Below the pieces are notes generated by a model. The model ran no database searches. It was not told where the DNA came from and saw only the letters and a program-made list of their open reading frames with translations. From Siphonobacter aquaeclarae (GTDB lineage Bacteria; Bacteroidota; Bacteroidia; Cytophagales; Spirosomataceae): 64,000 nt of DNA. Position numbers and translations under genes: made by a program. Shown piece after piece: positions 1 through 64,000 of the stretch. Positions within the stretch are counted from its first letter, which is position 1. Each line of letters opens with the position of its first letter. The stretch spans positions 124,001 to 188,000 of the forward strand of contig NZ_FNGS01000006.1 in assembly GCF_900103285.1 (NCBI RefSeq), read 5' to 3'.

Positions 1-248
1 GTTTCAACAATGGATTCGGCTATGAGAGTAAGCTCTGTCGTGGGGTGCTTGAAAAAAGCCAGGTGCTGCGTATTTCCCTCTGCATCAGTATTGCAGACGA
101 CTTTCGCGTTTTCCGGAAAAATGCCGAGCCGGAATTCCTCCGTCCGCTGAAAAGCCGTTTGCTTGGGCTGCAGGTAGAGGCGTTGGGGATCCAGGGCGAC
201 AGAATTGGAATACTGGTAAGCCAGCTGATGACGGATGCGGTAGTGCAT
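1..248 (-). CDS. Transglutaminase-family protein, N-terminal part (cut by window edge)
   Basis: Reading the minus strand from an ATG at 248 gives an open frame that runs off the left end (82 codons visible). It begins MHYRIRHQLAYQYSNSVAL and continues with LDPQRLYLQPKQTAFQR. This matches the beta-rich N-terminal domain of bacterial transglutaminase-like proteins (the Y-x-Y-S and L-x-P motifs before the catalytic Cys-His-Asp core). The catalytic core lies outside the window. Family knowledge: these genes co-occur with alpha-E and Anbu peptidase genes, as here, in a predicted peptide or isopeptide ligation/turnover system. It has its own promoter-like TACCTTTG box at 317-324, so it need not depend on read-through from the Anbu gene. 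The start is supported by that box and by family alignment from memory; the family call is fairly secure and the function is inferred. Confidence 0.8.
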   Translation of the reverse strand, partial: MHYRIRHQLAYQYSNSVALDPQRLYLQPKQTAFQRTEEFRLGIFPENAKVVCNTDAEGNTQHLAFFKHPTTELTLIAESIVE

Positions 249-316
249 AACGAAGACGGTTTGCAACCTGTTGATAGTCAGGCTGAATGAGCCACGATCC
301 GGCGGAAATCGCAGCG

Positions 317-324
317 CAAAGGTA
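317..324 (-). promoter_or_regulatory. Bacteroidota -7 box for the transglutaminase gene
   Basis: On the minus strand TACCTTTG matches TAnnTTTG and lies about 70 bases upstream of the ATG at 248. No clear -33 TTTG box is present. Confidence 0.5.
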
Positions 325-392
325 CAAAATGCCGGCTGCTTCTCCGAAGAATGCGACCAATACGGCCAAAACCGGGAGAAGCAGCCGGGGAT

Positions 393-1130
393 CTATTCGG
401 CAGGCTGCCGGGAATGCTCGAAGATCGGAGCCATCCAGTCAGACGGCAACCGCTGTACAGACGAAACCAGCAAAGCGCCCCACTGGTGGGCAATTTGCTC
501 GACGTCCTCTTTCTCGAAGCGGTGTTCGATCATGTGGAAACTATCGCGCTCGTATACGGCGACGTCAATCGGAAAATCAACGTCGTTGGCGCTGACGCGC
601 GTCGAGTCAAACGACAGAAAGCCTATTTTCAGGGCGTCGGGCAGAGGCGTTTCGTATTTCAGACCCCGGCGGAGAATTGGCGTGCCATACCCGCTGTTGC
701 CGATGATGAAGAAAGGCGTATTCGGCCCGACTTCGATCCAGTTGCCTTCCGGGTAAAGCAGGTAGAGTTTGTGCTCGTCGTCATCCTCCAGCTGCCCGCC
801 GACGATCGCAAACAGGTTAAAGGCAAGACCGGCTTCCCCCAGCGCCATTTTATCCTCGCGGGCTACGCGGCGTACCTGCTCGCCAAAGGCGTTGACCGCT
901 TTGTAGAGCTTGTTGAAATTGGCATCCCGCTCAGACAATACTTCACGGAAATAGGTAATGGCCTTATCCCGGACAGAGCGCAGTCCGGAGGTCATGATAA
1001 ACAGCGAGTGATGCTCCACCTCGTGAATGGAGATCTTTTTGTTGATCGTCACCTCCGAACCCGAAGTAAGGCGGGTGTCTGCCAATGCGACCAGCCCGGT
1101 TCGCGTTTTGATGCCGAGGCAGTAAGTCAT
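393..1130 (-). CDS. Anbu-type proteasome-like (HslV-related) peptidase
   Basis: A 245-residue Ntn-hydrolase. The N-terminus MTYCLGIKTRTGLVALADTR fits the Anbu (ancestral beta subunit) family, in which removal of Met exposes Thr2 as nucleophile. The ADTR and SGS positions and the alternating beta-strand pattern follow proteasome beta subunits, and the length (about 240) is normal for Anbu. It probably forms a self-compartmentalised cytoplasmic peptidase ring. Neighbours are transglutaminase on one side and alpha-E on the other, the usual Anbu context. The fourth usual partner, a circularly permuted ATP-grasp protein, is not next to it here. A TACTTTTG promoter box at 1162-1169 lies about 30 bases upstream of the start. 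Physiological substrate is unknown. Confidence 0.88.
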   Translation of the reverse strand: MTYCLGIKTRTGLVALADTRLTSGSEVTINKKISIHEVEHHSLFIMTSGLRSVRDKAITYFREVLSERDANFNKLYKAVNAFGEQVRRVAREDKMALGEAGLAFNLFAIVGGQLEDDDEHKLYLLYPEGNWIEVGPNTPFFIIGNSGYGTPILRRGLKYETPLPDALKIGFLSFDSTRVSANDVDFPIDVAVYERDSFHMIEHRFEKEDVEQIAHQWGALLVSSVQRLPSDWMAPIFEHSRQPAE

Positions 1131-1161
1131 GGTGGATGAGTTAGGTATGTCGTTCCTGCTG

Positions 1162-1169
1162 CAAAAGTA
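1162..1169 (-). promoter_or_regulatory. -7 box for the Anbu peptidase gene
   Basis: TACTTTTG on the minus strand, in the short gap between the alpha-E stop (1203) and the Anbu ATG (1130). It matches TAnnTTTG exactly. Confidence 0.55.
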
Positions 1170-1202
1170 GGAAATCCCTGTTGCTTTTCGGGACGTTGGC
1201 TG

Positions 1203-2165
1203 TCAGACGACTGTCTTGAGATCGAAATAGGTTTCGAAAATCGCTTCGCCGACGCAGTTGTTTTTGGACTGAAAGTTATCCAGAAACTCGTGGAGGCCGG
1301 TATTGAAGATATCTTCGATCGTCATAAACTCGATTTCACTGCGCAGTTTGCTGAGCATGCGTTCGGCATTGTTGGTGTAGCTGTTGCCGATATAGCCGCC
1401 GGAGATCTCATAGAGCGACAGTTCCGCCCGCTTGAGCGAGTGCATCACGGAGCGGGGAAAATTCTTTTCCAGAATCAGGAATTCGACAATATGGGCCGGA
1501 GACATGTTCCGGAAACGCTGCCGGTACATGTTGTAAGCAGAAACAGATTTCAGCACCGACGACCATAAAAGCAGGTCCAGCGGCGAGCCGACGGCGTCGA
1601 CATCCGGCAGAAGCGTGAAGTACTTAACGTCGAGAAAGCGGGTCGTTTTATCGGCCCGTTCGAGCATACGCCCGAGCCGCCCGAAATGCCAGCCTTCGTT
1701 GCGGGTAATCGTCGAATCGATGATGCCGTAAAACGTCTGGCAACCAAACTTGATGTCGTCGAAAAAGTCCTGAAAATGCCGCATTTCCCAGCTTTGCGAT
1801 TGCGAAGCCGCTTCTTTGACCATCCAGTAGAGGGCGTTGAGCTGCTCCCACATTTCCCGGGAGATGGTCTCGCGGATGGTCCGGGCGTTTTCCCGGGCAT
1901 ACTGAAGGCAACTGAGGATGGAGTTGGGGTTGCGCGGATCGAACGTCATGAAAAACAGGATGTTTTCCCGGCTCGGCGTTTCATAATGTTCGTAAAAAAT
2001 CTTGCTGTCCGCCGTCGCGATAATGAGGGGTTCCCACTGTTCTTCCACATTCGGCGGCAGGTCGAGCATGAGGTTGAAATTGACATCTACAAACCTCGAA
2101 TAATTCTCCGCACGTTCCACGTAGCGATTCATCCAGTAAATGGAATTGGCAACTCGGCTTAGCAT
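1203..2165 (-). CDS. Alpha-E domain protein (DUF403 family)
   Basis: A 320-residue all-helical protein starting MLSRVANSIYWMNRYVERAE, the classic opening of alpha-E proteins (Y-W-x-x-R-Y-x-E-R-A-E). Length is typical. Family knowledge: alpha-E proteins occur with circularly permuted ATP-grasp enzymes, transglutaminases and Anbu peptidases, and comparative genomics suggests a role in amide or peptide bond formation. No ATP-grasp gene lies upstream; instead a 530-base non-coding stretch with imperfect repeats separates it from atpG. The start at 2165 is the family start. No signal peptide is present, so it is cytoplasmic. Molecular function is inferred from context only. Confidence 0.9.
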   Translation of the reverse strand: MLSRVANSIYWMNRYVERAENYSRFVDVNFNLMLDLPPNVEEQWEPLIIATADSKIFYEHYETPSRENILFFMTFDPRNPNSILSCLQYARENARTIRETISREMWEQLNALYWMVKEAASQSQSWEMRHFQDFFDDIKFGCQTFYGIIDSTITRNEGWHFGRLGRMLERADKTTRFLDVKYFTLLPDVDAVGSPLDLLLWSSVLKSVSAYNMYRQRFRNMSPAHIVEFLILEKNFPRSVMHSLKRAELSLYEISGGYIGNSYTNNAERMLSKLRSEIEFMTIEDIFNTGLHEFLDNFQSKNNCVGEAIFETYFDLKTVV

Positions 2166-2646
2166 ATTTCAGGTTAGAAAATGGGAATAATATTTGCTGA
2201 ATGAACAAAATGCCTCCCTGAATATGGGGTAAAATGTTTATTATTCAAAATATAGTTTGGAAAAAGGTGAGGCTGCGGGGTGTTGTCGGAAGCTCTGGGC
2301 GGTAAGCGATAGGCTATAAGCTTTGGGCTTCGTCTGGCAATTTAGCAGGTAGCAGGCATTCGTTGGATGGCTTAAGGCGAACCTTCTGAAAGCTTTAGGC
2401 TGTTAGCGTTGGACTTCGTCCGGTAAATTAACAGGTGACCGGTATTCGGTGGGAACCTTGAAGCGAAGCTTCTAAGGACTTTAGGCTGCAAGCTTTGGCT
2501 GGAATGTGTACCAAAGTTGGTTTTTCGAGGAGCGCCCCCGTAGCTGGAGCTTCTTACCAGATAATATATGCGGGCTCTCCGAAGATTTTATTTTCGCCAG
2601 CCGCCCGGGCCCAAAGCTTACGGCTTAAAGCTTAAAGCATTACTAC
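2166..2646. repeat. Non-coding stretch with imperfect GCTTTAGGC/CTTCGTC repeats
   Basis: About 480 bases without a convincing gene. Two related blocks can be read, about 2315-2375 and 2405-2460, each with a GGGCTTCGTCTGGCAATTTA or GGACTTCGTCCGGTAAATTA core, then CAGGT and a CATTCG/TATTCG motif. AAGCTTT and GGCTATAAGC words recur at 2293-2312 and 2613-2637, the latter in inverted sense. The same words form the large inverted repeat at 53951-54074, so this looks like a degraded copy of a dispersed repeat family. Confidence 0.5.
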
Positions 2647-2684
2647 AAAAAAAGCCCGGCATCCAAAGACGCCGGGCTTTTTTT
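2647..2684 (-). terminator. Rho-independent terminator after atpG
   Basis: Perfect stem AGCCCGGC/GCCGGGCT with a 10-base loop, flanked by A and T runs on both sides. On the minus strand it lies directly after the atpG stop and ends in seven T. Confidence 0.9.
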
Positions 2685-2696
2685 GTATAGGAAAAT

Positions 2697-3578
2697 TTAT
2701 TCCGCCGCGAGGGCTTCTGCCCCGGCGACGATTTCCAGAATTTCGGTAGTAATGGCAGCCTGGCGTGACCGGTTGTATTCGATCCGCAGGTTCTTCAGGA
2801 GTTCGCCTGCGTTGTCAGTTGCCTTGTCCATGGCCGTCATCCGCGCGCCGTGTTCCGCCGCGTTGGATTCGAGTACAGCCCGGTAGAGCTTGATTTTGAG
2901 GGACTTCGGAATAAGCTCCTTGATGATCTCTTCTTCCGAAGGCTCGAAAATATAGTCGCCCTTGACCGTTGCCTCACCTGTTTCCTCTTCGGGAATGGGC
3001 AGGAGCTGCTCGGTGCGGACGATCTGCGTCGCCACGTTCTTGAATTCGTTGAAGATAACTTCCACTGCGTCATAACGGCCTTCGAGGAAGGCAGCCATGA
3101 TTTCATCAGCGGCCTGACGGACCACGCTGAAGCTCAGGCGGGTATACGTATCTTCGAACTTGTGGTTCACTTTGTATTGACGCCGTGCGAAAAATTCTCC
3201 GCCCTTGCGGCCGATCGACAGGATATCGACATTACCGGCAGCTTTCTGGGAAGCATATTTTTCGCTGATCAGGGCCATGGCCGCCTTGTTGACGTTCATG
3301 TTGAAGGCCCCGCAGAGACCCCGGTCTGACGTCACAACGACGAACAGTACCTTTTCCACCGGGCGAGCCACGCGGAAGGGGTTCTCTTTGGCCACTTCTG
3401 CCCCGGCCGAAACCGTCTGAAGCATCTGGTTCAGCTTTTGGGCGTAGGGCCGCATCTGAAGGATATTGTCCTGCGCTTTCCGCAGCTTCGCCGCCGCCAC
3501 CATTTTCATGGCTTTGGTGATCTGCTGCGTCGAGTTGACGGACGCGATCCGGTTACGGACTTCTTTTAAATTAGGCAT
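2697..3578 (-). CDS. atpG: ATP synthase F1 gamma subunit
   Basis: A 293-residue protein starting MPNLKEVRNRIASVNSTQQI with TKAMKMVAAAKLRKAQ, the diagnostic N-terminal helix of F1 gamma; the C-terminal helix ends in ITTEILEIVAGAEAL. Gamma is the central rotating stalk that couples proton flow through F0 to catalysis in the alpha3beta3 head. It follows atpA by 77 bases, with a hairpin (3619-3643) in between, and is closed by a strong terminator. Length is normal. No beta, delta or epsilon gene is next to the pair, so the ATP synthase genes are dispersed in this genome. Confidence 0.97.
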   Translation of the reverse strand: MPNLKEVRNRIASVNSTQQITKAMKMVAAAKLRKAQDNILQMRPYAQKLNQMLQTVSAGAEVAKENPFRVARPVEKVLFVVVTSDRGLCGAFNMNVNKAAMALISEKYASQKAAGNVDILSIGRKGGEFFARRQYKVNHKFEDTYTRLSFSVVRQAADEIMAAFLEGRYDAVEVIFNEFKNVATQIVRTEQLLPIPEEETGEATVKGDYIFEPSEEEIIKELIPKSLKIKLYRAVLESNAAEHGARMTAMDKATDNAGELLKNLRIEYNRSRQAAITTEILEIVAGAEALAAE

Positions 3579-3618
3579 TGTGCTTGGTTGACAGGATGTT
3601 CACGGTGAGAAAGGAGTA

Positions 3619-3643
3619 TAGCCCGCCGGAAACCAGCGGGCTA
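3619..3643. other. Hairpin in the atpA-atpG spacer
   Basis: TAGCCCGC/GCGGGCTA stem with a 9-base loop between atpA and atpG, without a T run. It may be an mRNA stability or attenuation element within the operon; no function can be shown from sequence. Confidence 0.4.
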
Positions 3644-3655
3644 CGGAACATCGGA

Positions 3656-5245
3656 TCAGGCAATAGCCAGTTCATATTTGAGCGCTACTTCCTTGGCCGC
3701 TTTTTCGAGCTCGGAAGTAATCGCGTCATCGTACTTGCCTGCTTTCAGCTTCTGAAGAAGATCAGCGTGCTGATCGCGCAGCAGGTTCATGAGATCTGTT
3801 TCGTATTGACGAACCTGGTTGACCGGGACTTTATCGATCAGACCTTTGGTCGACACGTGAATCATGGCTACCTGCTCTTCCACACGCTGGGGAGAACCCT
3901 GCTTCTGGATGAGGATTTCCAGGTTGCGGCGACCCCGTTCGATGGTCAGTTTCGTGGAAGCATCGAGGTCAGAACCAAACTTGGCAAAGGCTTCGAGCTC
4001 GCGGAACTGGGCCTGATCGAGTTTCAGGGTACCGGCCACTTTCTTCATGGACTTGATCTGGGCGTTACCCCCTACGCGGCTCACGGAGATACCTACGTTG
4101 ATTGCCGGACGAACCCCTGCGTTGAACAGGTTGGATTCGAGGAAGATCTGACCGTCGGTAATGGAGATTACGTTCGTCGGGATGTACGCAGAAACGTCAC
4201 CGGCCTGGGTTTCGATGATCGGGAGAGCCGTCAGGGAGCCACCGCCTTTGACGATGGGCTTAAGGCTGTCCGGAAGGTCGTTCATCGAGGCAGCGATGGC
4301 ATCGTTGTTGATGACCTTCGCGGCACGCTCCAGCAGGCGGCTGTGGAGGTAGAATACGTCACCGGGGTATGCTTCACGTCCCGGCGGGCGGCGGAGGAGG
4401 AGAGAAACCGTCCGGTAGGCAACAGCCTGTTTCGAAAGGTCATCATACACCACCAATGCGGGGCGTCCCGAGTCACGGAAAAATTCGCCGATGGCAGCGC
4501 CCGTAAACGGAGCATAGAATTGCATCGGAGCCGGATCAGAAGCAGCGGCAGCTACAATAACCGTATAGGCCATGGCGCCGGCTTTGCGGAGGGCCTGTTC
4601 TACCTGTTTGATGGTAGAGGCCTTCTGACCGCAGGCTACGTAGATACAGTATACCGGCTGGCCGGCATCGTAAAATTCCTTTTGGTTGATGATGGTGTCG
4701 ATTGCCACCGTCGTCTTACCGGTCTGGCGGTCACCGATGATGAGCTCCCGCTGGCCACGGCCGATGGGGATCATGGCATCGATTGCCTTGATACCGGTTT
4801 GAAGGGGTTCGTTGACCGGCTGGCGGTAGATTACCCCGGGAGCCTTACGCTCGATCGGCATGTCGTAGAGGTCTCCGGTGATAGGACCGTTTCCATCGAT
4901 GGCTTCACCAAGGGTGTTTACGACGCGGCCGATCATGCCTTCGCCTACCTTGATGGAAGCTACCTGACGGGTCCGCTTCACCGTGTCTCCTTCCTTGATT
5001 TCGGAAGAATCCCCCAGCAATACCGCCCCGACATTGTCTTCTTCGAGGTTAAGTGCCAGTGCTTTTACGCCATTTTCAAAAGCGAGCAATTCGCCAGCTT
5101 GTACATTGGAGAGTCCGTAAATACGGGCCACACCGTCGCCGATCTGGAGAACCGTACCCACTTCTTCGAGTTCGGCGGAAGATTTAGCTCCGGAAAGTTG
5201 CTCCCGCAGAATTGCCGATACCTCGTCGGGTCTAACTGATGCCAT
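3656..5245 (-). CDS. atpA: ATP synthase F1 alpha subunit
   Basis: A 529-residue protein starting [19 protein letters not shown]. It has the beta-barrel N-domain, the nucleotide-binding domain with Walker A GDRQTGKT near residue 171, the motif [15 protein letters not shown] for the alpha-specific region, and a helical C-domain. It forms the non-catalytic nucleotide sites of the F1 head. Length is slightly above the usual 500-525. Transcription probably starts at the TAATTTTG box at 5325-5332. The gene upstream is a divergent secreted nuclease, not atpH, so atpA-atpG forms its own two-gene unit. Assignment is secure. Confidence 0.98.
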
Positions 5246-5324
5246 ACAGCAGTCTTGGAATTTATTATGAATTCAGAGTTACAAGTTTCAGAGTGGGAAA
5301 GAGAACTAGCCCTGAAATTGCCCG

Positions 5325-5332
5325 CAAAATTA
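5325..5332 (-). promoter_or_regulatory. -7 box for atpA-atpG
   Basis: TAATTTTG on the minus strand, about 80 bases upstream of the atpA ATG, matches TAnnTTTG. It supports independent transcription of atpA-atpG. Confidence 0.5.
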
Positions 5333-5534
5333 GCGACGAAATTTGACTTTCCGTAGGTATCCCTCAGAATAAGTTTAGAGAAATTATACTTTTCCGATAA
5401 AGCCCCCGTTCGGCTCCTCCGCTGGTCCGGTACAGAAATAGGCATATACTAATATTTTCTAGGTATTATTGGAGAGGCGGCCTGAGTTCACGAATCCTTA
5501 ATATAGATTAGGGTGAGCTGTTTCGCTGCCGAAG

Positions 5535-5542
5535 TAGCTTTG
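5535..5542 (+). promoter_or_regulatory. -7 box for the T9SS nuclease gene
   Basis: TAGCTTTG, 36 bases before the ATG at 5579; matches TAnnTTTG. It lies downstream of an in-frame GTG at 5513, which argues against starting translation there. Confidence 0.5.
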
Positions 5543-5578
5543 CATCACCAATCACAAACTAACAAATCACAAAACAGG

Positions 5579-8500
5579 ATGAGGAAAACTCTACTTACCT
5601 TTTTGTATGCCATGCTGTGCTGTCTGCTCGCGGGAGTAGCCGGGGCACAGATTTCGCTGACGGGTAGTACCTATACCGAGAACTTTAATTTTCTGCCTTC
5701 TACCGGATCCCCGACTTGGCAGAATAATGCCAACGGAGATGGGGCCTCCACCTTTGGCAAGGTGGGCGTTTATGGCAGCCGGACCGGAACAGGTACGACT
5801 ATCCTGACAGGAACCGGAAGCAGCAACTCTGGTGGACTGTACTCTTTCGGGACAGACTCTGACCGTGCTCTTGGTTCGATTGGTTCGTCCAATGCCGCTG
5901 CCGGCAATTTTGCTTATGCGCTTCGTTTTGTCAACAATACCGGCGCTATCGTAACGTCCTTTAACCTTTCCTACTACGGAGAGCAGTGGCGGGTCGCGGC
6001 GACTACACCCAATACTGCTACGTTTTCATACAAAACGGGTGCTTTTACCAGTGTTGATCCTGCTTCTGCGCTTCCGGCCGGGTATACCGCTGTTTCAGCA
6101 CTGGACTTTACGTCGCCGGTGACCGGAAGTACCGCCGGAGCGCTAAACGGAAACCTGGCAGCTAACCGCGTCCTGATTTCAAGTTCCGTCAGCAATTTGC
6201 AGGTATTGCCGGGAGAGGAGATTGTCCTTCGTTGGTATGATCCCGATCACACCGGTGCCGATCAGGGACTTTCGATCGATGATGTAACCATCACGATAAC
6301 GACACAGTCAGCTTCGACCCCGGTTCTTACGTCTTCTGTCGCTTCATTGACCGGCTTTACGTATGTCGAAGGCGCTGCGACGTCTCCGGCTCAGTCTTAC
6401 ACGCTTTCCGGTTCCAATCTTGCGGCCGGTCCGATTGTCGTGACGGCTCCCGCCAACTACGAAGTCTCGCATGATGGAACGACTTTCCAGGATACCCTCA
6501 CTATTGTGTATTCCGATTCGACGCTCGCGTCGACGCCGGTATATGTGCGCCTTAAGCTGGGCCTGACCCCGGGTATGTACCCGCCGTCCGGTACGATCGC
6601 CGTGACCAACGCCGGCGGCTCCGCTTCCAAGGATGTTACCGTGAGCGGCGCGGTTTCTCCGGCTCCTACCGGCGACAGTCCCTGCGGTGCGACTTCCGTG
6701 TCCATTCTTTCAACCCGTAACGGAACCGTCGGCGGTACTTTTACCATCACCGGCCGTGTCACAGCGATTTTCTCTTCCACCAATATCTACATTCAGGACG
6801 CCACCGGCGGTATCCTTATTTATGACCAGAACGGTATTCAGCCGGAAGGTATCGCTGTCGGCGATGAAGTACAGGTAACCGGTGCTCTTGCTCTTTATAA
6901 TACAGAGAAGGAACTGAAAGACCTGACTTGCTTCAAGAAGACGACGTCTGCCAACAGCCCGGTCTCTCCGCTGCTGGTGACAGCTGCCGAAATCTGCAAC
7001 CACCAGGGTGAACTGATTACGCTGGATGAAGATGTGACGATTACGAGTCCGACCGGCGCGACCTTTGCTTCCGCCAACACCAACTATACGCTGAGCAACT
7101 CCCAGATCATGCGCGTGTTGGGTACGACCAACCTCGCCGGTGCTACCCGCCCGGCCGGTACTTTCAAGCCTACCGGCGTGGTGACGATTTTCAATAGTGT
7201 CTGCCAGATTCTGCCGCGGTCGACCGACGACGTACCCGGCTCTACCCCGATGGCGGGAGGAAGCTGCGGAACGGCGACCGTCGCCACCGATGAAAAGAAA
7301 CTTGACGTCACCAACTGGAACGTCGAATGGCTCGGCAATACCGGTTTCGGTCCGACGAACGAAACCACCCAGCTCAACAACGTCAAGACAGTACTCAACG
7401 GCATTGGTTCCGACGTCTTCATGCTGGAAGAAGTGTGCAGCTATAACCCCGCAAATCCGGCGGATCCGTCGACGTCCTTCGGTTCCATTCTTCAGGGACT
7501 CAACGCTACGTTCCCTACGCGCCTGTACGCCGGCGAATGCTCCAACCGGTATTCCTACTCTGAAATCGCGAGCCCTGATCCCTTCGGCCAGCGGGTATGT
7601 ATCATCTACCGGACGGACCAGATCACGAAAATCGCATCCCGCCCGATGCTGACCAACGCGGTCATTACCGGTTTTCCGACGGGTAACAACTCCCAGTTCT
7701 GGGCTTCCGGACGTTTGCCGTTCCTGTTCCAGGCCGATGTTAAACTTCAGGACGCGACGGAAGCAACGCGGATCAACTTCATCGTTCTTCACGCGAAATC
7801 AGGCTCTGATCAGAGCTCGTACGACCGTCGTGTGTACGACTTCAAAGTACTCTATGATTCGCTTCAGACGCAGTTTCAGTCTGCCAATGTGATCATGGGT
7901 GGTGACTTCAACGACGACGTCGATCAGTCAATCGCCGGAACCGGTCAGATTTCCAGCCTGAAGGCGTTTTTGTATGCGAACCCGACGACTACCAACATCA
8001 ACGATACCCGCCCGAATGCCGGCTGGAATTGCGTCACGCAGGTATTTAGCACGGCCGGTTGCGCCAGCACGGCAAGCTACTCGGATTTCATCGATCACCT
8101 TTTTGTATCGGACGAAATCTCGAACCCCGCGCCGGGTGGCCGTACCCTGGCTACTTCCGTTGCCGTGAGTAATGTGGCCTCGCTGCGCCCGTCTGTCAGC
8201 GGATACGCTTCCAATACCTCTGACCACTATCCGACTGCTACCCAGTACAGCATTACCGCCGAAAACCCGACGCCGGTGACCTGGCTCAACGTTTCAGCGG
8301 AGGTTTCTGCCACGCAGCAGGTTACGGTACGCTGGAGTACTGCTTCCGAGCGCAATGCCAGCCATTTTGAAGTACAGCGCAGCAAGGACGCCCGGACGTT
8401 CGAATCACTCGGTACGGTAAAAGCCGGCAGTACGGTTCAGACCCGCAGCGATTATTCCTTTGCCGATGCCGCGCCGTTCGACGGCGTGAACTACTACCGC

Positions 8501-8779
8501 CTCAAGCAGGTAGATGCCGATGGCAAGACGGACTATTCCCGTGTGGCCTCGGTGGAAGTAACCGGTACCTATGCCGTGTCTCCGAACCCGGTTGGATCAC
8601 GCATTGTCGTGACAGGTAAGAACATCGCCGGTCTCCGGTTGTTCGATCTCCAGGGCCGTCAGATCGGCCGGAGCGACGAAGCTTCGCTCGAAGCCCACAA
8701 CCTGACGCCGGGCACTTATCTCGTTGAAATCCGCCGCACAGACGGTATTACTGTCCGCCGGTTGATTATCAAGCAGTAA
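5579..8779 (+). CDS. Secreted endonuclease/exonuclease/phosphatase-family protein with T9SS sorting domain
   Basis: A 1066-residue exported protein. Start 5579 is chosen because MRKTLLTFLYAMLCCLLAG is a clean signal peptide (cleavage near GAQ) and the -7 box lies after the longer alternative start. Domains in order: a beta-sandwich (about 25-230), an Ig-like unit (about 245-360), an OB-fold DUF5689-like domain (about 375-450), an EEP nuclease-like domain (about 570-890) with TNWNVEWLG, MLEEVC, GGDFNDD and SDHYP motifs, a fibronectin-III-like linker, and a C-terminal type IX sorting domain beginning SPNPVGSR and ending in RRLIIKQ. The metal-binding Glu, Asp/Asn and final Asp-His are visible, so a phosphodiesterase or nuclease is expected to be active outside the cell or on its surface. 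It may serve phosphate or DNA scavenging. The next gene shares the same linker and tail. Confidence 0.88.
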   Translation: MRKTLLTFLYAMLCCLLAGVAGAQISLTGSTYTENFNFLPSTGSPTWQNNANGDGASTFGKVGVYGSRTGTGTTILTGTGSSNSGGLYSFGTDSDRALGSIGSSNAAAGNFAYALRFVNNTGAIVTSFNLSYYGEQWRVAATTPNTATFSYKTGAFTSVDPASALPAGYTAVSALDFTSPVTGSTAGALNGNLAANRVLISSSVSNLQVLPGEEIVLRWYDPDHTGADQGLSIDDVTITITTQSASTPVLTSSVASLTGFTYVEGAATSPAQSYTLSGSNLAAGPIVVTAPANYEVSHDGTTFQDTLTIVYSDSTLASTPVYVRLKLGLTPGMYPPSGTIAVTNAGGSASKDVTVSGAVSPAPTGDSPCGATSVSILSTRNGTVGGTFTITGRVTAIFSSTNIYIQDATGGILIYDQNGIQPEGIAVGDEVQVTGALALYNTEKELKDLTCFKKTTSANSPVSPLLVTAAEICNHQGELITLDEDVTITSPTGATFASANTNYTLSNSQIMRVLGTTNLAGATRPAGTFKPTGVVTIFNSVCQILPRSTDDVPGSTPMAGGSCGTATVATDEKKLDVTNWNVEWLGNTGFGPTNETTQLNNVKTVLNGIGSDVFMLEEVCSYNPANPADPSTSFGSILQGLNATFPTRLYAGECSNRYSYSEIASPDPFGQRVCIIYRTDQITKIASRPMLTNAVITGFPTGNNSQFWASGRLPFLFQADVKLQDATEATRINFIVLHAKSGSDQSSYDRRVYDFKVLYDSLQTQFQSANVIMGGDFNDDVDQSIAGTGQISSLKAFLYANPTTTNINDTRPNAGWNCVTQVFSTAGCASTASYSDFIDHLFVSDEISNPAPGGRTLATSVAVSNVASLRPSVSGYASNTSDHYPTATQYSITAENPTPVTWLNVSAEVSATQQVTVRWSTASERNASHFEVQRSKDARTFESLGTVKAGSTVQTRSDYSFADAAPFDGVNYYRLKQVDADGKTDYSRVASVEVTGTYAVSPNPVGSRIVVTGKNIAGLRLFDLQGRQIGRSDEASLEAHNLTPGTYLVEIRRTDGITVRRLIIKQ

Positions 8780-8812
8780 CGATTAAGTTTTTATAGTTTT
8801 TCCTTGGATTCC

Positions 8813-8857
8813 GGGGGGCTTTTATCGACTTTTGATAAGAGCTCCCCGCTCTTTTTC
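8813..8857 (+). terminator. Probable terminator between the two T9SS genes
   Basis: Imperfect stem GGGGGGCTTTTATC with GATAAGAGCTCCCC (7-base loop, some G-U pairs), followed by CTCTTTTTC. It suggests the next gene has separate or reduced expression. Confidence 0.55.
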
Positions 8858-8878
8858 CCACCCTTCAACTAAAAAGAA

Positions 8879-10027
8879 ATGATCAGATCACTACCAGTTT
8901 TCCTGGCGGGTATGCTGCTGCCCGTTTGCGTCGCTGCTCAGACGCTCGTTCAATGGAACTTCAATACGCCGGATTCGGATAACGCCACCGGGACGACGAG
9001 CCCGTCGACCGGAACGGGTACCATTCTGGCTGTCGGCGGGACGACTGCGCCGACCACGACCGGCTTCGGCCGCGGCAACTCCAACGGCGGATCGACTGAC
9101 CCGGCGGCGGATGCGGACGACAGCGGCTGGCCGGTTTCCAATTTCCCTGTGCAGGGTACGGCGGATAAGACCGCAGGTATCGAAATCCAGGTGAGTACGC
9201 TGGGATATAATCAGATTACGGTATCATGGGATCAGCGGCACAGTAACTCGTCGCCGGCCAACCTGATTTTACAGTATTCGACCGACGGCGGAGCAAACTG
9301 GATTGATTCGGACGCCTTTGCCGCCAATGCCGGCGATACCTGGTTTAACAGCCGCACCAAAAGCTTCGCGGCTGTGACGGCGTTGAATAACAACCCGAAC
9401 GTCCGTTTCCGGATTTTGGCAGTACTTTCCGGCGGCGCTTACGCAGGTTCAGGAGGAGCATATGCCACGACCGGCAACTGGCGCTTCGATATGGTGACGG
9501 TGACCGGAACGCCGCTGCCGCTGCCTGTTTCGCTGGTATCGTTCAGCGGCAGGGCGGTGGGAGAGTCGGTCTCGCTGGAATGGAAGACCGCTTCGGAAAA
9601 GAATAACAGCCATTTCGTGGTTGAGCGCGCTGTGGATGCCCGGACCTTCGAATCAATCGGTACGGTGCCGGGCCGCGGTACCTCGGCGGTTTCTCAGCTG
9701 TATCAGTACACCGATCGCCAACCCGAAGCCGGTGTGAACTACTACCGTCTCAGGCAGGTAGACGCCGATGGAACGGTTGACTACCTGCGGGTTATTTCCG
9801 TGGAAACCGCCGGCGCTTTCGACCCGTATCCCAACCCGGCTACAGACCGTGTGCAAGTGAAAGGAGGACGTGTTCGCGCGCTGATGCTGCATTCATTGCA
9901 AGGACAGCTCCTTGGCCGGTCCGACAGCCGCGAAATCGCCATTGGCCATTTGCCGCCCGGTGCATACCTGCTTCGTACTTACCTGGAAACCGGGGAGTTT
10001 GCCAGTCGTCTGGTAGTAAAAAAATAA
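8879..10027 (+). CDS. Secreted T9SS sorting-domain protein
   Basis: A 382-residue protein with signal peptide MIRSLPVFLAGMLLPVCVAA. A beta-rich N-terminal domain (about 20-215) opens QTLVQWNFNTPDSDNATG and contains ISWDQR-like and GNWRFDMVTVTG strands, resembling lectin/jelly-roll modules common in Bacteroidota. A fibronectin-like linker (about 220-310) is nearly the same as that of the preceding gene (VDARTFESIGTV against KDARTFESLGTV). The C-terminal sorting domain starts PYPNPATDR and ends in SRLVVKK. It lacks any visible catalytic motif. It probably forms a pair with the upstream secreted nuclease by duplication of the tail. Export by the type IX system is well supported; binding target is unknown. 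Confidence 0.8.
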   Translation: MIRSLPVFLAGMLLPVCVAAQTLVQWNFNTPDSDNATGTTSPSTGTGTILAVGGTTAPTTTGFGRGNSNGGSTDPAADADDSGWPVSNFPVQGTADKTAGIEIQVSTLGYNQITVSWDQRHSNSSPANLILQYSTDGGANWIDSDAFAANAGDTWFNSRTKSFAAVTALNNNPNVRFRILAVLSGGAYAGSGGAYATTGNWRFDMVTVTGTPLPLPVSLVSFSGRAVGESVSLEWKTASEKNNSHFVVERAVDARTFESIGTVPGRGTSAVSQLYQYTDRQPEAGVNYYRLRQVDADGTVDYLRVISVETAGAFDPYPNPATDRVQVKGGRVRALMLHSLQGQLLGRSDSREIAIGHLPPGAYLLRTYLETGEFASRLVVKK

Positions 10028-10050
10028 CGAATTTCAGTCAGATTACCGGA

Positions 10051-10084
10051 AGCCGGAGCGGGTACTACCTGCTCCGGCTTTTTC
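10051..10084 (+). terminator. Rho-independent terminator
   Basis: AGCCGGAGC/GCTCCGGCT stem followed by TTTTTCC, 24 bases after the stop of the second T9SS gene. Confidence 0.85.
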
Positions 10085-10199
10085 CGTTTTGGATGTGAAC
10101 TGATGGAAAATGACAGTGAACGACCAGGTAAATATTGATTTAAGTTAAAATCGGTCAAACCTTTTGACAGTAACATCCGTAATTATTGCTACTCGTACT

Positions 10200-10207
10200 T
10201 ATGTTTG
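10200..10207 (+). promoter_or_regulatory. -7 box for the SGNH-like gene
   Basis: TATGTTTG matches TAnnTTTG, 44 bases before the chosen start at 10251. It falls inside the longer open frame from 10164, which argues for the downstream ATG. Confidence 0.45.
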
Positions 10208-10250
10208 TTTAGGCTACTTATCTCGATCCGTTCGCCGCAAACTCAGATTT

Positions 10251-11696
10251 ATGACTTTCTTCAGGAAATTACTCCTGTTGCTGGCCGTATTGGCCGGCAA
10301 TCTGTGTTACGCGCAGATTGTTGTCACCTATCCGGTTCCCCGGATTGTTGTGCAGCGCAATAACTCCAATCAGGCTTTGCTTTATGTTACCGGGCGCGTT
10401 TCCCAGCCGGCTGACAGAATGGAAATCCGGTTTATTCCCCGTGCCGGAGAAGGCGGCACTGCCATTGACTGGACCCTGCTTCAGAACCAGCCTACGGGTG
10501 GTATTTTCTATGGCGCTGTCACCGTCACCGGCGGGCGGTATGACCTGGAAATCCGGGCGATCAAGAACAATGCGGTCTCCGGAGCCGTCACCCGTGTAGA
10601 GAAAGTAGGAGTAGGCGAGGTATTCCTCATCGCCGGACACTCCAACGCGGCCGGCGGGTACAGCCCGACCATCGACTATGCCTATGGCGACCAGTACAAG
10701 GACCGGGTCAATACCATCCATGTCGGCGACTATTACGGAACCTGGGATAAATACTGGAACTCGGGAGATCCGTCGTTTCTGCCAAGTTTTCAGCCTACCC
10801 AGCTCTGTGATACCTGCGGAATCGCTCCGGGCGTGAGTATGCGCTGGTTCTGGGGACGGACAGGGGAACTGATTGTGAAAAATCTCAATGTTCCGGTATT
10901 GTTTTACAGTTCGGCGTTCGGTGGAACAAACATCGAGCAGCTCTATAAATCAGCCTATGACATACCGTTTGACCACGGTTTTGTGAAGTATGAATACCGG
11001 TTTCCCTATACGCACATACGGGCAGCGATCAAGAAGTACATTCCGTTTACGGGTCTCCGTGCGGTGCTGTGCGGGCACGGTGTGAACGACCGGAATAACT
11101 ACGGGCAGGACTTCAAATTCCAGTATGAAAAAGTAATCGACAAGTCCCGGGAAGAAACAGGCTATCCCGACCTGGCCTGGATGGTGGCGACGGAGTGTTA
11201 CATCAACGGCGAATGCTGGGGGCAATGGGCGCCGGGCAGCTCGGTCGAACGGCATATTACCCGGGCGCAGGACGAGCTCGTCGCGCAGAAACCGGAAGTA
11301 TACAAAGGCGCGCAACTGAACCTGATTCTGAATGACGGCCGGAACGAAGATGCCCTGCACTTCAACCAGACGGGTCAGTCAAAAGCCGCAGAATACTGGC
11401 GGCAGGCGGTTATGAGTGAGAACAATCCTTCCAAAAACTTCCTAACGTCTTCCAAGCCGCTGATGGCGAAGGTACAGCCGCCGGTTATACCTGCTTTTAA
11501 CATCGCTTCGGTGCAATCGGGTGATTGGGATAACGCTGCCACGTGGGACTGCAAGTGCATTCCGAGTTATGCGTCGACCGTCACTGTTAGCGCCGGCCAT
11601 ACCGTCGCGATCGATGGCAACGTCTTCGCCCGGAATATCATCAACCGTGGCAAGGTGGAGTATAAAACTAAGGCCGTCGTGCAGTTGAGCCAATAG
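10251..11696 (+). CDS. Secreted SGNH-hydrolase-like esterase with C-terminal beta module
   Basis: 481 residues from the ATG at 10251, giving signal peptide MTFFRKLLLLLAVLAGNLCY then AQIV. After an N-terminal beta domain, the hydrolase part shows block I GHSNA (Ser near 129), the GHGVND motif near 274, and a late EDALHFN motif with Asp367 and His370, the D-x-x-H pair of SGNH esterases. This resembles sialate O-acetylesterase or other carbohydrate esterases. The last 70 residues (SVQSGDWDNAATWD, then AGHTVAIDG) form the G-x-W repeat-like beta module often found at the end of Bacteroidota exported proteins. There is no T9SS tail of the common type. Substrate is unknown; deacylation of a glycan is the best guess. 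Confidence 0.75.
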   Translation: MTFFRKLLLLLAVLAGNLCYAQIVVTYPVPRIVVQRNNSNQALLYVTGRVSQPADRMEIRFIPRAGEGGTAIDWTLLQNQPTGGIFYGAVTVTGGRYDLEIRAIKNNAVSGAVTRVEKVGVGEVFLIAGHSNAAGGYSPTIDYAYGDQYKDRVNTIHVGDYYGTWDKYWNSGDPSFLPSFQPTQLCDTCGIAPGVSMRWFWGRTGELIVKNLNVPVLFYSSAFGGTNIEQLYKSAYDIPFDHGFVKYEYRFPYTHIRAAIKKYIPFTGLRAVLCGHGVNDRNNYGQDFKFQYEKVIDKSREETGYPDLAWMVATECYINGECWGQWAPGSSVERHITRAQDELVAQKPEVYKGAQLNLILNDGRNEDALHFNQTGQSKAAEYWRQAVMSENNPSKNFLTSSKPLMAKVQPPVIPAFNIASVQSGDWDNAATWDCKCIPSYASTVTVSAGHTVAIDGNVFARNIINRGKVEYKTKAVVQLSQ

Positions 11697-11813
11697 ATCG
11701 TTGGTTTCTTCGTTGTTTTCAATAGGTTTCTTCCGGGAGAGGTATCTGACAGGAAATTGTCGGATAATTTTTCCCGTTCATCATCGTTTACAGAAAGAAT
11801 AGGAAGTAATTGC

Positions 11814-11821
11814 TATCTTCG
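11814..11821 (+). promoter_or_regulatory. Possible -7 box for the FKBP gene
   Basis: TATCTTCG, one base off TAnnTTTG, about 57 bases before the ATG at 11878. Weak evidence. Confidence 0.3.
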
Positions 11822-11877
11822 TTTATTATTCTTTTGTCACTTCTAATTGACTGAACCGATCCGGTAACGTCCTTTTC

Positions 11878-12633
11878 ATGAAAAAAACGAGTATCGCTGT
11901 TCTGCTGGCGGCTTTTTCCCTGCCGGCTCTGGCTCAAACCAAGAAACCCGCTCCGAAACCTGCTGTCAAGAAACCGGTTGCCGCTGTTGCTCCCTCCTTT
12001 AAAAGTCCGATGGACTCCGTGAGCTACGCCATCGGGATGGATATCGCCAAAAACCTCAAGAACCCTTCCCTCAGCAACCTGAATTTTGACCTCGTGGCCA
12101 AGGCCGTTCTGGATTCCAAAGCCGGAAAATTTGCATTGACCGACGCCGAGTACCAGAACTGCCTGACCAATTTCAGTCAGCAGATGCGGGCGAAGCAGGC
12201 AGAAGAGCAGGCCAAGACTCAGGCCGAAAATGCCAAAAAGTACGAACCCAATAAACTGGCCGGTGAAAAATTCCTGGCTGAGAACAAAACCAAGGACAGC
12301 GTCGTTACATTGCCGAGCGGTCTCCAGTATAAAGTTATCAAACTGGGAACCGGCGCCAAGCCGACGCTGAGCGATAAGGTTAAAACGCATTACCACGGTA
12401 CCCTGATCGACGGCACGGTATTTGACAGCTCAGTGCAGCGGGGCGAACCGATCAGCTTCCCCCTCAACGGTGTCATTCAGGGTTGGCAGGAAGGGCTCCA
12501 GCAAATGCCGGTTGGTTCCAAATACCGGTTGTTTGTGCCTTATCAGCTTGCCTACGGAGAACGTGCGACGGGTTCCATCCCTCCATATTCAGTCCTGATT
12601 TTCGATGTAGAATTGCTCGACATCGAGAAATAG
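11878..12633 (+). CDS. FKBP-type peptidyl-prolyl cis-trans isomerase, exported
   Basis: A 251-residue protein with signal peptide MKKTSIAVLLAAFSLPALAQ, a short Lys/Pro/Ala linker, a helical dimerisation domain (about 40-135) starting MDSVSYAIGMDIAKNL, and a C-terminal FKBP domain (about 140-251) with VKTHYHGTLIDGTVFDSS, the QGWQEGL motif and AYGER. This is the FkpA/Mip architecture: a periplasmic proline isomerase and chaperone for outer-membrane protein folding. Length is typical. The tail-specific protease gene follows 64 bases later on the same strand, so the two may share a periplasmic quality-control role. Confidence 0.93.
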   Translation: MKKTSIAVLLAAFSLPALAQTKKPAPKPAVKKPVAAVAPSFKSPMDSVSYAIGMDIAKNLKNPSLSNLNFDLVAKAVLDSKAGKFALTDAEYQNCLTNFSQQMRAKQAEEQAKTQAENAKKYEPNKLAGEKFLAENKTKDSVVTLPSGLQYKVIKLGTGAKPTLSDKVKTHYHGTLIDGTVFDSSVQRGEPISFPLNGVIQGWQEGLQQMPVGSKYRLFVPYQLAYGERATGSIPPYSVLIFDVELLDIEK

Positions 12634-12697
12634 GCCGAACCAGTGTCCAGTCAGGAATGGACGTTTCAACGGCTGCGCGCCTTTAGATAACAGCAAG

Positions 12698-14851
12698 ATG
12701 TCTATGAAAAGCTATTTGCTCGCCTTTGTGCCACTAGTGTTGCTGGGTTTTCAGCCGGAACATCCGATTTCGGCCCAGAAGCTGACATCCGATCAACCGG
12801 CTGTTCTGGTTCCCACCAACTCCCAAAAGGAAGTAGAGAAACTCGTTACCAGTATTCTCTCGTCCTACCATTACCGGCGCATGCCGCTTGATGATACGCT
12901 TTCCAATAAGGTATGGGATAATTACCTGAAAGAAATCGATAACGGCAAGGCCTATCTGCTGTCGTCCGACGTTCAGGCTTTTGAAAAATACCGGTACCAG
13001 ATCGACGATTACCTGCAGGCAGGGAATCTTACGCCGGCGTACGACCTGTTTAACTTGTTCATGAAGCGGTTTCATGAACGTATGGCGTATGTGAAGAAGC
13101 TGACCGACAAGCCGTTCGACTTCACCAAGGACGAAACCTATGAGACCAACCGCGACAAGGTCTCCTGGGCGCAATCCCCCGCCGAACTGGACGAACTCTG
13201 GCAAAAAATCATCAAGAGCCAGGCGCTGGACTACAAACTCCAGGGCAAGGCGGATACTGCCATCAACCGGACGCTGAAAGACCGCTATACCAACCTCGAA
13301 AAGCAGTTTTCGAAGGTGAAGAGCGAATACGTCTTCCAGACGTTCATGAACTCCTTTGCAGAGGTCATCGATCCGCACACCAACTACATGGCGCCGCCGG
13401 ATGCCTCGCGTTTCAAGGATGAAATGGCCCAGTCGTTTGAAGGGATCGGCGCCACGCTGACGCCGGAAAATGACTACACCAAAGTGCGCGAGCTCCTCGT
13501 GGGTGGTCCTGCGATGAAGAGCGGCCTCGTTCAGGTGAACGACCGCATCGTCGGCGTAGCCCAGGGCGAAGGCGGGCAGATGGTGGATGTGGTCGGCTGG
13601 AATCTCGATGACGTTGTCAAACTCATCCGTGGCCCCAAGGGCACGACGGTTCGCCTGAATATTCTCAAGGCGGATGCCGCTGCGGGTAGTCTTCCGAAAG
13701 AAATCAAAATCGTCCGCGACAAGATCAAGCTGGAAGAAGGCGTAGCCAAGGCGGAAGTCGTTCCGATGACCTTCGAAAAGAAAGAATACAAAATCGGCGT
13801 CATTACCCTCCCCGGTTTCTACCAGAACTACGAAGAAATGCGGAAGGGGGATAAGGATTATACGTCCACGACCCGCGACGTACAGCGTTTCCTCGATCAG
13901 TTCAAGGATCAGAAGGTGGACGGCGTAGTGCTCGATCTGCGCTACAACGGCGGCGGCTCGCTCGACGAAGCCATCAAGCTGACCGGCCTGTTTATCAAGC
14001 AGGGTCCTGTGGTTCAGGTGAAGGATGCGATGGGCCGGATTGATGTCGATGACGACACCGACCCCCAGCAGGTTTATGCCGGACCACTCGCGGTGCTCGT
14101 CAACCGCTTCAGCGCCTCGGCGTCTGAAATCTTCGCCGGCGCCATTCAGGATTACAAGCGCGGCGTGATCATCGGCGGTACGACGTATGGCAAGGGTACG
14201 GTTCAGCAATTGCTCGACCTCAACCAGTTCCTTCCCAAGGAGCCGGAAAAGGTAGGTCTGCTGAAGATGACCCGGGCGAAGTTCTACCGCATCACCGGTT
14301 CCAGTACCCAGCACAAAGGCGTGACGCCGGACATCGAACTTCCTTCCCGCTTCAGCGCCGAGGAGTTTGGCGAAAGCTCGCAGCCGACGGCCCTTCCCTG
14401 GGACCAGATCCGCTCGAGTACCTTCGTTCCGTATAACTCGGTGACGCCCGCAACGCTGGAAAAACTCCGCGAACGCTACGATCAGCGGTCTAAACTGGAT
14501 ACCGACCTGCTTCGCCTGAACTGGGAAGTAGCCGACTTCCAGAAGAACAAGGACAAGACCCTTGTCTCGCTCAACGAAGCGACGCGCCGCAAGGAAATCG
14601 AGGAGATGAAGAAGCGGAAAGAGGAACTGTCGAAGCTGAATGCGGGCAAAACAAACCCGTATGAAGTGGTCTTGCTGGGCGACAAGATTACCCAGCTCGG
14701 CGCGGCCGGCGGCGGAATGCCCGGCCAGGATGTGGCTTCGGCCAACACCCGGCAGAAAATGAAGGAAAACTTCATCGCCAAGTTCAAGGACGATGCCGAA
14801 TTGAAAGAAACAACGCGGATTCTCGCGGATCTGATTTCGATCAAGCAATAG
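12698..14851 (+). CDS. prc: Carboxy-terminal (tail-specific) processing protease, S41 family
   Basis: 717 residues with an N-terminal signal sequence (SYLLAFVPLVLLGF). The N-terminal helical domain is followed by a PDZ domain (about 245-330) and the S41 protease core. Catalytic Ser474 lies in NRFSASASEI and Lys499 in TTYGKGTVQ, spaced 25 residues as in E. coli Prc. The C-terminal Tsp-type helical domain has the long charged helix RRKEIEEMKKRKEEL. Length is near that of Prc (about 680). It degrades or trims periplasmic proteins from their C-termini. An ATG two codons inside (12704) is an alternative start. A terminator follows at 14868. Confidence 0.93.
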   Translation: MSMKSYLLAFVPLVLLGFQPEHPISAQKLTSDQPAVLVPTNSQKEVEKLVTSILSSYHYRRMPLDDTLSNKVWDNYLKEIDNGKAYLLSSDVQAFEKYRYQIDDYLQAGNLTPAYDLFNLFMKRFHERMAYVKKLTDKPFDFTKDETYETNRDKVSWAQSPAELDELWQKIIKSQALDYKLQGKADTAINRTLKDRYTNLEKQFSKVKSEYVFQTFMNSFAEVIDPHTNYMAPPDASRFKDEMAQSFEGIGATLTPENDYTKVRELLVGGPAMKSGLVQVNDRIVGVAQGEGGQMVDVVGWNLDDVVKLIRGPKGTTVRLNILKADAAAGSLPKEIKIVRDKIKLEEGVAKAEVVPMTFEKKEYKIGVITLPGFYQNYEEMRKGDKDYTSTTRDVQRFLDQFKDQKVDGVVLDLRYNGGGSLDEAIKLTGLFIKQGPVVQVKDAMGRIDVDDDTDPQQVYAGPLAVLVNRFSASASEIFAGAIQDYKRGVIIGGTTYGKGTVQQLLDLNQFLPKEPEKVGLLKMTRAKFYRITGSSTQHKGVTPDIELPSRFSAEEFGESSQPTALPWDQIRSSTFVPYNSVTPATLEKLRERYDQRSKLDTDLLRLNWEVADFQKNKDKTLVSLNEATRRKEIEEMKKRKEELSKLNAGKTNPYEVVLLGDKITQLGAAGGGMPGQDVASANTRQKMKENFIAKFKDDAELKETTRILADLISIKQ

Positions 14852-14867
14852 CCAATCACTGGTTCTG

Positions 14868-14900
14868 CAAGCCCGGGCAAATGTCCGGGCTTGTTTATTT
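14868..14900 (+). terminator. Rho-independent terminator after the S41 protease
   Basis: CAAGCCCGG/CCGGGCTTG stem with a short loop and a T-rich tail (TTTATTTT). Confidence 0.88.
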
Positions 14901-14974
14901 TAATCCGGTTTCAATGACTTCTTCGGGAGAAGGGGATAAATTAGCCGCGTTGTTTTACCAAAACCTCTTGACCG

Positions 14975-15721
14975 ATGCGCGCTGCATTACTTGCCCTGCT
15001 TTGTTCTACTATCTTTCTTTCCTTTACGATGACACCGCCGCCTGCTGATGGCCGCCTGTATGAAATGCGGGTGTACTATTCTCCTCAGGGAAAATTCCCG
15101 GATATTCTGGCCCGTTTTCGAAATCATACGACCAAGCTTTTCGAAAAACATGGCATGACGAACGTTGGGTACTTCACTCCGCTCGATAACCCGGATAGTT
15201 GCCTGATCTACTTCCTGTCGTACCCGAATAAAGCCGCGCGGGATTCTTCCTGGAAGGCTTTCGGCAACGATCCGGAGTGGAAGAAAGTAGTCGCCGAATC
15301 TGAGAAAAACGGAAAGATTGTGAATAAGGTGGAAAGCTATTTCCTCCACACGACCGACTATTCACCGGCGCTTCAGATTGATCAGAAAGGGAACCGGGTC
15401 TTTGAACTCCGTACCTATAAAACAACGCCGTATAACCTTGGCCTGCTGAATGCCCGCTTCCGGAATCATACCGTGAAACTGTTCGAAAAGCATGGCATGA
15501 CGAACGTTGTTTACTGGACCCGTGACAATGCCGACGACTACCTCGTCTACCTGCTGGCGCATAAAAACAAAGCAGCCGGCCTGGCTTCGTTCGCTTCTTT
15601 TGTGAAAGATCCCGCCTGGGTGACAGCTAAAAGTGCTTCCGAAACGCTCGGCGGCGGTCCGATCACGGAGAATATCCGGTCGGTATATATGGTACCGACG
15701 GACTTTTCGCCGATGAAGTAA
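14975..15721 (+). CDS. NIPSNAP-family protein with two tandem NIPSNAP domains
   Basis: A 248-residue protein with an N-terminal signal segment (LLALLCSTIFLSF). Two similar halves follow: residues about 28-125 start RLYEMRVYYSPQGKFPDI and residues about 135-245 start RVFELRTYKTTPYNLGLL. Each contains ARFRNHTxKLFEKHGMTNV, almost identical between the halves, so the gene arose by internal duplication. NIPSNAP is a ferredoxin-like dimeric fold with no firmly established enzymatic role in bacteria; such proteins are common in Bacteroidota near carbohydrate-use genes. Export is predicted from the N-terminus. Flanked by terminators on both sides, it is probably monocistronic. Confidence 0.88.
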   Translation: MRAALLALLCSTIFLSFTMTPPPADGRLYEMRVYYSPQGKFPDILARFRNHTTKLFEKHGMTNVGYFTPLDNPDSCLIYFLSYPNKAARDSSWKAFGNDPEWKKVVAESEKNGKIVNKVESYFLHTTDYSPALQIDQKGNRVFELRTYKTTPYNLGLLNARFRNHTVKLFEKHGMTNVVYWTRDNADDYLVYLLAHKNKAAGLASFASFVKDPAWVTAKSASETLGGGPITENIRSVYMVPTDFSPMK

Positions 15722-15743
15722 TCGGTTTTCTGTTTTCAGTTGG

Positions 15744-15775
15744 ACGGCCTGCGCAGAGCGCGGGCCGTTTTTCTT
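15744..15775 (+). terminator. Rho-independent terminator after the NIPSNAP gene
   Basis: ACGGCC-TGCGC paired with GCGC-GGGCCGT around a 3-base loop, followed by TTTTTCTTG. Confidence 0.8.
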
Positions 15776-15864
15776 GTTTATAGGTATAATAAATTAGTGT
15801 ACGGCATGGATAAATAGTGTTTTATATTCAAATTCAATCTCTATCCAACCCATTCGCATAGTCT

Positions 15865-16242
15865 ATGACAGTCAATCAATTAAGCTTCCTCGTGCGGGGA
15901 GCGATCTTTACCGTATTCCGGGAGCTGGGCCCGGGCTTGTTTGAAAGTGTTTACCAGGCTGCATTGGCGTATGAACTTCGGAGTAAGGGACTTCTGGTAG
16001 AAGAACAGAAGCTTATCGGCGTTCAATACCGGGGAGTCGTTTTGGATCTGGGTTTCAAAGCAGACCTGGTGGTGGAAAACCAGCTTATCATCGAAATCAA
16101 GTCGGTCGAGTCGATTCACAATGTCCACAAAAAGCAATTGTTGACTTATTTGAGGCTTTCGCGGAAGAGGGTAGGCATCCTTGTCAACTTCAATGCGGCG
16201 GCAATTATCGACAAGGAAAGCCTGATCAGAGTCGTCAACTAA
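15865..16242 (+). CDS. GxxExxY protein
   Basis: 125 residues with GPGLFESVYQAALAYEL, the defining G-x-x-E-x-x-Y motif, and a PD-(D/E)xK-like core: FKADLVVENQLIIEIKSVE (Asp, Glu-x-Lys). Length is typical. The family is common in Bacteroidota and Planctomycetes, often near repeats; its function is not known, although the fold suggests nuclease ancestry. The stop codon is immediately followed, with no spacing, by a long perfect inverted repeat (16243-16308) built from TCTGTG units. No clear promoter motif was found upstream. The family call is sure, the function open. Confidence 0.9.
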   Translation: MTVNQLSFLVRGAIFTVFRELGPGLFESVYQAALAYELRSKGLLVEEQKLIGVQYRGVVLDLGFKADLVVENQLIIEIKSVESIHNVHKKQLLTYLRLSRKRVGILVNFNAAAIIDKESLIRVVN

Positions 16243-16308
16243 TTGTCTGTGTAGTCTGTGAAGTCTGTGTGCTTTTTTTCTCACAGACTTCACAGACTAC
16301 ACAGACAA
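16243..16308. repeat. TCTGTG-unit inverted repeat, copy 1
   Basis: 27-bp perfect arms (16243-16269 and 16282-16308) around a T-rich 12-base loop. Each arm has three 9-nt units (TCTGTGTAG, TCTGTGAAG, TCTGTG). Same family as the repeats at 24653, 24748 and 44653. Confidence 0.95.
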
Positions 16309-16350
16309 AATGCTGTGAGAAAGTCCCTTCTGGTTATTTACTTCGTATCC

Positions 16351-17166
16351 ATGAACTACCAGCTCTTCCCCGTCTCCCCCGAACTCCGCCCCTGGATACG
16401 CTATTTCTGGAGCTACGACGGCTTCGGGGACGGACGGCTGCATATCAGGTCCTTTGCTGACCCATACCCGCGGCTAATTTTTCAGGACACGCGGGAGTAT
16501 GCTCCGGTGGTCGATCAGGCCCGGGGCGTCATGCCCGTTGCCTACCTCAGCGGCATGGATACCCGGCCGACAAGCGCCTACTGGAACCGGCAGTTCTCTC
16601 ATTTTGGCGTCAGCTTTTACCCGCATGCCCTGCCGGTATTCTTCGGGATTTCGGCGACGGAACTGGTCAATGAAATGCCGGCCCTGAGCGATGTCGACCG
16701 CCGGGGTATGACTTCCCGCCTCGCCGACGCCCGCAACCACCGCGAGCGGGTCACCCTCCTGAGCCGCTATTTCCTTGAGCGCATCCAAACGCCGGATGCC
16801 GTTATACAGGAAGTATTCGACCGCAATACCCTTGTTCTGGAAGGCCTGAAGGGCATTGCAGCGAGCCATCGCCTGTCGCTCCGGCAGGTACAGCGGCGGT
16901 TCAAGGACCAGGTGGGCGTATCGGTCCGGACGTACCTCAAGCTGCAGCGTTTTGAGCAGGTATTGCAGCAACTATCCGGCGCGCGCTTCGGCGACCTGAC
17001 CCGGATTGCTTTCGAAGCCGGATATGCCGACCAGCCGCATTTCAACCGGGAATTCGCAGCGTTTTCCGGCCTGACGCCGTACCAGTTTCTCCGGGAGCAA
17101 ACGATGGGCTCGGAGAGTGCATCGTTTATCTATGCCGGCGACGATGTCGTTTCGATTCAAGTTTGA
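16351..17166 (+). CDS. AraC-family transcriptional regulator
   Basis: 271 residues from the ATG at 16351 (MNYQLFPVSPELRPWIRYFW). The open frame extends upstream through the inverted repeat, but that part encodes only low-complexity repeat residues, so it is not part of the protein. The N-terminal half is a DUF6597-like sensory domain common in Bacteroidota AraC proteins. The C-terminal half has the double helix-turn-helix: SLRQVQRRFKDQVGVSVRTY and then ARFGDLTRIAFEAGYADQPH with F-x-R-E-F and G-L-T-P-Y-Q-F. It binds DNA as an activator or repressor. Target genes cannot be told from context; the small lipoprotein downstream is one option. Confidence 0.9.
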   Translation: MNYQLFPVSPELRPWIRYFWSYDGFGDGRLHIRSFADPYPRLIFQDTREYAPVVDQARGVMPVAYLSGMDTRPTSAYWNRQFSHFGVSFYPHALPVFFGISATELVNEMPALSDVDRRGMTSRLADARNHRERVTLLSRYFLERIQTPDAVIQEVFDRNTLVLEGLKGIAASHRLSLRQVQRRFKDQVGVSVRTYLKLQRFEQVLQQLSGARFGDLTRIAFEAGYADQPHFNREFAAFSGLTPYQFLREQTMGSESASFIYAGDDVVSIQV

Positions 17167-17190
17167 CGGGGCAGGGCAGCGCTACTTTTG
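17162..17190 (+). promoter_or_regulatory. Promoter for the small lipoprotein gene
   Basis: TTTG at 17162-17165 and TACTTTTG at 17183-17190 with 17 bases between, a fair match to the Bacteroidota -33/-7 pair. It overlaps the stop of the AraC gene, and the ATG at 17214 lies 24 bases beyond. Confidence 0.55.
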
Positions 17191-17213
17191 CCCCGATCAT
17201 TCCCGTAAACGCC

Positions 17214-17606
17214 ATGAACCTTCGTTTTCTCCTGTTTTTTGTTGTCCTCCTGATGGGTTCCTGCAAGAAAGGCGCCGATACTCCGGACGGAGGCTATCCC
17301 AAAGAAGTCACGATCGAGTATAAACTGACAACGGTAAAGGGCAGCCTTTCGACCGCCGAGATGGTAGGCTACACCAACGAATCCGACGGCCGGACGACGC
17401 TCACGAACGTCTCCCTGCCGTTTAGCAAAACCATCAAACGGACCGTTAAATTCGGCGATATGCCGACGCTCTCGGTGTTTCACACCAATACCGGCGGCGC
17501 CTGCAGCATCAAAATGGAGATCCTGGTAAACGGCAAAGTAGCTAAAACCCAGACCGAAGAAACCACCGATCACCTCAACGGCGCCATGGTGTATCCTTTT
17601 GAATAG
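17214..17606 (+). CDS. Small lipoprotein of unknown function
   Basis: 130 residues from ATG 17214. The signal sequence MNLRFLLFFVVLLMGSC carries a lipobox (MGSC), so the mature protein would begin at a lipidated Cys17, then KKGADTPDGG. The rest is a small all-beta domain: EVTIEYKLTTVKGSLSTAEM, then a TVKFGD strand and ILVNGKVAKTQTEE. This resembles MmpS-like or other small beta-sandwich accessory lipoproteins in Bacteroidota, though I cannot name the family with certainty. A promoter (17162-17190) precedes it and a strong terminator follows, so it is an independent gene. Confidence 0.75.
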   Translation: MNLRFLLFFVVLLMGSCKKGADTPDGGYPKEVTIEYKLTTVKGSLSTAEMVGYTNESDGRTTLTNVSLPFSKTIKRTVKFGDMPTLSVFHTNTGGACSIKMEILVNGKVAKTQTEETTDHLNGAMVYPFE

Positions 17607-17637
17607 TTTCGCGTTCAACCCTTCCCACTATAGGCGG

Positions 17638-17668
17638 CCGCACACGACAAAACGTGTGCGGTTTTTTT
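17638..17668 (+). terminator. Rho-independent terminator
   Basis: Perfect 9-bp stem CCGCACACG/CGTGTGCGG, 6-base loop and seven T. It isolates the lipoprotein gene from the XRE-ATPase cassette. Confidence 0.93.
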
Positions 17669-17805
17669 GCGTCGTATCCCTGAAAATAGGGGGTAGGTCT
17701 TCGATTTTTTTTGACTCTTTTGAAGGCAGGAACCGCTTGCTAACTGCCTGCGGAGGTTGGGGAAGAATAACCGCACGTCTACCCGCCGCCGTTCGCCGGG
17801 AATGC

Positions 17806-17813
17806 TATCTTTG
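17806..17813 (+). promoter_or_regulatory. -7 box for the XRE-ATPase cassette
   Basis: TATCTTTG, 22 bases before the ATG at 17835, an exact TAnnTTTG match; no TTTG at the usual -33 spacing. Confidence 0.5.
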
Positions 17814-17834
17814 TTGGGTAACACCTATCCGACT

Positions 17835-18248
17835 ATGTCTGAAAAACGCGTACACGAAGGGCGGAACGTCAAGCGCTTCCGCGAAATGCTGGGTATCAAA
17901 CAGGAAGCCCTCGCCGCCGAGCTAGGCTCCGACTGGAACCAGAAGAAAATCTCCCTTCTCGAAGCCCGCCAGGCCATCGACGAAGACATCCTCCACGACG
18001 TTGCCAAGGTATTGAAGGTACCGACGGAGGCGATTAAGAATTTTGATGAGGAGCAGGCGATTAATGTGATCTCGAATACCTTTCACGAAAATGCCTTTAT
18101 AGGTGTTTCCGGTGGTACTTACCATATTAATCCTGTAGAAAAGTGGATGGAGGCGCTGGAGGAGATTAAGCGATTGAATGCGGCGTTGTTGGAGGAGAAG
18201 GAGAGGTATATAGCGCTTTTAAGAGATATGAATAACGTTCGAAATTGA
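17835..18248 (+). CDS. XRE-family helix-turn-helix regulator
   Basis: 137 residues from ATG 17835, chosen because the promoter box ends 22 bases upstream and MSEKRVHEGRNVKRFREMLG is the family start. The HTH domain (about 8-70) reads LGIKQEALAAEL, then WNQKKISLLEARQAIDEDIL. A middle segment (AIKNFDEEQAINVISNTF) and a C-terminal coiled coil (EALEEIKRLNAALLEEKERY) follow. This type of regulator is common in Cytophagales. The first 195 bases have the base composition of the host, but the last 200 are clearly more AT-rich, approaching the next gene. It ends 13 bases before the ATPase start, so the two are co-transcribed and it may repress the pair. Confidence 0.88.
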   Translation: MSEKRVHEGRNVKRFREMLGIKQEALAAELGSDWNQKKISLLEARQAIDEDILHDVAKVLKVPTEAIKNFDEEQAINVISNTFHENAFIGVSGGTYHINPVEKWMEALEEIKRLNAALLEEKERYIALLRDMNNVRN

Positions 18249-18261
18249 ATGCCTGAGTAAA

Positions 18262-19995
18262 ATGATAAGGAAAATCACTATTGAAAATGTAAAGGGCATA
18301 TCTAAAAAGGAATTATCCTTAGATATAATACCTAATAAGCCAAGTATTTTAGTCGCGCCAAATGGCTTCGGTAAAAGTTCATTTGCTACTGCCTTTCGAA
18401 GAATGAATGGCAAGAGAATTAATTTATCTAAGAATGATTTTTTTAAAGAAGATGAAACTCTATCCCCCAGAGTAGAGTTGCTTATTAGGGATAGTAATGG
18501 ACATGAATTATCTCTTGAGGCAACTAAAAATAGTAATTCAATATTTGAAAATATCGATGTTTTTGTGATACATAGTATGATAAGACCAAAAGGAATACGT
18601 ACTCCGTTTGGCCCGGCAGCTGCCACACTTACTATAGATGATATAACTGTATTAAGGGGTATTCCTAAACGAGTTGAATATAACTATCGTATTAGTGAAT
18701 TTAAAAAAAAATTTGGCAAAAATGGAAAAGCTTTAGATAACTTATCTGACCTACTAAAAGAAAATAGCGCATTAATTGAAAAAATTGGGGAGCTGGCTTC
18801 TGAGTTTAAAAAGCAACAAAAAGAAACTGAAAAAAAAATAGATAATTGTATAAAAAGAATAAATGAATTTTCCGGAAAAATATCCGAAGTTAAAGAATTT
18901 GTAAATGAAAATATAATTCAGGATTTTAAGTCTATAAAATGTATAGAAAGAACTAAAGATGTCCTTGAGAATTACGGATTAATATACTCGACAGAAGCTG
19001 AATATTATCTGAGTGCAGTCCAGATATTTTGGATATATTGTGAAGATTCAACTCTTTTCAAGAAAGTTAGTTTGTATCACCAATATGAATCGGAGAAAAA
19101 GCGTCTTAAGCAACTACTTGATGATTTTAATAGCTCATGGTTAGAACTAGAGTTGGAAGAGACGGAAAGGACTTTGGTTGTGCGATTTCCGGATGTCGTT
19201 CATATGTCAAATGGGCAACGAGATATCTTGTCCTTAATCGCTCTTTTATTGAAAGCTAGGATTCAGTTGAAAAAGAAAATAGCCGTCTTGATATTAGACG
19301 AAGTATTTGACTACTTAGATGATGCAAATTTGATTGCTTCTCAGTATTTTATTTCGAAATTTATAGACCAATATAAACTTGATGGAGGCGAAATTTATCC
19401 ATTAATATTGACACATTTAGATCCTTATATTTTTCAAAATTATGTTTTTAGCAGCCAAAAAATATATTATCTTGATGACAGACCGTCAGATTATAGTCAT
19501 GCAATGCTAGAACTGGTAAAGAAAAGAAATGAGATTCAAATAAAAGAAGATGTTTCTAAATATTTGTTTCATTTTCATCCAACTAGAATAAATAAAAGAT
19601 CTGAATTTAAAGAATTAAAACTTAAAGAGACATGGGGAGAAGGGGATATTTTTTATACATTTATTTTTGAAGAATTGAGGAAATATATCTTAGGAGAAAA
19701 GTATTGTCCGCTATCAATTTGTTGCGCAATTAGAGTTAAAATAGAGAAAATTGTTTTTGAATCCCTTCCGAGTAATAGCGCAAAGAATGATTTTTTAGAG
19801 ACAAAGTCAACACGAGAGAAATTAGACCTTGCTCGAGAAAGATACGGAATTTCTGTTTCCGAAACGTACTATATTTTGGGGATGATTTACAATGAACCTA
19901 TGCATATTCGCCAAGGCGACTCGAGAATACCTGCCCTTGTAAGTAAGCTGGAAAATAAAGCAATTAGAACTATTATTAAGGAGGCCTTCGCGTAA
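18262..19995 (+). CDS. SMC-like ABC ATPase with uncharacterised C-terminal domain, AT-rich (possible defence protein)
   Basis: 577 residues. Walker A is VAPNGFGKSS (31-40), a coiled coil covers about 140-220, the ABC signature is MSNGQRDILSL (315-325), Walker B is AVLILDEVFDYLD (341-353), and the H-loop His is in LILTHLD (385). This is the organisation of RecF/SMC/OLD-like ATPases. Residues about 430-577 form an alpha-helical C-terminal domain with NEPMHIRQGDSRIPAL near the end; I do not recognise it, and no HNH, TOPRIM or nuclease motif is visible. Base composition is far more AT-rich than every neighbour and many codons are AT-ending, indicating recent transfer. It is coupled to an XRE gene and followed by a strong hairpin. 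Related architectures (OLD, RloC, PtuA, AriA) are antiphage proteins; that role here is inference. Confidence 0.85.
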   Translation: MIRKITIENVKGISKKELSLDIIPNKPSILVAPNGFGKSSFATAFRRMNGKRINLSKNDFFKEDETLSPRVELLIRDSNGHELSLEATKNSNSIFENIDVFVIHSMIRPKGIRTPFGPAAATLTIDDITVLRGIPKRVEYNYRISEFKKKFGKNGKALDNLSDLLKENSALIEKIGELASEFKKQQKETEKKIDNCIKRINEFSGKISEVKEFVNENIIQDFKSIKCIERTKDVLENYGLIYSTEAEYYLSAVQIFWIYCEDSTLFKKVSLYHQYESEKKRLKQLLDDFNSSWLELELEETERTLVVRFPDVVHMSNGQRDILSLIALLLKARIQLKKKIAVLILDEVFDYLDDANLIASQYFISKFIDQYKLDGGEIYPLILTHLDPYIFQNYVFSSQKIYYLDDRPSDYSHAMLELVKKRNEIQIKEDVSKYLFHFHPTRINKRSEFKELKLKETWGEGDIFYTFIFEELRKYILGEKYCPLSICCAIRVKIEKIVFESLPSNSAKNDFLETKSTREKLDLARERYGISVSETYYILGMIYNEPMHIRQGDSRIPALVSKLENKAIRTIIKEAFA

Positions 19996-20030
19996 AGAAA
20001 TGTAGTTGAGAGCTATTCATATGTTGCTTG

Positions 20031-20086
20031 GCTACAGACAAATGGATAGCAATTCACTAGATATCTTCATTTGTCTGTAGCTTTTG
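20031..20086. terminator. Hairpin closing the AT-rich cassette, probably bidirectional
   Basis: Perfect 14-bp arms GCTACAGACAAATG (20031-20044) and CATTTGTCTGTAGC (20068-20081) with a 23-base loop, then TTTT. It lies between the convergent ATPase and deacetylase genes and marks the right edge of the AT-rich block. Confidence 0.65.
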
Positions 20087-20091
20087 GCAAA

Positions 20092-21081
20092 TTACCTCAC
20101 CCCCTTCCTCCTCTCCTTCAACTCCTTAAACGTACTCAACACAATCCCGTTCTTCTCCATGTAGCTCTTCAATTCCGGGTCCATCATGGCGAGCATGTCG
20201 CCTTTGCGACTGTTGCCGGAGCCGGAGAAGTGGGAGAAGACCGGCGTGGGGTCGGTGCTGTGGACGATGATCATCGTCACGCCGGGCTGAGCCTTGTCGA
20301 GGATTTCGATGAATTTCTTCGTTTTGAAGGCGCGGAGGTTTTCGTCGGTCGGCTCCTGGCCGGCGGGGAGGTTCCAGCCGGTGTCGGCGAAGAGGTCGTC
20401 GAGCACAGGCAGGCCTGACGCCCAGAGTTTCTTGCCTACTTCCTGCGCCGCAGCGATGAGCTGGCCTTGTCCCTGGCCTTTGAGGCTGCTCGAAATCAGG
20501 GTATTATGCCCGCAGGGGAACATCACGGGAATCTTTTCTTCGATACCAACCTTCACATACCGCTCCACAAACTTCGGCGTGAAGAGCGTGCCCATGTGCG
20601 AATCAATGTGCGACGGCTCAATGCCAAACTGCCGGAAACGGGCTACCTGCTCGCGGATTTCCTTCTCCACATCGTCGGCAGAGCTATGCTGCACCACCTG
20701 CGCTACCTCGTGCCAGAGGCTGCCTTCCGGATCGTAGAGGGTAGGAGCCTTGTCTTTGCCGGAAAGGGGCTGCCAGCGGTAGGTTTTCCACTCGGAGGTG
20801 AGGGTGAGGTGTACGCCCACGTCCCACTTCGGGTTTTGCTTGTACAGCGCCATAAACTCCGGCACCCAGCCGCAGGGCATCATGACGGAGGTAGACGTAG
20901 CCACGCCTTCGTTGAGCGACTTCCGGGTGCCAACGTTCGAGTCGTAGCTCATGCCGGCGTCGTCGACGTGGAAAATGATGACTTTTTTACCTTTCGGAAA
21001 GCCGAGTTTTTCGGCATAGGTCTGCGCATTGGCGAGCTGGCAGGCGCCCGCCATCAGGAGGAGGAGGAGAGTGCGTTTCAT
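20092..21081 (-). CDS. ChbG/YdjC-family carbohydrate deacetylase, exported
   Basis: 329 residues with signal peptide MKRTLLLLLMAGACQLANAQ. The YdjC/ChbG fold is shown by HVDDAGMSYDSN (metal-binding Asp pair), VGVHLTLTSEW (His), and EPSHIDSHMGTLF (His-x-x-x-His). A late IIVHSTDP motif supplies another active-site His. Family members deacetylate N-acetylated sugars such as chitooligosaccharides; this copy is longer than cytoplasmic ChbG (about 250) and is exported, as in many Bacteroidota. It is downstream of murA but separated by a terminator (21115-21148), so it is probably transcribed alone. Specific substrate unknown. Confidence 0.88.
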   Translation of the reverse strand: MKRTLLLLLMAGACQLANAQTYAEKLGFPKGKKVIIFHVDDAGMSYDSNVGTRKSLNEGVATSTSVMMPCGWVPEFMALYKQNPKWDVGVHLTLTSEWKTYRWQPLSGKDKAPTLYDPEGSLWHEVAQVVQHSSADDVEKEIREQVARFRQFGIEPSHIDSHMGTLFTPKFVERYVKVGIEEKIPVMFPCGHNTLISSSLKGQGQGQLIAAAQEVGKKLWASGLPVLDDLFADTGWNLPAGQEPTDENLRAFKTKKFIEILDKAQPGVTMIIVHSTDPTPVFSHFSGSGNSRKGDMLAMMDPELKSYMEKNGIVLSTFKELKERRKGVR

Positions 21082-21114
21082 GAAGTAGCAAGGATTGGCT
21101 TTCCGTAAAAATAG

Positions 21115-21148
21115 AAAAACCTGTCAGTATACTTCACTGACAGGTTTT
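21115..21148 (-). terminator. Rho-independent terminator after murA
   Basis: AACCTGTCAGT/ACTGACAGGTT stem with A run upstream and T run downstream on the minus strand, between the murA stop and the deacetylase start. Confidence 0.88.
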
Positions 21149-21174
21149 GAGGCTATTGCGAGCCGGATTAAATC

Positions 21175-22482
21175 TTACAGCCGGATGATTTCCGCGCCGA
21201 GGGCATTCAACCGGGTGTCGATGTTCTGGTACCCGCGGTCGATCTGCTCGATGTTATCGATAATCGAAACGCCCTTGGCCGACATCGCCGCGATGAGCAG
21301 CGCTACCCCCGCCCGGATATCCGGAGAGGTCATCCGGATACCGCGGAGCTGGATTTCGCGGTTCATGCCCACGACCGTCGCCCGGTGCGGATCGCAGAGG
21401 ATGATCTGCGCGCCCATTTCGATGAGTTTGTCGACGAAAAACAACCGGCTTTCAAACATCTTCTGGTGAATCAGCACGGTTCCTTTGGCCTGTACGGCGG
21501 TCACGAGGACGATACTCAGCAAATCCGGCGTGAAGCCCGGCCACGGCGCATCGGCCACGGTGAGCATGGAGCCGTCGATGAAGGTATCGATTTCGTAATG
21601 GTCCTGTGCCGGGACAAAAATATCGTCACCCCGGATTTCGAGCTGAATACCGAGTTTCCGGAACACGCCCGGAATCACGCCCAGATCGGGTATGGAGCAG
21701 TTTTTGATCGTGATTTCCGACTGAGTCATGGCGGCCATCCCGATGAAGGAGCCGATTTCGATCATGTCGGGGAGCATGGTGTGTTCGGTGCCGTTGAGTT
21801 CCGACACGCCTTCGATCTGAAGGAGGTTGGAGCCGATACCGGAGATCTTCGCGCCCATGCGGACGAGCATCTTGCACAGCTGCTGGAGGTACGGCTCGCA
21901 GGCAGCGTTGTAGATCGTCGTAATACCTTCGGCGAGTACCGCGGCCATGAGGACGTTGGCAGTACCGGTTACCGACGCTTCGTCGAGCAGCATGTACGTG
22001 CCGCGTAAGTTAGAAGCGTCGACTTTATAGAAACCACCGTCTTCCGGGTCGAAATCAAACTTGGCGCCGAGTCGCTCAAAACCCAGGAAGTGGGTATCGA
22101 GGCGGCGGCGGCCGATCTTGTCGCCGCCTGGTCTCGGAATCTTGCCTTTTTTGTAGCGGGCCAGCAGGGGTCCGAGCATCATGACGGAGCCGCGGAGGGA
22201 GGCCGCCTTGTTTTTATAGGCTTCCGACTCGAGGTAGTCCATATGGACGTCATCGGCCTGAAAACGCACAGACGACGCGCTCAGCCGGGTTTTCTTCACA
22301 CCCATATCGCCGAGGAGGTCGATGAGGGCATTGACGTCCCGGATGTCGGGAATATTGTGAATCGTGACGGGATCTTTCGTCAGCAACACCGCGCAGATAA
22401 TCTGAAGTGCCTCGTTTTTGGCGCCTTGCGGGATGATTTCTCCGTGAAGTTTTCTTCCTCCTGTTACTTTAAATGAAGCCAT
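21175..22482 (-). CDS. murA: UDP-N-acetylglucosamine 1-carboxyvinyltransferase (Cys-to-Asp active-site form)
   Basis: 435 residues, the first committed enzyme of peptidoglycan synthesis: it transfers enolpyruvate from PEP to UDP-GlcNAc in the cytoplasm. The N-terminus KVTGGRKLHGEIIPQGAKN has the catalytic Lys-Asn pair, and the family loop reads RPGGDKIGRRRLDTHF. In this loop the usual catalytic Cys (Cys115 in E. coli) is Asp121. That substitution is known from other species to keep activity but prevent covalent modification by fosfomycin. Length is normal. It lies 41 bases downstream of the DUF4290 gene, the standard Bacteroidota arrangement, and they probably form one transcript ending at 21115. 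Confidence 0.97.
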   Translation of the reverse strand: MASFKVTGGRKLHGEIIPQGAKNEALQIICAVLLTKDPVTIHNIPDIRDVNALIDLLGDMGVKKTRLSASSVRFQADDVHMDYLESEAYKNKAASLRGSVMMLGPLLARYKKGKIPRPGGDKIGRRRLDTHFLGFERLGAKFDFDPEDGGFYKVDASNLRGTYMLLDEASVTGTANVLMAAVLAEGITTIYNAACEPYLQQLCKMLVRMGAKISGIGSNLLQIEGVSELNGTEHTMLPDMIEIGSFIGMAAMTQSEITIKNCSIPDLGVIPGVFRKLGIQLEIRGDDIFVPAQDHYEIDTFIDGSMLTVADAPWPGFTPDLLSIVLVTAVQAKGTVLIHQKMFESRLFFVDKLIEMGAQIILCDPHRATVVGMNREIQLRGIRMTSPDIRAGVALLIAAMSAKGVSIIDNIEQIDRGYQNIDTRLNALGAEIIRL

Positions 22483-22523
22483 GGCACTGATGCCGGAAAC
22501 AGGCGGCTGCCCGCCGCTCCCGG

Positions 22524-23246
22524 TTATTTTTTGCGGTTGCGGTTATTGAAGTGATTGTTGCGGTTGTTGTTGTTATTATTCCCGCCACCGCCGGAACGAC
22601 GCTGGAAGTTGCCGCCGCCGCCCTGGTTATTGTTGTTGCGGTGATGCGGGCGGTTGTGATGCGAAGGCTGGGGCTGGTAGTTGCCGCCACCGCCGACGCC
22701 CGGCGTGCTCGAATACCGGTCGCGGGGGGCGATGTCCAGGTATCCTTCCTTGCGTATACGTTCGATTTCCGCATTGAGGCCGCCTTTGGAGATGATCTTG
22801 AGGTGCTCCCACACGGTGGAATCGTCGGCGTTGTCCTTGTTCCAGGCGGTATAAAAGCTCTTCATCATCTTGGCGATGTAGCTTGCGAAGGCCCAGCGCT
22901 CGTATTCGTTCGTCAGCGAAATCGCTTTCTGAACCATCAGCTCAAGGTTGCGGCCATAGTGGCGGAACTGAAGCTGGTGCGTGGCGTAGGGAACCCCATT
23001 CGGTTTTTTTCCGATGGCCTCGGGCGAAGGAGGCGGAAACGGACTGTCTACATCGAGCCGGAATCCCGACATGATGTACAAATCATCCCAAAGCTTATTC
23101 GTGTAATCCTGCCCCTCTTTCATGTTAGGGTGAATCTGCCGCATAAGCTCAATGAGTACGTAGGCCTGCTTGGTGCGTTTCTCACGATCCTCGATCGTTA
23201 CGAGATAGTCGACCAGCTTTTGAATATTACTGCCGTATTCTTTCAA
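22524..23246 (-). CDS. DUF4290 domain protein with Gly/Asn-rich tail
   Basis: 240 residues if translation starts at the TTG at 23246 (MKEYGSNIQKLVDYLVTIED). A longer frame reaches 23405, but that start lies upstream of the promoter box TACATTTG (23372-23379) and its extra residues do not look conserved. The DUF4290 domain covers about 1-175 (GSNIQKLVDYL, MRQIHPNMKEG, WDDLYIMSGF, EHLKIISKGGLN). The C-terminal 60 residues are low complexity, rich in Gly, Asn, Arg and His (RNNNNQGGGGNFQRRSGGGG), suggesting a disordered, possibly RNA-binding tail. Function is unknown; the constant linkage to murA hints at envelope growth. Start codon choice is moderately certain. Confidence 0.8.
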   Translation of the reverse strand: MKEYGSNIQKLVDYLVTIEDREKRTKQAYVLIELMRQIHPNMKEGQDYTNKLWDDLYIMSGFRLDVDSPFPPPSPEAIGKKPNGVPYATHQLQFRHYGRNLELMVQKAISLTNEYERWAFASYIAKMMKSFYTAWNKDNADDSTVWEHLKIISKGGLNAEIERIRKEGYLDIAPRDRYSSTPGVGGGGNYQPQPSHHNRPHHRNNNNQGGGGNFQRRSGGGGNNNNNNRNNHFNNRNRKK

Positions 23247-23371
23247 GCGAATGTTTTTTGTTTTCGGTGAACGAGGAAAGGACAATTCGTTACGGAGGTA
23301 TGGCCTTGGTTGACGAAGCGTCCGGCGTAACGAGAGCGAAGAAAGGTCCTTTCTGACTCGCTGAAGTAATG

Positions 23372-23379
23372 CAAATGTA
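23372..23379 (-). promoter_or_regulatory. -7 box for the DUF4290-murA operon
   Basis: TACATTTG on the minus strand matches TAnnTTTG; it lies within the long open frame, implying that translation starts downstream (TTG at 23246). Confidence 0.5.
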
Positions 23380-23532
23380 AACAGAAGGAGGCAATCTTGA
23401 ATCATCTCCGGAAATTTTGTGCGGAAGGCTGTTTTTATCCATCAGAAAGATGACTGACCAGCCGCTTCGGGCTGCTCATCCCGGCGGGCAACCATTCATC
23501 CGAAGACGTATTTTTCTTTCCCGGAATCATGC

Positions 23533-23560
23533 TACTATTGTGATATCATTTTAATATCAC
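23533..23560 (+). promoter_or_regulatory. Promoter with overlapping palindromic operator before the SPFH gene
   Basis: A perfect inverted repeat GTGATAT (23540-23546), 7-base centre, ATATCAC (23554-23560) lies just upstream of the ATG at 23568 and abuts the TACTATTG box at 23533-23540. A repressor bound there would block transcription. The Arc-like protein encoded second in this operon is the natural candidate. Confidence 0.65.
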
Positions 23561-23567
23561 CTTAACT

Positions 23568-24419
23568 ATGAAAGAAAAACTGATTCAACCTGTCTCCGGA
23601 TATGCCGCACTGGGCGGTTTACTTGTATTGGGCCTTGTCGCCCTGGCTCTTGCATTGGGTGGCGCCGGCATGCTGACACCCGTTGTCGCCTTGATTTTCA
23701 TGCTGGTGCTGCCCGGCTTCTTCGTCGTCAATCCGAACGAGGCGAAGATCCTTGTTCTCTTCGGGAATTATGCCGGCACGGTCAAGCAGGACGGTTTCTG
23801 GTGGTCTAACCCGTTTTACAGCAAGTCATCCATTTCCCTCAAAGCCCGCAACCTCGAAGGGGACAAGATCAAGGTCAACGACCTCCTCGGTAACCCCATC
23901 GTGATCGGTGCGGTGGTTGTTTGGCAGGTGGAAGAAACAGCGAAGGCGAAGTTTGAAGTCGACAACTACATGCAATACGTCAAGCTCCAGTCCGACGCCG
24001 CCCTGCGCCACCTCGCCGGTGCTTATGCCTACGACCATTTCGAAGACGCCCAGCAGGAAATTACCCTGCGCTCAGGCGGAGATCTGATCAATGAAAAACT
24101 CGAAGCCGAGCTGCACGAACGCCTGGCCCGGGCCGGGGTCAACGTCCTCGAGGCGCGGATTACCCACCTGGCTTATGCCGAGGAAATTGCACATGCCATG
24201 CTTCAGCGCCAGCAGGCGACGGCCATGGTAGCTGCCCGGACAAAAATTGTCGAAGGGGCAGTCGGCATGGTAGATCTGGCGCTGAAGAAACTCGCAGAGG
24301 GCGATATCGTCCAGCTCGACGAAGAGCGGAAAGCCGCCATGGTAAGTAACCTGCTTGTAGTACTCTGTTCAGACAAAGCGGCCAGCCCTGTTGTCAATGC
24401 CGGTACGCTCCACCATTAA
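23568..24419 (+). CDS. SPFH-domain (band 7) membrane protein
   Basis: 283 residues. Two hydrophobic stretches near the N-terminus (about 12-34 and 36-52) anchor it, followed by the SPFH domain starting [19 protein letters not shown], with FWWSNPF and [18 protein letters not shown], then [13 protein letters not shown]. The C-terminal part is a helix with [17 protein letters not shown] and the [19 protein letters not shown] motif typical of stomatin/flotillin-like proteins. These proteins oligomerise on membranes as microdomain scaffolds. The gene for a small Arc-like protein follows 10 bases later, a pairing seen in many bacteria. The palindrome at 23540-23560 suggests tight repression. Trigger unknown. 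Confidence 0.92.
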
Positions 24420-24429
24420 GGAGACGGGT

Positions 24430-24594
24430 ATGAAAGAAAAAGAAGCAAAGAAAGCGTTTGCCCTGCGGCTCTCTGCCGAACACCTCGAAGCCTTGCAGAA
24501 ATGGGCTGACGACGAGTTTCGCAGCCTCAACGGGCAGATCGAGTACCTGCTGGCGGAGGCGCTGAAGGCTTCGAAGCGTCTCCCGAAAAAGTAG
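24430..24594 (+). CDS. Arc-like ribbon-helix-helix DNA-binding protein
   Basis: 54 residues from the ATG at 24430; an upstream in-frame start at 24391 would overlap the SPFH gene and is less likely. The sequence MKEKEAKKAFALRLSAEHLE, then WADDEFRSLNGQIEYLLAEA, fits the Arc/MetJ fold: a short beta strand (AFALRLS) and two helices, with the N-G-Q-I-E motif of Arc proteins. It is probably a dimeric repressor of its own operon through the palindrome in front of the SPFH gene, which is inference from the operon structure. A terminator follows at 24613. Confidence 0.85.
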   Translation: MKEKEAKKAFALRLSAEHLEALQKWADDEFRSLNGQIEYLLAEALKASKRLPKK

Positions 24595-24612
24595 GAACGA
24601 GAAGAAACAGAG

Positions 24613-24644
24613 AAGGGCTGCTCCGGTTGACCGGGCAGCCCTTT
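24613..24644 (+). terminator. Rho-independent terminator after the Arc-like gene
   Basis: AAGGGCTGC...GCAGCCCTT stem with an inner CCGG/CCGG pairing and a T-rich tail. Confidence 0.75.
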
Positions 24645-24652
24645 GTCATTTA

Positions 24653-24729
24653 CTTTCTGTGTATTCTGTGCTTTCTGTGAGAAACTGATTTTTGATTTTT
24701 CTCACAGAAAGCACAGAATACACAGAAAG
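24653..24729. repeat. TCTGTG-unit inverted repeat, copy 2
   Basis: 29-bp perfect arms (24653-24681 and 24701-24729), extendable by AAA/TTT, with a T-rich loop. Arm units: TCTGTGTAT, TCTGTGCTT, TCTGTGAG. Directly followed by copy 3. Confidence 0.95.
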
Positions 24730-24747
24730 AAATAATAGCATCTTTTG

Positions 24748-24808
24748 TCTGTGAAGTCTGTGTCGTCTGTGAGCTGTTTTTTCTCACAGACGACACAGAC
24801 TTCACAGA
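24748..24808. repeat. TCTGTG-unit inverted repeat, copy 3
   Basis: 26-bp perfect arms (24748-24773 and 24783-24808) around a 9-base T-rich loop. Arm units: TCTGTGAAG, TCTGTGTCG, TCTGTGAG. In the same gap as copy 2 but with different unit ends, so it is not a simple duplication. Confidence 0.95.
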
Positions 24809-24871
24809 AAGTTAACAGAATGATTCGTATAAGGTCTTCTGAACAATTCTGCGCGAGCCAGCCGCTTTTCG

Positions 24872-24879
24872 TACCTTTG
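24872..24879 (+). promoter_or_regulatory. -7 box for the MATE gene
   Basis: TACCTTTG, an exact TAnnTTTG match, 17 bases before the ATG at 24897, implying a very short leader. Confidence 0.6.
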
Positions 24880-24896
24880 CGGCTGATTTTACTGCC

Positions 24897-26300
24897 ATGA
24901 AACAACTTTTTACTGCTTATTTTAACAAATCCGAGGCTTCCCGCATGCTGAACCTCGCCTGGCCGATTGTCCTCAGCCAGCTGGGTATCATGCTGATGGG
25001 GGTAGTCGACGTGATCCAGGTCGGGCACATCGCTACCGACGCGAAGTTTGCCCTCGACGCCGCCGGTATTGCTAACGGCGTCTGGAATTCCATCGCCGTT
25101 TTTGGTATCAACGCCATCGGTATCATCGCTCCGCAAATTTCCAAAGCACGTGAGGAAGGACAGCCCGACGAGATTCGCAAGCTCTTCCGGGCGGGTATCC
25201 GCGTAGCGCTGCTGGCGACGCTTTTCTGTAGCCTGATTATCGTTCTCCTGTCGTTCAAATTTGAATGGTTCGGGCAGAAGGACAAGGTGCAGGACATGGC
25301 CGTGCCGTACCTGCTCATCTTTACGTCGTCGACGCTGCCGATGTTCCTCTTTCTGGCCGTTCGCCAGCTGGCCGACGGCATGGGCCTGACCCGCGTCGCG
25401 ATGTACATTACCTTGGGGGCCGTTGGCCTCAATATCCTGCTGAACTACCTGCTGATTTACGGGAACTGGTTTTTTCCGGAACTGGGTCTGAACGGCGCGG
25501 CTTTGTCCACGCTGATTTCCCGGATATTCATGGCGATCGGCATCTGGATCTACGTGCGCCGGCAGCCGGAACTTGTACCGTACCTGAGCAAGCCGCTGTC
25601 TGTTGCAGGGACTACAATAGCGGACTGGACGCGCAAGATTATCCGTCTTGGTACACCGGCGGGTTGCCAGGGTTTTTTCGAGATAGCCGTGTTTGCGCTG
25701 GCCGCCATCATGACCGGCTGGCTGGGCGAAGACCAGCTCGCGGCGCACCTTATCGCGATTAATCCCGCTTCTGTAACCTACATGATGACGACCGGTCTTG
25801 CCTCAGCCGGCGGTATCCGTGTTGGCGCCGGAATCGGGCAGGGGAACCGTGAGGCGGTACTGCAATCCGGACGTACGGCGTTGCTGCTGGCGGTGGTATT
25901 CATGACGTTTACCTGCCTGTGCTTTCTGCTGGGTAATGAATTCCTGGTATCGCTTTATATCCGGGACGAAGAAGTGGCCTCCATCGCCGTCATACTGGTG
26001 ATGATGGCGGGTGTTTTCCAGCTGTTCGACGGGGTACAGGCCGTCAGTCTGGGTTTGTTGCGGGGTATGGCGGATGTCAACCTGCCAACGGGTATCACGC
26101 TCGTGGCCTACTGGATTGTGGGCTTGCCGGTAGGGTACCTCTTCGCGTTTGTGCTGGGGATGGACGCGCTGGGTATCTGGATCGGCCTGACAACGGGACT
26201 CGCCGTAGCGGCGGTATTACTGAGCTGGCGCTTTTTCCATCAGGTACCGAAGATTGATTTTTCCATCCGCCGGGCCGCGCCGCCGGTCGGACTACACTAG
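24897..26300 (+). CDS. MATE-family efflux transporter
   Basis: 467 residues with about 12 hydrophobic helices. The N-terminus LAWPIVLSQLGIMLMGVVDV is the MATE signature region, and the second half repeats it (LGTPAGCQGFFEIAVFALAA). This is a NorM-like antiporter that exchanges cations for drugs or metabolites across the inner membrane. Length is standard. It has its own promoter with a very short leader; the APC transporter gene follows 54 bases later and may be co-transcribed. Substrate cannot be told from sequence. Confidence 0.93.
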   Translation: MKQLFTAYFNKSEASRMLNLAWPIVLSQLGIMLMGVVDVIQVGHIATDAKFALDAAGIANGVWNSIAVFGINAIGIIAPQISKAREEGQPDEIRKLFRAGIRVALLATLFCSLIIVLLSFKFEWFGQKDKVQDMAVPYLLIFTSSTLPMFLFLAVRQLADGMGLTRVAMYITLGAVGLNILLNYLLIYGNWFFPELGLNGAALSTLISRIFMAIGIWIYVRRQPELVPYLSKPLSVAGTTIADWTRKIIRLGTPAGCQGFFEIAVFALAAIMTGWLGEDQLAAHLIAINPASVTYMMTTGLASAGGIRVGAGIGQGNREAVLQSGRTALLLAVVFMTFTCLCFLLGNEFLVSLYIRDEEVASIAVILVMMAGVFQLFDGVQAVSLGLLRGMADVNLPTGITLVAYWIVGLPVGYLFAFVLGMDALGIWIGLTTGLAVAAVLLSWRFFHQVPKIDFSIRRAAPPVGLH

Positions 26301-26354
26301 CGATTTCTTGCATATTGACGAAATAAGCCGCTTTTTAGAGGAAACTTTGTCAAC

Positions 26355-27803
26355 ATGCAGGAAACCTCTACCTCTTCATTCAAACAGGAACTTGGCTTAA
26401 CGGATAGTACCCTGATCGTCGTCGGATCGATGATCGGGTCGGGTATTTTCATTGTTTCGGCAGACGTACTCCGCCAACTCGGTTCGCCGGCTTTTCTGTT
26501 GGCGGCCTGGATTCTCACCGGTATTCTCACGACCATCGGCGCGCTCAGCTACGGCGAGCTGGCCGGGATGATGCCACGGGCCGGCGGCCAGTATGTCTAT
26601 CTCCAGAAAGCGTATCATCCGCTGGTGGGGTTTCTCTATGGCTGGTCGCTGTTTCTGGTGATTGAAACGGGGACGATTGCGGCTGTCGCAGTGGCGTTTG
26701 CCCGTTATACCTCCATTCTGCTGCCGTTTTTTGACGAGAAGAATACCCTGCTGGATTTGGGCTTTCTCCGGATTACCCCGACTCAGATACTTGCCGCGGC
26801 TATGGTATTACTGCTGACGTTTGTGAATATCCGCGGCGTGCGGGAGGCGAAAATCGTCCAGCGAATCTTCACCTTTACCAAAACCGCCGCCCTGGCGGGG
26901 CTGATTCTGCTGGGGTTGTGGGTAGGATGGAACAGCGAGGTATGGCGTGGAAACCTGGCGTCGTTCTGGGAGCCGTTTCGGGTAGCTCCGGGGCCGGCAG
27001 GCGGCGTGACGTCTGCTCCCCTGGCCGGCTGGCCGTTGTGGAGTGCGCTGGGACTGGCGCTGGTTGGACCATTGTTTTCGTCGTCCGCCTGGAATAATAT
27101 CACCTACACTGCCGCAGAAATCCGGAATCCGTCCAAAAACATTCCGCTGAGCCTTTTCTGGGGGACGCTCATTGTGACGGTGCTGTATGTACTGGCCAAT
27201 GTCGTGTACCTGATGCTGTTACCCGCTTCCGGTACCCCGGCAGCTGCCGACGTACACGGCAGAGGTATCATGTTTGCGCTGAACGACCGCGTAGGTACCG
27301 CCGCTGCGGAAGTGATTTTCGGGAATGCAGGTATCGTTATCATGGCAGTATTCATCATGATTTCGACATTCGGGTGTGATAATGGCATTATCCTCTCCGG
27401 CGCACGGGTGTACTACGCGATGGCGAAAGACGGTCTCTTCCTGAAAAAAGCCGGAACGCTGAACAAAGCAGGTGTGCCTGCCTTCGCGCTCGGTATCCAG
27501 TGCGCATGGACCCTGCTGTTATGCTTTTCGGGGACGTACAGCCAGTTGCTGGACTATGTCGTCTTTTCTATTTTGATCTTTTATCTTTTGACGATAGGTG
27601 CGGTCTTCGTCCTCCGGAAAAAAGACCCTGGCACCCATCGGCCTTACAAAGCCTGGGGATATCCGGTGATGCCGGCGTTTTTTGTTCTCGTGGTGCTGGG
27701 TATTGCGGTAGATTTGCTGATTTACAAGCCTTTTACAAGCTGGGCAGGGGTTGGAATCGTGGCGACGGGAATACCTGCCTATTCCTGGATCAAGCGGCGG
27801 TAA
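26355..27803 (+). CDS. APC-superfamily amino acid permease
   Basis: 482 residues, about 12 helices. The first helix has IVVGSMIGSGIFIVSADVLR with the G-S-G-I-F substrate-binding break of APC transporters; helix 6 carries VGPLFSSSAWNNI, and the loop SSSAWNNITYTAAEIRNPSK is conserved in LAT/YfnA-like members. It imports or exchanges amino acids. Length is normal. The gene is downstream of the MATE gene on the same strand. The sequence after its stop holds the GACCCC palindrome cluster rather than a normal terminator. Confidence 0.92.
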   Translation: MQETSTSSFKQELGLTDSTLIVVGSMIGSGIFIVSADVLRQLGSPAFLLAAWILTGILTTIGALSYGELAGMMPRAGGQYVYLQKAYHPLVGFLYGWSLFLVIETGTIAAVAVAFARYTSILLPFFDEKNTLLDLGFLRITPTQILAAAMVLLLTFVNIRGVREAKIVQRIFTFTKTAALAGLILLGLWVGWNSEVWRGNLASFWEPFRVAPGPAGGVTSAPLAGWPLWSALGLALVGPLFSSSAWNNITYTAAEIRNPSKNIPLSLFWGTLIVTVLYVLANVVYLMLLPASGTPAAADVHGRGIMFALNDRVGTAAAEVIFGNAGIVIMAVFIMISTFGCDNGIILSGARVYYAMAKDGLFLKKAGTLNKAGVPAFALGIQCAWTLLLCFSGTYSQLLDYVVFSILIFYLLTIGAVFVLRKKDPGTHRPYKAWGYPVMPAFFVLVVLGIAVDLLIYKPFTSWAGVGIVATGIPAYSWIKRR

Positions 27804-28031
27804 CACGTACCCCTGACCCCGAAGGGGTCAAAGTGGCATCTCGGTATCCGTTTTTCGTTCCCCCGGACGATCGTCCGGGGTTATTCGGAAGGTTTTTGAG
27901 GTAGGGAGGTAGTTTGGTTTGACCCCTTCGGGGTCGGGTGAGGCGCGTCACGTTTCCTTCCCCGGAAGATTTTAGAGTAAAGAAGTAATAGGGTTTGACC
28001 CCTTCGGAGTTGAATGCCAATGACGGGCATT
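27804..28031. repeat. GACCCC palindrome cluster in convergent spacer
   Basis: Between the converging APC and M1 peptidase genes are three copies of TTTGACCCCTTCGGGGTC: one inverted at 27814-27830 (TGACCCCGAAGGGGTCA), one at 27918-27935, one decayed at 27994-28010. The last two are preceded by similar stretches (GGAAGGTTTTTGAGGTAGGG and GGAAGATTTTAGAGTAAAG), so a unit of about 75 bases was duplicated. A separate perfect 20-bp palindrome CCCCGGACGATCGTCCGGGG lies at 27861-27880. The hairpins may act as terminators on both sides. Confidence 0.8.
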
Positions 28032-29678
28032 TTACCCCTGATCAGCCGTCGTATCTTCAGCCGCCTTTACATAATAATTCACGTCAACGACCAGCGCCGT
28101 TGCACCTTTTGCCGGCGCGGTTTTCCACTCTCCGGCGACGGGCTTCAATACCTGGTCCGCGTTCCCCAGCTTCACCTTCACCGGCATATCGAATCCCGCT
28201 ACACAGTTGGTCCACTGGTACTGAAGCTGGTTGTTTTTGAAGCGGTACCGCAGTACCGGGATACGGACGTCCCGCAGGTATTGATCAAAAACCTTCTCCA
28301 GAGAAAGCCGCGTAAACTGAATCATATAGGCTTCCACTTCCGCCCCCGACACGGTCTTATGATAAAAGGTCTTATTCAGTCCAAGGAGAAGGTTATGCCA
28401 CTTGTCGTCGTTGTTAACCAACTGCCGGATCATGTGCAGCATATTGCCGCCCTTGTAGTACATATCGCCGGAGCCGGAGTGATTGACGTTGTAGATGCCG
28501 ACTACCGGCCGGTCGTTCCTGATGAGCTTCCGGCAGCCAATAACATATGCCGCCGCCGCCTCTTTTCCGTGATAATATTCGGTAAAAAGGGATTCCGAGT
28601 AATTCGTAAAGCTCTCGTGTACCCACATATCTGCTTCATCCTTATTGGTGATGCTGTTGGCAAACCACTCGTGCCCGGATTCGTGGACGATGATGAAATC
28701 CCACTTCAGGCCCCAACCGGTCGCAGAAAGATCCCGTCCGAGGTACCCGTTTTTAAACAGGTTGCCATAGGTAACCGAACTCTGGTGCTCCATGCCCAGG
28801 TACGGTACTTCGACAAGCTTGTATCCGTCTTCGTAAAACGGATACGGTCCAAACCAGTACTCAAACGCCTTGAGCATCAGCGGTACCTGCTGAAACTGCT
28901 TTTTCGCGGCTTCGAGGTGTTCCGGCAGCACATAGTAGTTGAGCGCCAGCGGACCTTTCAGACCTGCATAGGTTTCAGACCAGTGCTCGTATACCGCGGC
29001 GTTGAGGTTGACGCCGTAGTTGTTGATCGGATTGGCGACGAACCAGTCGAACGTCCGGGTGCCGTCGTTGTTTTCCGTTACCTTCCGCAGCATGCCGTTG
29101 GAAACATCTGTCAGCGGTTTCGGTACGGTGATGCTGATGGCCATGCTGTCGGGTTCGTCAGCCGGATGGTCCTTACACGGCCACCACGACGAAGCGCCCA
29201 GGCCCTGACAGGCCGTTGCGATGAACGGCCGGCCGGCGGCGTCCTTCGCGTAGACAAAACCTCCGTCCCACGGGGCTTTCTTCGCCACGCGCGGCGCACC
29301 CTGGTAGTAGACCGTCAGGCTTTCGCGGTTTCCTTTTTCCTGCTTTTTGACAAGCGAAACAAAGTATGCATCGCCATCCTGCCGAAAGGCGAGCGCCTGC
29401 CCGTCCTGCTCCACACGCGTGATACGCATCGAGCGCTGCAGGTCTATCTGAATCGTTTGTTCTGGCGAAAGGACACGGTACTGAATCTCGTTGCTTCCGG
29501 TCAGGGTACTGTCGGCGGGTGACAGCCTGACTTTGAGGTGATAAAAGGCAAGGTCCCACCAGGCGCGTTGCGGAGTGATGGACCCTCTCAGCGTATCATT
29601 GTGCGTGAAATGATATTGCTGTCCCAATAGCGGTTGGATGGCTCCCAGCAGGAGCAAGGTTGTGAAAATGACTCGCAT
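28032..29678 (-). CDS. M1-family zinc metallopeptidase, exported
   Basis: 548 residues from ATG 29678, where MRVIFTTLLLLGAIQPLLGQ gives a signal peptide; the open frame extends further upstream without coding character. The N-terminal beta saddle (about 30-215) is followed by the thermolysin-like domain with GMEHQSSVTYG in place of the G-x-M-E-N motif, and zinc site HESGHEWFANSIT (His332, Glu333, His336) with Glu355 in MWVHESFTN, the H-E-x-x-H-x18-E pattern. It is an aminopeptidase-like enzyme of the periplasm, but smaller than full M1 aminopeptidases (over 850), lacking the large C-terminal helical domain. No clear promoter was found; the GACCCC hairpins lie beyond its stop. Confidence 0.92.
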   Translation of the reverse strand: MRVIFTTLLLLGAIQPLLGQQYHFTHNDTLRGSITPQRAWWDLAFYHLKVRLSPADSTLTGSNEIQYRVLSPEQTIQIDLQRSMRITRVEQDGQALAFRQDGDAYFVSLVKKQEKGNRESLTVYYQGAPRVAKKAPWDGGFVYAKDAAGRPFIATACQGLGASSWWPCKDHPADEPDSMAISITVPKPLTDVSNGMLRKVTENNDGTRTFDWFVANPINNYGVNLNAAVYEHWSETYAGLKGPLALNYYVLPEHLEAAKKQFQQVPLMLKAFEYWFGPYPFYEDGYKLVEVPYLGMEHQSSVTYGNLFKNGYLGRDLSATGWGLKWDFIIVHESGHEWFANSITNKDEADMWVHESFTNYSESLFTEYYHGKEAAAAYVIGCRKLIRNDRPVVGIYNVNHSGSGDMYYKGGNMLHMIRQLVNNDDKWHNLLLGLNKTFYHKTVSGAEVEAYMIQFTRLSLEKVFDQYLRDVRIPVLRYRFKNNQLQYQWTNCVAGFDMPVKVKLGNADQVLKPVAGEWKTAPAKGATALVVDVNYYVKAAEDTTADQG

Positions 29679-29791
29679 GTGTGGTCGGACGTCTCCGGAA
29701 TAAACAGGGAATGTTTCTTCGAATATACACAAGTTCCCCTTTTTTGCCGCATTCACTGTCTGGCCGAAGTCAACGGCGCTGCCGGTTCTGA

Positions 29792-29823
29792 CAAAAAAGA
29801 AAAGGCCGGGATTGCTCCCGGCC
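29792..29823 (-). terminator. Rho-independent terminator after the DUF1080 gene
   Basis: GGCCGGGA/TCCCGGCC stem with a 4-base loop and a T-rich tail when read on the minus strand. Confidence 0.85.
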
Positions 29824-29846
29824 CTATGCCTGTTACCTGCTGACGA

Positions 29847-30470
29847 TCAGTCGGGCAGGCGTCGTACCTGAATATCCTTGTAGTACACCACGCTCTTCGG
29901 ATCGTGACCCTGCAGGGCAAAGGTACCCTTGCCGATGACGCGGTACTTATGATCGGGAGACCGCTCTACGTTGTCGGGCTCGGTGTAGTCGACCACCGTT
30001 TTGTCGTTGACTTTGATGGTCACGTGCTTGCCTTCCACCTTGATCGATTCTGTGTACCATTCGTTGTCTTTCACGTAGACTTCCTTCACATCCTGAATAT
30101 CATACAGGCTGCCGGTGCGCTTCCAGTCGGTATGGGAGTTGTTGACCTGGACTTCGTATCCTTTCTGCGGCCAGCCTTTTTCCTGGTATTCGGTATGGAA
30201 GTAGATGCCGGAATTGGAGCCGGGCGTGGTCATTACTTTCGCCTTGAACTCGAAGTTCTTGAAGGGCTGCTCTTTGCCTTCGTAGAAAAGGTGGGCACGC
30301 GGACCGGCTACTTTGATAGTTCCATTGTCGACACTGAACGTGGAGGCATTTTCTCCGACTTTCCAGCCGTCGAGCGACTTCCCGTCGAACAACGAAACCC
30401 ATTTTTCTTTCTGGGGACCATAGCTGCTGCAGCACACAGCCAGGAGCAGAAAAAGCGACGCTTTTTTCAT
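29847..30470 (-). CDS. DUF1080 (3-keto-disaccharide hydrolase-like) protein, exported
   Basis: 207 residues from ATG 30470 (an ATG three codons earlier at 30479 is possible). Hydrophobic signal sequence MKKASLFLLLAVCC; the cysteines are not in a perfect lipobox. The jelly-roll DUF1080 domain starts WVSLFDGKSLDGWKVG and holds NSGIYFHTEYQEKGWPQKG, then YEVQVNNSHTDWKRTGSLYD and a C-terminal KGTFALQGHDPKSVVYYKDI. Family knowledge: these concanavalin-like domains occur in sugar metabolism, and some cleave 3-keto-glycosides; the oxidoreductase partner is not next to it here. A terminator follows. Function remains a guess. Confidence 0.9.
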   Translation of the reverse strand: MKKASLFLLLAVCCSSYGPQKEKWVSLFDGKSLDGWKVGENASTFSVDNGTIKVAGPRAHLFYEGKEQPFKNFEFKAKVMTTPGSNSGIYFHTEYQEKGWPQKGYEVQVNNSHTDWKRTGSLYDIQDVKEVYVKDNEWYTESIKVEGKHVTIKVNDKTVVDYTEPDNVERSPDHKYRVIGKGTFALQGHDPKSVVYYKDIQVRRLPD

Positions 30471-30479
30471 GATGAACAA

Positions 30480-30888
30480 GAGATTTAGAGGACTGTTTAA
30501 GTTGAATTTCAGCGCGCTAAAACTAAGTGCTTTTCCTCCGATTCCGGCAAGCGTGCGACCAAATAAATCGCCTGTATATCACGCTTCTCCACCGCCAAGT
30601 GTGAACGTGGAACCGAATGATTGTACTTTTTAAAGAATATCGCGCGTGTGAGGAACATCGGGCCGGCATTCTCAGTTCCTTTGCTGAACGAACAGTTGGG
30701 GCCGGAAAGCATGAAAACAGGCGATTGCAGAGCCTGTTGATCTTTTTCAATTTTCAACCTGCTCCGCTTTTCTGACCCGCCACCGAAAAAGGCACCAGGT
30801 AGTATAAATTGTCTTTTTCGGGGAACGGTTAACCAAAACGGAGTCCCGCTTCCCAACGGTCGCTTTTCCCTTTGAAGACCATCGCATT
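30480..30888. other. Non-coding divergent spacer
   Basis: 409 bases between the DUF1080 gene (minus) and the AraJ-like transporter (plus). It must hold both promoters, but no exact TAnnTTTG box is evident. The open frame at 30509-30856 on the minus strand lacks protein-like features. Confidence 0.4.
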
Positions 30889-32058
30889 ATGAAGAAGAGT
30901 TTGATTTCACTCACAGTCGGCGGTTTCGGCATCGGCATGACGGAATTTGTGATGATGGGTATCCTTCCCGACATCGCCAAATCCCTGTCGATTTCCATTC
31001 CGGTTGCCGGTCACCTCATTTCTGCCTACGCATTGGGTGTGGTACTCGGTGCGCCTCTGCTCGTCGGTATTGCCGGGAGCTATCCTCCGAAAAAGATCCT
31101 CATGGGCCTGATGGCGCTGTTTACAGTCTTTAACGGCCTGTCTGCTTTCGCTCCCAACTACGAAACGATGATGCTGACCCGGTTGCTGTCGGGCCTGCCG
31201 CACGGCGCGTTTTTCGGGGTCGGTGCAGTCGTTGCCAGCCGTCTCGCCGACAAAGGCAAGGAAGCCCGGGCGATTTCCATGATGTTTGCGGGATTGACCA
31301 TCGCCAACATCATCGGGGTACCCATCGGAACGTATATCGGCCATGCCATGAGCTGGCGGATTACCTTCGTGATCATCTCCGGCGTTGGCTTGCTGACCCT
31401 GCTTTCACTGCAACAACTGCTGCCGGAGCTGCCGGCCAACGGCGATGGTAACCTCCGCAAGGAATTGCAACTTTTTACCCGCGTAGAGCCCTGGCTCGTA
31501 CTGGGTATCACTGCGATCGGTACGGGCGGGCTGTTTGCCTGGTTCAGCTACATTGCCCCGCTGCTGACCGATGTGTCCGGCTTTACGCCTGAGCAACTGA
31601 CGTTTATACTCATGCTTGCCGGCGTTGGCATGGCTGTTGGTAACCTGGTTGCAGGCCGTGTCGCCGACTACATCTCGCCGATCAAGGCTACCGCGCTTTT
31701 CCTTCTCCTGATGGCGATAAGCCTCATTATTGTGTCCTTTGTGGCGCACTGGAAAATCCCGGTACTGGTGATGACCTTCGTGACGGGCGCTATTTCTTTC
31801 TCCCTCGGCGCGCCGATCCAGATCCTGATGATCCGGGTGTCGAACGGCTCAGAAATGCTGGCCTCGTCTGTCAGCCAGGCCGGTTTTAACATTGGAAACG
31901 CACTTGGCGCCTACCTCGGCGGCCTTCCCATCGCTGCAGGTCTGGGCTATACTTCGCCTGAATGGGTAGGAGCCATGCTGGCTTTCACGGGCTTCTCGAT
32001 GGCGGTAATCCTGTACTACCGTCAAAAGAGTACGGCTGCTTTCGGGCTGACGGCCTGA
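30889..32058 (+). CDS. AraJ-like MFS transporter
   Basis: 389 residues, 12 predicted helices. It begins MKKSLISLTVGGFGIGMTEF and shows the DHA1 drug-exporter pattern: IGMTEFVMMGILPDIA, the loop 2-3 region GIAGSYPPKKILMGLMALFT (a modified motif A), LLSGLPHGAFFGVGAVVA in helix 4, and GVPIGTYIG in helix 5. This matches AraJ/YdhP-type exporters of sugars or drugs. Length is typical. A perfect hairpin follows, mainly serving mgsA on the other strand. Substrate unknown. Confidence 0.92.
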   Translation: MKKSLISLTVGGFGIGMTEFVMMGILPDIAKSLSISIPVAGHLISAYALGVVLGAPLLVGIAGSYPPKKILMGLMALFTVFNGLSAFAPNYETMMLTRLLSGLPHGAFFGVGAVVASRLADKGKEARAISMMFAGLTIANIIGVPIGTYIGHAMSWRITFVIISGVGLLTLLSLQQLLPELPANGDGNLRKELQLFTRVEPWLVLGITAIGTGGLFAWFSYIAPLLTDVSGFTPEQLTFILMLAGVGMAVGNLVAGRVADYISPIKATALFLLLMAISLIIVSFVAHWKIPVLVMTFVTGAISFSLGAPIQILMIRVSNGSEMLASSVSQAGFNIGNALGAYLGGLPIAAGLGYTSPEWVGAMLAFTGFSMAVILYYRQKSTAAFGLTA

Positions 32059-32071
32059 TCCGGCAAAACGG

Positions 32072-32122
32072 ATAAAAAAATAATACGCAACGCGGCTGCC
32101 CCTTCAGGAGGCAGCCGCGTTG
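32072..32122 (-). terminator. Terminator after mgsA (also after the MFS gene)
   Basis: Stem CAACGCGGCTGCC/GGCAGCCGCGTTG, then a T run on the minus strand (ATTATTTTTTT). No T run follows on the plus strand, so it mainly serves mgsA. Confidence 0.85.
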
Positions 32123-32151
32123 CTATGATAGGGTATTCTTTACTGACAGCG

Positions 32152-32619
32152 TTATTTCGCCAATGTCGATCCGACCTGCCGTTTGAGATAGGTACTGTAA
32201 TCGGTGATCTCCGAGTCGTACTCCGCATTCATGTAGGGAGACGTCAGCAGGAAATCTGCGGTAGCACGGTTGCATGCCATCGGGATATTCCAGACTACGG
32301 CAAGCCGCAAAAGAGCCTTTACGTCCGGATCGTGCGGCTGGGATTCCATCGGATCCCAGAAGAAAATAATCGCGTCGAGCTTCTCTTCAGCGATCATCGC
32401 ACCGATCTGCTGGTCGCCACCGAGTGGCCCTGACAGTAACTTCGTCACCGGAACGCCCAGGGTATCTTCAATCAGGCGGCCGGTTGTGCCTGTCGCGTAT
32501 AGCTCATGGAGAATCAGCGTTTCCCGGTTTCGGAGCGCCCATTCGATGATTTCGGTCTTTTTGTGGTCGTGCGCCACGAGCGCGATGCGCTTGTGACCTG
32601 ACAGGTGTCTGCTGGGCAT
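32152..32619 (-). CDS. mgsA: Methylglyoxal synthase
   Basis: 155 residues from ATG 32619 ([20 protein letters not shown]). The longer frame to 32712 is rejected because it overlaps the neighbouring gene and the family starts here. Diagnostic motifs: [25 protein letters not shown] (active-site Asp), [20 protein letters not shown] and [14 protein letters not shown]. It converts dihydroxyacetone phosphate to methylglyoxal and phosphate, bypassing glycolysis when phosphate is scarce. Length matches E. coli MgsA (152). A box GCACCTTTGC close to the -7 consensus lies about 25 bases upstream. Confidence 0.97.
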
Positions 32620-32678
32620 GGCAAAGGAAGGTGATATTGGCGCAAAGGTGCGGAATGCCGGGAAGATTTCCGCAGGGA

Positions 32679-33785
32679 TTAGCTGGTTTTCCGGTAATTC
32701 AAAATGGCCCATCCGTTCAGGAAAACGGCAAACAGCACCAGGTAACCGAACTGATTCCGGACTTCTGCAAACGTACTTCCCTTCAGCACAATCATCCGGA
32801 CGACTTCGATGAAATGCGTCACCGGCGTCAGAAAGGACAGTACCCTGGCCCAGAATGGCATGCTGTCGGTGGAGGTAAACAGCCCGCTCATCAGCGTAAA
32901 AATCATGATGAAGAAAAAGGCGACAAACATGGCCTGCAGCTGTGTCTGGCTATAGGTCGAAATCAACAATCCGAAGCCCAGAATAGCGATCAGGTATACG
33001 CCCGCAAACAGGTATAGCAGCGGAATACTGCCCAGCGGAATAATCCCGTAAACAAACCGCGCGATCGTCAGTCCGAGGGTGAAAACCACCAGCCCCAGTA
33101 CCCAGAACGGGATCAGTTTTCCCAGAATAAATTCCCACTTCCGGATAGGCGTCACGTTGATCTGTTCGATGGTGCCGATTTCCTTTTCCCGGACAATATT
33201 CAGTGCCGATAAAAAACCGCCGACCAGTGTCAGCAACAGTACCAGAATCCCCGGTACCATGTAGTTTTTGTAGTTCTTCGTCGGATTATACCAGTGCGAA
33301 TACACGATATCCAGGAGAGAAGGCATCTGACCGGTCCACTTGAAACGGATCTGGTTGTTGAAATCCCCGATGATACTCGTCAGGTACGAACCGCCGATAC
33401 TGGCTTTTGATCCGTTGATGGCGTCGATGGCGACAAAAAGCGACTGCGCATTTTCCCGGACCAGTTTCCGCTCAAAACCGGCTGGTATCTGAAGGATAAG
33501 GTCCGCGCGGTCCTGCTCGACATACCGCAGCGCGGCCTGGTACGAGGTTTCCATACCCGTCAGGTGGAAGTACCCGGTGGCCAGTACTTTGCTGACGAGC
33601 TGCCGGGAATAGGTACTGTGATCCTGGTCGACTACCGCCAGGGTAATCGACCGCACATCGAAATCCGCCGCCTGAGGGAGTATCAGCAGCTGGATCGTCG
33701 GCATGAGGAAGATCATCGGGAGAATACTCCTGTCCCGGAAAATCTGCCGGAATTCTTTCTGAAGCAGGAAGCGCAGGGTTCGCAT
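32679..33785 (-). CDS. ABC-2 efflux permease (YbhR/YbhS-like), second of pair
   Basis: 368 residues. One N-terminal helix ([20 protein letters not shown]), a large periplasmic domain (about 45-175), then five C-terminal helices, the ABC2_membrane_3 layout. The motif [20 protein letters not shown] is the coupling-helix region shared by YhhJ/YbhS/YbhR. It pairs with the permease encoded 4 bases upstream; together with the two ATPase genes and HlyD subunit they build an export pump. Last gene of the operon; mgsA follows 60 bases later. Confidence 0.93.
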
Positions 33786-33789
33786 GGCA

Positions 33790-34890
33790 TTATCCGAGAC
33801 GGACAGTAAAACGTTTCAGGCTGATCAGCAGCAGGGCTGTCGCCATACCCGCCAGAATCAGCGTCTCCTTCCAGACATACCCGAATCCCAGCCCTTTCAG
33901 CATAACCGATTTGACAATCAGGTAGTACCACCGCGATGGAATGGCATTGGAAATAATCTGCAGCGGTCTGGGCATGTTTTCCAGCGGAAATAAAAAGCCG
34001 GTAAACAGGATCGTCGGCAGCATCATCCCCATCATCGAAATGAGCATGGCCGTTTGCTGTGTGCTGGCGATGGTGGAGATCATCAGCCCGAGCGACAGGC
34101 ACGTGATGATAAACAGGGCACTTTCCCCGAACAGCAGAAAGAAATTCCCCCGCAACGGCATATCCAGTACCACCACGCCCAGGAAAAGGATAAGCAGGAA
34201 ATTGATGACCGACAGCGCCAGGTAGGGTATGGCCTTGGCAATCAGCACCAATACCGGCCGGAACGGCGATACCAGCAGGATTTCCATCGTTCCCGTTTCT
34301 TTTTCCCGGACGATGGAGACGGACGTCAGCGTGGTACACACAATCATAAAAATCAACGCCATGACACCGGGAATGAAGTTCATCGAACCGTTCATTTCCG
34401 GGTTATACAGCATACGCGTCTGTACGTCGATGCGGTAGGGAATACCGGCCTGCTGCTGCCCGATATAATCTGTGAGAATAGCGGAGAGGTAGTTGGTCAG
34501 AATGGTAGCGGTATTCGGGTCGGAGCCGTCGGTGAGGATCTGCACCCGCGCCTTTCCGGTATGCGTCAGGGCTTCGGCGAAACCTTCCGGAAAGACCAGC
34601 GCACATTTGATTTCATTCCGCCGGAAGCGGGTTTCCAGCTGATGAACCGTCTGGTCGGCATACGCCAGGTTGAAATGGGTACTCGCGCGTACCTTCTCTG
34701 TAATGGCTTGTGTAGCAGGATCTTTGGATTGGTCGACGACCGAAATAGCCGCATTTTTGACCTCGCTCGTCAGCGCATACCCGAACAGCAGAATCTGCGT
34801 TACGGGCAGACCGAACAAGATCAGCAGCGTACGCCGGTCCCGGAAGACATGGTAAAATTCCTTTCGCACAAAAACCAGTAGCTGTTTCAT
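33790..34890 (-). CDS. ABC-2 efflux permease (YbhR/YbhS-like), first of pair
   Basis: 366 residues with the same layout as the next gene: one N-terminal helix (RRTLLILFGLPVTQILLFGY), periplasmic domain, then helices near the C-terminus. The coupling motif is VSIVREKETGTMEILLVSPF. It starts 3 bases after the ATPase stop and ends 4 bases before the next permease, so translation is likely coupled. The two permeases are paralogues and probably form a heterodimer. Assignment to a drug or lipid export system follows the ybhGFSR-like operon order. Confidence 0.93.
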   Translation of the reverse strand: MKQLLVFVRKEFYHVFRDRRTLLILFGLPVTQILLFGYALTSEVKNAAISVVDQSKDPATQAITEKVRASTHFNLAYADQTVHQLETRFRRNEIKCALVFPEGFAEALTHTGKARVQILTDGSDPNTATILTNYLSAILTDYIGQQQAGIPYRIDVQTRMLYNPEMNGSMNFIPGVMALIFMIVCTTLTSVSIVREKETGTMEILLVSPFRPVLVLIAKAIPYLALSVINFLLILFLGVVVLDMPLRGNFFLLFGESALFIITCLSLGLMISTIASTQQTAMLISMMGMMLPTILFTGFLFPLENMPRPLQIISNAIPSRWYYLIVKSVMLKGLGFGYVWKETLILAGMATALLLISLKRFTVRLG

Positions 34891-34893
34891 AGG

Positions 34894-35634
34894 TCAGTTG
34901 TCGCTGCGTACGGCTTTCCGGGCCAGTTGGTAAAAAACGTCCTGCATATCGGCGGCGTGGTAGCGTTCTTTCAGAAGGCGGGGCGCGTCAAGGGCTTCGA
35001 TCCGTCCGTCCACCATAATCGAAATCCGGTCGCAGTACTCGGCTTCGTCCATGTAGTGCGTGGTGACAAAAACCGTGATACCTCTGTCAGCCGCAGCGTA
35101 AATCAGGTCCCAGAACTGCCGGCGCGTGATCGGGTCAACACCCCCGGTGGGTTCGTCCAGAAACACAATCGCCGGGTCGTGCAGTACTGCCACCGAAAAC
35201 GCCAGTTTCTGCTTCCAGCCCAGGGGGAGGGAGCCTACCAGCTTGCCGGCTTCGTTGCTCAGGCCCAGCGTTCCGATCATTGCTTCCCGCTTCTCTTTCA
35301 GTACTTTATCAGAAAGCCCGTAGATGCCGCCGAAGAACGTAATGTTCTCCCGCACCGTCAGGTTTTCATAGAGGGAGAATTTCTGGCTCATGTACCCGAT
35401 CTTCCGTTTGATCTTTTCCTGCTCGCGGTAAACGTCGTATCCGGCGACGGTCGCCTCGCCCGATGTCGGGTACGACAGCCCACAGAGCATGCGCATGGCG
35501 GTTGTTTTTCCCGCGCCGTTCGCGCCGAGAAAGCCGAAAATTTCTCCCGGCTGTACGTCAAAGGAAATTGCGTCTACTGCGCGGAAAGCGCCGAATTGCT
35601 TGGTCAAATTCCGGCATACGATGGCTGGCGTCAT
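34894..35634 (-). CDS. ABC transporter ATP-binding protein (YbhF C-half-like)
   Basis: 246 residues from ATG 35634, which overlaps the preceding stop by ATGA, a translational coupling signal; the ATG at 35658 is less likely. Walker A GANGAGKTT, Walker B PAIVFLDEPTGGVDP, H-loop TTHYMDEAEYCDR. The signature is SLPLGWKQKL rather than LSGGQ, as in the second half of YbhF. In E. coli both ATPase domains are fused in YbhF; here they are two genes. It energises the exporter with the neighbouring permeases. Confidence 0.93.
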   Translation of the reverse strand: MTPAIVCRNLTKQFGAFRAVDAISFDVQPGEIFGFLGANGAGKTTAMRMLCGLSYPTSGEATVAGYDVYREQEKIKRKIGYMSQKFSLYENLTVRENITFFGGIYGLSDKVLKEKREAMIGTLGLSNEAGKLVGSLPLGWKQKLAFSVAVLHDPAIVFLDEPTGGVDPITRRQFWDLIYAAADRGITVFVTTHYMDEAEYCDRISIMVDGRIEALDAPRLLKERYHAADMQDVFYQLARKAVRSDN

Positions 35635-36524
35635 GGGTTCATCAGTTGGATGAAACAATCTTCGATAGAAGCAGGTATCTCTTTGACTTCCAGATTGCTA
35701 TGGCCTGTAAGCGCCTCCCGGAGCCGCGCAGCGTCAGCTGGTTGACCGACCGTGCAGTGAATCGACTCTCCGAAGGCATAGCAACTCTTCAGCCAGGGCA
35801 GGGCGCGGAGGTCTTTGAGGAGCGCGTAGATTTCGTCGGCGCGGACGGCCAGGAGTATGCCCCGGTACTGTCCGGGAATAGCCGCGGGCGTGTCTACAGA
35901 CAGGATTTTTCCTTCCTGAATCAGGGCAATCCGGTCGCACAAAGAGGCTTCGTCCATGTAGGGCGTTGAGACGAGTATCGTCATTCCCTGGCTTTTCAGC
36001 AGTCCCAGCATATCCCAGAATTCTTTTCGGGAAACGACGTCGACACCCGTCGTCGGTTCGTCCAGAAAGAGTACCGTCGGCTGATGAACCAGCGCACAGC
36101 ACAGTGCCAGCTTTTGCTTCATCCCGCCGGATAGCTGGCCCGCGCGGCGTTTTTTGAATGGCTCAATTTGTTCATAGATCGGGCGGATGACGGCATAGTT
36201 TTCCCGGACCGTCGTGCCGAAAAGCGTTGCGAAAAAGTGTAGGTTTTCCTCGATACTGAGGTCCTGATATAAGGAAAACCGTCCCGGCATATAGCCAACA
36301 GTATTCCGGATGGCGCGGTAGTCGGTCACGACGTCGTACCCGCCGACCGTCGCGGTACCGCTGTCTGCCCGTAGCAACGTGGTCAATATCCGGATCAGAC
36401 TGGTTTTTCCGGCGCCGTCCGGGCCGATAAGACCGAAGAGTTCGCCGCGTTCGACGGCAAACGAGACCTCCCGGACGGCCCGGACGTCCCCATAGGTCTT
36501 GCTGAGCTGTTCAACCCGGATCAT
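35631..36524 (-). CDS. ABC transporter ATP-binding protein (YbhF N-half-like)
   Basis: 297 residues. Walker A IGPDGAGKTSLIR, normal signature GQLSGGMKQKLALCC, Walker B PTVLFLDEPTTGVD, H-loop STPYMDEASLCDR. About 75 extra C-terminal residues follow the ATPase core. It starts 3 bases after the HlyD gene and overlaps the next ATPase gene by 4 bases, so the operon is tightly coupled. Together the two ATPases correspond to split halves of YbhF. Confidence 0.93.
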   Translation of the reverse strand: MIRVEQLSKTYGDVRAVREVSFAVERGELFGLIGPDGAGKTSLIRILTTLLRADSGTATVGGYDVVTDYRAIRNTVGYMPGRFSLYQDLSIEENLHFFATLFGTTVRENYAVIRPIYEQIEPFKKRRAGQLSGGMKQKLALCCALVHQPTVLFLDEPTTGVDVVSRKEFWDMLGLLKSQGMTILVSTPYMDEASLCDRIALIQEGKILSVDTPAAIPGQYRGILLAVRADEIYALLKDLRALPWLKSCYAFGESIHCTVGQPADAARLREALTGHSNLEVKEIPASIEDCFIQLMNP

Positions 36525-36527
36525 AGG

Positions 36528-37460
36528 CTAGTGGAGCAGCATTTCGCCGTACATCCCGATTTTCAGGTATCCGTCGTTTTTGACACGCACTTTTACCGCA
36601 TAGACGAGGTTGGCGCGCTCGTCTTTCGTCTGGATAGTCTTGGGCGTAAACTCCGCCTGGGAAGAAATCCAGTACAGGGTTCCCGGGTATTCCCGGAAAC
36701 CCTGCTTGCCGTCATCTATGCGGACTTTCACCGACTGCCCGAGTTTCAATACCGGAAGCTGTTCGCCCGAAACATAGGCGCGGAGAGTCAGGGTATCGAC
36801 GTTGGCGATTTTATACAACGGCTTTCCAACCGTCGCAAACTCGCCCTGATACGCATATTGCGTGAGAATCGTTCCGGAAACGGGATTGATGATGTGGCCT
36901 TTGCGGATCTGCTCGTCGAACTGGGCAACGGATTTTTCCAGCGGCGCCTGCTCGCTGAGGATACCCCGGTTCTGGGTGGCGACAGACGTCTGCGTCACCT
37001 GCAATTGCTGCCGGGTGACGTCCAGCTGTTTTTCGAGCTGGTCGACCACCGCCGTGATATCCTCCAGCTGCTTTCTCGGCGCGGCGCTGGCCGATACAAG
37101 GTTGGTCAGCCGCTGCTTTTCCCGCAGCTGCTGGGCGAGCTGGGCTTCCTGTACCGCCAGTTGCCGGCGGATGAGCGCGAGCTGCGGATTCACATCCGCT
37201 GTTTTTTGACGGAGCGTTCCGATGGAAGCCTCTACCTGGGCTTTCTGAAGCGAAGCCGTCGTGGCGTCGACACGGCCGATGTCAGCGCCGGCAGATAGCC
37301 GGTCGCCCTCGTGAACAGGCAATGATAAAATCTGCCCGGCGATCTGAGCGGAGACGATGACTTCGTCCGACTCAAAACTACCCGACGCATCAAAATCCTT
37401 CTCAGCAGGGCGGCAGCCGGCCAGCATCAAAAACGGAATAAGGAAAAAGGTGGATTTCAT
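36528..37460 (-). CDS. HlyD-family membrane-fusion lipoprotein (YbhG-like)
   Basis: 310 residues from ATG 37460, one base after the TetR stop. The signal sequence MKSTFFLIPFLMLAGC carries a lipobox, so it is a lipid-anchored periplasmic adaptor. The biotinyl-lipoyl halves (VSAQIAGQILSLPVHEGDRL and HIINPVSGTILTQYAYQGEF) flank a long coiled-coil hairpin (about 60-180, rich in Gln, Leu and Glu), and the C-terminal beta-barrel ends with YLKIGMYGEMLLH. Such adaptors link inner-membrane pumps to an outer-membrane channel; no TolC gene is next to it, so it must use one encoded elsewhere. Confidence 0.92.
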   Translation of the reverse strand: MKSTFFLIPFLMLAGCRPAEKDFDASGSFESDEVIVSAQIAGQILSLPVHEGDRLSAGADIGRVDATTASLQKAQVEASIGTLRQKTADVNPQLALIRRQLAVQEAQLAQQLREKQRLTNLVSASAAPRKQLEDITAVVDQLEKQLDVTRQQLQVTQTSVATQNRGILSEQAPLEKSVAQFDEQIRKGHIINPVSGTILTQYAYQGEFATVGKPLYKIANVDTLTLRAYVSGEQLPVLKLGQSVKVRIDDGKQGFREYPGTLYWISSQAEFTPKTIQTKDERANLVYAVKVRVKNDGYLKIGMYGEMLLH

Positions 37461-37461
37461 A

Positions 37462-38055
37462 TCAGGGGAGGAGAATACGTTCAAGGTATCGTTTGACTTC
37501 TTCGGCCCGGGCCTGGATGAAGGCCTGGAAGGCTTCTTCGTCCATCGCCGTCACTTCCCGGATAATCGGCTTGGCCAGAAAGGGAAAGACACACATCGAC
37601 ATGACTGATACGAGCAGCTGGACCGGCTGTACTTCCCGCACCTCGCCCCGCGCCTGCGCCGCGTAGTAGCCCCCGACAAAGCCGGCCGCCAGCGTCGGCG
37701 GAATCTGCTTGAGAAAGGCCTTGCCCTCGGGTTTATGAATGCCGTGGATGATGAAATGAGGGACGTAAGGATTTTCCGACAGGATCTTCAGATAGGCGTC
37801 AACAAACAGGTATATCTTTTGGAGAAAGGGAATATCCTGCCGAATAAGCCCCTCCACTTTCGGAAAAAACGTCCGGAATTTCTGTTCGAAAATGGTCTGA
37901 AACAGCTTGTCCTTGGACCGGAAATAATAATGCAGTAAAGCCTTGTTGATACCTGCCCGATCTGCGATTTGCTGCATCCGGGCTCCGTCGTATCCTTCCC
38001 GCAGGAATACCTCCTCCGCTGCCAGCAGTATTTTTTCTTCCGTCGATTGCTCCAT
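37462..38055 (-). CDS. TetR/AcrR-family regulator (CecR-like)
   Basis: 197 residues. The N-terminal HTH is classic TetR: EKILLAAEEVFLREGYDGAR, then IADRAGINKALLHYYFRSKD. The C-terminal ligand domain is helical. It is the first gene of the efflux operon, the same order as E. coli cecR(ybiH)-ybhGFSR. A palindrome (38068-38083) lies just upstream of its start and overlaps the expected transcription start, so it probably represses its own operon. Likely inducers are toxic compounds exported by the pump. Confidence 0.93.
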   Translation of the reverse strand: MEQSTEEKILLAAEEVFLREGYDGARMQQIADRAGINKALLHYYFRSKDKLFQTIFEQKFRTFFPKVEGLIRQDIPFLQKIYLFVDAYLKILSENPYVPHFIIHGIHKPEGKAFLKQIPPTLAAGFVGGYYAAQARGEVREVQPVQLLVSVMSMCVFPFLAKPIIREVTAMDEEAFQAFIQARAEEVKRYLERILLP

Positions 38056-38067
38056 TGGCTGAATGGT

Positions 38068-38083
38068 TTAACCAAATGGTTAA
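38068..38083 (-). promoter_or_regulatory. Palindromic operator of the TetR-led efflux operon
   Basis: TTAACCAAATGGTTAA, 6-bp arms around a 4-base centre, 13 bases upstream of the TetR ATG; the AATGGTT half-site appears twice (38062-38068 and 38076-38082). An AAACCTTTG box, close to the -7 consensus, lies just before it on the minus strand, so binding would block transcription. Confidence 0.65.
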
Positions 38084-38130
38084 TTTTTGACAAAGGTTTG
38101 ACAGCGAGCGGATAATTCCAACAAAAGGGC

Positions 38131-38163
38131 AAAAAAAATCCCGGCCTTCAAGGCCGGGATTTC
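38131..38163 (-). terminator. Rho-independent terminator after the DUF6807 gene
   Basis: ATCCCGGCC/GGCCGGGAT stem with a 5-base loop and eight T on the minus strand. Confidence 0.92.
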
Positions 38164-38180
38164 CGAAGCGGTACTGTATT

Positions 38181-39233
38181 TTACTTTTTAGCGAATTCGT
38201 CAGCCAGTTTATTCAGCTCTGCGTCGGTCGTTCCGCCGGAAGAAATCACCACCCGGTAGCGGAACAGGACGGATTCTCCTTTTTTCAGCTTGAAATTCAG
38301 CTCTTTCTTGCCATTGGTAAAGACCTTCTCGCCCAGCGGATTGAGGGCAAAAAGGCCGTAGTCGCGGGCGTGCCAGTAGGTAGGGTAGGAAACGTTTTTC
38401 GGGTGATCGATCATGGCGACGGAAACCGTTTCGTCATCGATCTTGCCGGTCAGGTTCATCCAGCGGCCGCGGGTACTCCATACTTTCGCGCCTTCGATGC
38501 CTTCGCTGGAGCGGTAGTTGCCTGTTACGCCGGTGTTATCGAGCTTCGGAACGGAAGTCGTCACGCCGTTGGCGTCGGTATATACCTCAGCTTTGGTAGA
38601 CGGCAGTTCGAGCTGGCGGGCAACGCGGATGGCAAACATACCATCCTTTACATCCCCGAAATGGACGTCTTCCGTCGCCTTCAGGAGGGTGTAGCGGTCG
38701 ATGATCCGTTGTTTATCCGTCGCCGTAAAGAAATATGTCGTCTTTTCTTCAAGTACTTTGCGGCCTTTGCCGTTGTCTTCGACCCAGTCGGCCGTCACGG
38801 TCAGCTCGGCCCGCTTGCCGTCTTTTTTGGTTTTGATACCGGTATGGCGGATGGTCCCGTATTTAGCCTTCGCATTCGGCGGCGTATTGGAGTTATTCCA
38901 GTAATCGTATCCGTTGACGTCTTCGTAATTAAACCAGATACCGACATGGTGGGGGTGATCCACCCGCTCGCCCGGACGGAGGTCGAGGGGCCAGCCACGG
39001 GTCACGAGGTGGCCTTTGGGCGATACTACCGGGTAAAGCACGGGCTTTTTCAGCACGTCTTCGCCGGGGTAGAAATAGCTGGTGAAGGGTTTGCCGTCGA
39101 CCAGCACGTCGACTTTATGCGCTTTTTCGTTCGAAACAAGCTTGATTTCTTTTTGCGCAAAGGCGCCGGTCATGGCCAGCATCGTGGCTCCGCCGGTGAG
39201 TATCGTCCGCAGGTAGGAACGGGTAGGGAACAT
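38181..39233 (-). CDS. PmoA-like DUF6807 family protein, exported
   Basis: 350 residues with an N-terminal signal sequence (RTILTGGATMLAMTGAFAQ). The body matches the DUF6807 (PmoA-like) family: SYFYPGEDVLKKPVLYPVVS, RPGERVDHPHHVGIWFNYED and FAIRVARQLELPS, then HPKNVSYPTYWHARDYGLFA. It is all-beta, related to galactose-mutarotase-like folds, with conserved His residues in DHPHHVG. The family is common in Bacteroidota and Planctomycetes and of unknown function despite the PmoA name. It is the only gene on this strand here, with a terminator after it; no clear promoter box was found. Confidence 0.88.
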   Translation of the reverse strand: MFPTRSYLRTILTGGATMLAMTGAFAQKEIKLVSNEKAHKVDVLVDGKPFTSYFYPGEDVLKKPVLYPVVSPKGHLVTRGWPLDLRPGERVDHPHHVGIWFNYEDVNGYDYWNNSNTPPNAKAKYGTIRHTGIKTKKDGKRAELTVTADWVEDNGKGRKVLEEKTTYFFTATDKQRIIDRYTLLKATEDVHFGDVKDGMFAIRVARQLELPSTKAEVYTDANGVTTSVPKLDNTGVTGNYRSSEGIEGAKVWSTRGRWMNLTGKIDDETVSVAMIDHPKNVSYPTYWHARDYGLFALNPLGEKVFTNGKKELNFKLKKGESVLFRYRVVISSGGTTDAELNKLADEFAKK

Positions 39234-39368
39234 AGGACTGAGGTTTGTAGAGGTAATAATACGCCCCGAATTAACGAAAGGACCGCTCTATCCGGTGCGA
39301 ACCCCCAATTCCGGATGAAAATTTACGTGCCGGACCGGGCGGGTGATCATCGGGTATGCCGGGTCGCG

Positions 39369-39376
39369 TATATTGC
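39369..39376 (+). promoter_or_regulatory. Possible -7 box for the TPP-controlled gene
   Basis: TATATTGC lies just before the riboswitch, one mismatch to the TAnnTTTG consensus. It would start transcription near the 5' edge of the aptamer. Confidence 0.35.
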
Positions 39377-39382
39377 ACCCCG

Positions 39383-39465
39383 AAACACCCGGGGTGCTTT
39401 TGTTCAAAGGCTGAGAAATACCCGTCGTACCTGATCAGGATAATGCCTGCGCAGGGAAGGTCGTC
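39383..39465 (+). promoter_or_regulatory. TPP riboswitch (THI box)
   Basis: The conserved aptamer parts are all visible in order: ACCCGGGGTGC (39387-39397), GGCTGAGAAATACCC (39409-39423), ACCTGATCAGGATAATGCC (39429-39448) and GCGCAGGGAA (39450-39459). Thiamin pyrophosphate binding represses the downstream gene. Only about 28 bases separate it from the ATG at 39494, so control at translation initiation is more likely than termination. Confidence 0.95.
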
Positions 39466-39493
39466 CGGTTTTCCCGCGGGTGTCGTTTTGCGT

Positions 39494-40057
39494 ATGACAC
39501 TACCTTTCTGGGAAGCCGTCGCCGTTGGTTGCGGACTTCTGTATCTCATTCTTCTCGTGCGCGGGCATGTTGCCTGCTGGGCGTTCGGTATTGCGGCCTC
39601 CCTCATTACCGTGTTTTTGTATGTCGACAAGAAACTGTACCTGGAAGCGGTGCTGAATGCCTACTACGTACTTGCCGGCGTATATGGCTGGTGGTACTGG
39701 GGAAGGGGCGGAACCGTTCCGGTGACGGAATGGGGTCTCAACCGGCATATCGCCTGGCTGATTACCTGTACCGTACTCTCGCTGGGAGCGGGTATCCTGA
39801 TGAGCCGGTATACGGACAGTCCCCGGCCTTACATCGATGCTGCTTTGACCGTATTCAGTTTCCTGGCTACCTGGATGGAGGCCCGGAAAGTACTGTCAGG
39901 GTGGTACTACTGGTTTGTGATCAACGCCGTTTCGGTATGGCTGCAATGGGACCGGGAGTTGTATCTCTTCACGGCACACTCGGTGCTGCTGACTGTGCTG
40001 TGCGTGGTCGGCTATTTCAGCTGGCGGAAGGCGCGGCAATTGGAAATGACATCGTAA
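39494..40057 (+). CDS. pnuT: PnuC-family transporter, predicted thiamine transporter PnuT
   Basis: 187 residues from ATG 39494 (MTLPFWEAVAVGCGLLYLIL); the longer frame would run through the riboswitch. It has about seven hydrophobic helices and the PnuC motifs AGVYGWWYWGRGG (the W-x-x-W region), and KVLSGWYYWFVINAVSVWLQ. PnuC proteins carry nicotinamide riboside or related vitamins by facilitated diffusion; the TPP riboswitch in front marks this one as PnuT, which takes up thiamine. The usual Bacteroidota partners (TonB receptor, thiamine pyrophosphokinase) are not found downstream, so it stands alone. Confidence 0.9.
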   Translation: MTLPFWEAVAVGCGLLYLILLVRGHVACWAFGIAASLITVFLYVDKKLYLEAVLNAYYVLAGVYGWWYWGRGGTVPVTEWGLNRHIAWLITCTVLSLGAGILMSRYTDSPRPYIDAALTVFSFLATWMEARKVLSGWYYWFVINAVSVWLQWDRELYLFTAHSVLLTVLCVVGYFSWRKARQLEMTS

Positions 40058-40539
40058 ACTGCCGTTCAATCAGAAGTTTAGTTTGAACTATTTGGCATTT
40101 GCCGAAGAATATATTGCAGATTGAAAAGACGCTTACAGTATCTCCGGAAAGGCTTGAAATCATTCCGCAATCCAAATACCGACGTTGACCCCGCCGGAGA
40201 GGTCGTTCACCTACATTTGAAAAATCAGCGTAGCAGAAGGAGTTAAACTTGTATCGCTAAACGCAGCCGGTTCTGGGAAATTTCCGGAACTTCCAAAAGC
40301 AGGCTTCCCGGCGCAGAGATCTCAGGAAAGCCGGTCGAGGAAAAAGATACCAAACCGGATTTGAATTAACCCATATCTTAAAAATTATCTCGAAGCGGGC
40401 GAAGGGACAGTCGAAGGAGGGCTTCAGTTATTGTCCGGTATTTTTCCCATTTGAGGTAACCAAGAGATTGGGACACACCCTGAAATGCCCGGAGCAGGTT
40501 CCGCCACCCGCTCCGGCCTATTTCTCCGAAACAAGTACT
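40058..40539. other. Spacer with no recognised gene
   Basis: 480 bases after pnuT. A TACATTTG box at 40212-40219 fits the -7 consensus and could start a transcript toward the zinc-ribbon gene, more than 300 bases away. No open frame with protein-like features was found. It could hold an untranslated leader or small RNA; nothing else is seen. Confidence 0.35.
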
Positions 40540-40698
40540 ATGACGACAACCACCGCCACCGTTTGTTGTCCCTACTGCCGGTCAACCGATACAGAACGCC
40601 GCCGCCGTCCCGTTCTGGTCCGAAAACTCCTGTTTTTCCTGAACGCCCGATGGTACCTCTGTTTGCGGTGCCGCAGACCCTTTATCAAAGTTTTCTGA
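40540..40698 (+). CDS. Small zinc-ribbon protein
   Basis: 52 residues from ATG 40540: MTTTTATVCCPYCRSTDTER, then a basic stretch (RRRPVLVRKLLFF) and WYLCLRCRRPFIKVF. The two pairs C-P-Y-C and C-L-R-C form a zinc ribbon, and the protein is very basic. Similar tiny zinc ribbons are common in Bacteroidota and have no known function; nucleic-acid or ribosome binding is possible. A near-perfect terminator 22 bases after the stop supports a real gene. It is too small for most annotation cutoffs. Confidence 0.7.
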   Translation: MTTTTATVCCPYCRSTDTERRRRPVLVRKLLFFLNARWYLCLRCRRPFIKVF

Positions 40699-40719
40699 CT
40701 CCGGCAGAAAACAAAACGG

Positions 40720-40755
40720 ACAAACGGGACAAATGCTTGTCCCGTTTGTTTTTTG
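40720..40755 (+). terminator. Strong terminator after the zinc-ribbon gene
   Basis: Perfect 13-bp stem ACAAACGGGACAA/TTGTCCCGTTTGT, 4-base loop, then six T. Confidence 0.95.
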
Positions 40756-40860
40756 CCTTATTCTTCCCGCTTTTTGCTTCGTTTTCAGGCCTGGGGTACC
40801 TCCGGAGAGGAATACCCGGAATGTGCCGCACGGAACGGTCCGCACCGTTGACAAAGTGAA

Positions 40861-40893
40861 TTTGCTTTTTCAGCATCTGAGTGCCTACTTTTG
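40861..40893 (+). promoter_or_regulatory. Full Bacteroidota promoter for the LytTR regulator
   Basis: TTTG (40861-40864), 21-base spacer and TACTTTTG (40886-40893), the best -33/-7 match in the window, 50 bases before the ATG at 40943. Confidence 0.7.
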
Positions 40894-40942
40894 ATTCTGT
40901 AATTTCCGCCACACCTGTCCGCCAGCAGAAAATGAAGACCTT

Positions 40943-41698
40943 ATGCTTGAAAACCGCATTCGCGTACTGATCGTTGAAGACGAAGCAGTACTAGCGTTGG
41001 ATTTGGGGGAGATGCTGGAGAAAGAGGGGTATCACCTGGCCGGGATTGCCCACAACGGACGCCGCGCCCTGGAGCTGTTCCGGGAGCAACCTGTGGATCT
41101 CGTGCTGTGTGATGTTCAGATCAAGGGAGACTGGGACGGAATCGAAACCGTCGGCCGTCTGCTCGCCATCCGCTCTGTTCCGGTTATCTACCTCACCGCC
41201 TTTTCCGACAAGGAAACCCTCGAACGCGCCAAACTCACCCAGCCGGCCGCGTACCTGGTCAAACCCGTTAACCCCGTCAACCTTCAGATTTCCATTGATC
41301 TGGCCCTGCAGCGTTTCAACCTCGGCGCCGCCCGCGAGCGACTGCCCGAGAAAGATACGTTCTCGCGGGAAGCTATCCTCCGGATCGAAGACAGCATTTT
41401 TATCAAGCACAACTACCAGTTTATGCGGATCGAGGTAGAAGATATTCTCTTCCTGGAAGCAGATAACGCTTATACCACGATCGTTACATCAGACAAGAAA
41501 TACGCCATCCGGATGACGCTGAGTATGGCGCTTAACCGGCTGGGTATCATTAAATTGGTGCGGATTCACCGGTCTTTTGTTGTTAACGTTCGGAAGATAC
41601 GGGGCTTCAACGACCGCGAAGTCTACATCGAGGGCTATACGCTGCCGATGGGCAAGCAGTTCAAGGAAGATTTTATGCGTATTTTTCAGATTCAATAG
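40943..41698 (+). CDS. LytTR-type response regulator
   Basis: 251 residues. The receiver domain (1-120) has acidic pocket VEDEA, phospho-acceptor Asp57 in LVLCDVQIKG, Thr85 in YLTAFSD and Lys107 in YLVKPVN. The LytTR DNA-binding domain (about 145-251) has FLEADNAYTTIVTSDKKYAI and LVRIHRSFVVNVRKIRGF. It is transcribed with the sensor kinase gene, 17 bases apart, from a consensus promoter. Such pairs in Bacteroidota control diverse genes; targets are not evident. Confidence 0.96.
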   Translation: MLENRIRVLIVEDEAVLALDLGEMLEKEGYHLAGIAHNGRRALELFREQPVDLVLCDVQIKGDWDGIETVGRLLAIRSVPVIYLTAFSDKETLERAKLTQPAAYLVKPVNPVNLQISIDLALQRFNLGAARERLPEKDTFSREAILRIEDSIFIKHNYQFMRIEVEDILFLEADNAYTTIVTSDKKYAIRMTLSMALNRLGIIKLVRIHRSFVVNVRKIRGFNDREVYIEGYTLPMGKQFKEDFMRIFQIQ

Positions 41699-41715
41699 GT
41701 CCTGACTTTCTCCCC

Positions 41716-43527
41716 ATGCGCCGCTACAGACTGCTCGTGCTGTTGCTGCTTTGCCTTGGCTTCCGCGCCACAGCCCAGCAGGAATACGAAGATTTCCGCA
41801 AGCGAATCGGATCCCTCCCCGAGACGGTACTCTTTGATTCCCTCTCCGATTTTGAAAGCCGGATGCGGGATCAGGTCAAATTCGCGGAAGCAAAACAGGC
41901 GATCGACGAGCTCTTCCGCATCGCCGCCAAACAGAAAGACCCGATCCTGAGCGGTCGGGCTCATTTTTCGCAGGGATACCTCGAACGCGACAAAAGCAAC
42001 GCCTCCGGGGCGATCATCCACTACCGAAAAGCCCTCGAGTACTTTACGGAAGCCAACGACTACAAAGGCCAGGTAAAAGTGCTGGACTACCTTGGCTTCG
42101 CCTATGTCATCCGGAAGGAGTACGATGAAGCGGGCCGGCTGTTTCAGCGGGGACTTCAACTGGCACTGAAAGCGTCTGACAAGGAGTTCATTCCACTGTT
42201 TTACCGGGACCTGGCGATGGTCGAGGATCAGCGGAAAAACTACGCCGGCGCCCTCGACTACAACGGCAAAGCGCTGGCTTTTTACGGGAAGAACGACGAG
42301 CTGTACCCTTCCATTCTCATGAATCGCGGCATTATCCTGAAAAATGCCGGCCGGTTTGCTGAATCGGAGAAAGCCTACCTCGAATGCCTCGCCATCGCGG
42401 AGAAAAACAAGGACGATTACCTTGCCGGCTACGTCTACCTCAACTACCCCAATACCCTGCTGGGCATGGGGCGTACGGCGGATGCGGAGAAGTATATCAC
42501 CCTTGGGGAGAAATGGGCTCAGGATCAGGCGGAGAAATACCGGTTTCTGACCGAAGTATACGATATCCGGACGCGGATTTACGAGAAAGAAGGCCGCCTG
42601 GCGGACGCGCTGGCGGCTTACAGGCAGTGGAGCGCAGTGAAGGATACCGTCGCCCGGGCCGACCGCCAGCAGGAACTGACCGAAGCCGAAACACGCTTCA
42701 AAACCCGGGAGCAGGAACGTGAAATTACCCGGCTTGACGAAGATAATCTCCTGAAAGAACGACAGTTTCGATGGCTGCTGATCGGTACCGGGGTACTGGT
42801 TTTGCTATTGGCGGGGATGGTATGGCAGTATGCGGTCATCCGGAAAAACCACGCCGAACTGGCCCGCAAAAATACCCTCATTACCGAACGCAACCGCCAG
42901 ATCGGCGAGCAGGCGGAGCAGCTCCGCAACCTGATGAAGGAGCTGCATCACCGTGTCAAAAACAACCTCGCCATTGTTTCGGGCCTGCTGCGCCTGCAAT
43001 CTTCTCGGTTGGAGGATCAGGAGGCGATCCGGGCGGTGAAAGACGGGCAGCAGCGCGTTGAGGCCATGTCCCTCATTCATCAGCGGCTATACCAGGGCGA
43101 GAACGTGACGCGGGTCAACATGCGGGACTATATCCACGACCTGGTCAACGGATTGATTCATTCCTACGGTTTTTCGGGAGAACAAATCGGACTCGAACTG
43201 GATATCGCGCCGGTAGAGCTTGACGTTGAAACTGCCGTACCGGTAGGACTCATCCTCAACGAAATCATCACCAACTCCTTCAAACACGCCTTCGAACAAA
43301 TCGACGATCCCCGCCTGACCGTCCGCCTCGAAGAATCGGACGAGCTATTGCTGGAAGTGGGCGACAACGGTCCCGGAGTAGACGGCTGGCAGAAAGATGC
43401 CGGTACCTTCGGCAAGCGCCTCATCCAGCTATTGTGCGACCAGCTCGAAGGCAGGTTGTCGGTATCCTCCCGGAATGGTACGCTGGTAAGTCTGGTGATT
43501 CCGTATTCTTCTGACTATCAGTCATAA
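41716..43527 (+). CDS. Sensor histidine kinase with TPR sensor (HisKA_2 type)
   Basis: 603 residues. Signal sequence LLVLLLLCLGFRATAQ is followed by tetratricopeptide repeats (about 70-320, e.g. GQVKVLDYLGFAYVIRKEYD), one transmembrane helix (LIGTGVLVLLLAGMVWQYAV), a coiled coil, and a HisKA_2 domain with LHHRVKNNLAIVSGLLRLQS (His411/412) and a HATPase domain with VGLILNEIITNSFKHAF and GDNGPGV. The periplasmic TPRs probably sense a protein or peptide. Its partner is the LytTR regulator just upstream. The last 10 bases overlap the stop end of the convergent NamZ gene. Confidence 0.95.
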   Translation: MRRYRLLVLLLLCLGFRATAQQEYEDFRKRIGSLPETVLFDSLSDFESRMRDQVKFAEAKQAIDELFRIAAKQKDPILSGRAHFSQGYLERDKSNASGAIIHYRKALEYFTEANDYKGQVKVLDYLGFAYVIRKEYDEAGRLFQRGLQLALKASDKEFIPLFYRDLAMVEDQRKNYAGALDYNGKALAFYGKNDELYPSILMNRGIILKNAGRFAESEKAYLECLAIAEKNKDDYLAGYVYLNYPNTLLGMGRTADAEKYITLGEKWAQDQAEKYRFLTEVYDIRTRIYEKEGRLADALAAYRQWSAVKDTVARADRQQELTEAETRFKTREQEREITRLDEDNLLKERQFRWLLIGTGVLVLLLAGMVWQYAVIRKNHAELARKNTLITERNRQIGEQAEQLRNLMKELHHRVKNNLAIVSGLLRLQSSRLEDQEAIRAVKDGQQRVEAMSLIHQRLYQGENVTRVNMRDYIHDLVNGLIHSYGFSGEQIGLELDIAPVELDVETAVPVGLILNEIITNSFKHAFEQIDDPRLTVRLEESDELLLEVGDNGPGVDGWQKDAGTFGKRLIQLLCDQLEGRLSVSSRNGTLVSLVIPYSSDYQS

Positions 43528-44636
43528 AGAAGGTAAGGGGCTATCTCAACAGCCCATTCCGGTACAGCCAGCAGGGCCGGCAGCGAGGCAGGCAGGTCTT
43601 TTTCTGTCAGCAGGGATTCGCTCTCGGGGATACCCGTCAGCAAATCAAGGTGGCCACCGCCTGTGGGGTTGACGTGCGTCGGATAGGTATTCCAGGCGAA
43701 ACCCGGTACCTGTCGCAGCGCGTGCAGTAACCGGAATCCGTTTTCGACCGAATGAAAAGTACCTGGATCGGCGACGGGAAACCACAATCCCCGGCATAGC
43801 TCTCCTGCATACTTACTTTCAGATGGACGAAACGACCAGGGTATCGCGCCGGGTAATGACAGATCCGTCAGCCAGGGCGCTCCTGCAACCTGGAAGGCAT
43901 AGTCTGTTCCCCGGCCCTCGCTGACGTTGGTGGCTTCGAGTAGTCCCAGCCCCGGATAAACCAACGCCGAAGCAAAAGACCGTATCGCCGGGGAAGTAGG
44001 GACGAACGGCAGTCCCCCCTCCGGCTGAAACTGCCTTCTCCGCCACGTTTCGCTACGTATCACCTCTACCGTCGCTCCGATCCCGCGTACTGCGTTGAAA
44101 TAGATGGCCAGCTCGCCCAGCGTACAGGAATGCCGCAGCGGGATATCCCAGCGACCGATAAACGAGGTACACGACGCTGCCAGCCGGGGTCCTTCGGCGA
44201 GGTCCATACGTCCGGAAAGTGGATTGGGCCGGTCGAGCACCACCAGCGGCGTACCTGTGCGCCCGCAGGCCTCCAGCACGTGCGTCAGCGTCCAGAGATA
44301 GGTGTAAAACCGGCAGCCAACGTCGGGAATGTCGAACAGCAGGACATCGAGAGCGGCGAGGTCTTTTGCCGACGGCGCCAGTTGATCGCCATAGAGGCTG
44401 ACAACCGGCAGGCCTGTCAACGCATCCTGACCATGATCCATCTTTGCGCCGTCGACGCCCCGGGTATCAAGACCGTGTTCGGGCGAAAAGAGTACCGTAA
44501 GAGAAAAGCCCTGATCGATCAGGGCTTTGCGAGTGGGAATACCGCGCCGGGTAGTCGCTGCTTCGTTGGTGACCAGGCCGATCCGGGCCTTTTTCCAAAT
44601 GGGAGCTTCCTGAAGAAGCCGGTCAATACCAAACAT
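43518..44636 (-). CDS. NamZ-like exo-N-acetylmuramidase (DUF1343)
   Basis: 372 residues from ATG 44636 (MFGIDRLLQEAPIWKKARIG); the longer frame runs through the inverted repeat at 44653 and is not coding. DUF1343 motifs: GLVTNEAATTRRGIPTRKAL, LFSPEHGLDTRGVDGAKMDH and LYGDQLAPS, LFDIPDVGCRFYTYLWTL, LDRPNPLSGRMDLAEGP. NamZ-type enzymes remove terminal MurNAc from peptidoglycan fragments for recycling. No signal peptide is seen on this copy, so it would act on imported fragments. The stop end overlaps the convergent kinase gene by 10 bases. Confidence 0.9.
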   Translation of the reverse strand: MFGIDRLLQEAPIWKKARIGLVTNEAATTRRGIPTRKALIDQGFSLTVLFSPEHGLDTRGVDGAKMDHGQDALTGLPVVSLYGDQLAPSAKDLAALDVLLFDIPDVGCRFYTYLWTLTHVLEACGRTGTPLVVLDRPNPLSGRMDLAEGPRLAASCTSFIGRWDIPLRHSCTLGELAIYFNAVRGIGATVEVIRSETWRRRQFQPEGGLPFVPTSPAIRSFASALVYPGLGLLEATNVSEGRGTDYAFQVAGAPWLTDLSLPGAIPWSFRPSESKYAGELCRGLWFPVADPGTFHSVENGFRLLHALRQVPGFAWNTYPTHVNPTGGGHLDLLTGIPESESLLTEKDLPASLPALLAVPEWAVEIAPYLLYD

Positions 44637-44652
44637 GGATGAGTAGTTGGCT

Positions 44653-44720
44653 TTCTGTGTATTCTGTGCTGTCTGTGAGAGAATCAATTTTTTCTCACAG
44701 ACAGCACAGAATACACAGAA
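44653..44720. repeat. TCTGTG-unit inverted repeat, copy 4
   Basis: 28-bp perfect arms (44653-44680 and 44693-44720) with a T-rich 12-base loop. Arm units: TCTGTGTAT, TCTGTGCTG, TCTGTGAGA. It lies between the NamZ start and the MFS stop. Confidence 0.95.
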
Positions 44721-44728
44721 GTATGGGA

Positions 44729-46192
44729 TTAGTCTTCCAATGGCTTTCCGGCCGTTTCCTTCACGCAGAGCATCCCAACGATGAAGGTGAGTGCCGTCAG
44801 GAAGATCGGATAGTATAGCCCTGCGAACTTCGAGCCGGTCATAGCGCCCAGCCACGTCGCGATAAACGGCGAGCATCCGCCGAAAATACCATTGGCCACG
44901 TTGTATGGAATCGACAGCGAGGTGTACCGGATTTTGGTCGGAAACAGTTCGACCAGAAACGCCGCGATCGGACCGTATGCCATCGTCGCGAACAGTACCT
45001 GAATGAATACCAGCAGGCCGAGGAGCAGCTTCGCAGTAGTAGGCAGGGTGACTTCTGTTTTTACTTCGAGCTGATCGTCAGCCAGTTTTTTGACGGATTT
45101 TGTGATGACCTTCCCGTCCGCAAACTGGGTTATTTCTCCTTTTTCGGTCAACCGGGTACTGACGATCGTGCCTTCGTTGACGACCTTGTCCATGCCCTTG
45201 TAGATCGGATAAAGAAAGAGACTGGCCAGCAGTACGCCTGCCATCATGACTTTCTTCCGGCCGATGCGGTCAGACAATATCCCGAAGAAGACAAAGAAGG
45301 GCGTCGCGCAGGTGACGGCGACGGCCATAATGGTCTGTGCCGAGCCGTATTCCACGTTCAGCATTTTCGTGATGAAAATCTGCGAATAAAACTGGCTCGT
45401 ATGCCAGATAGCGCCCTGCCCGATGATCGCGCCAAACATGGCGATCAGCATCAGTTTGACGTTTTCACGACTCTTGAAGCTGTCCCGGAGCGGGCTTTTG
45501 GAGATCGCGCCTTCCTTTTTCAGCTTGGCAAACGCCGGAGACTCGTCCATATTCCGGCGGATGAAGTAGGAGAGAACCACCAGAAACCCGGAAAGCGCAA
45601 ACGGCAGCCGCCAGCCCCAGTCCGTAAACGCGTCCTTACCCAGCGCAAACTGGCAGCCCAGGATCACCAGAATGGAGACGAAGAAACCGATGGAAGCCGT
45701 CGTCTGAATAAAGCTCGTGTACTTTCCGCGTTCGTGTTGGGGAGAGTGTTCGGCTACATAGGTCGCCGCGCCGCCGTACTCACCGCCCAGGGCCAGTCCC
45801 TGGAGAATACGGAGTACCAACAGCAAAATCGGCGCCAGCATGCCAATAGAGGCATATTGCGGAATGAATGCAATGGCAAAGGTACTACCCCCCATCAGGA
45901 CGAGGGTGACGAGAAAGGTGTACTTCCGCCCGATCATGTCTCCGAGGCGACCGAAGACAATAGCGCCGAAAGGCCGGGCGACAAAACCTGCGCCGTGCGT
46001 GGCGAGCGTACTCAGGAATGCGGCGGCCGGGTTTTCAGAGGGAAAAAATTTGGTGGAAATAATCGCGGCCAGGCTTCCGAAAATGTAGAAGTCGTACCAC
46101 TCGATAACCGTACCGGCTGAAGAGGCGAAGATCACCTCCCAGAGCTTGCGCTTCTGGACGACCGGTCCGGCAGATACTGAAGTCTGCTGCAT
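44729..46192 (-). CDS. MFS metabolite:proton symporter (MHS family, ProP/ShiA-like)
   Basis: 487 residues from ATG 46192 (MQQTSVSAGPVVQKRKLWEV); the upstream extension overlaps the divergent methyltransferase gene. The motif SSAGTVIEWYDFYIFGSLAA is diagnostic for the MHS family, with GRLGDMIGRKYTFLVTL and GLALGGEYGGAATYVAEHSP. These proteins import osmolytes, dicarboxylates or shikimate with protons. It is about 50 residues longer than most because of a hydrophilic loop (about 325-380, VNEGTIVSTRLTEKGEITQF) between two late helices. Substrate is not clear. Confidence 0.92.
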   Translation of the reverse strand: MQQTSVSAGPVVQKRKLWEVIFASSAGTVIEWYDFYIFGSLAAIISTKFFPSENPAAAFLSTLATHGAGFVARPFGAIVFGRLGDMIGRKYTFLVTLVLMGGSTFAIAFIPQYASIGMLAPILLLVLRILQGLALGGEYGGAATYVAEHSPQHERGKYTSFIQTTASIGFFVSILVILGCQFALGKDAFTDWGWRLPFALSGFLVVLSYFIRRNMDESPAFAKLKKEGAISKSPLRDSFKSRENVKLMLIAMFGAIIGQGAIWHTSQFYSQIFITKMLNVEYGSAQTIMAVAVTCATPFFVFFGILSDRIGRKKVMMAGVLLASLFLYPIYKGMDKVVNEGTIVSTRLTEKGEITQFADGKVITKSVKKLADDQLEVKTEVTLPTTAKLLLGLLVFIQVLFATMAYGPIAAFLVELFPTKIRYTSLSIPYNVANGIFGGCSPFIATWLGAMTGSKFAGLYYPIFLTALTFIVGMLCVKETAGKPLED

Positions 46193-46289
46193 GTGTTTGA
46201 ACGGGTTTAGAGCATTTTCCCAAAATAATGGGATTTCCTTGTAAAATCGGGCGGTAGCGGGTGAATCTTTGCACCCTGCCCCATCTGCT

Positions 46290-47513
46290 ATGTCACTGAT
46301 TGAGACGTTTGCCCTACCCGAGGTGCGCGATTTTGTGAAAAAACATGCCGGCGACGACTGGCAGAAACTGCTGTTGTCGGCCGACCGCTGGCCCGGACTG
46401 CCCGTGCGCGAGATCGCCGTGCAGGTACAGTGCCGGCGGAAGGCGGCGGGAAAGCTGCCGTCATGGGTAGCCAACCCCGACGTGATTTTTCCGGGCGTCG
46501 TGCCGGTCGAGCAGGCGTCGTCCGAACGGGCAGCAGCCTGGAAAGCACAGAAGATGGGCGGTCAGCGCTTTGCCGACCTCACTGGCGGAATGGGCGTTGA
46601 TTTCCTGGCCTGCCACCAGCGCTTTGAATCATCCGTGTATTGCGAGCGGTTTCCGGAGATAGCGGAACTGACAGCCTGGAATCTTCGCCTGTTAGCACCT
46701 GATCCTGAAAAGTTTAGTTGTATTCCGGAAGACGGGTTGTCCTGGCTCGAAAAAACGCCGGGCCGGTTCGACTGGCTTTACCTCGATCCGGCCCGACGGG
46801 ACGACGGCAACCGGAAGGTCGTCCGGCTGGAAGACTGTGAACCGGATGTCGTCACACTGCGGGATACCCTCCTCGCGCGGACGAACAACCTCATGATCAA
46901 GGCGTCTCCCATGCTGGATATCGACCAGGCAGTAAGGCAGCTGGAATATGTCCGGAACGTGTATGTGGTAGCAGTGGACGACGAAGTGCGGGAGCTCCTC
47001 TTTCACCTGACGCCGGGCGAAGCGTCGCCCGGCGACGGCATTGCCATCGAAACCGTCAACCTGCTCCGCTCCGGTGAGCAACGTTTCTCGTTTCAGAAAG
47101 AAGCTGAAAGTGAGTCGGTTATCGGTTTTTCTGCCCCGTTGAATTTTCTTTACGAGCCGAATGCGGCAGTATTAAAGGCCGGGGCGTTCAGGAGCCTGGG
47201 TGCATTCTCGCCGGCCCTGTGCAAGCTGGCGCCGAGCAGTCATCTCTATACTTCGGATGAATGGTTGCCGGATTTTCCCGGGCGTTCGTTTTCGGTCCGC
47301 GGGGTTGCGCGCGCTGACCGGAAAGACATCGCCGGGTACCTGCCGGGCGGCAAGGCTAACCTGACCGTCCGGAATTTCCCGATGAGCGTGGCCGATCTTC
47401 GTAAAAAGCTCAAACTGGAAGAAGGAGGAGAAGATTACCTCTTTGCCACGACCGATCCGGACCAATCGAAAATAGTGGTAATATGCCGGAAAATACCGCT
47501 CCCGCTGCCGTAG
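46290..47513 (+). CDS. THUMP-like class I SAM-dependent methyltransferase
   Basis: 407 residues from ATG 46290 (MSLIETFALPEVRDFVKKHA); an ATG 21 bases earlier is possible. Rossmann methyltransferase core: FADLTGGMGVDFLACHQRF (SAM-binding), CERFPEIAELTAWNL, and LYLDPARRDDGNRKVVRLED (acidic catalytic D-P-x-R). The C-terminal region (about 320-407) with RSFSVRGVARADRKDI and KANLTVRNFPMSVADLRKKL resembles the THUMP-like RNA-binding domain. It probably methylates an RNA. A near-consensus -7 box AATCTTTG lies about 20 bases upstream. Confidence 0.9.
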   Translation: MSLIETFALPEVRDFVKKHAGDDWQKLLLSADRWPGLPVREIAVQVQCRRKAAGKLPSWVANPDVIFPGVVPVEQASSERAAAWKAQKMGGQRFADLTGGMGVDFLACHQRFESSVYCERFPEIAELTAWNLRLLAPDPEKFSCIPEDGLSWLEKTPGRFDWLYLDPARRDDGNRKVVRLEDCEPDVVTLRDTLLARTNNLMIKASPMLDIDQAVRQLEYVRNVYVVAVDDEVRELLFHLTPGEASPGDGIAIETVNLLRSGEQRFSFQKEAESESVIGFSAPLNFLYEPNAAVLKAGAFRSLGAFSPALCKLAPSSHLYTSDEWLPDFPGRSFSVRGVARADRKDIAGYLPGGKANLTVRNFPMSVADLRKKLKLEEGGEDYLFATTDPDQSKIVVICRKIPLPLP

Positions 47514-47548
47514 AACGAAAACCCGGCACGAAGTACCCGCAGGATTTT

Positions 47549-47556
47549 TACCTTTG
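47549..47556 (+). promoter_or_regulatory. -7 box for the 225-residue protein
   Basis: TACCTTTG, exact TAnnTTTG match, 32 bases before the ATG at 47589. Confidence 0.5.
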
Positions 47557-47588
47557 AGCGCTGGTTGTACGATCAACCCTAAAAAGTC

Positions 47589-48266
47589 ATGAAACGTATC
47601 ACAACACTTTTGCTGTCCCTGGCTGCACTGTCAGCTACGGCACAGGTATCCATCAAACCCGTTGAACAGGAAATCGCCAAAGTAAAACGAGTAGGATACA
47701 CCACTTCCACGACGGTCGATAGCAAGATTGTCGAAGCGGCCTGGAAAAAGAAACTGGCCGAGTACGGCCGCGTCGTCTCTGAGCGCAGCGGCGTTTACAA
47801 AGTCGAGTATGCCCGCCTGCCGTTCTACGACAAGAACGTCCTGCTGGTTTCCCAGCTTTCCACGAAACGGAATAACACCGATTTGTTCGTGTCTGTCGAC
47901 ATGGGAAACTATGAATTTGCGTCCAGCACGAACGTGTACGGCCGCGAGCTGGAAAAGATTCTCCGCGATTTTCACGAGGAAATTGATTACCAGTCGCAGG
48001 TAGCCGATTCCGACAAAACGCTGAAAGATGCTTCGGACAAACACAAGGACTTGGTCCGGAAATCCGAACGGAACGTCCGCAACCTGAGCGACAACCGGAA
48101 CGAGAAAGTACGGCTGCTCAAAAAACTCCAGGAAAATGAAAAGGAACTGGGTACCCTTCAGGCAGACAGCGTTCAGCTGAAAACCGACCTGGAAACGGCG
48201 ATTAAAACCGTAGACGATCAGAAGAAAACCAACGAGGCCGTGAAGGCAAGAAAGCCGAAACAATAG
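47589..48266 (+). CDS. Exported protein with C-terminal coiled coil, unknown function
   Basis: 225 residues with signal peptide MKRITTLLLSLAALSATAQ. An alpha/beta domain (about 20-130) has VEAAWKKKLAEYGRVVSERS and KNVLLVSQLSTKRNNTDLFV, and the C-terminal half (about 135-225) is a highly charged coiled coil (DKTLKDASDKHKDLVRKSER, RLLKKLQENEKELG). I do not recognise the family. It has a promoter box and a bidirectional terminator, so it is a separate gene. A periplasmic structural or adaptor role is possible but unsupported. Confidence 0.8.
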   Translation: MKRITTLLLSLAALSATAQVSIKPVEQEIAKVKRVGYTTSTTVDSKIVEAAWKKKLAEYGRVVSERSGVYKVEYARLPFYDKNVLLVSQLSTKRNNTDLFVSVDMGNYEFASSTNVYGRELEKILRDFHEEIDYQSQVADSDKTLKDASDKHKDLVRKSERNVRNLSDNRNEKVRLLKKLQENEKELGTLQADSVQLKTDLETAIKTVDDQKKTNEAVKARKPKQ

Positions 48267-48280
48267 AGCCGGAAAGAAAC

Positions 48281-48320
48281 AAACGGGGGTGTCTCAACTG
48301 GTGAGACACCCCCGTTTTCG
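48281..48320. terminator. Bidirectional terminator between convergent genes
   Basis: AAACGGGGGTGTCTCA/TGAGACACCCCCGTTT perfect 16-bp stem with T-rich ends on both strands, between the coiled-coil gene and the FAS1 gene. Confidence 0.93.
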
Positions 48321-48335
48321 TTAGGTGGATGGCGG

Positions 48336-49253
48336 TTACTTCAATACCTTGTCCACGCCATGAACGACGCCGTTCGTGGCAGCCCAGTTCGACGAAGCCG
48401 AAACAATCTTCGCGCCTGTCGAATCTGTAGCGGTTTTAAAGGAAATGTTCGTGCCGTCTACGCCGACCGTCAGTGGGTGCCCGCTCCAGGCAGAATTCAG
48501 CGATCCGGCCTTGAACGAAGACGTGTAGAATACGCCCGGAACCGTGTGCTGGAGCAGTATGGAACGTTTCTGTGCGGCCGTCAGCGTATCCGGATTAATG
48601 GTTGCGTAATACGCTTCGAAAGCCGTGTTGGACGGAGCGAGAAGCGTAAACGTGCCGGTCGACAGCGTGTCTTTCAGGCCCGTTTCATCCAACAGTTCCG
48701 TCAGGGTGCTGTAGTCGGTGTTGGCTGCGAGAAGCGCCGTAATCGACTTGGTCGGAAGCGTAATGACGCGGTCAATCTTGTGAATGACGCCGTTCGAAGC
48801 CTGCACATCGGCAGTGGTGACCTTGACGGTTCCGTTGATGAAGACAGAACCGCCGCTAACTGAAACAGCCAGGGTTTTGTTGTTGGCCGTTGAAACCGTG
48901 CCGCTGTCCAGATCCGCCGCCAGCTTCTTGGAATTCAGCACATGCGTAAGCAGAATTTCTTTCAGGTCGTCTTTCGAAACGGAGTCCACATTGATCCCCG
49001 AAGCGGTGAAGGCCGCGTTCGTAGGGGCGAAAACGGTGAAAGGGCCTGCTCCATTCAGCGTGGAAGTTAGTTCCGCTTTCTGTACCGCCTTTACGAACGT
49101 GGAGAGTTCAGCGTCTGCGGTGGCCACCTGGACGACATCACTGGACGGTGTGTCGTTGTCATCATCCTTGTTACAACTCACAACGAACGTTCCGACAAGG
49201 AGTGACAGGGTCAGCAGACGGAGAGTCTGCACCATACGAGAGGTCATGTTCAT
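48336..49253 (-). CDS. FAS1 (fasciclin) domain lipoprotein
   Basis: 305 residues. The N-terminus has a lipobox (LLVGTFVVSCNKDDDNDT), so it is a surface or periplasmic lipoprotein. Two FAS1 domains: about 45-165 (STFVKAVQKAELTSTLNGAG, PFTVFAPTNAAF, LTHVLNSK, NGVIHKIDRVI) and about 170-305 (STLTELLDETGLKDTLSTGT, TLLAPSNTAFEAYY, HTVPGVFYT, NGVVHGVDKVL). FAS1 domains mediate adhesion or ligand binding. Length is typical for a two-domain member. Confidence 0.94.
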   Translation of the reverse strand: MNMTSRMVQTLRLLTLSLLVGTFVVSCNKDDDNDTPSSDVVQVATADAELSTFVKAVQKAELTSTLNGAGPFTVFAPTNAAFTASGINVDSVSKDDLKEILLTHVLNSKKLAADLDSGTVSTANNKTLAVSVSGGSVFINGTVKVTTADVQASNGVIHKIDRVITLPTKSITALLAANTDYSTLTELLDETGLKDTLSTGTFTLLAPSNTAFEAYYATINPDTLTAAQKRSILLQHTVPGVFYTSSFKAGSLNSAWSGHPLTVGVDGTNISFKTATDSTGAKIVSASSNWAATNGVVHGVDKVLK

Positions 49254-49447
49254 GGTTGGACGAGCTTTTTGTGGAAAAAAATGGTTAAATGAAACGCCCT
49301 TTCCATGAAAAAATACTGTTCCACCTCGCGCCTACGAAATTTTTGACTGTTTGGATTTGTGGAATCGAAACCCCGGATAGTACAAAAAAATGGACGGTGT
49401 ACAGGGAAATGATTGCCCCGCTCACCGTCCGTTTCTGCTAAAATACT

Positions 49448-51796
49448 TCAGTTTCCTTCCCGGTAGAACACGCGGCGGACCCGCTCGCCTACGCTCGTCA
49501 GGATTTCATAGGGAATCGTGCCAATCCAGGCCGCCAGGTCCCGGATAGAGGGGAAATCACCGAAAACGATTACTTCATCGCCTTCGGCACAGGTAATATC
49601 CGTGACGTCGACCATCGACATATCCATGCAGATATTGCCGACTACCGGGCATAGCTGCCCGTTGATGAGGACCTTTCCTGTGCCCCGGCTCAGCTTGCGG
49701 TCGTACCCGTCGGCATACCCGATGGCGATAGTAGCGATGACGGAATCCCGGGTCAGTACGCCCTTGCGGCCATAACCGACGGTTTCCGTAGCAGGTACCT
49801 GCTTGATCTGGGAAATGACGGTTTTGAGGGTACCGACTGTCTTCAGATTCTCCTGATCTTCCGGCAGTACCGCCGTACCATAGAGCCCCTTTCCGAGGCG
49901 TACCATGTCAAACCGGGCTTCCGGAAAACGTGCCAAACCCGGTGAGTTGGCCAGGTGCCGGATCGGCCGGTAAGGCAGGTAGCTGATAATCGTATCTGAC
50001 ATACGGGTATACCGCGCGATCTGCTCGCGGGTAAAAGCATCGTGCTGCTCCTCGTCAGCCGCGGCGAGGTGGCTGAAGATACTCGCCACCCGGACTTCCG
50101 GATGCGCCTGCAACTGCCCGCCGAGCCATTCCAGGTGTTGATCTTCAAACCCGAGACGGTGCATGCCGGTATCTACCTTAAGGTGAACCGGGAAGACGAC
50201 AGACTCGTCCTGCCGCGCCAGAAACGAAACCAGCTCGTTCCAGATGCGGGGGCTGTAAATCTCCGGTTCCAGCTGATAATCATATACCTGCTGGAAACTA
50301 TCCGGAGATACGTTCAGAACGATAATCGGCAGACGGATACCGGCTTTGCGGAGACGTACTCCTTCGTCAGGATAGGCAACCGCCAGGTAGTCGACCCGGT
50401 GAAACTGCAGCAGGTTGGCTACTTCTTCAATGCCGGAGCCATAGGCAAAGGCCTTGACCATGACGACTACTTTGGTCTGCCGGCCTATTTTTTCCCGGAA
50501 GTAGTTGAGGTTATGGGACAGGGCATCGAGGTTGACTTCGAGTACTGTTCCGTGTGTCCGGAGAGATAGTTTCCGGACGATATCTTCAAAATGAAAGGGC
50601 CGCGCGCCTTTGATGAGGACAACGCTGTCGGAAAAATCCGTCGTCCGGTAGCGGTCGAGAAATTCCTCTGTCGTTGCAAAGAACTTCGCCGGAATCGCAA
50701 ACGCCATCTGGTTGCGCCGCAGGGCATCGCCGATACCAATGAGCTGGTTGACGCCTTTGTCTTTCAGCAACCGGGCGATCTGCCGGTATAGTTCCGCTTC
50801 CTCCATACCCGTTTGCAGTACGTCGGAGAGGATGACGACTTTGTGCGGACGCTCCTGCTGGTTGGCCTGAAAATCCAGCGCCATCCGCAATCCGACGAGG
50901 TCGTTGTTATAGCTGTCGTCGATCAGGTAGCAGCCGTTGATGCCTTCCTTCAGCTCCAGCCGCATGGATACCGGCCGCAGGGCGTAGATCCGGCGCTGGA
51001 TTTCTTCGTCCGGCACTCCGAAATGACGCAGTACCGCGATGCAGTGATTCAGGTTTTCCCACCAGGCGTCGCTGATATTCGTCTGTGTGGTAAACGAATG
51101 CCAGGGCTGTTTTTTCGACCAGCCGACGATTTGGCAGTCAGGTTTCAGAAAATCGCCTAATTCTTTCGTAATTTCTTCAAAATCAGAACAATAGATAAAA
51201 GTATCGACCTGCGTGAAGAGTGCCAGCTTTTCCCGGATCTTCTGCCGGGAATCGGCAAAGGCTTCGTCGTGCGCCGACCCGATATTGGTGAAAATGCCAA
51301 TGGTAGGCCGGATGACTGCCTCCAGCCGGGCCATTTCGCCCGGTTGGGAAATACCGGCTTCGAAGATACCCAGGGTATCCGCCGGTTGCAGTTGCCAGAC
51401 CGAAAGCGGTACGCCGATCTGGGAGTTATAGCTCTTCGGGCTTTTGCAAATGACGAAGTCGGGAGCCAGCAGTTGCGCCAGCCATTCCTTGACGATCGTC
51501 TTCCCGTTGGAGCCGGTAATGCCGATTACGGGAAGGGAAAACTCCCGGCGATGCGCCGCCGCGACCTCCTGCAAGGCATGTATGGCATTGGGCACGCGGT
51601 GAAAAACCGCATCCGGGAAATCGCCGACCGGAAACGCGGCATCTTCCAGGACAAACTCCCGGACACCCTTCCGGTATAGCTCGGCGATGTATTGGTGGCC
51701 GTCGTGATGCGGGCCATGAATGGCAAAGAAGGCGGATTCAGCCGGCGCAGAGAGCTGACGGCTGTCGGTAAGCAGGTAACGCGCAGAAATTTTCAT
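49448..51796 (-). CDS. Bifunctional MurF ligase / alanine racemase
   Basis: 782 residues, the known Bacteroidota fusion. The N-terminal half is MurF (UDP-MurNAc-tripeptide:D-Ala-D-Ala ligase): GITGSNGKTIVKEWLAQLL (ATP loop), TNIGSAHDEAF and YLIDDSYNNDLVGLRMALD. The C-terminal half (about 410-782) is alanine racemase: EVNLDALSHNLNYF, VMVKAFAYGSG with the PLP-binding Lys, and GNICMDMSMVDV (catalytic Tyr lies earlier in VGYGRKG). Together it makes D-Ala and adds D-Ala-D-Ala to the precursor. A TACCTTTG box (51854-51861) lies upstream. Confidence 0.96.
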   Translation of the reverse strand: MKISARYLLTDSRQLSAPAESAFFAIHGPHHDGHQYIAELYRKGVREFVLEDAAFPVGDFPDAVFHRVPNAIHALQEVAAAHRREFSLPVIGITGSNGKTIVKEWLAQLLAPDFVICKSPKSYNSQIGVPLSVWQLQPADTLGIFEAGISQPGEMARLEAVIRPTIGIFTNIGSAHDEAFADSRQKIREKLALFTQVDTFIYCSDFEEITKELGDFLKPDCQIVGWSKKQPWHSFTTQTNISDAWWENLNHCIAVLRHFGVPDEEIQRRIYALRPVSMRLELKEGINGCYLIDDSYNNDLVGLRMALDFQANQQERPHKVVILSDVLQTGMEEAELYRQIARLLKDKGVNQLIGIGDALRRNQMAFAIPAKFFATTEEFLDRYRTTDFSDSVVLIKGARPFHFEDIVRKLSLRTHGTVLEVNLDALSHNLNYFREKIGRQTKVVVMVKAFAYGSGIEEVANLLQFHRVDYLAVAYPDEGVRLRKAGIRLPIIVLNVSPDSFQQVYDYQLEPEIYSPRIWNELVSFLARQDESVVFPVHLKVDTGMHRLGFEDQHLEWLGGQLQAHPEVRVASIFSHLAAADEEQHDAFTREQIARYTRMSDTIISYLPYRPIRHLANSPGLARFPEARFDMVRLGKGLYGTAVLPEDQENLKTVGTLKTVISQIKQVPATETVGYGRKGVLTRDSVIATIAIGYADGYDRKLSRGTGKVLINGQLCPVVGNICMDMSMVDVTDITCAEGDEVIVFGDFPSIRDLAAWIGTIPYEILTSVGERVRRVFYREGN

Positions 51797-51853
51797 GGTA
51801 CTTGGGGAAAGCAGCCCCGGAAAAGCCGGATATTATCGTCCGGCTGGCGGCAG

Positions 51854-51861
51854 CAAAGGTA
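51854..51861 (-). promoter_or_regulatory. -7 box for MurF-Alr
   Basis: TACCTTTG on the minus strand, in the 71-base gap after the corA stop, 58 bases before the MurF-Alr ATG. Confidence 0.5.
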
Positions 51862-51867
51862 GGGACT

Positions 51868-52944
51868 TCAGAGCCATTTTTTCCACCGGAACCAAAGCAG
51901 CATTCCGATCACCATACAGGCCATCAGCCCGATCGCGAAGGGGTATCCGTAGGTCCAGTGCAGCTCCGGCATAAATTCAAAATTCATGCCATAGATACCG
52001 GCGACAAACGTCAGCGGCATGAAGATCACCGATATGATCGTCAATACCTTCATGACATTGTTGAGGCGGTTGCTCATCGTCGAATTGTATAGCTCCAGTA
52101 ACCCGGTCATCTGCTCTCGGTAGATTTCGACCGTTTCGTTGACCTGATTGACGTGGTCGTACAAATCACGCAGGTAAATTTCAGTAGTAGGGGAGATAAG
52201 GGTACTCGCCGACCGGGGCGCTTCCCGGGCCATTGCCAGGAGGATTTCCCGCAGCGGGGCGACGGTCTTCCGCATAATCGTCAGTTCCCGCTTGACGGTA
52301 TAAATCTGACTCACATGCTTTTGCTGGGCATCGCGGAAAAGGGCTTCTTCCAGTTCTTCCAGGTTCTCGCCAATGGCATCCAATACCCGGAAATACTGAT
52401 CGACCACAAGGTCGGTAATGGCGTACAGGAGGTAATCGGTGCCGTTTTGGCGGGTTTTTCCTGCGCCGGCCTCGATCCGCTTCCGGATAACTTCGAAAAT
52501 ATCGCGGTCCCGTTCTTCCTGAAACGACAGCAGCCAGGTCGGACCGAGAACCAGCGCGACGTGCTCCGGCTCCACTTCCCGTGTGTACGGGTTGTATTCG
52601 AGCCATTTGAGGACGAGAAACAGGACATTATCCCCGAAAAAATCAAATTTGGGTTTTTGGAGGGTATTCAGGATATCTTCCAGCAACAGCGGGTGTAATC
52701 CGTATTCTTTACCGATGGCGCCGATCAGTTCAGGCTGGTGAAGCCCGTCGACATTCAGCCAGGTATTGACACCCGGCTGCACAGCGGCAAGGCAATCGCC
52801 CGAATGCCGGACCGCCGATTGCCGCTGGAAGTCAGCGTTGAATTCAATTTTAGTGATGCGGGTCCGGCTTTCAATAGCCGGCCCCACGTATTGAAGGGTA
52901 CCGGGAGAAGCCCCGAGGTTACCCCGCTTGATTTTTTTCGACAT
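51868..52944 (-). CDS. corA: Magnesium/cobalt transporter CorA
   Basis: 358 residues. Cytoplasmic funnel domain with a long stalk helix, then two C-terminal helices. The selectivity motif is VAGIYGMNFEFMPEL (the G-M-N signature) between the transmembrane segments (ISVIFMPLTFVAGIYG and FAIGLMACMVIGMLLWF), ending in a basic RWKKWL tail. It forms a pentameric Mg2+ channel. The start overlaps the upstream oxidoreductase gene by 26 bases, suggesting translational coupling. Confidence 0.95.
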   Translation of the reverse strand: MSKKIKRGNLGASPGTLQYVGPAIESRTRITKIEFNADFQRQSAVRHSGDCLAAVQPGVNTWLNVDGLHQPELIGAIGKEYGLHPLLLEDILNTLQKPKFDFFGDNVLFLVLKWLEYNPYTREVEPEHVALVLGPTWLLSFQEERDRDIFEVIRKRIEAGAGKTRQNGTDYLLYAITDLVVDQYFRVLDAIGENLEELEEALFRDAQQKHVSQIYTVKRELTIMRKTVAPLREILLAMAREAPRSASTLISPTTEIYLRDLYDHVNQVNETVEIYREQMTGLLELYNSTMSNRLNNVMKVLTIISVIFMPLTFVAGIYGMNFEFMPELHWTYGYPFAIGLMACMVIGMLLWFRWKKWL

Positions 52945-53932
52945 GGAGTATAGATGGAAGCGTTACGATCGCTTCGGCTTGTCCGCTGGATAACGCCCGC
53001 TGAATGGCTTCAATGATACGAATATCCTGCAAACCTTCGGCTCCGGAAAAAGAAACCGGCGTATTTTCCCGGAGACTGACGGCGATTTCGTCGTACAGCA
53101 GCCGAATCGGATTTTCTGCCGCGAAAGAGGGGACAGGCGTACTGGCCGACAGCGAAAAGCCTTCATAACCAAAAGGCTCGTGTACTTCTATCCATTGCCC
53201 GGCGGCAGTAACCCGGCAGATTTGCCGCTCAAACGAGTAGCCCGTGAACGACGACGCCACCGCTCCCGAAGGAAAGCGCAGCTGCCAGAGGATGGTTTCT
53301 GCTATTTCCGGAAACCGGGCAGGATCTGTTTTGACGCTTTGAGCCGTAACGGAAAGGGGCTCCTCGCCGGTCAGGTACCGGGCCGCCTGAATGGCATAGA
53401 TACCGATGTCCAGCAGCGGACCGCCGCCGGTGGGATGAAGGCGGGACGTTTCGTCTGACTGAAGGCAGCGGGCGTAGCCGGTTTCGAGAAACGAGACCGG
53501 CGGGCCTTGGCGAAGGAAATCACGCGCCTGTTGGTGATGCGGTTCGAGGTGAAGACGATAGGAGACGAAGAGGCGAACGCCGACTTCTTCACAGGCGGCG
53601 ATCATACGGAGGCACTCGTCGACTGTCGGGGCCATCGGTTTCTCCACCAGCACATGCTTGCCGGCGCGGGCGGCCTGTTCCACCCATTCCAGGTGTGTGG
53701 CGTTCGGCGTCACGATATGGACGACGTCGACTTCGGGGTATTCCGACAACTTTGAAAATTCGCTGTAATCCAGGCAGATATCGAGGTGATATTTCTGTTT
53801 CCAGGTGCTCCGGGCGTCCGGGTTGTCGCTCACGACGCCGACCAGGCGGCAATGTTCGCTTTCTTCAAGCGCCCGCCCGAGCTGCTCATGCGCGAAATCA
53901 CCCAGCCCGACTAATATGATACCAACTGACAT
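52919..53932 (-). CDS. Gfo/Idh/MocA-family oxidoreductase
   Basis: 337 residues. N-terminal Rossmann domain: GIILVGLGDFAHEQLGRALE (NAD(P)-binding), HIVTPNATHLEWVEQAARAG, then HVLVEKPMAPTVDECLRMI (the E-K-P motif). The C-terminal alpha/beta domain contains GGGPLLDIGIYAIQAARYLT with the conserved D-I-G-x-Y motif. It oxidises or reduces a sugar or related polyol; which one is unknown. It overlaps corA by 26 bases, an odd partner for a sugar dehydrogenase. The large inverted repeat at 53951-54074 lies upstream of it. Confidence 0.93.
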   Translation of the reverse strand: MSVGIILVGLGDFAHEQLGRALEESEHCRLVGVVSDNPDARSTWKQKYHLDICLDYSEFSKLSEYPEVDVVHIVTPNATHLEWVEQAARAGKHVLVEKPMAPTVDECLRMIAACEEVGVRLFVSYRLHLEPHHQQARDFLRQGPPVSFLETGYARCLQSDETSRLHPTGGGPLLDIGIYAIQAARYLTGEEPLSVTAQSVKTDPARFPEIAETILWQLRFPSGAVASSFTGYSFERQICRVTAAGQWIEVHEPFGYEGFSLSASTPVPSFAAENPIRLLYDEIAVSLRENTPVSFSGAEGLQDIRIIEAIQRALSSGQAEAIVTLPSILHVEKNQAG

Positions 53933-53950
53933 AGGAAGAGGTTTTTTTAA

Positions 53951-54074
53951 GGGCTATAAGCTTTAGGCAATAGGCTGTAAGCCGGCGGCTATAAGTATTT
54001 TAGCTATAGGTGTAAGCATTAAGCACGTGAAGGAGGCTCATCGCCTATAGCTTACAGCCTAAAGCTTATAGCCC
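53951..54074. repeat. GGGCTATAAGCTTTAGGC inverted repeat
   Basis: Perfect 18-bp arms (53951-53968 and 54057-54074) enclose 88 bases that contain further GGCTGTAAGC, GGCTATAAGT and CTTACAGCC words. The same words recur around 2293-2312 and 2613-2637, so it is a dispersed element. It lies between the divergent Gfo/Idh/MocA and msrB genes. Confidence 0.85.
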
Positions 54075-54162
54075 CAAAAAATGAAATGCCAGTTAAATTT
54101 GATACCTGTGCGAACATGGCACACCCAAAAACCGTTGGTATCAGGGTAAACAGATCCACACG

Positions 54163-54678
54163 ATGAAAACCACTCTCCTCAGTTTCGCTCTGTTCCTATC
54201 GGCCTGCCTGACAGCAGGTTGCCAAACGCAAACCCAGCAAAAACCAGTGAAGAATCCCTATTATTCCCGAACCGATACCGGCAAGCTCAACGTGTCTGAC
54301 GCCGAATGGAAGAAAATTCTGCCGCCGGAAGTCTATGCCGTCGCGCGTGAAAAAGCGACGGAATGGGCTTTTCGGGGTAAATACTGGAATTTCATGGGGA
54401 AAGGCACGTATTACTGTGCAGCCTGCGGCAATAAGCTGTTCCGGTCGGACGCGAAGTTTGCCAGTACCTGTGGCTGGCCGAGCTTCTTTGAAACGGCGTA
54501 TAAAAACAGCGTGATTTACCAGGCAGATCACTCTCACAACATGGAGCGAGAGGAGGTACTTTGCGGACGCTGCGGTGCGCACCTCGGCCACCTGTTCGAC
54601 GACGGTCCCGCTCCGACGCACAAGCGTTACTGCATGAATTCCATCGTTCTCGATTTCGAGCCGGATGTGAAGCAGTAG
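54163..54678 (+). CDS. msrB: Peptide-methionine (R)-S-oxide reductase, lipoprotein
   Basis: 171 residues. The N-terminus MKTTLLSFALFLSACLTAGC has a lipobox (LTAGC), so this copy is exported and membrane-anchored, unlike cytoplasmic MsrB. The catalytic domain has zinc ligands C-A-A-C and C-G-R-C (YYCAACGNKLF, LCGRCGAHLGHLFDDGP), CGWPSFFE, and the catalytic Cys in KRYCMNSIVLDF. It repairs oxidised methionine in envelope proteins. A TACCTGTG sequence at 54103-54110 is a weak -7 box. Hairpins follow the stop. Confidence 0.95.
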   Translation: MKTTLLSFALFLSACLTAGCQTQTQQKPVKNPYYSRTDTGKLNVSDAEWKKILPPEVYAVAREKATEWAFRGKYWNFMGKGTYYCAACGNKLFRSDAKFASTCGWPSFFETAYKNSVIYQADHSHNMEREEVLCGRCGAHLGHLFDDGPAPTHKRYCMNSIVLDFEPDVKQ

Positions 54679-54738
54679 CAGAGGGCATGGGGCAGAGGGC
54701 CGTTTCGGGTATCCCGCGCCATGCCCTCTGCCCCATGC
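54678..54738. repeat. GCAGAGGGCATGG hairpin after msrB
   Basis: GCATGGGGCAGAGGGC (54685-54700) pairs perfectly with GCCCTCTGCCCCATGC (54723-54738); an alternative register pairs 54678-54690 with 54719-54731. The msrB stop codon lies at the left edge. It has no T run of its own. Confidence 0.7.
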
Positions 54739-54767
54739 AAAAAAAGCTGCCGAAAGGCAGCTTTTTT
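54739..54767. terminator. Bidirectional terminator for msrB and the YebC gene
   Basis: AAAGCTGCC/GGCAGCTTT stem with a 3-base loop and A/T runs on both sides, between the convergent genes. Confidence 0.9.
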
Positions 54768-55484
54768 CTATCGCATATTATGGTAGACGTTCTGTACGTC
54801 GTCGTCTTCCTCGATCCGTTCGATGAGCTTGTCGACTTCGGCGGCCTGGTCTTCGGGAAGTTCCTTGGTATCGTTCGGAATCCGCTCGAAGTCGGCGCCC
54901 TGGATTTCGAAACCGTTGTCTTCCAGGTATTTCTGAATGGCGCCGAATGAGGTGAAATCGCCGTAGATGTTGATCTGGTTGGATTCCGGGTCGAGGAAAA
55001 TTTCTTCCACGCCGAAATCGATCAGTTCGAGTTCGAGCTCTTCCAGGTCGAGGCCGTCTTTGGCCGCGATTTTAAAAACAGACTTCCGTTCGAAGATAAA
55101 ATCGAGCATACCCGAAGTTCCGAGGCTACCGCCGAGCTTGTTGAAATAGCTGCGGATGTTGGCAACGGAGCGGTTGGTGTTGTCGGTCGTGCATTCGATC
55201 AGAACCGCGATGCCGTGCGGGCCGTAGCCTTCGTACACCACTTCTTTATAGTCTTCCTGATCCTTCGCGGAGGCCCGCTTGATGGCCCGGTCGACGTTCT
55301 CTTTCGGCATATTGGCCGCTTTCGCGTTCTGGATCAGCGCGCGGAGGCGGGAGTTGGAGTTGGGATCCGAGCCGCCGGCTTTCGTCGCGAGCGTAATATC
55401 CTTCCCGATGCGGGTGAAGGTTTTGGCCATCTGGCCCCAACGTTTGAATTTGCGGGCTTTTCGGAATTCAAAAGCTCTTCCCAT
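54768..55484 (-). CDS. YebC/PmpR-family transcription and translation factor
   Basis: 238 residues from ATG 55484, giving the family start MGRAFEFRKARKFKRWGQMA; the frame upstream to 55577 lacks conserved sequence. YebC motifs: ITLATKAGGSDPNSNSRLRA, NMPKENVDRAIKRASAKD, YEGYGPHGIAVLIECTTDN, and an acidic C-terminus. Family members act as DNA-binding regulators or ribosome-associated factors that help translate polyproline stretches. A TATTTTTG promoter box lies at 55567-55574. Confidence 0.95.
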   Translation of the reverse strand: MGRAFEFRKARKFKRWGQMAKTFTRIGKDITLATKAGGSDPNSNSRLRALIQNAKAANMPKENVDRAIKRASAKDQEDYKEVVYEGYGPHGIAVLIECTTDNTNRSVANIRSYFNKLGGSLGTSGMLDFIFERKSVFKIAAKDGLDLEELELELIDFGVEEIFLDPESNQINIYGDFTSFGAIQKYLEDNGFEIQGADFERIPNDTKELPEDQAAEVDKLIERIEEDDDVQNVYHNMR

Positions 55485-55566
55485 ACGAAATGTTTCAGTG
55501 ATGTTTGAGGGAAGGAAGGGCGGGTACAGGACCCGGTTGGGAGGAGCGCCCTTCCGACAATTTCTG

Positions 55567-55574
55567 CAAAAATA
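55567..55574 (-). promoter_or_regulatory. -7 box for the YebC gene
   Basis: TATTTTTG on the minus strand, 83 bases before the chosen start at 55484; it matches TAnnTTTG and argues against the longer open frame. Confidence 0.5.
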
Positions 55575-55603
55575 CATAACTCGTCAGAGGAACGAAAGCG
55601 GAT

Positions 55604-55632
55604 ACAAAAAACGGGCGGCTCCGTGAAGCCGC
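55604..55632 (-). terminator. Rho-independent terminator after the Hsp20 gene
   Basis: GGGCGGCT/AGCCGCCC stem with a 6-base loop and a T run (TTTTTTG) on the minus strand. Confidence 0.88.
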
Positions 55633-55678
55633 CCGCTGCCTGTATGGATGCATCCCGCCGAAAGAAACGCCCGGGACC

Positions 55679-56080
55679 TTAATCGTCCAGATCGACGTGC
55701 CGGTGATAGCCGCCGTCGGTGTGGAAAGGCAGAAATACCCGCCAGCGTCCGTCCCGGTACCGGGCGGAAATGTGTTCCACGTCGACGTCCACCGGAATCT
55801 CCAGATTACCTACCGTAAACGGAAGGAAGCTTTCTTCTTCGGCGGCGTCCTCCCGCAGGACGGGGTACAGGGTATACAACCACAGTTGCCCGTCTTCGAT
55901 ATCTACCTGTAGTTCATCCGGTTCTACACCGGGCATTTTCACGAATACTTCGTACCCTGCCTCACCCCGGTTGACTGATACCGTCGATTCGGTCCGGCCC
56001 CCGTTCAGCGTATTCGCAAGATCGATGTTGGCGAGGATTTCTTTCGGAATTGAGATGTTAGGTTTCATGGCTTTTGGCAT
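55679..56080 (-). CDS. Hsp20/alpha-crystallin-type protein
   Basis: 133 residues (a second ATG at 56068 is possible). The central domain has VNRGEAGYEVFVKMPGVEPD and ELQVDIEDGQLWLYT, the alpha-crystallin strand pattern of amphipathic Val/Glu repeats, then NLEIPVDVDVEHISARYRDG. The G-R-W-R-V-F-L-P motif replaces the usual G-V-L. It probably binds unfolding proteins as an oligomeric holdase. It is slightly shorter than typical Hsp20, with the C-terminal I-x-I motif absent. The heat-shock promoter is not recognisable. Confidence 0.85.
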   Translation of the reverse strand: MPKAMKPNISIPKEILANIDLANTLNGGRTESTVSVNRGEAGYEVFVKMPGVEPDELQVDIEDGQLWLYTLYPVLREDAAEEESFLPFTVGNLEIPVDVDVEHISARYRDGRWRVFLPFHTDGGYHRHVDLDD

Positions 56081-56190
56081 TTACACGGGATTGATCCAAA
56101 AACCCAAACCAGGTTTACTGGTCAGACAAAATGACAGAATAGTGTGGATTTTCTTGCGCAGCTACTGTCTTTTTGGCGGGGAATGGGTAT

Positions 56191-56216
56191 AAAAAAACCG
56201 GCTCAGGGCCGGTTTA
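56191..56216 (-). terminator. Rho-independent terminator after the CarboxypepD_reg gene
   Basis: AACCGGC/GCCGGTT stem with a short loop and seven T on the minus strand. Confidence 0.85.
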
Positions 56217-56237
56217 AAAGGTCTTTTGAGGTAGAGG

Positions 56238-56960
56238 TTAGTTGCCGCGCTGCTGCCGGATATACGAATCGCGGTTGGTATTGAGCGTCGGCGTATCCTT
56301 GTAGAGCTCCTTCCAGGAATTGTCTTTCAGCTTGCCATCCTTGACCGACTTGATGAAGCTGGCCCAGGCGAAGGGATTGAAAAACGGGATGGTATTGGCG
56401 AAGCCCTTGTTCGTGTTGTAGTTCTGAATCTGATCCTGCGACATGCGGAAGCCGGTATTGATACCGTCACCCTGTTGGATAGCCATTTTCCGGATGTAAT
56501 CGGGATCGGTATTGCGGGCCAGGGCCTCACGTTCGCGGGCATCCGGAAGGGTCATCGAGAGAAACTCCTTCTTGAACTCGTCGAAATTCCGGAACGGATA
56601 AATCTTGACCTCGCGCAGGGTAACAGCATCTTCCCGCAATTCAATTTTCGCAGAAAGGGATGCTTCGCGGAAATCCCTGGGAATTACAAAGTACTGCCGT
56701 TTGTAACCTGTATAGGAGAAGACGAGGCTGTCTCCCGGAAGAACGGGCATGCTGAAATAGCCGTTGTTACTGGTGGCTGTCCCGCGGCCGGCATTCGCAA
56801 TGAAAATATGCGCACCCGGCAGAATTTCGGCCTGCTTGCCGCCCACAACAACCCCTGAAAACTTGATGGATTTCGATTCTCCCTGCGCCCAAACCTCCTG
56901 ACCGGAGAGGGCACCTCCCAGGAAAAGCCCGGAAATCAATATGATAAACTTTTTTGTCAT
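56238..56960 (-). CDS. CarboxypepD_reg-like domain protein, exported
   Basis: 240 residues with signal sequence MTKKFIILISGLFLGGALSG. The CarboxypepD_reg-like beta domain (about 30-115): FSGVVVGGKQAEILPGAHIF, TATSNNGYFSMPVLPGDSLV, FSYTGYKRQYFVIP. This module is usual at the N-terminus of TonB-dependent receptors but here stands alone, followed by about 110 residues rich in Asn and Asp (IRKMAIQQGDGINTGFRMSQ, FNPFAWASFIKSVKDGKLKD). It may sense or bind on the periplasmic side; function unknown. The promoter box TACTTTTG lies at 57002-57009. Confidence 0.85.
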   Translation of the reverse strand: MTKKFIILISGLFLGGALSGQEVWAQGESKSIKFSGVVVGGKQAEILPGAHIFIANAGRGTATSNNGYFSMPVLPGDSLVFSYTGYKRQYFVIPRDFREASLSAKIELREDAVTLREVKIYPFRNFDEFKKEFLSMTLPDAREREALARNTDPDYIRKMAIQQGDGINTGFRMSQDQIQNYNTNKGFANTIPFFNPFAWASFIKSVKDGKLKDNSWKELYKDTPTLNTNRDSYIRQQRGN

Positions 56961-57001
56961 GCGGTGTCGGTACGATTACCTTCGGCAAACGATGCACATA
57001 G

Positions 57002-57009
57002 CAAAAGTA
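57002..57009 (-). promoter_or_regulatory. -7 box for the CarboxypepD_reg gene
   Basis: TACTTTTG on the minus strand, about 42 bases before the ATG at 56960. Confidence 0.5.
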
Positions 57010-57052
57010 TTGCTTTTCGGCGACTAATCCCGCCTTCTGACTAATTTTAGGA

Positions 57053-58003
57053 ATGCAAATACAGTCGGCGCTAACCCGGTCAGGAAAATCCCGGATGGCC
57101 ATTTCCCCCGTTTTATTACTCTTTTTTCTGATTCTGAAGGCCTTGCCCGTTGCGGCGCAGGAGGCTGACTCGCTCCATACAGCTGTAGCAACTGTATCGC
57201 CGGATACAGCTGCCGCGGGAAAAGCCATTCCGGATACGGCGCGTATTTCGGCCGACTCAGCGCGGCTGTACCATCCCGTCAAACCGGACTGGCCCTATGT
57301 CAAAAGCTATTGGTACGATACGAAGACGGTCGTCACCCGTCCGTTTCACTGGAAGGCAAAAGACTGGACAAAAGCAGGGGTTGTACTCGGCGTCGCGGCG
57401 CTGTCATACGCCTTTGCCGATCAGCGTATCCAGCGGTTTTCGCAGGAACATAAGTCGCCGTTTACCAACACGGTTTCAGAGATCGTCGATCCGCTCGGAA
57501 ACGGGCGCTACCTCTGGATTACGTCCGGGGTGGTTTTCCTGCATGGACAGTTGTTTCATAACGAGAAAACGACGCGCGTAGGCTTGCTCATTCTCGAAAG
57601 CCAGCTGATCAACGGCGTCATCGGGCAGGTAATCAAGCTCGGCGCAGGGCGCAGACGTCCGTGGGACGGCGCCACGGCGCACGAATGGGCCGGTCCTCAG
57701 TACCCGCCGTTTCACTCCTTCCCCTCGGGTCATGCTCAGACGGCCTTTGCGCTTGCGACCGTCATCGCCGAGGAGTTCAAGGACGTGAAGGCGGTGCCGA
57801 TTATTTCCTATTCCCTGGCGACGCTCACGTGTCTGTCGCGGCTCAATGCCAACGCCCACTGGTTTTCCGACCTGCTCGTAGGGGCGGCGATGGGCCATTT
57901 CATCTCCAAAACCATTGTCAAACAGCACCTCGTTCGTCCGAAAACGAAAAAGCCGAAAGTCGAGTTGACTTTCGGCGTTCAGGGAGCTACGCTGACGTTC
58001 TGA
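57053..58003 (+). CDS. PAP2-family membrane phosphatase
   Basis: 316 residues (a second ATG at 57095 is possible). Signal sequence (SPVLLLFFLILKALPVAAQ), a Ser/Ala-rich linker, then the PAP2 core with the three phosphatase motifs: KLGAGRRRPWDG, FHSFPSGHAQTAF, and SRLNANAHWFSDLLVGAAMG. These supply the Lys/Arg, His and His-Asp groups of type 2 phosphatidic acid phosphatases. Substrates are lipid phosphates such as undecaprenyl pyrophosphate or phosphatidate. The core is membrane-embedded. The stop lies 2 bases before the convergent barrel gene. Confidence 0.95.
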   Translation: MQIQSALTRSGKSRMAISPVLLLFFLILKALPVAAQEADSLHTAVATVSPDTAAAGKAIPDTARISADSARLYHPVKPDWPYVKSYWYDTKTVVTRPFHWKAKDWTKAGVVLGVAALSYAFADQRIQRFSQEHKSPFTNTVSEIVDPLGNGRYLWITSGVVFLHGQLFHNEKTTRVGLLILESQLINGVIGQVIKLGAGRRRPWDGATAHEWAGPQYPPFHSFPSGHAQTAFALATVIAEEFKDVKAVPIISYSLATLTCLSRLNANAHWFSDLLVGAAMGHFISKTIVKQHLVRPKTKKPKVELTFGVQGATLTF

Positions 58004-58005
58004 GA

Positions 58006-58605
58006 CTACTTCTCCCGGTAAAAATTATAAATCACCGACACCTGGATCGCCTGGTTGTAATACTTGGCGCCGGGGTCGGAGGTAATGACGTTGTTGAAGC
58101 CGCGGCTATACCGGATGCCGAGACTGACTTTGTCCAGCATGTCCATGAAATCATACCGGATACCGGCGGTGTAGCCATAATCGATGTTGTTGTCCGGACC
58201 TTTCGGATTGCCGGAAGGTCCATTCAGGGCATAGGCAAATTCCGGTCCGGCTTCGAGGGTAAGGCCTTCGGTGAGGATGTAGCCGACTACCGGCGTTGCC
58301 GTCGCATAGTAGAATGAATTGCGGACGAGGGAAGTACGGGTCTTAACCGCCCCGCCCCGCTGGGTAAGAACTACCTCAGGCTGAATCACAAATTTGTTGA
58401 TCCGGTGACGGTAAAACGCGCCGATATGCAACCCGGAATTAAACTTGGTGATATAGTCTTCTTTCGGCGTGCGAATGGTATAGCCGGATGTCAGTCCGCC
58501 TTTCAAACCGAAATGCGATTTGAGGTGCAGTACCTGTGCCGAAGCAACGGTTGCGGATAAGCTACTGAGTATAAGGAACAAAAGGGGGGTAAGTCGTCGA
58601 AGCAT
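58006..58605 (-). CDS. Outer-membrane beta-barrel protein
   Basis: 199 residues from ATG 58605 (MLRRLTPLLFLILSSLSATV signal peptide); an ATG at 58617 is also possible. The mature part (HFGLKGGLTSGYTIRTPKED, GLHIGAFYRHRINKFVIQPE, TPVVGYILTEGLTLEAGPEF, VSLGIRYSRGFNNV) is a series of alternating amphipathic strands with aromatic girdles, the PorT-like OMP_b-brl_2 family. It ends in an aromatic-rich YNFYREK. Transport or structural role unknown. Convergent with the PAP2 gene, 2 bases apart. Confidence 0.9.
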   Translation of the reverse strand: MLRRLTPLLFLILSSLSATVASAQVLHLKSHFGLKGGLTSGYTIRTPKEDYITKFNSGLHIGAFYRHRINKFVIQPEVVLTQRGGAVKTRTSLVRNSFYYATATPVVGYILTEGLTLEAGPEFAYALNGPSGNPKGPDNNIDYGYTAGIRYDFMDMLDKVSLGIRYSRGFNNVITSDPGAKYYNQAIQVSVIYNFYREK

Positions 58606-58757
58606 CGGCCGGTACATGATCTTATTTCGGGTGCAAATCAAAGGCAAAACGAGCAGACCGTCAAATAATGTATACGATGGACTGCTTTCCTGCTGCGGTT
58701 GGCGGCATGCTGGCCCTGTTTTTTGACGGATGCCGGCGTACGTAATCAAACGCCAGC

Positions 58758-59249
58758 ATGAGTAACGAAACGGAAGATTGGCTCCGGCGACTGGCCGGAG
58801 AAAGCGGCTTTCATCCAGAAACCGTACAACTGCTTTGGGAAGGTCTCCGGCGTACCGGCGGAGGCCAGGTGCAATTCAACATTCCCGAACTCGGCGGCCC
58901 CGGCCAATGGCAGCGGGGTATGCTGATGATCTCTGATTGGAATAATCACGCACTCAAAGGCCGGCTGTCTACCCTGCTGGACACGCTGTCGTCCCGGGCG
59001 TCGGTTCCGGAATCGTCGCTGCCGGAAGAGTCCGGCGAAGGCTGGCGCGGCCGGCAGAACGATACGGAGTATGTCTTCTATCCATCCCGCCACCTGCTTA
59101 TCCTCAATAACAAAAAGGCCTACGATACCCGCGCCTACCAGGTGTACGGCTTCGGGCAGAGCCAGCAAAACGGCCGGCAGGAGCTGACGCTGCAGACAAA
59201 TAAGGGAGAAATATCCATCCACGCTTTACCCGAAACAACATGGCCATAA
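58758..59249 (+). CDS. Uncharacterised protein of the GGGxMAQFNHPELGG type
   Basis: 163 residues, cytoplasmic. The region WEGLRRTGGGQVQFNIPELG, then GPGQWQRGMLMISDWNNHAL, matches a family in many proteobacteria and Bacteroidota (often with a C-terminal SHOCT domain) whose function is unknown. The C-terminal part has VFYPSRHLLILNNKKAYDTR. It ends 10 bases into the next gene, so the two are translationally coupled. First gene of the five-gene run with GT4 and GH130. Confidence 0.82.
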   Translation: MSNETEDWLRRLAGESGFHPETVQLLWEGLRRTGGGQVQFNIPELGGPGQWQRGMLMISDWNNHALKGRLSTLLDTLSSRASVPESSLPEESGEGWRGRQNDTEYVFYPSRHLLILNNKKAYDTRAYQVYGFGQSQQNGRQELTLQTNKGEISIHALPETTWP

Positions 59250-59476
59250 CCGACGAAGATTGGGAAGACCTCACCCCGGAAGAAGAAACGGACGAGCTTC
59301 TCCCGGAAGAAGTACTTCCGGAAGACGAAGAAACCGAAGAAGACCTGTCCCGGATAGTACCCGGTACCGACGAACTCGATGAAATTGAGCAACTTACCAC
59401 GCAGGAACAGGGTATTTCGAAGCCGCATCCGTCGACCGGTACCTACGGCGAAAACCCCCTGACCAACACGCACTGA
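59240..59476 (+). CDS. Very acidic small protein, unknown
   Basis: 78 residues, overlapping the preceding stop by 10 bases. About a third of the residues are Asp or Glu (ITDEDWEDLTPEEETDELLP, then EEVLPEDEETEEDL), with no membrane or signal segment. The C-terminus KPHPSTGTYGENPLTNTH is less acidic. It is likely intrinsically disordered; acidic proteins of this kind can be chaperone-like or protein-binding. No family recognised. Overlap with the upstream gene supports it being real. Confidence 0.7.
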   Translation: MAITDEDWEDLTPEEETDELLPEEVLPEDEETEEDLSRIVPGTDELDEIEQLTTQEQGISKPHPSTGTYGENPLTNTH

Positions 59477-59529
59477 GCCGGGTTGGTATCGATTTTTTGG
59501 GGTAAAGGGAAACGATCAACCCAACGGAT

Positions 59530-61821
59530 ATGAACCAGTCCCTTTCCCCATCCGCTCCGGTGGCCAGGGTGGCTTTTCTCGGTAATTACATGCCCCGGCA
59601 ATGCGGCATCGCTACGTTTACGACGCACCTCCGGACGCATTTCCAGCAACGGTTTCCGGAGTCGGAATCCTTTGTGGTAGCCGTAGAAGACCACCCTGGC
59701 GCCTATGATTATCCGGCGGAAGTCCGCTATACTTTTTCGCAGGAAAACCGCCGGGAATATGCACAGGCGGCCCGATACCTCAATGAATCGGGCGCCGAGG
59801 TAGTTTCCATCCAGCACGAGTATGGCATCTATGGAGGTGAGTCGGGACGCTGTCTGCTGGACCTGGTCGGCCGGTTGACGGTACCCGTCGTGACGACGTT
59901 CCATACCGTTCTCGAACATCCGTCCGCCACGCAGGAACAGGTGATGCGGGAGCTCGCAGCGCTGTCGGCCCGTGTGGTAGTGATGTCCGAAAAGGGGCGT
60001 TTTTTCCTCGAAGAAGTATACGGGATTGAAACCGGGAAAATAGCCGTCATTCCACACGGTATCCCGGATGTAGCTTTTTTGAATCCCGAGACAGTGAAGC
60101 CGGCGTTCGGACTGGACGGCCGGAAAGTCGTACTCACCTTTGGCCTGATTTCACCCAATAAAGGTATCGAAACGGCGATTGCGGCGCTTCCCGCTGTTGT
60201 GGAGAAACACCCCGAGCTGATGTATGTGGTACTGGGGGCAACGCACCCGAACCTCGTTCGCGAACAGGGCGAGGCCTACCGGGAGGAACTCATCCGGCTG
60301 GCAACGGAGCTGGGTGTCGGCAACCATGTCCGGTTTGAAAACCAGTTTGTCAGTCAGGAACGGCTGATCGACTACCTGCAAATGGCGGATGTCTATCTTA
60401 CGCCGTACCTGAATCAGGCACAAATCACTTCAGGAACGCTTGCATACTCGGTTGGTTGCGGAAAAGCCGTCGTCTCAACACCTTACTGGCATGCAGAAGA
60501 ACTCCTTGCCGACGGCCGGGGCGTACTCGTGCCCTTCCGCTCCGAAACAGCGGTATCGGCGGCGTTGATCCACTTATTTGACGACCCCGCCTACCGTCAG
60601 GAACTGCGTGAAAAGGCCTATGCCTATTCCAGACCTATGGTATGGAGCGAGACGGTAGACCAATACCGGCGGCTATTTTCAAACGCCGTCCCCCGGGATG
60701 TGGCGTCTATTCCGGACGCCCTGCCGCCCTTGAAGCTCGACCATCTTTTCCGCCTTACCGATTCCACCGGCATACTTCAGCATGCCCGCTACACGCTTCC
60801 GCACCGGGAGGAGGGTTATTGCACCGACGATACTGCCCGGGCGCTGTTGCTGCTGTCGTGGCTGGATGCCGACGGAGAAATCGTCGACGCCCGGATTCCC
60901 TGGATGATCGACAGCTACGCATCTTTCCTCAATCACGCCTTTTTACCGCAAACGGGTCGCTTCCGGAATTTCATGTCATATGGCCGGGAATGGCTCGAAA
61001 CCACCGGCTCAGACGACAGTCACGGGCGGGCGCTCTGGGCGGTAGGCGGGCTCCTGGCCCGTACCCGCCGGTCTGATCTGCGCAACTGGGCGCGGGACCT
61101 GTTTCACCGCGGGCTACCGGTCGTGCTGGCCATGCACTCGCCCCGCGCCTGGGCCTTTACCATGCTTGGCATCACCGAGTATCTCCACCGGTATCCGGGT
61201 GAGGTCGAAATCCGGAAGACGCGCACGGAGCTGGGCAATCGCCTTTGCGGACTTTTCCGGCAGGCGGCGCGCCCGCACTGGCATTGGTTTGAGCCGGTTT
61301 TAAGCTATGACAACGCCCGGTTGCCGCAGGCACTTTTGTGCAGCGACCAGCCTGATCACCAGGAACTGGGCCTGCATACGCTTGAATGGCTGCGGGATAT
61401 TCAGACGGCGCCGGAGGGACATTTCCGGCCGGTGGGTTCCGACGGGGTTTTCGTTCCCGGACAGGCGCCGGCATTGTTCGATCAGCAACCGCTGGAGGCC
61501 GCCGCTTCGGTCGGTGCATACCTGGCTGCTTTTGCCTATTCCGGACAGGATTTGTGGCGGGAGGCGGCGGTAACGGCCTTTCAATGGTACCTGGGGCGGA
61601 ACGACACCGGCCTCTGCGTATATGATGAAGTGTCGGGTGGATGCTATGATGGGCTGCAACCGGGTTCGGTCAACCTCAATCAGGGAGCAGAGTCCTGTCT
61701 TTCCTACCTGATGGCCCGCTCAGAGATTCGCGCGGTGCCTTTTTTTTCTTCCGTAAAACCGATTTCCCACATTGTTGCCAATGGTACAGACAGAGCGTTA
61801 TCCCCTGACCATTCATCCTGA
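59530..61821 (+). CDS. GT4 glycosyltransferase fused to a six-hairpin barrel domain
   Basis: 763 residues. The N-terminal half is a GT-B family 4 glycosyltransferase: RVAFLGNYMPRQCGIATFTT at the N-terminus, FHTVLEHPSATQEQVMREL, FGLISPNKGIETAIAALPAV, and the C-domain motif QITSGTLAYSVGCGKAVVST. The C-terminal half (about 400-740) is all-helical with WRE, YCTDDTARALLLLSWLD, SYGREWLETTGSDDSHGRAL, GRALWAVGGLLART and GQAPALFDQQPLEAAASVGA, a six-hairpin toroid resembling glucanase/glucoamylase folds. It overlaps the GH130 gene by about 41 bases. Together they probably make or recycle a mannose- or glucose-based oligosaccharide. Confidence 0.92.
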   Translation: MNQSLSPSAPVARVAFLGNYMPRQCGIATFTTHLRTHFQQRFPESESFVVAVEDHPGAYDYPAEVRYTFSQENRREYAQAARYLNESGAEVVSIQHEYGIYGGESGRCLLDLVGRLTVPVVTTFHTVLEHPSATQEQVMRELAALSARVVVMSEKGRFFLEEVYGIETGKIAVIPHGIPDVAFLNPETVKPAFGLDGRKVVLTFGLISPNKGIETAIAALPAVVEKHPELMYVVLGATHPNLVREQGEAYREELIRLATELGVGNHVRFENQFVSQERLIDYLQMADVYLTPYLNQAQITSGTLAYSVGCGKAVVSTPYWHAEELLADGRGVLVPFRSETAVSAALIHLFDDPAYRQELREKAYAYSRPMVWSETVDQYRRLFSNAVPRDVASIPDALPPLKLDHLFRLTDSTGILQHARYTLPHREEGYCTDDTARALLLLSWLDADGEIVDARIPWMIDSYASFLNHAFLPQTGRFRNFMSYGREWLETTGSDDSHGRALWAVGGLLARTRRSDLRNWARDLFHRGLPVVLAMHSPRAWAFTMLGITEYLHRYPGEVEIRKTRTELGNRLCGLFRQAARPHWHWFEPVLSYDNARLPQALLCSDQPDHQELGLHTLEWLRDIQTAPEGHFRPVGSDGVFVPGQAPALFDQQPLEAAASVGAYLAAFAYSGQDLWREAAVTAFQWYLGRNDTGLCVYDEVSGGCYDGLQPGSVNLNQGAESCLSYLMARSEIRAVPFFSSVKPISHIVANGTDRALSPDHSS

Positions 61822-63259
61822 CCCGCGACGGGTACTCTTCCGGCCCTTTCACCTGGGTCCGGAGCGTACCGCCCGTATTCTCGACCGGCTGTTTCAATTG
61901 AATGAAGAGGAAGTCCGGCGTGAACTTGGTACTGTTTTTCAGGAATTCAAATACCGGCATCAGGCTGTCGAAGAGTATCTCGAGCGGAGGGCGCTAGAGA
62001 TACTCGGAGCGGCGGATGTCGACCCGGTAGGACTCTCCCGCGAGCGTCAGCTGCTGGCCGGCGCGTATTTTACCCATGAATATGCACTCGAAGCGGCCGC
62101 CCTGTTCAACCCGTCGATCGTCTGGCATCCCGACCAGAGCGGTATGCCGGAAGGCTGCCGCCGGTTTGTGATCAGTCTCCGGGCAACGGGGGAAGGGCAT
62201 ATCTCTTCCGTCGAATTTCGTTCAGGTTTTGTAGATGGCGAAGCACAGATCTGGCTTGATTCTTACTCCCGGTACGTCACGCCGCCCGACCAATATGCGG
62301 AAGGGTTGTTGAGCAAAGCGGTTTTTCTCCGGAAAGTACATGAGCTGGGTATGGACGATGGTTTTGCCGGAAGTCTTTCGGCAGCCCTGCCGGAGCAGAT
62401 CGGGTATACTGAAGCGGCCGCCATCATCCGGGCGCATGAAGGGTATGCTTCGCACAAAGTAGCGGCCGACAGTATCCTGGGGCTTCTGAAAGCCAATTAC
62501 GAGATTAGCTATAAGACCGATCGCGCCCTGAGCGAGCGCATTCTGTTTCCCTATTCTCCCAATGAGATGAACGGAATGGAAGACGCGCGCTTCGTCGCCT
62601 TTACTGACGCCGCCGGAGCGGTCACCTATTACGCTACCTATACCGCCTATAATGGCCGGGTTATTTTTCCGCAACTGCTTGAAACAGAGGATTTTCTTCG
62701 TTTTCGGGTACGCACGCTTACGGGCGACGTCGTCCGGAACAAAGGCATGGCGCTTTTTCCCCGGAAAGTAGCCGGGAAGTACCGCATGCTCGGACGGCAG
62801 GACGGCGAGAATATTTACCTCATGGATTCCGACGACCTGTATTTCTGGCACAGCAGCAACCTGCTCATGGCGCCGGAATATCCCTGGGAGTTCGTTCAGT
62901 TGGGTAATTGCGGGTCGCCGATCGAAACGCCGGAAGGGTGGCTGGTACTGAGCCACGGCGTCGGAGCGATGCGGAAATACTGCATCGGCGCTTTTTTGCT
63001 GGACCTCGAGGATCCGTCCCGGGTACTCGCCCGATTGCCCTATCCGCTGATTACCCCGCTCGAGGAAGAGCGGGAGGGGTATGTGCCGAATGTGGTCTAC
63101 ACCTGCGGAGCGTTGCTGCATGCCGGAAAAGTGATCATTCCGTATGCCATGTCGGATTACTCCACAGGCTTTGCGCGGGTGCTGCTCGACGACCTGCTCG
63201 GGGCGCTTCTCAAAGAGGGAAAAGTGGAGAATAACCTGCACACATCCAGCTACTTATGA
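61781..63259 (+). CDS. GH130-family glycoside phosphorylase/hydrolase
   Basis: 492 residues from ATG 61781 (an ATG 9 bases earlier is possible). The five-bladed propeller core carries GH130 motifs: NPSIVWHPDQ, RATGEGHISSVEFRSG, NEMNGMEDARFVAFTDAAGA, FPRKVAGKYRMLGRQDGENI, LGNCGSPIETPEGWLVLSHG and VPNVVYTCGALLHAGKVIIP. Family members are beta-mannoside phosphorylases, with a catalytic Asp and phosphate-binding residues, acting on manno-oligosaccharides. Its N-terminal 100 residues are an extra helical domain. It is translationally coupled to the GT4 gene, so synthesis and turnover of one glycan are likely linked. Confidence 0.92.
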   Translation: MVQTERYPLTIHPDPRRVLFRPFHLGPERTARILDRLFQLNEEEVRRELGTVFQEFKYRHQAVEEYLERRALEILGAADVDPVGLSRERQLLAGAYFTHEYALEAAALFNPSIVWHPDQSGMPEGCRRFVISLRATGEGHISSVEFRSGFVDGEAQIWLDSYSRYVTPPDQYAEGLLSKAVFLRKVHELGMDDGFAGSLSAALPEQIGYTEAAAIIRAHEGYASHKVAADSILGLLKANYEISYKTDRALSERILFPYSPNEMNGMEDARFVAFTDAAGAVTYYATYTAYNGRVIFPQLLETEDFLRFRVRTLTGDVVRNKGMALFPRKVAGKYRMLGRQDGENIYLMDSDDLYFWHSSNLLMAPEYPWEFVQLGNCGSPIETPEGWLVLSHGVGAMRKYCIGAFLLDLEDPSRVLARLPYPLITPLEEEREGYVPNVVYTCGALLHAGKVIIPYAMSDYSTGFARVLLDDLLGALLKEGKVENNLHTSSYL

Positions 63260-63356
63260 GGTATTGATTCCCGCTGTTTCCCCGGAAAAAAGACGGGAAC
63301 TGCGAGGCATGATTTTTGTGTGTTCAACAGGTACCGCCTTTTAAACCCGCCTTACC

Positions 63357-63770
63357 ATGACGCACGATTTCCACGGAATGCTCTCGGCCGTTGGCCAGGT
63401 CGTCCGGGCTGCCAAAGCCTGTCAGCCCAATTATGCTCATTTGCTCCTTCAAATTCAGGTTCCGCGGCTGAAGGACCGGTTCGTCTGGATCAACAGCGAA
63501 AACCGGCACCTGTCCGACGAACTGGATGTGTATACCCGCCAATACGGCTCTTCTGCCGTGGAGGCTGGTGAAATTGCCGGTGAGTCGCTCGGCTGGGACG
63601 ATGAACTGGCGCTTTGCGAGCGACAGACCCGCTCCCTGCTCGAAGCCTGTGAATCGGTACTCCGGCATCAGTGCCTGAATCTTTTTCCGGAATTGTTCCA
63701 GCATATGACGCGGCGCAGGGATTTCGTCCGCGAAAACCTCCGCTGGCTTCAGAACCTGCGGGCTGCCTGA
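63357..63770 (+). CDS. Small helical protein, unknown function
   Basis: 137 residues, entirely helical: GQVVRAAKACQPNYAHLLLQ, SENRHLSDELDVYTRQYGSS, and LALCERQTRSLLEACESVLR, then LFPELFQHMTRRRDFVREN. The pattern of helices with His, Glu and Cys might suit a ferritin-like or four-helix bundle, but I cannot identify it. It lies 97 bases after GH130 and has a terminator after it, so it belongs to the same run. Confidence 0.65.
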   Translation: MTHDFHGMLSAVGQVVRAAKACQPNYAHLLLQIQVPRLKDRFVWINSENRHLSDELDVYTRQYGSSAVEAGEIAGESLGWDDELALCERQTRSLLEACESVLRHQCLNLFPELFQHMTRRRDFVRENLRWLQNLRAA

Positions 63771-63822
63771 CAGCGTCTGCCGCCACAGATCTATCCGCTC
63801 CGCCTGCCGAGGCAGGTATCCC

Positions 63823-63855
63823 GCCGACTGTTTACGGACAGTCGGCTTAATTTTT
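63823..63855 (+). terminator. Rho-independent terminator
   Basis: GCCGACTGT/ACAGTCGGC stem with a 6-base loop, then a T-rich tail (TTAATTTTTA). Confidence 0.8.
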
Positions 63856-63890
63856 ATACAAACGGAATCGTTGATATGTAAACCAGTTTA

Positions 63891-63898
63891 TACCTTTG
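63891..63898 (+). promoter_or_regulatory. -7 box for the last gene
   Basis: TACCTTTG ends 5 bases before the ATG at 63904; a TTG at 63871-63873 is 17 bases upstream. Transcription would start at or next to the ATG, so the mRNA may be leaderless. Confidence 0.6.
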
Positions 63899-63903
63899 TT
63901 GCC

Positions 63904-64000
63904 ATGAACCAGACAACCGACAAATTCAGTCTCCTTGATCAGACCGCGTACCAGCGCCTGAGCCGGCTCTCGATTTTCGTGATCCTGCACATGACGCACC
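63904..64000 (+). CDS. 5' end of an unidentified gene, cut by the window edge
   Basis: 32 codons are visible: MNQTTDKFSLLDQTAYQRLS, then RLSIFVILHMTH. The start is supported by the TACCTTTG box just upstream. The visible part ends in what may be the beginning of a membrane helix (IFVILHM). Too short to name. Confidence 0.5.
   Translation, partial: MNQTTDKFSLLDQTAYQRLSRLSIFVILHMTH

Follow-up and report, generated by a model that had tools for sequence, protein, structure and literature searches.

The closest described systems are RloC and PrrC, which share a C-proximal Arg-x3-Glu-x36-52-His motif (PMC2610378; this and the other sources cited here were available in part). RloC (Pfam PF13166, AAA_13) joins an N-terminal SMC/Rad50-like ATPase to a C-terminal R-x3-E-x(n)-H arrangement with an asparagine before the histidine, carries a CxxC zinc hook in its coiled-coil insert, measures 658–897 amino acids (aa) and was located at a type I or III restriction locus in 8 of 72 cases (PMC2610378). 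PrrC, known here by description, accompanies the type Ic system EcoprrI as an ATPase–HEPN protein in or beside hsd operons; it is shorter (341–416 aa) and has 31 residues between Glu and His (PMC2610378). A further ABC ATPase with a HEPN tail, APECO1_4465, is found in mobile islands and bears R-x3-E and N-x2-S-H motifs, while in ERFG_01251 proteins an N-terminal ABC ATPase occurs with MNT-type HEPN and HEPN/Toprim-NTD1 domains (both in the accessible part of PMC3710099). Rad50-like cores also serve defence in Septu PtuA, PARIS AriA, the retron-Eco7/Ec78 ATPases and OLD, which need HNH or Toprim effectors (PMC12839542 in part); according to partial sources, PARIS, Septu and one retron also end in tRNA cutting.

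Diverse defence systems have a DNA-binding regulator directly upstream, as with BrxR/CapW, CapH–CapP, CapK–CapS and RptR (PMC9122601, PMC9122588, PMC13373217 and PMC12255303, each in part), and the term 'XRE' was absent from two publications on such regulators that were searched for it. Here we compare with these systems an XRE-type regulator and an SMC/Rad50-like ATPase encoded as a pair in a 64-kb window (the whole stretch of DNA analysed, G000:C13:124001-188000) of a 6.19-Mb genome. In the parts of the literature available to us we found no published account of this ATPase family or of its XRE link, and a 2020 classification of ABC ATPases (PMC7544218) may include the family. In our judgement, the ATPase is probably a single-protein suicide RNase of the ABC–HEPN kind that works like PrrC and RloC.

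An insertion between two neighbouring genes

The whole insertion spans 15722–20091, between a NIPSNAP-like gene ending at 15721 and a ChbG/YdjC-like gene on the reverse strand (20092–21081), and it separates these flanking genes by 4.37 kb. It contains GxxExxY-like, AraC-type and lipoprotein-like genes (these names and those of the flanks were assigned by eye), followed by the XRE gene and the ATPase gene. The first three genes (15865–17607) have a host-like GC content of 0.48–0.58, and the insertion may therefore be a layered island that grew stepwise.

Both open reading frames of the initial annotation were recovered on the forward strand: a 137-aa XRE-type helix-turn-helix regulator belonging to a multicopy family (17835–18248, starting at the ATG at 17835) and a 577-aa SMC/Rad50-like ABC ATPase with a C-terminal HEPN-like domain (18262–19995), separated by the 13 bases (18249–18261) given there. 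TAnnTTTG is the −7 promoter box of Bacteroidota, and a box of this type, TATCTTTG, lies ahead of the pair where one had been proposed (17806–17813, forward strand; pattern match to this consensus); XRE and ATPase probably share this one promoter. The hairpin claimed at the end of the pair is also present on the forward strand, 3′ of the ATPase gene at about 20030–20082, with a 16-bp stem in the centroid structure. RNA folding gives it −28.5 kcal/mol (z −5.9, none of 200 shuffles being equally stable), and it is probably a terminator. We also considered the hairpin as the end of a repeated element and dropped this idea, its 13-base arm having no other exact copy in the loci examined.

The ATPase gene is far richer in AT than its neighbours, as first noted, with a GC content of 0.315 versus 0.548 ± 0.026 in 1-kb windows across the rest of the 64-kb window (z about −9) and a GC3 of 0.25 versus 0.49–0.79 in nine neighbouring genes. 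The fall in GC within the XRE gene is no evidence of a junction: 48 of the 50 copies read of this XRE family have a higher AT content in their second half than in their first, and a recombination joint at this point was discarded for the same reason.

The AT-rich ATPase gene was recently acquired, and its transfer, already suspected, is supported because none of five other genomes of the genus carries it, leaving the source genome as the only carrier among six, and because its flanks stand side by side in four of them. In those four (G001–G004) the ChbG-like right-hand neighbour is present and adjoins the NIPSNAP-like gene within the same outer genes; between the last aligned codons of these two lie 50–215 bases, which include a terminator-like hairpin and T-run (by eye). 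That the ATPase could instead be a housekeeping SMC-like protein, AT-rich by chance, is hardly credible: 65 of 71 family members match Pfam SMC_N (the window protein falls below the cut-off), but besides its absence from all five relatives the gene occurs in just 3 of 390 genomes of a phylum sample, source included (three candidates scored per genome), and the insertion occupies a junction at which four relatives carry no insert.

An SMC/Rad50-like head and a HEPN-like tail

Single-sequence searches recovered proteins of 43–44% identity from two members of the same bacterial family and of 37% identity from two genomes in the phylum sample, and relatives of 30–33% identity lie on three plasmids (Brochothrix, Sinorhizobium and Agrobacterium). 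Single-sequence scans of genome contigs and viral contigs gave no useful match, nor did searches of phage records, of PDB sequences with the whole protein and a tail profile, or of a viral structure library. A profile built from eight sequences found 164 relatives in genome contigs and five in viral contigs; the best 80 of the 164, the five from viral contigs and the three from plasmids make up 88 loci, three of which (L022, L063 and L079) correspond to genomes G499, G320 and G265. In 84 of the 88 the frame reads through (566–609 aa), and an alignment of 85 proteins leaves out L062, L081 and L088, with broken frames, and L078, cut by a contig end; L072, judged from its neighbours to be a near duplicate of L071, was kept among the 85 and removed from neighbour counts.

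The core motifs reported initially are conserved across these 85 proteins. Walker A (APNGFGKSS, residues 32–40, 18355–18381) has A32, N34, G35 and K38 in all 85 and its other positions in 79–84; the ABC signature SNGQRD (residues 316–321, 19207–19224) has S316, N317, G318, R320 and D321 in all; and the Walker B region LILDEVFDYLD (residues 343–353, 19288–19320) has D346, E347, F349, D350, Y351 and D353 in all (forward strand). An AlphaFold2 model made from 71 sequences (pLDDT 89.9) has SMC, Rad50, RecF and defence ATPases (PtuA and retron ATPases) as the closest solved folds to its head in Foldseek, a whole-protein search being dominated by the ATPase head. Among PADLOC models there was no strong full-length match to the window protein: mad3 was best (8e-8, residues 2–357), followed by AbiLi (2.6e-6, residues 1–352), both covering the ATPase part, and PtuA reached E 0.002 over only 43 residues.

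The C-terminal helical domain (residues 424–577, 19531–19992, forward strand) was also folded alone (pLDDT 94.8); it is all-helical in the model and its closest solved folds are HEPN, whose helical-bundle fold it may share. Where no nuclease motif had been recognized in residues 430–577, the alignment reveals R491-x3-E495 (19732–19746, forward strand), present in 85 of 85 proteins, and N544-x3-H548 (19891–19905, forward strand), with N544 in 84 and H548 in 85. The Rx4-6H motif of HEPN domains is absent from the window protein, which has Y543-N544-x3-H548 instead, alongside the Arg–Glu pair. The Glu–His spacer is 50–52 residues in 84 of 85 members and 53 in one; at 52, the window protein fits the C-proximal motif of RloC and PrrC, and its tail resembles a toxin domain that cuts tRNA. 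Pfam searches of the tails returned no informative family; four families each matched one tail of 79, none of them Toprim, and no Toprim domain was found in the all-helical tail. The earlier statement that related ATPases need other effectors is probably wrong for this protein, which seems to carry the effector in its own C-terminal domain.

A DNA-directed nuclease of the SMC/OLD type, or a DNA-repair ATPase, with the tail as a DNA-binding or dimerization module, would account for the Rad50/SMC/RecF fold of the head and for PtuA and retron ATPases among the Foldseek matches. It is nonetheless improbable, given an all-helical tail whose invariant polar residues have a catalytic look and a window locus in which no HNH or Toprim partner was seen: in place of the HNH partner PtuB, the next genes, on the other strand, are the ChbG-like gene and MurA (by eye).

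We do not class the ATPase as a member of RloC/PrrC, because the window protein has no match to AAA_13 (PF13166) up to E = 1, lacks the zinc hook and is related in sequence only near the edge of detection. AAA_13 matches 3 of 71 family members at E ≤ 1e-3 (best 1.5e-4), a CxxC occurs within residues 101–300 of 1 of 85 members, and the family, shorter than RloC, has Met or Leu before the histidine; linkage to type I restriction–modification is occasional in both. The 738-aa prophage ATPase APECO1_RS04465 of strain APEC O1, which from its place we take to be APECO1_4465, matches a RloC-tail profile at 4.1e-36 and the ATPase-family profile at E 1. Against the window protein BLASTP gives it E 0.036 over 41 residues, and against the family profile hhalign gives 51% and 1.5e-4 over the ATPase and the start of the tail.

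In the suicide RNase that we favour, the SMC/Rad50-like head and a short coiled coil would sense DNA or monitor the state of a DNA-restriction enzyme. The head would be altered by phage DNA, by DNA ends or by the failure of a partner restriction enzyme, and an ATP-dependent change would then free the HEPN-like domain (R491, E495, N544 and H548) to cut RNA of the host, tRNA being the likeliest target, and the infected cell would stop translation. Without a threat, XRE would hold the operon low and the head would keep the tail silent. Of this model, our analysis establishes the anatomy, the invariant residues, the insertion and the linkage, whereas the RNase activity, its tRNA target, the trigger and the control by XRE are inferred. 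If true, PrrC and RloC would not be isolated, as another family would combine an SMC-like sensor with a HEPN RNase, sometimes beside restriction systems, and how such a head senses restriction failure could be tested in one compact protein.

Neighbours and spread of the ATPase family

The defence role first proposed for the pair gains support by association, and by association only: from type I restriction genes near the ATPase, from defence genes beside sister XRE copies and from an integrase island in Escherichia coli. Methylase- or specificity-type genes of type I systems occur in 15 of 87 clustered loci, a cluster label that rests on model counts and reading. All 25 such ORFs lie upstream of the ATPase on the same strand, within 100 bases in nine loci, and three overlap its start by 4 bases. 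In L013, which belongs to the same bacterial family, the ATPase comes immediately after type I R, M and S genes (by eye), and the Agrobacterium member has a cytosine methyltransferase and an 89-aa ORF upstream.

Near neighbours (148 of 171 ORFs, the closest two at each locus, within 2.5 kb) were compared with a random 148 of 239 ORFs beyond 5 kb, all of 130–1300 aa and called by a longest-ORF rule rather than a gene finder. PADLOC specificity models matched 8 of the 148 near neighbours and were not among the models with at least two matches in the 148 far ones; Pfam concurs for the near set (Methylase_S, 8; N6_Mtase, 4). At E ≤ 1e-8, 564 PADLOC models were matched near the ATPase versus 140 far from it, a contrast weaker than it looks because the far set also contains defence genes (type IV restriction, PglZ, SspE and others).

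As already described for RloC, most loci lack such a link: in the other 72 of 87 the stretch read contains no type I gene of the methylase or specificity kind, which favours a defence protein of ATPase–HEPN build that cuts mRNA or another RNA, or only binds RNA, with phage DNA or protein as trigger and no role for a restriction enzyme. HEPN domains of other families do cut mRNA (PMC3710099, in part), but the conserved residues here are the set found in anticodon nucleases, and we consider this version unlikely, if less so than the DNA-directed one.

In a tree of 79 rows, of which 74 carry a phylum label, the family extends over 11 phyla and shows 19 label changes versus a minimum of 10; the window protein sits on a long branch, and its nearest group is not sure. 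Among 5,426 complete E. coli genomes, two carry a relative of the Citrobacter member (73.5% DNA identity), which in the one examined lies in the integrase island, adjoining ssrA.

Two further observations concern single neighbourhoods. A conserved 164-aa protein with the motif CMMCGNEKIRY ends 17–19 bases before the ATPase in L021, L029 and L034 (Bacteroidota) and is a possible partner or sensor. On the Sinorhizobium plasmid (L009, 9685–13197) the ATPase relative is followed by a row of five TIR-domain genes encoded on the opposite strand.

A multicopy XRE regulator beside other defence genes

The proposal of an XRE-plus-ATPase module proved too narrow: of 89 other ATPase loci just 2 yielded a homologue of this XRE, each time in convergent orientation, and the XRE family also pairs with other cargo. 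A toxin–antitoxin pair, in which the XRE protein would keep the ATPase silent, suits the 13-base gap, shared strand and probable single promoter, but the scarcity and convergent orientation of XRE homologues at ATPase loci and the unrelated cargo make it very improbable. The XRE forms a building block of its own, being a multicopy regulator that also stands beside other defence cassettes. At E ≤ 1e-20 it occurs in 18 of 101 genomes from the bacterial family, with three copies in the source genome, five in G001 and ten in G427, whereas the known upstream regulators are WYL, STAS/kinase or small repressors.

Fifty copies were read (57 places, less seven not fetched and the broken L174, plus one L239 copy). 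The kilobase 3′ of XRE is GC-poorer than the kilobase 5′ in 34 of 50 (mean 0.409 versus 0.448; Wilcoxon p 0.0017, which is too small because copies are related). In L168 of the source genome, XRE precedes a CBASS cyclase and a TIR–STING effector; other next genes are AbiH (L206), a DUF1016/YhcG nuclease (L237), a zeta-toxin-like gene (L231) and a convergent GajB (L209). This cargo was chosen for AT-richness, and of 12 proteins scanned 4 had no match or no named defence family.

PADLOC models matched at E ≤ 1e-15 number 116 downstream of XRE (73 proteins) versus 8 upstream (63 proteins), a contrast weaker than it looks because one protein matches many models. Counted as proteins, strong matches are at least 10 of 73 downstream (four DUF1016-type, two with the GajB model, the cyclase, TIR–STING, RdrA and RdrB) versus at most 8 of 63 upstream, so that an enrichment of defence genes downstream is suggestive, not settled.

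Taken jointly, these results lead us to a tentative two-part reading, which we hold to be slightly on the doubtful side. The ATPases would form a separate, unnamed class of compact ABC–HEPN translation-arrest proteins, spread over at least 11 phyla and repeatedly recruited by type I restriction operons. The multicopy XRE of Cytophagales-type bacteria would be a common regulator of interchangeable defence cassettes (CBASS, RADAR, Gabija, AbiH, DUF1016 and the ATPase), or a landing site that already offers them a promoter. Such a link would offer a handle on the joint control of several suicide systems in one bacterium, and XRE would serve as a marker gene for undescribed defence cassettes.

Four XRE neighbourhoods deserve separate mention. 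The CBASS pair of L168 (G000:C14:483500-497500, 6466–8866) is AT-rich, begins 28 bases after XRE and consists of a CD-NTase-like cyclase and the TIR–STING effector. In L175 (G005, 6275–13290) XRE is followed by AT-rich RdrA/RdrB genes (RADAR), with a convergent cytosine methyltransferase (by eye). Behind a copy in L234 (G427:C3, 6726–9653) stand three AT-rich genes (432, 306 and 228 aa), the first two without a Pfam (E up to 0.01) or PADLOC (E up to 1e-5) match, which make this set a candidate undescribed cassette. Upstream of the third copy of the source genome (L169, G000:C18, 3974–8396) lie a MazG-like gene and an AT-rich, 742-aa GIY-YIG/helicase-like gene (by eye).
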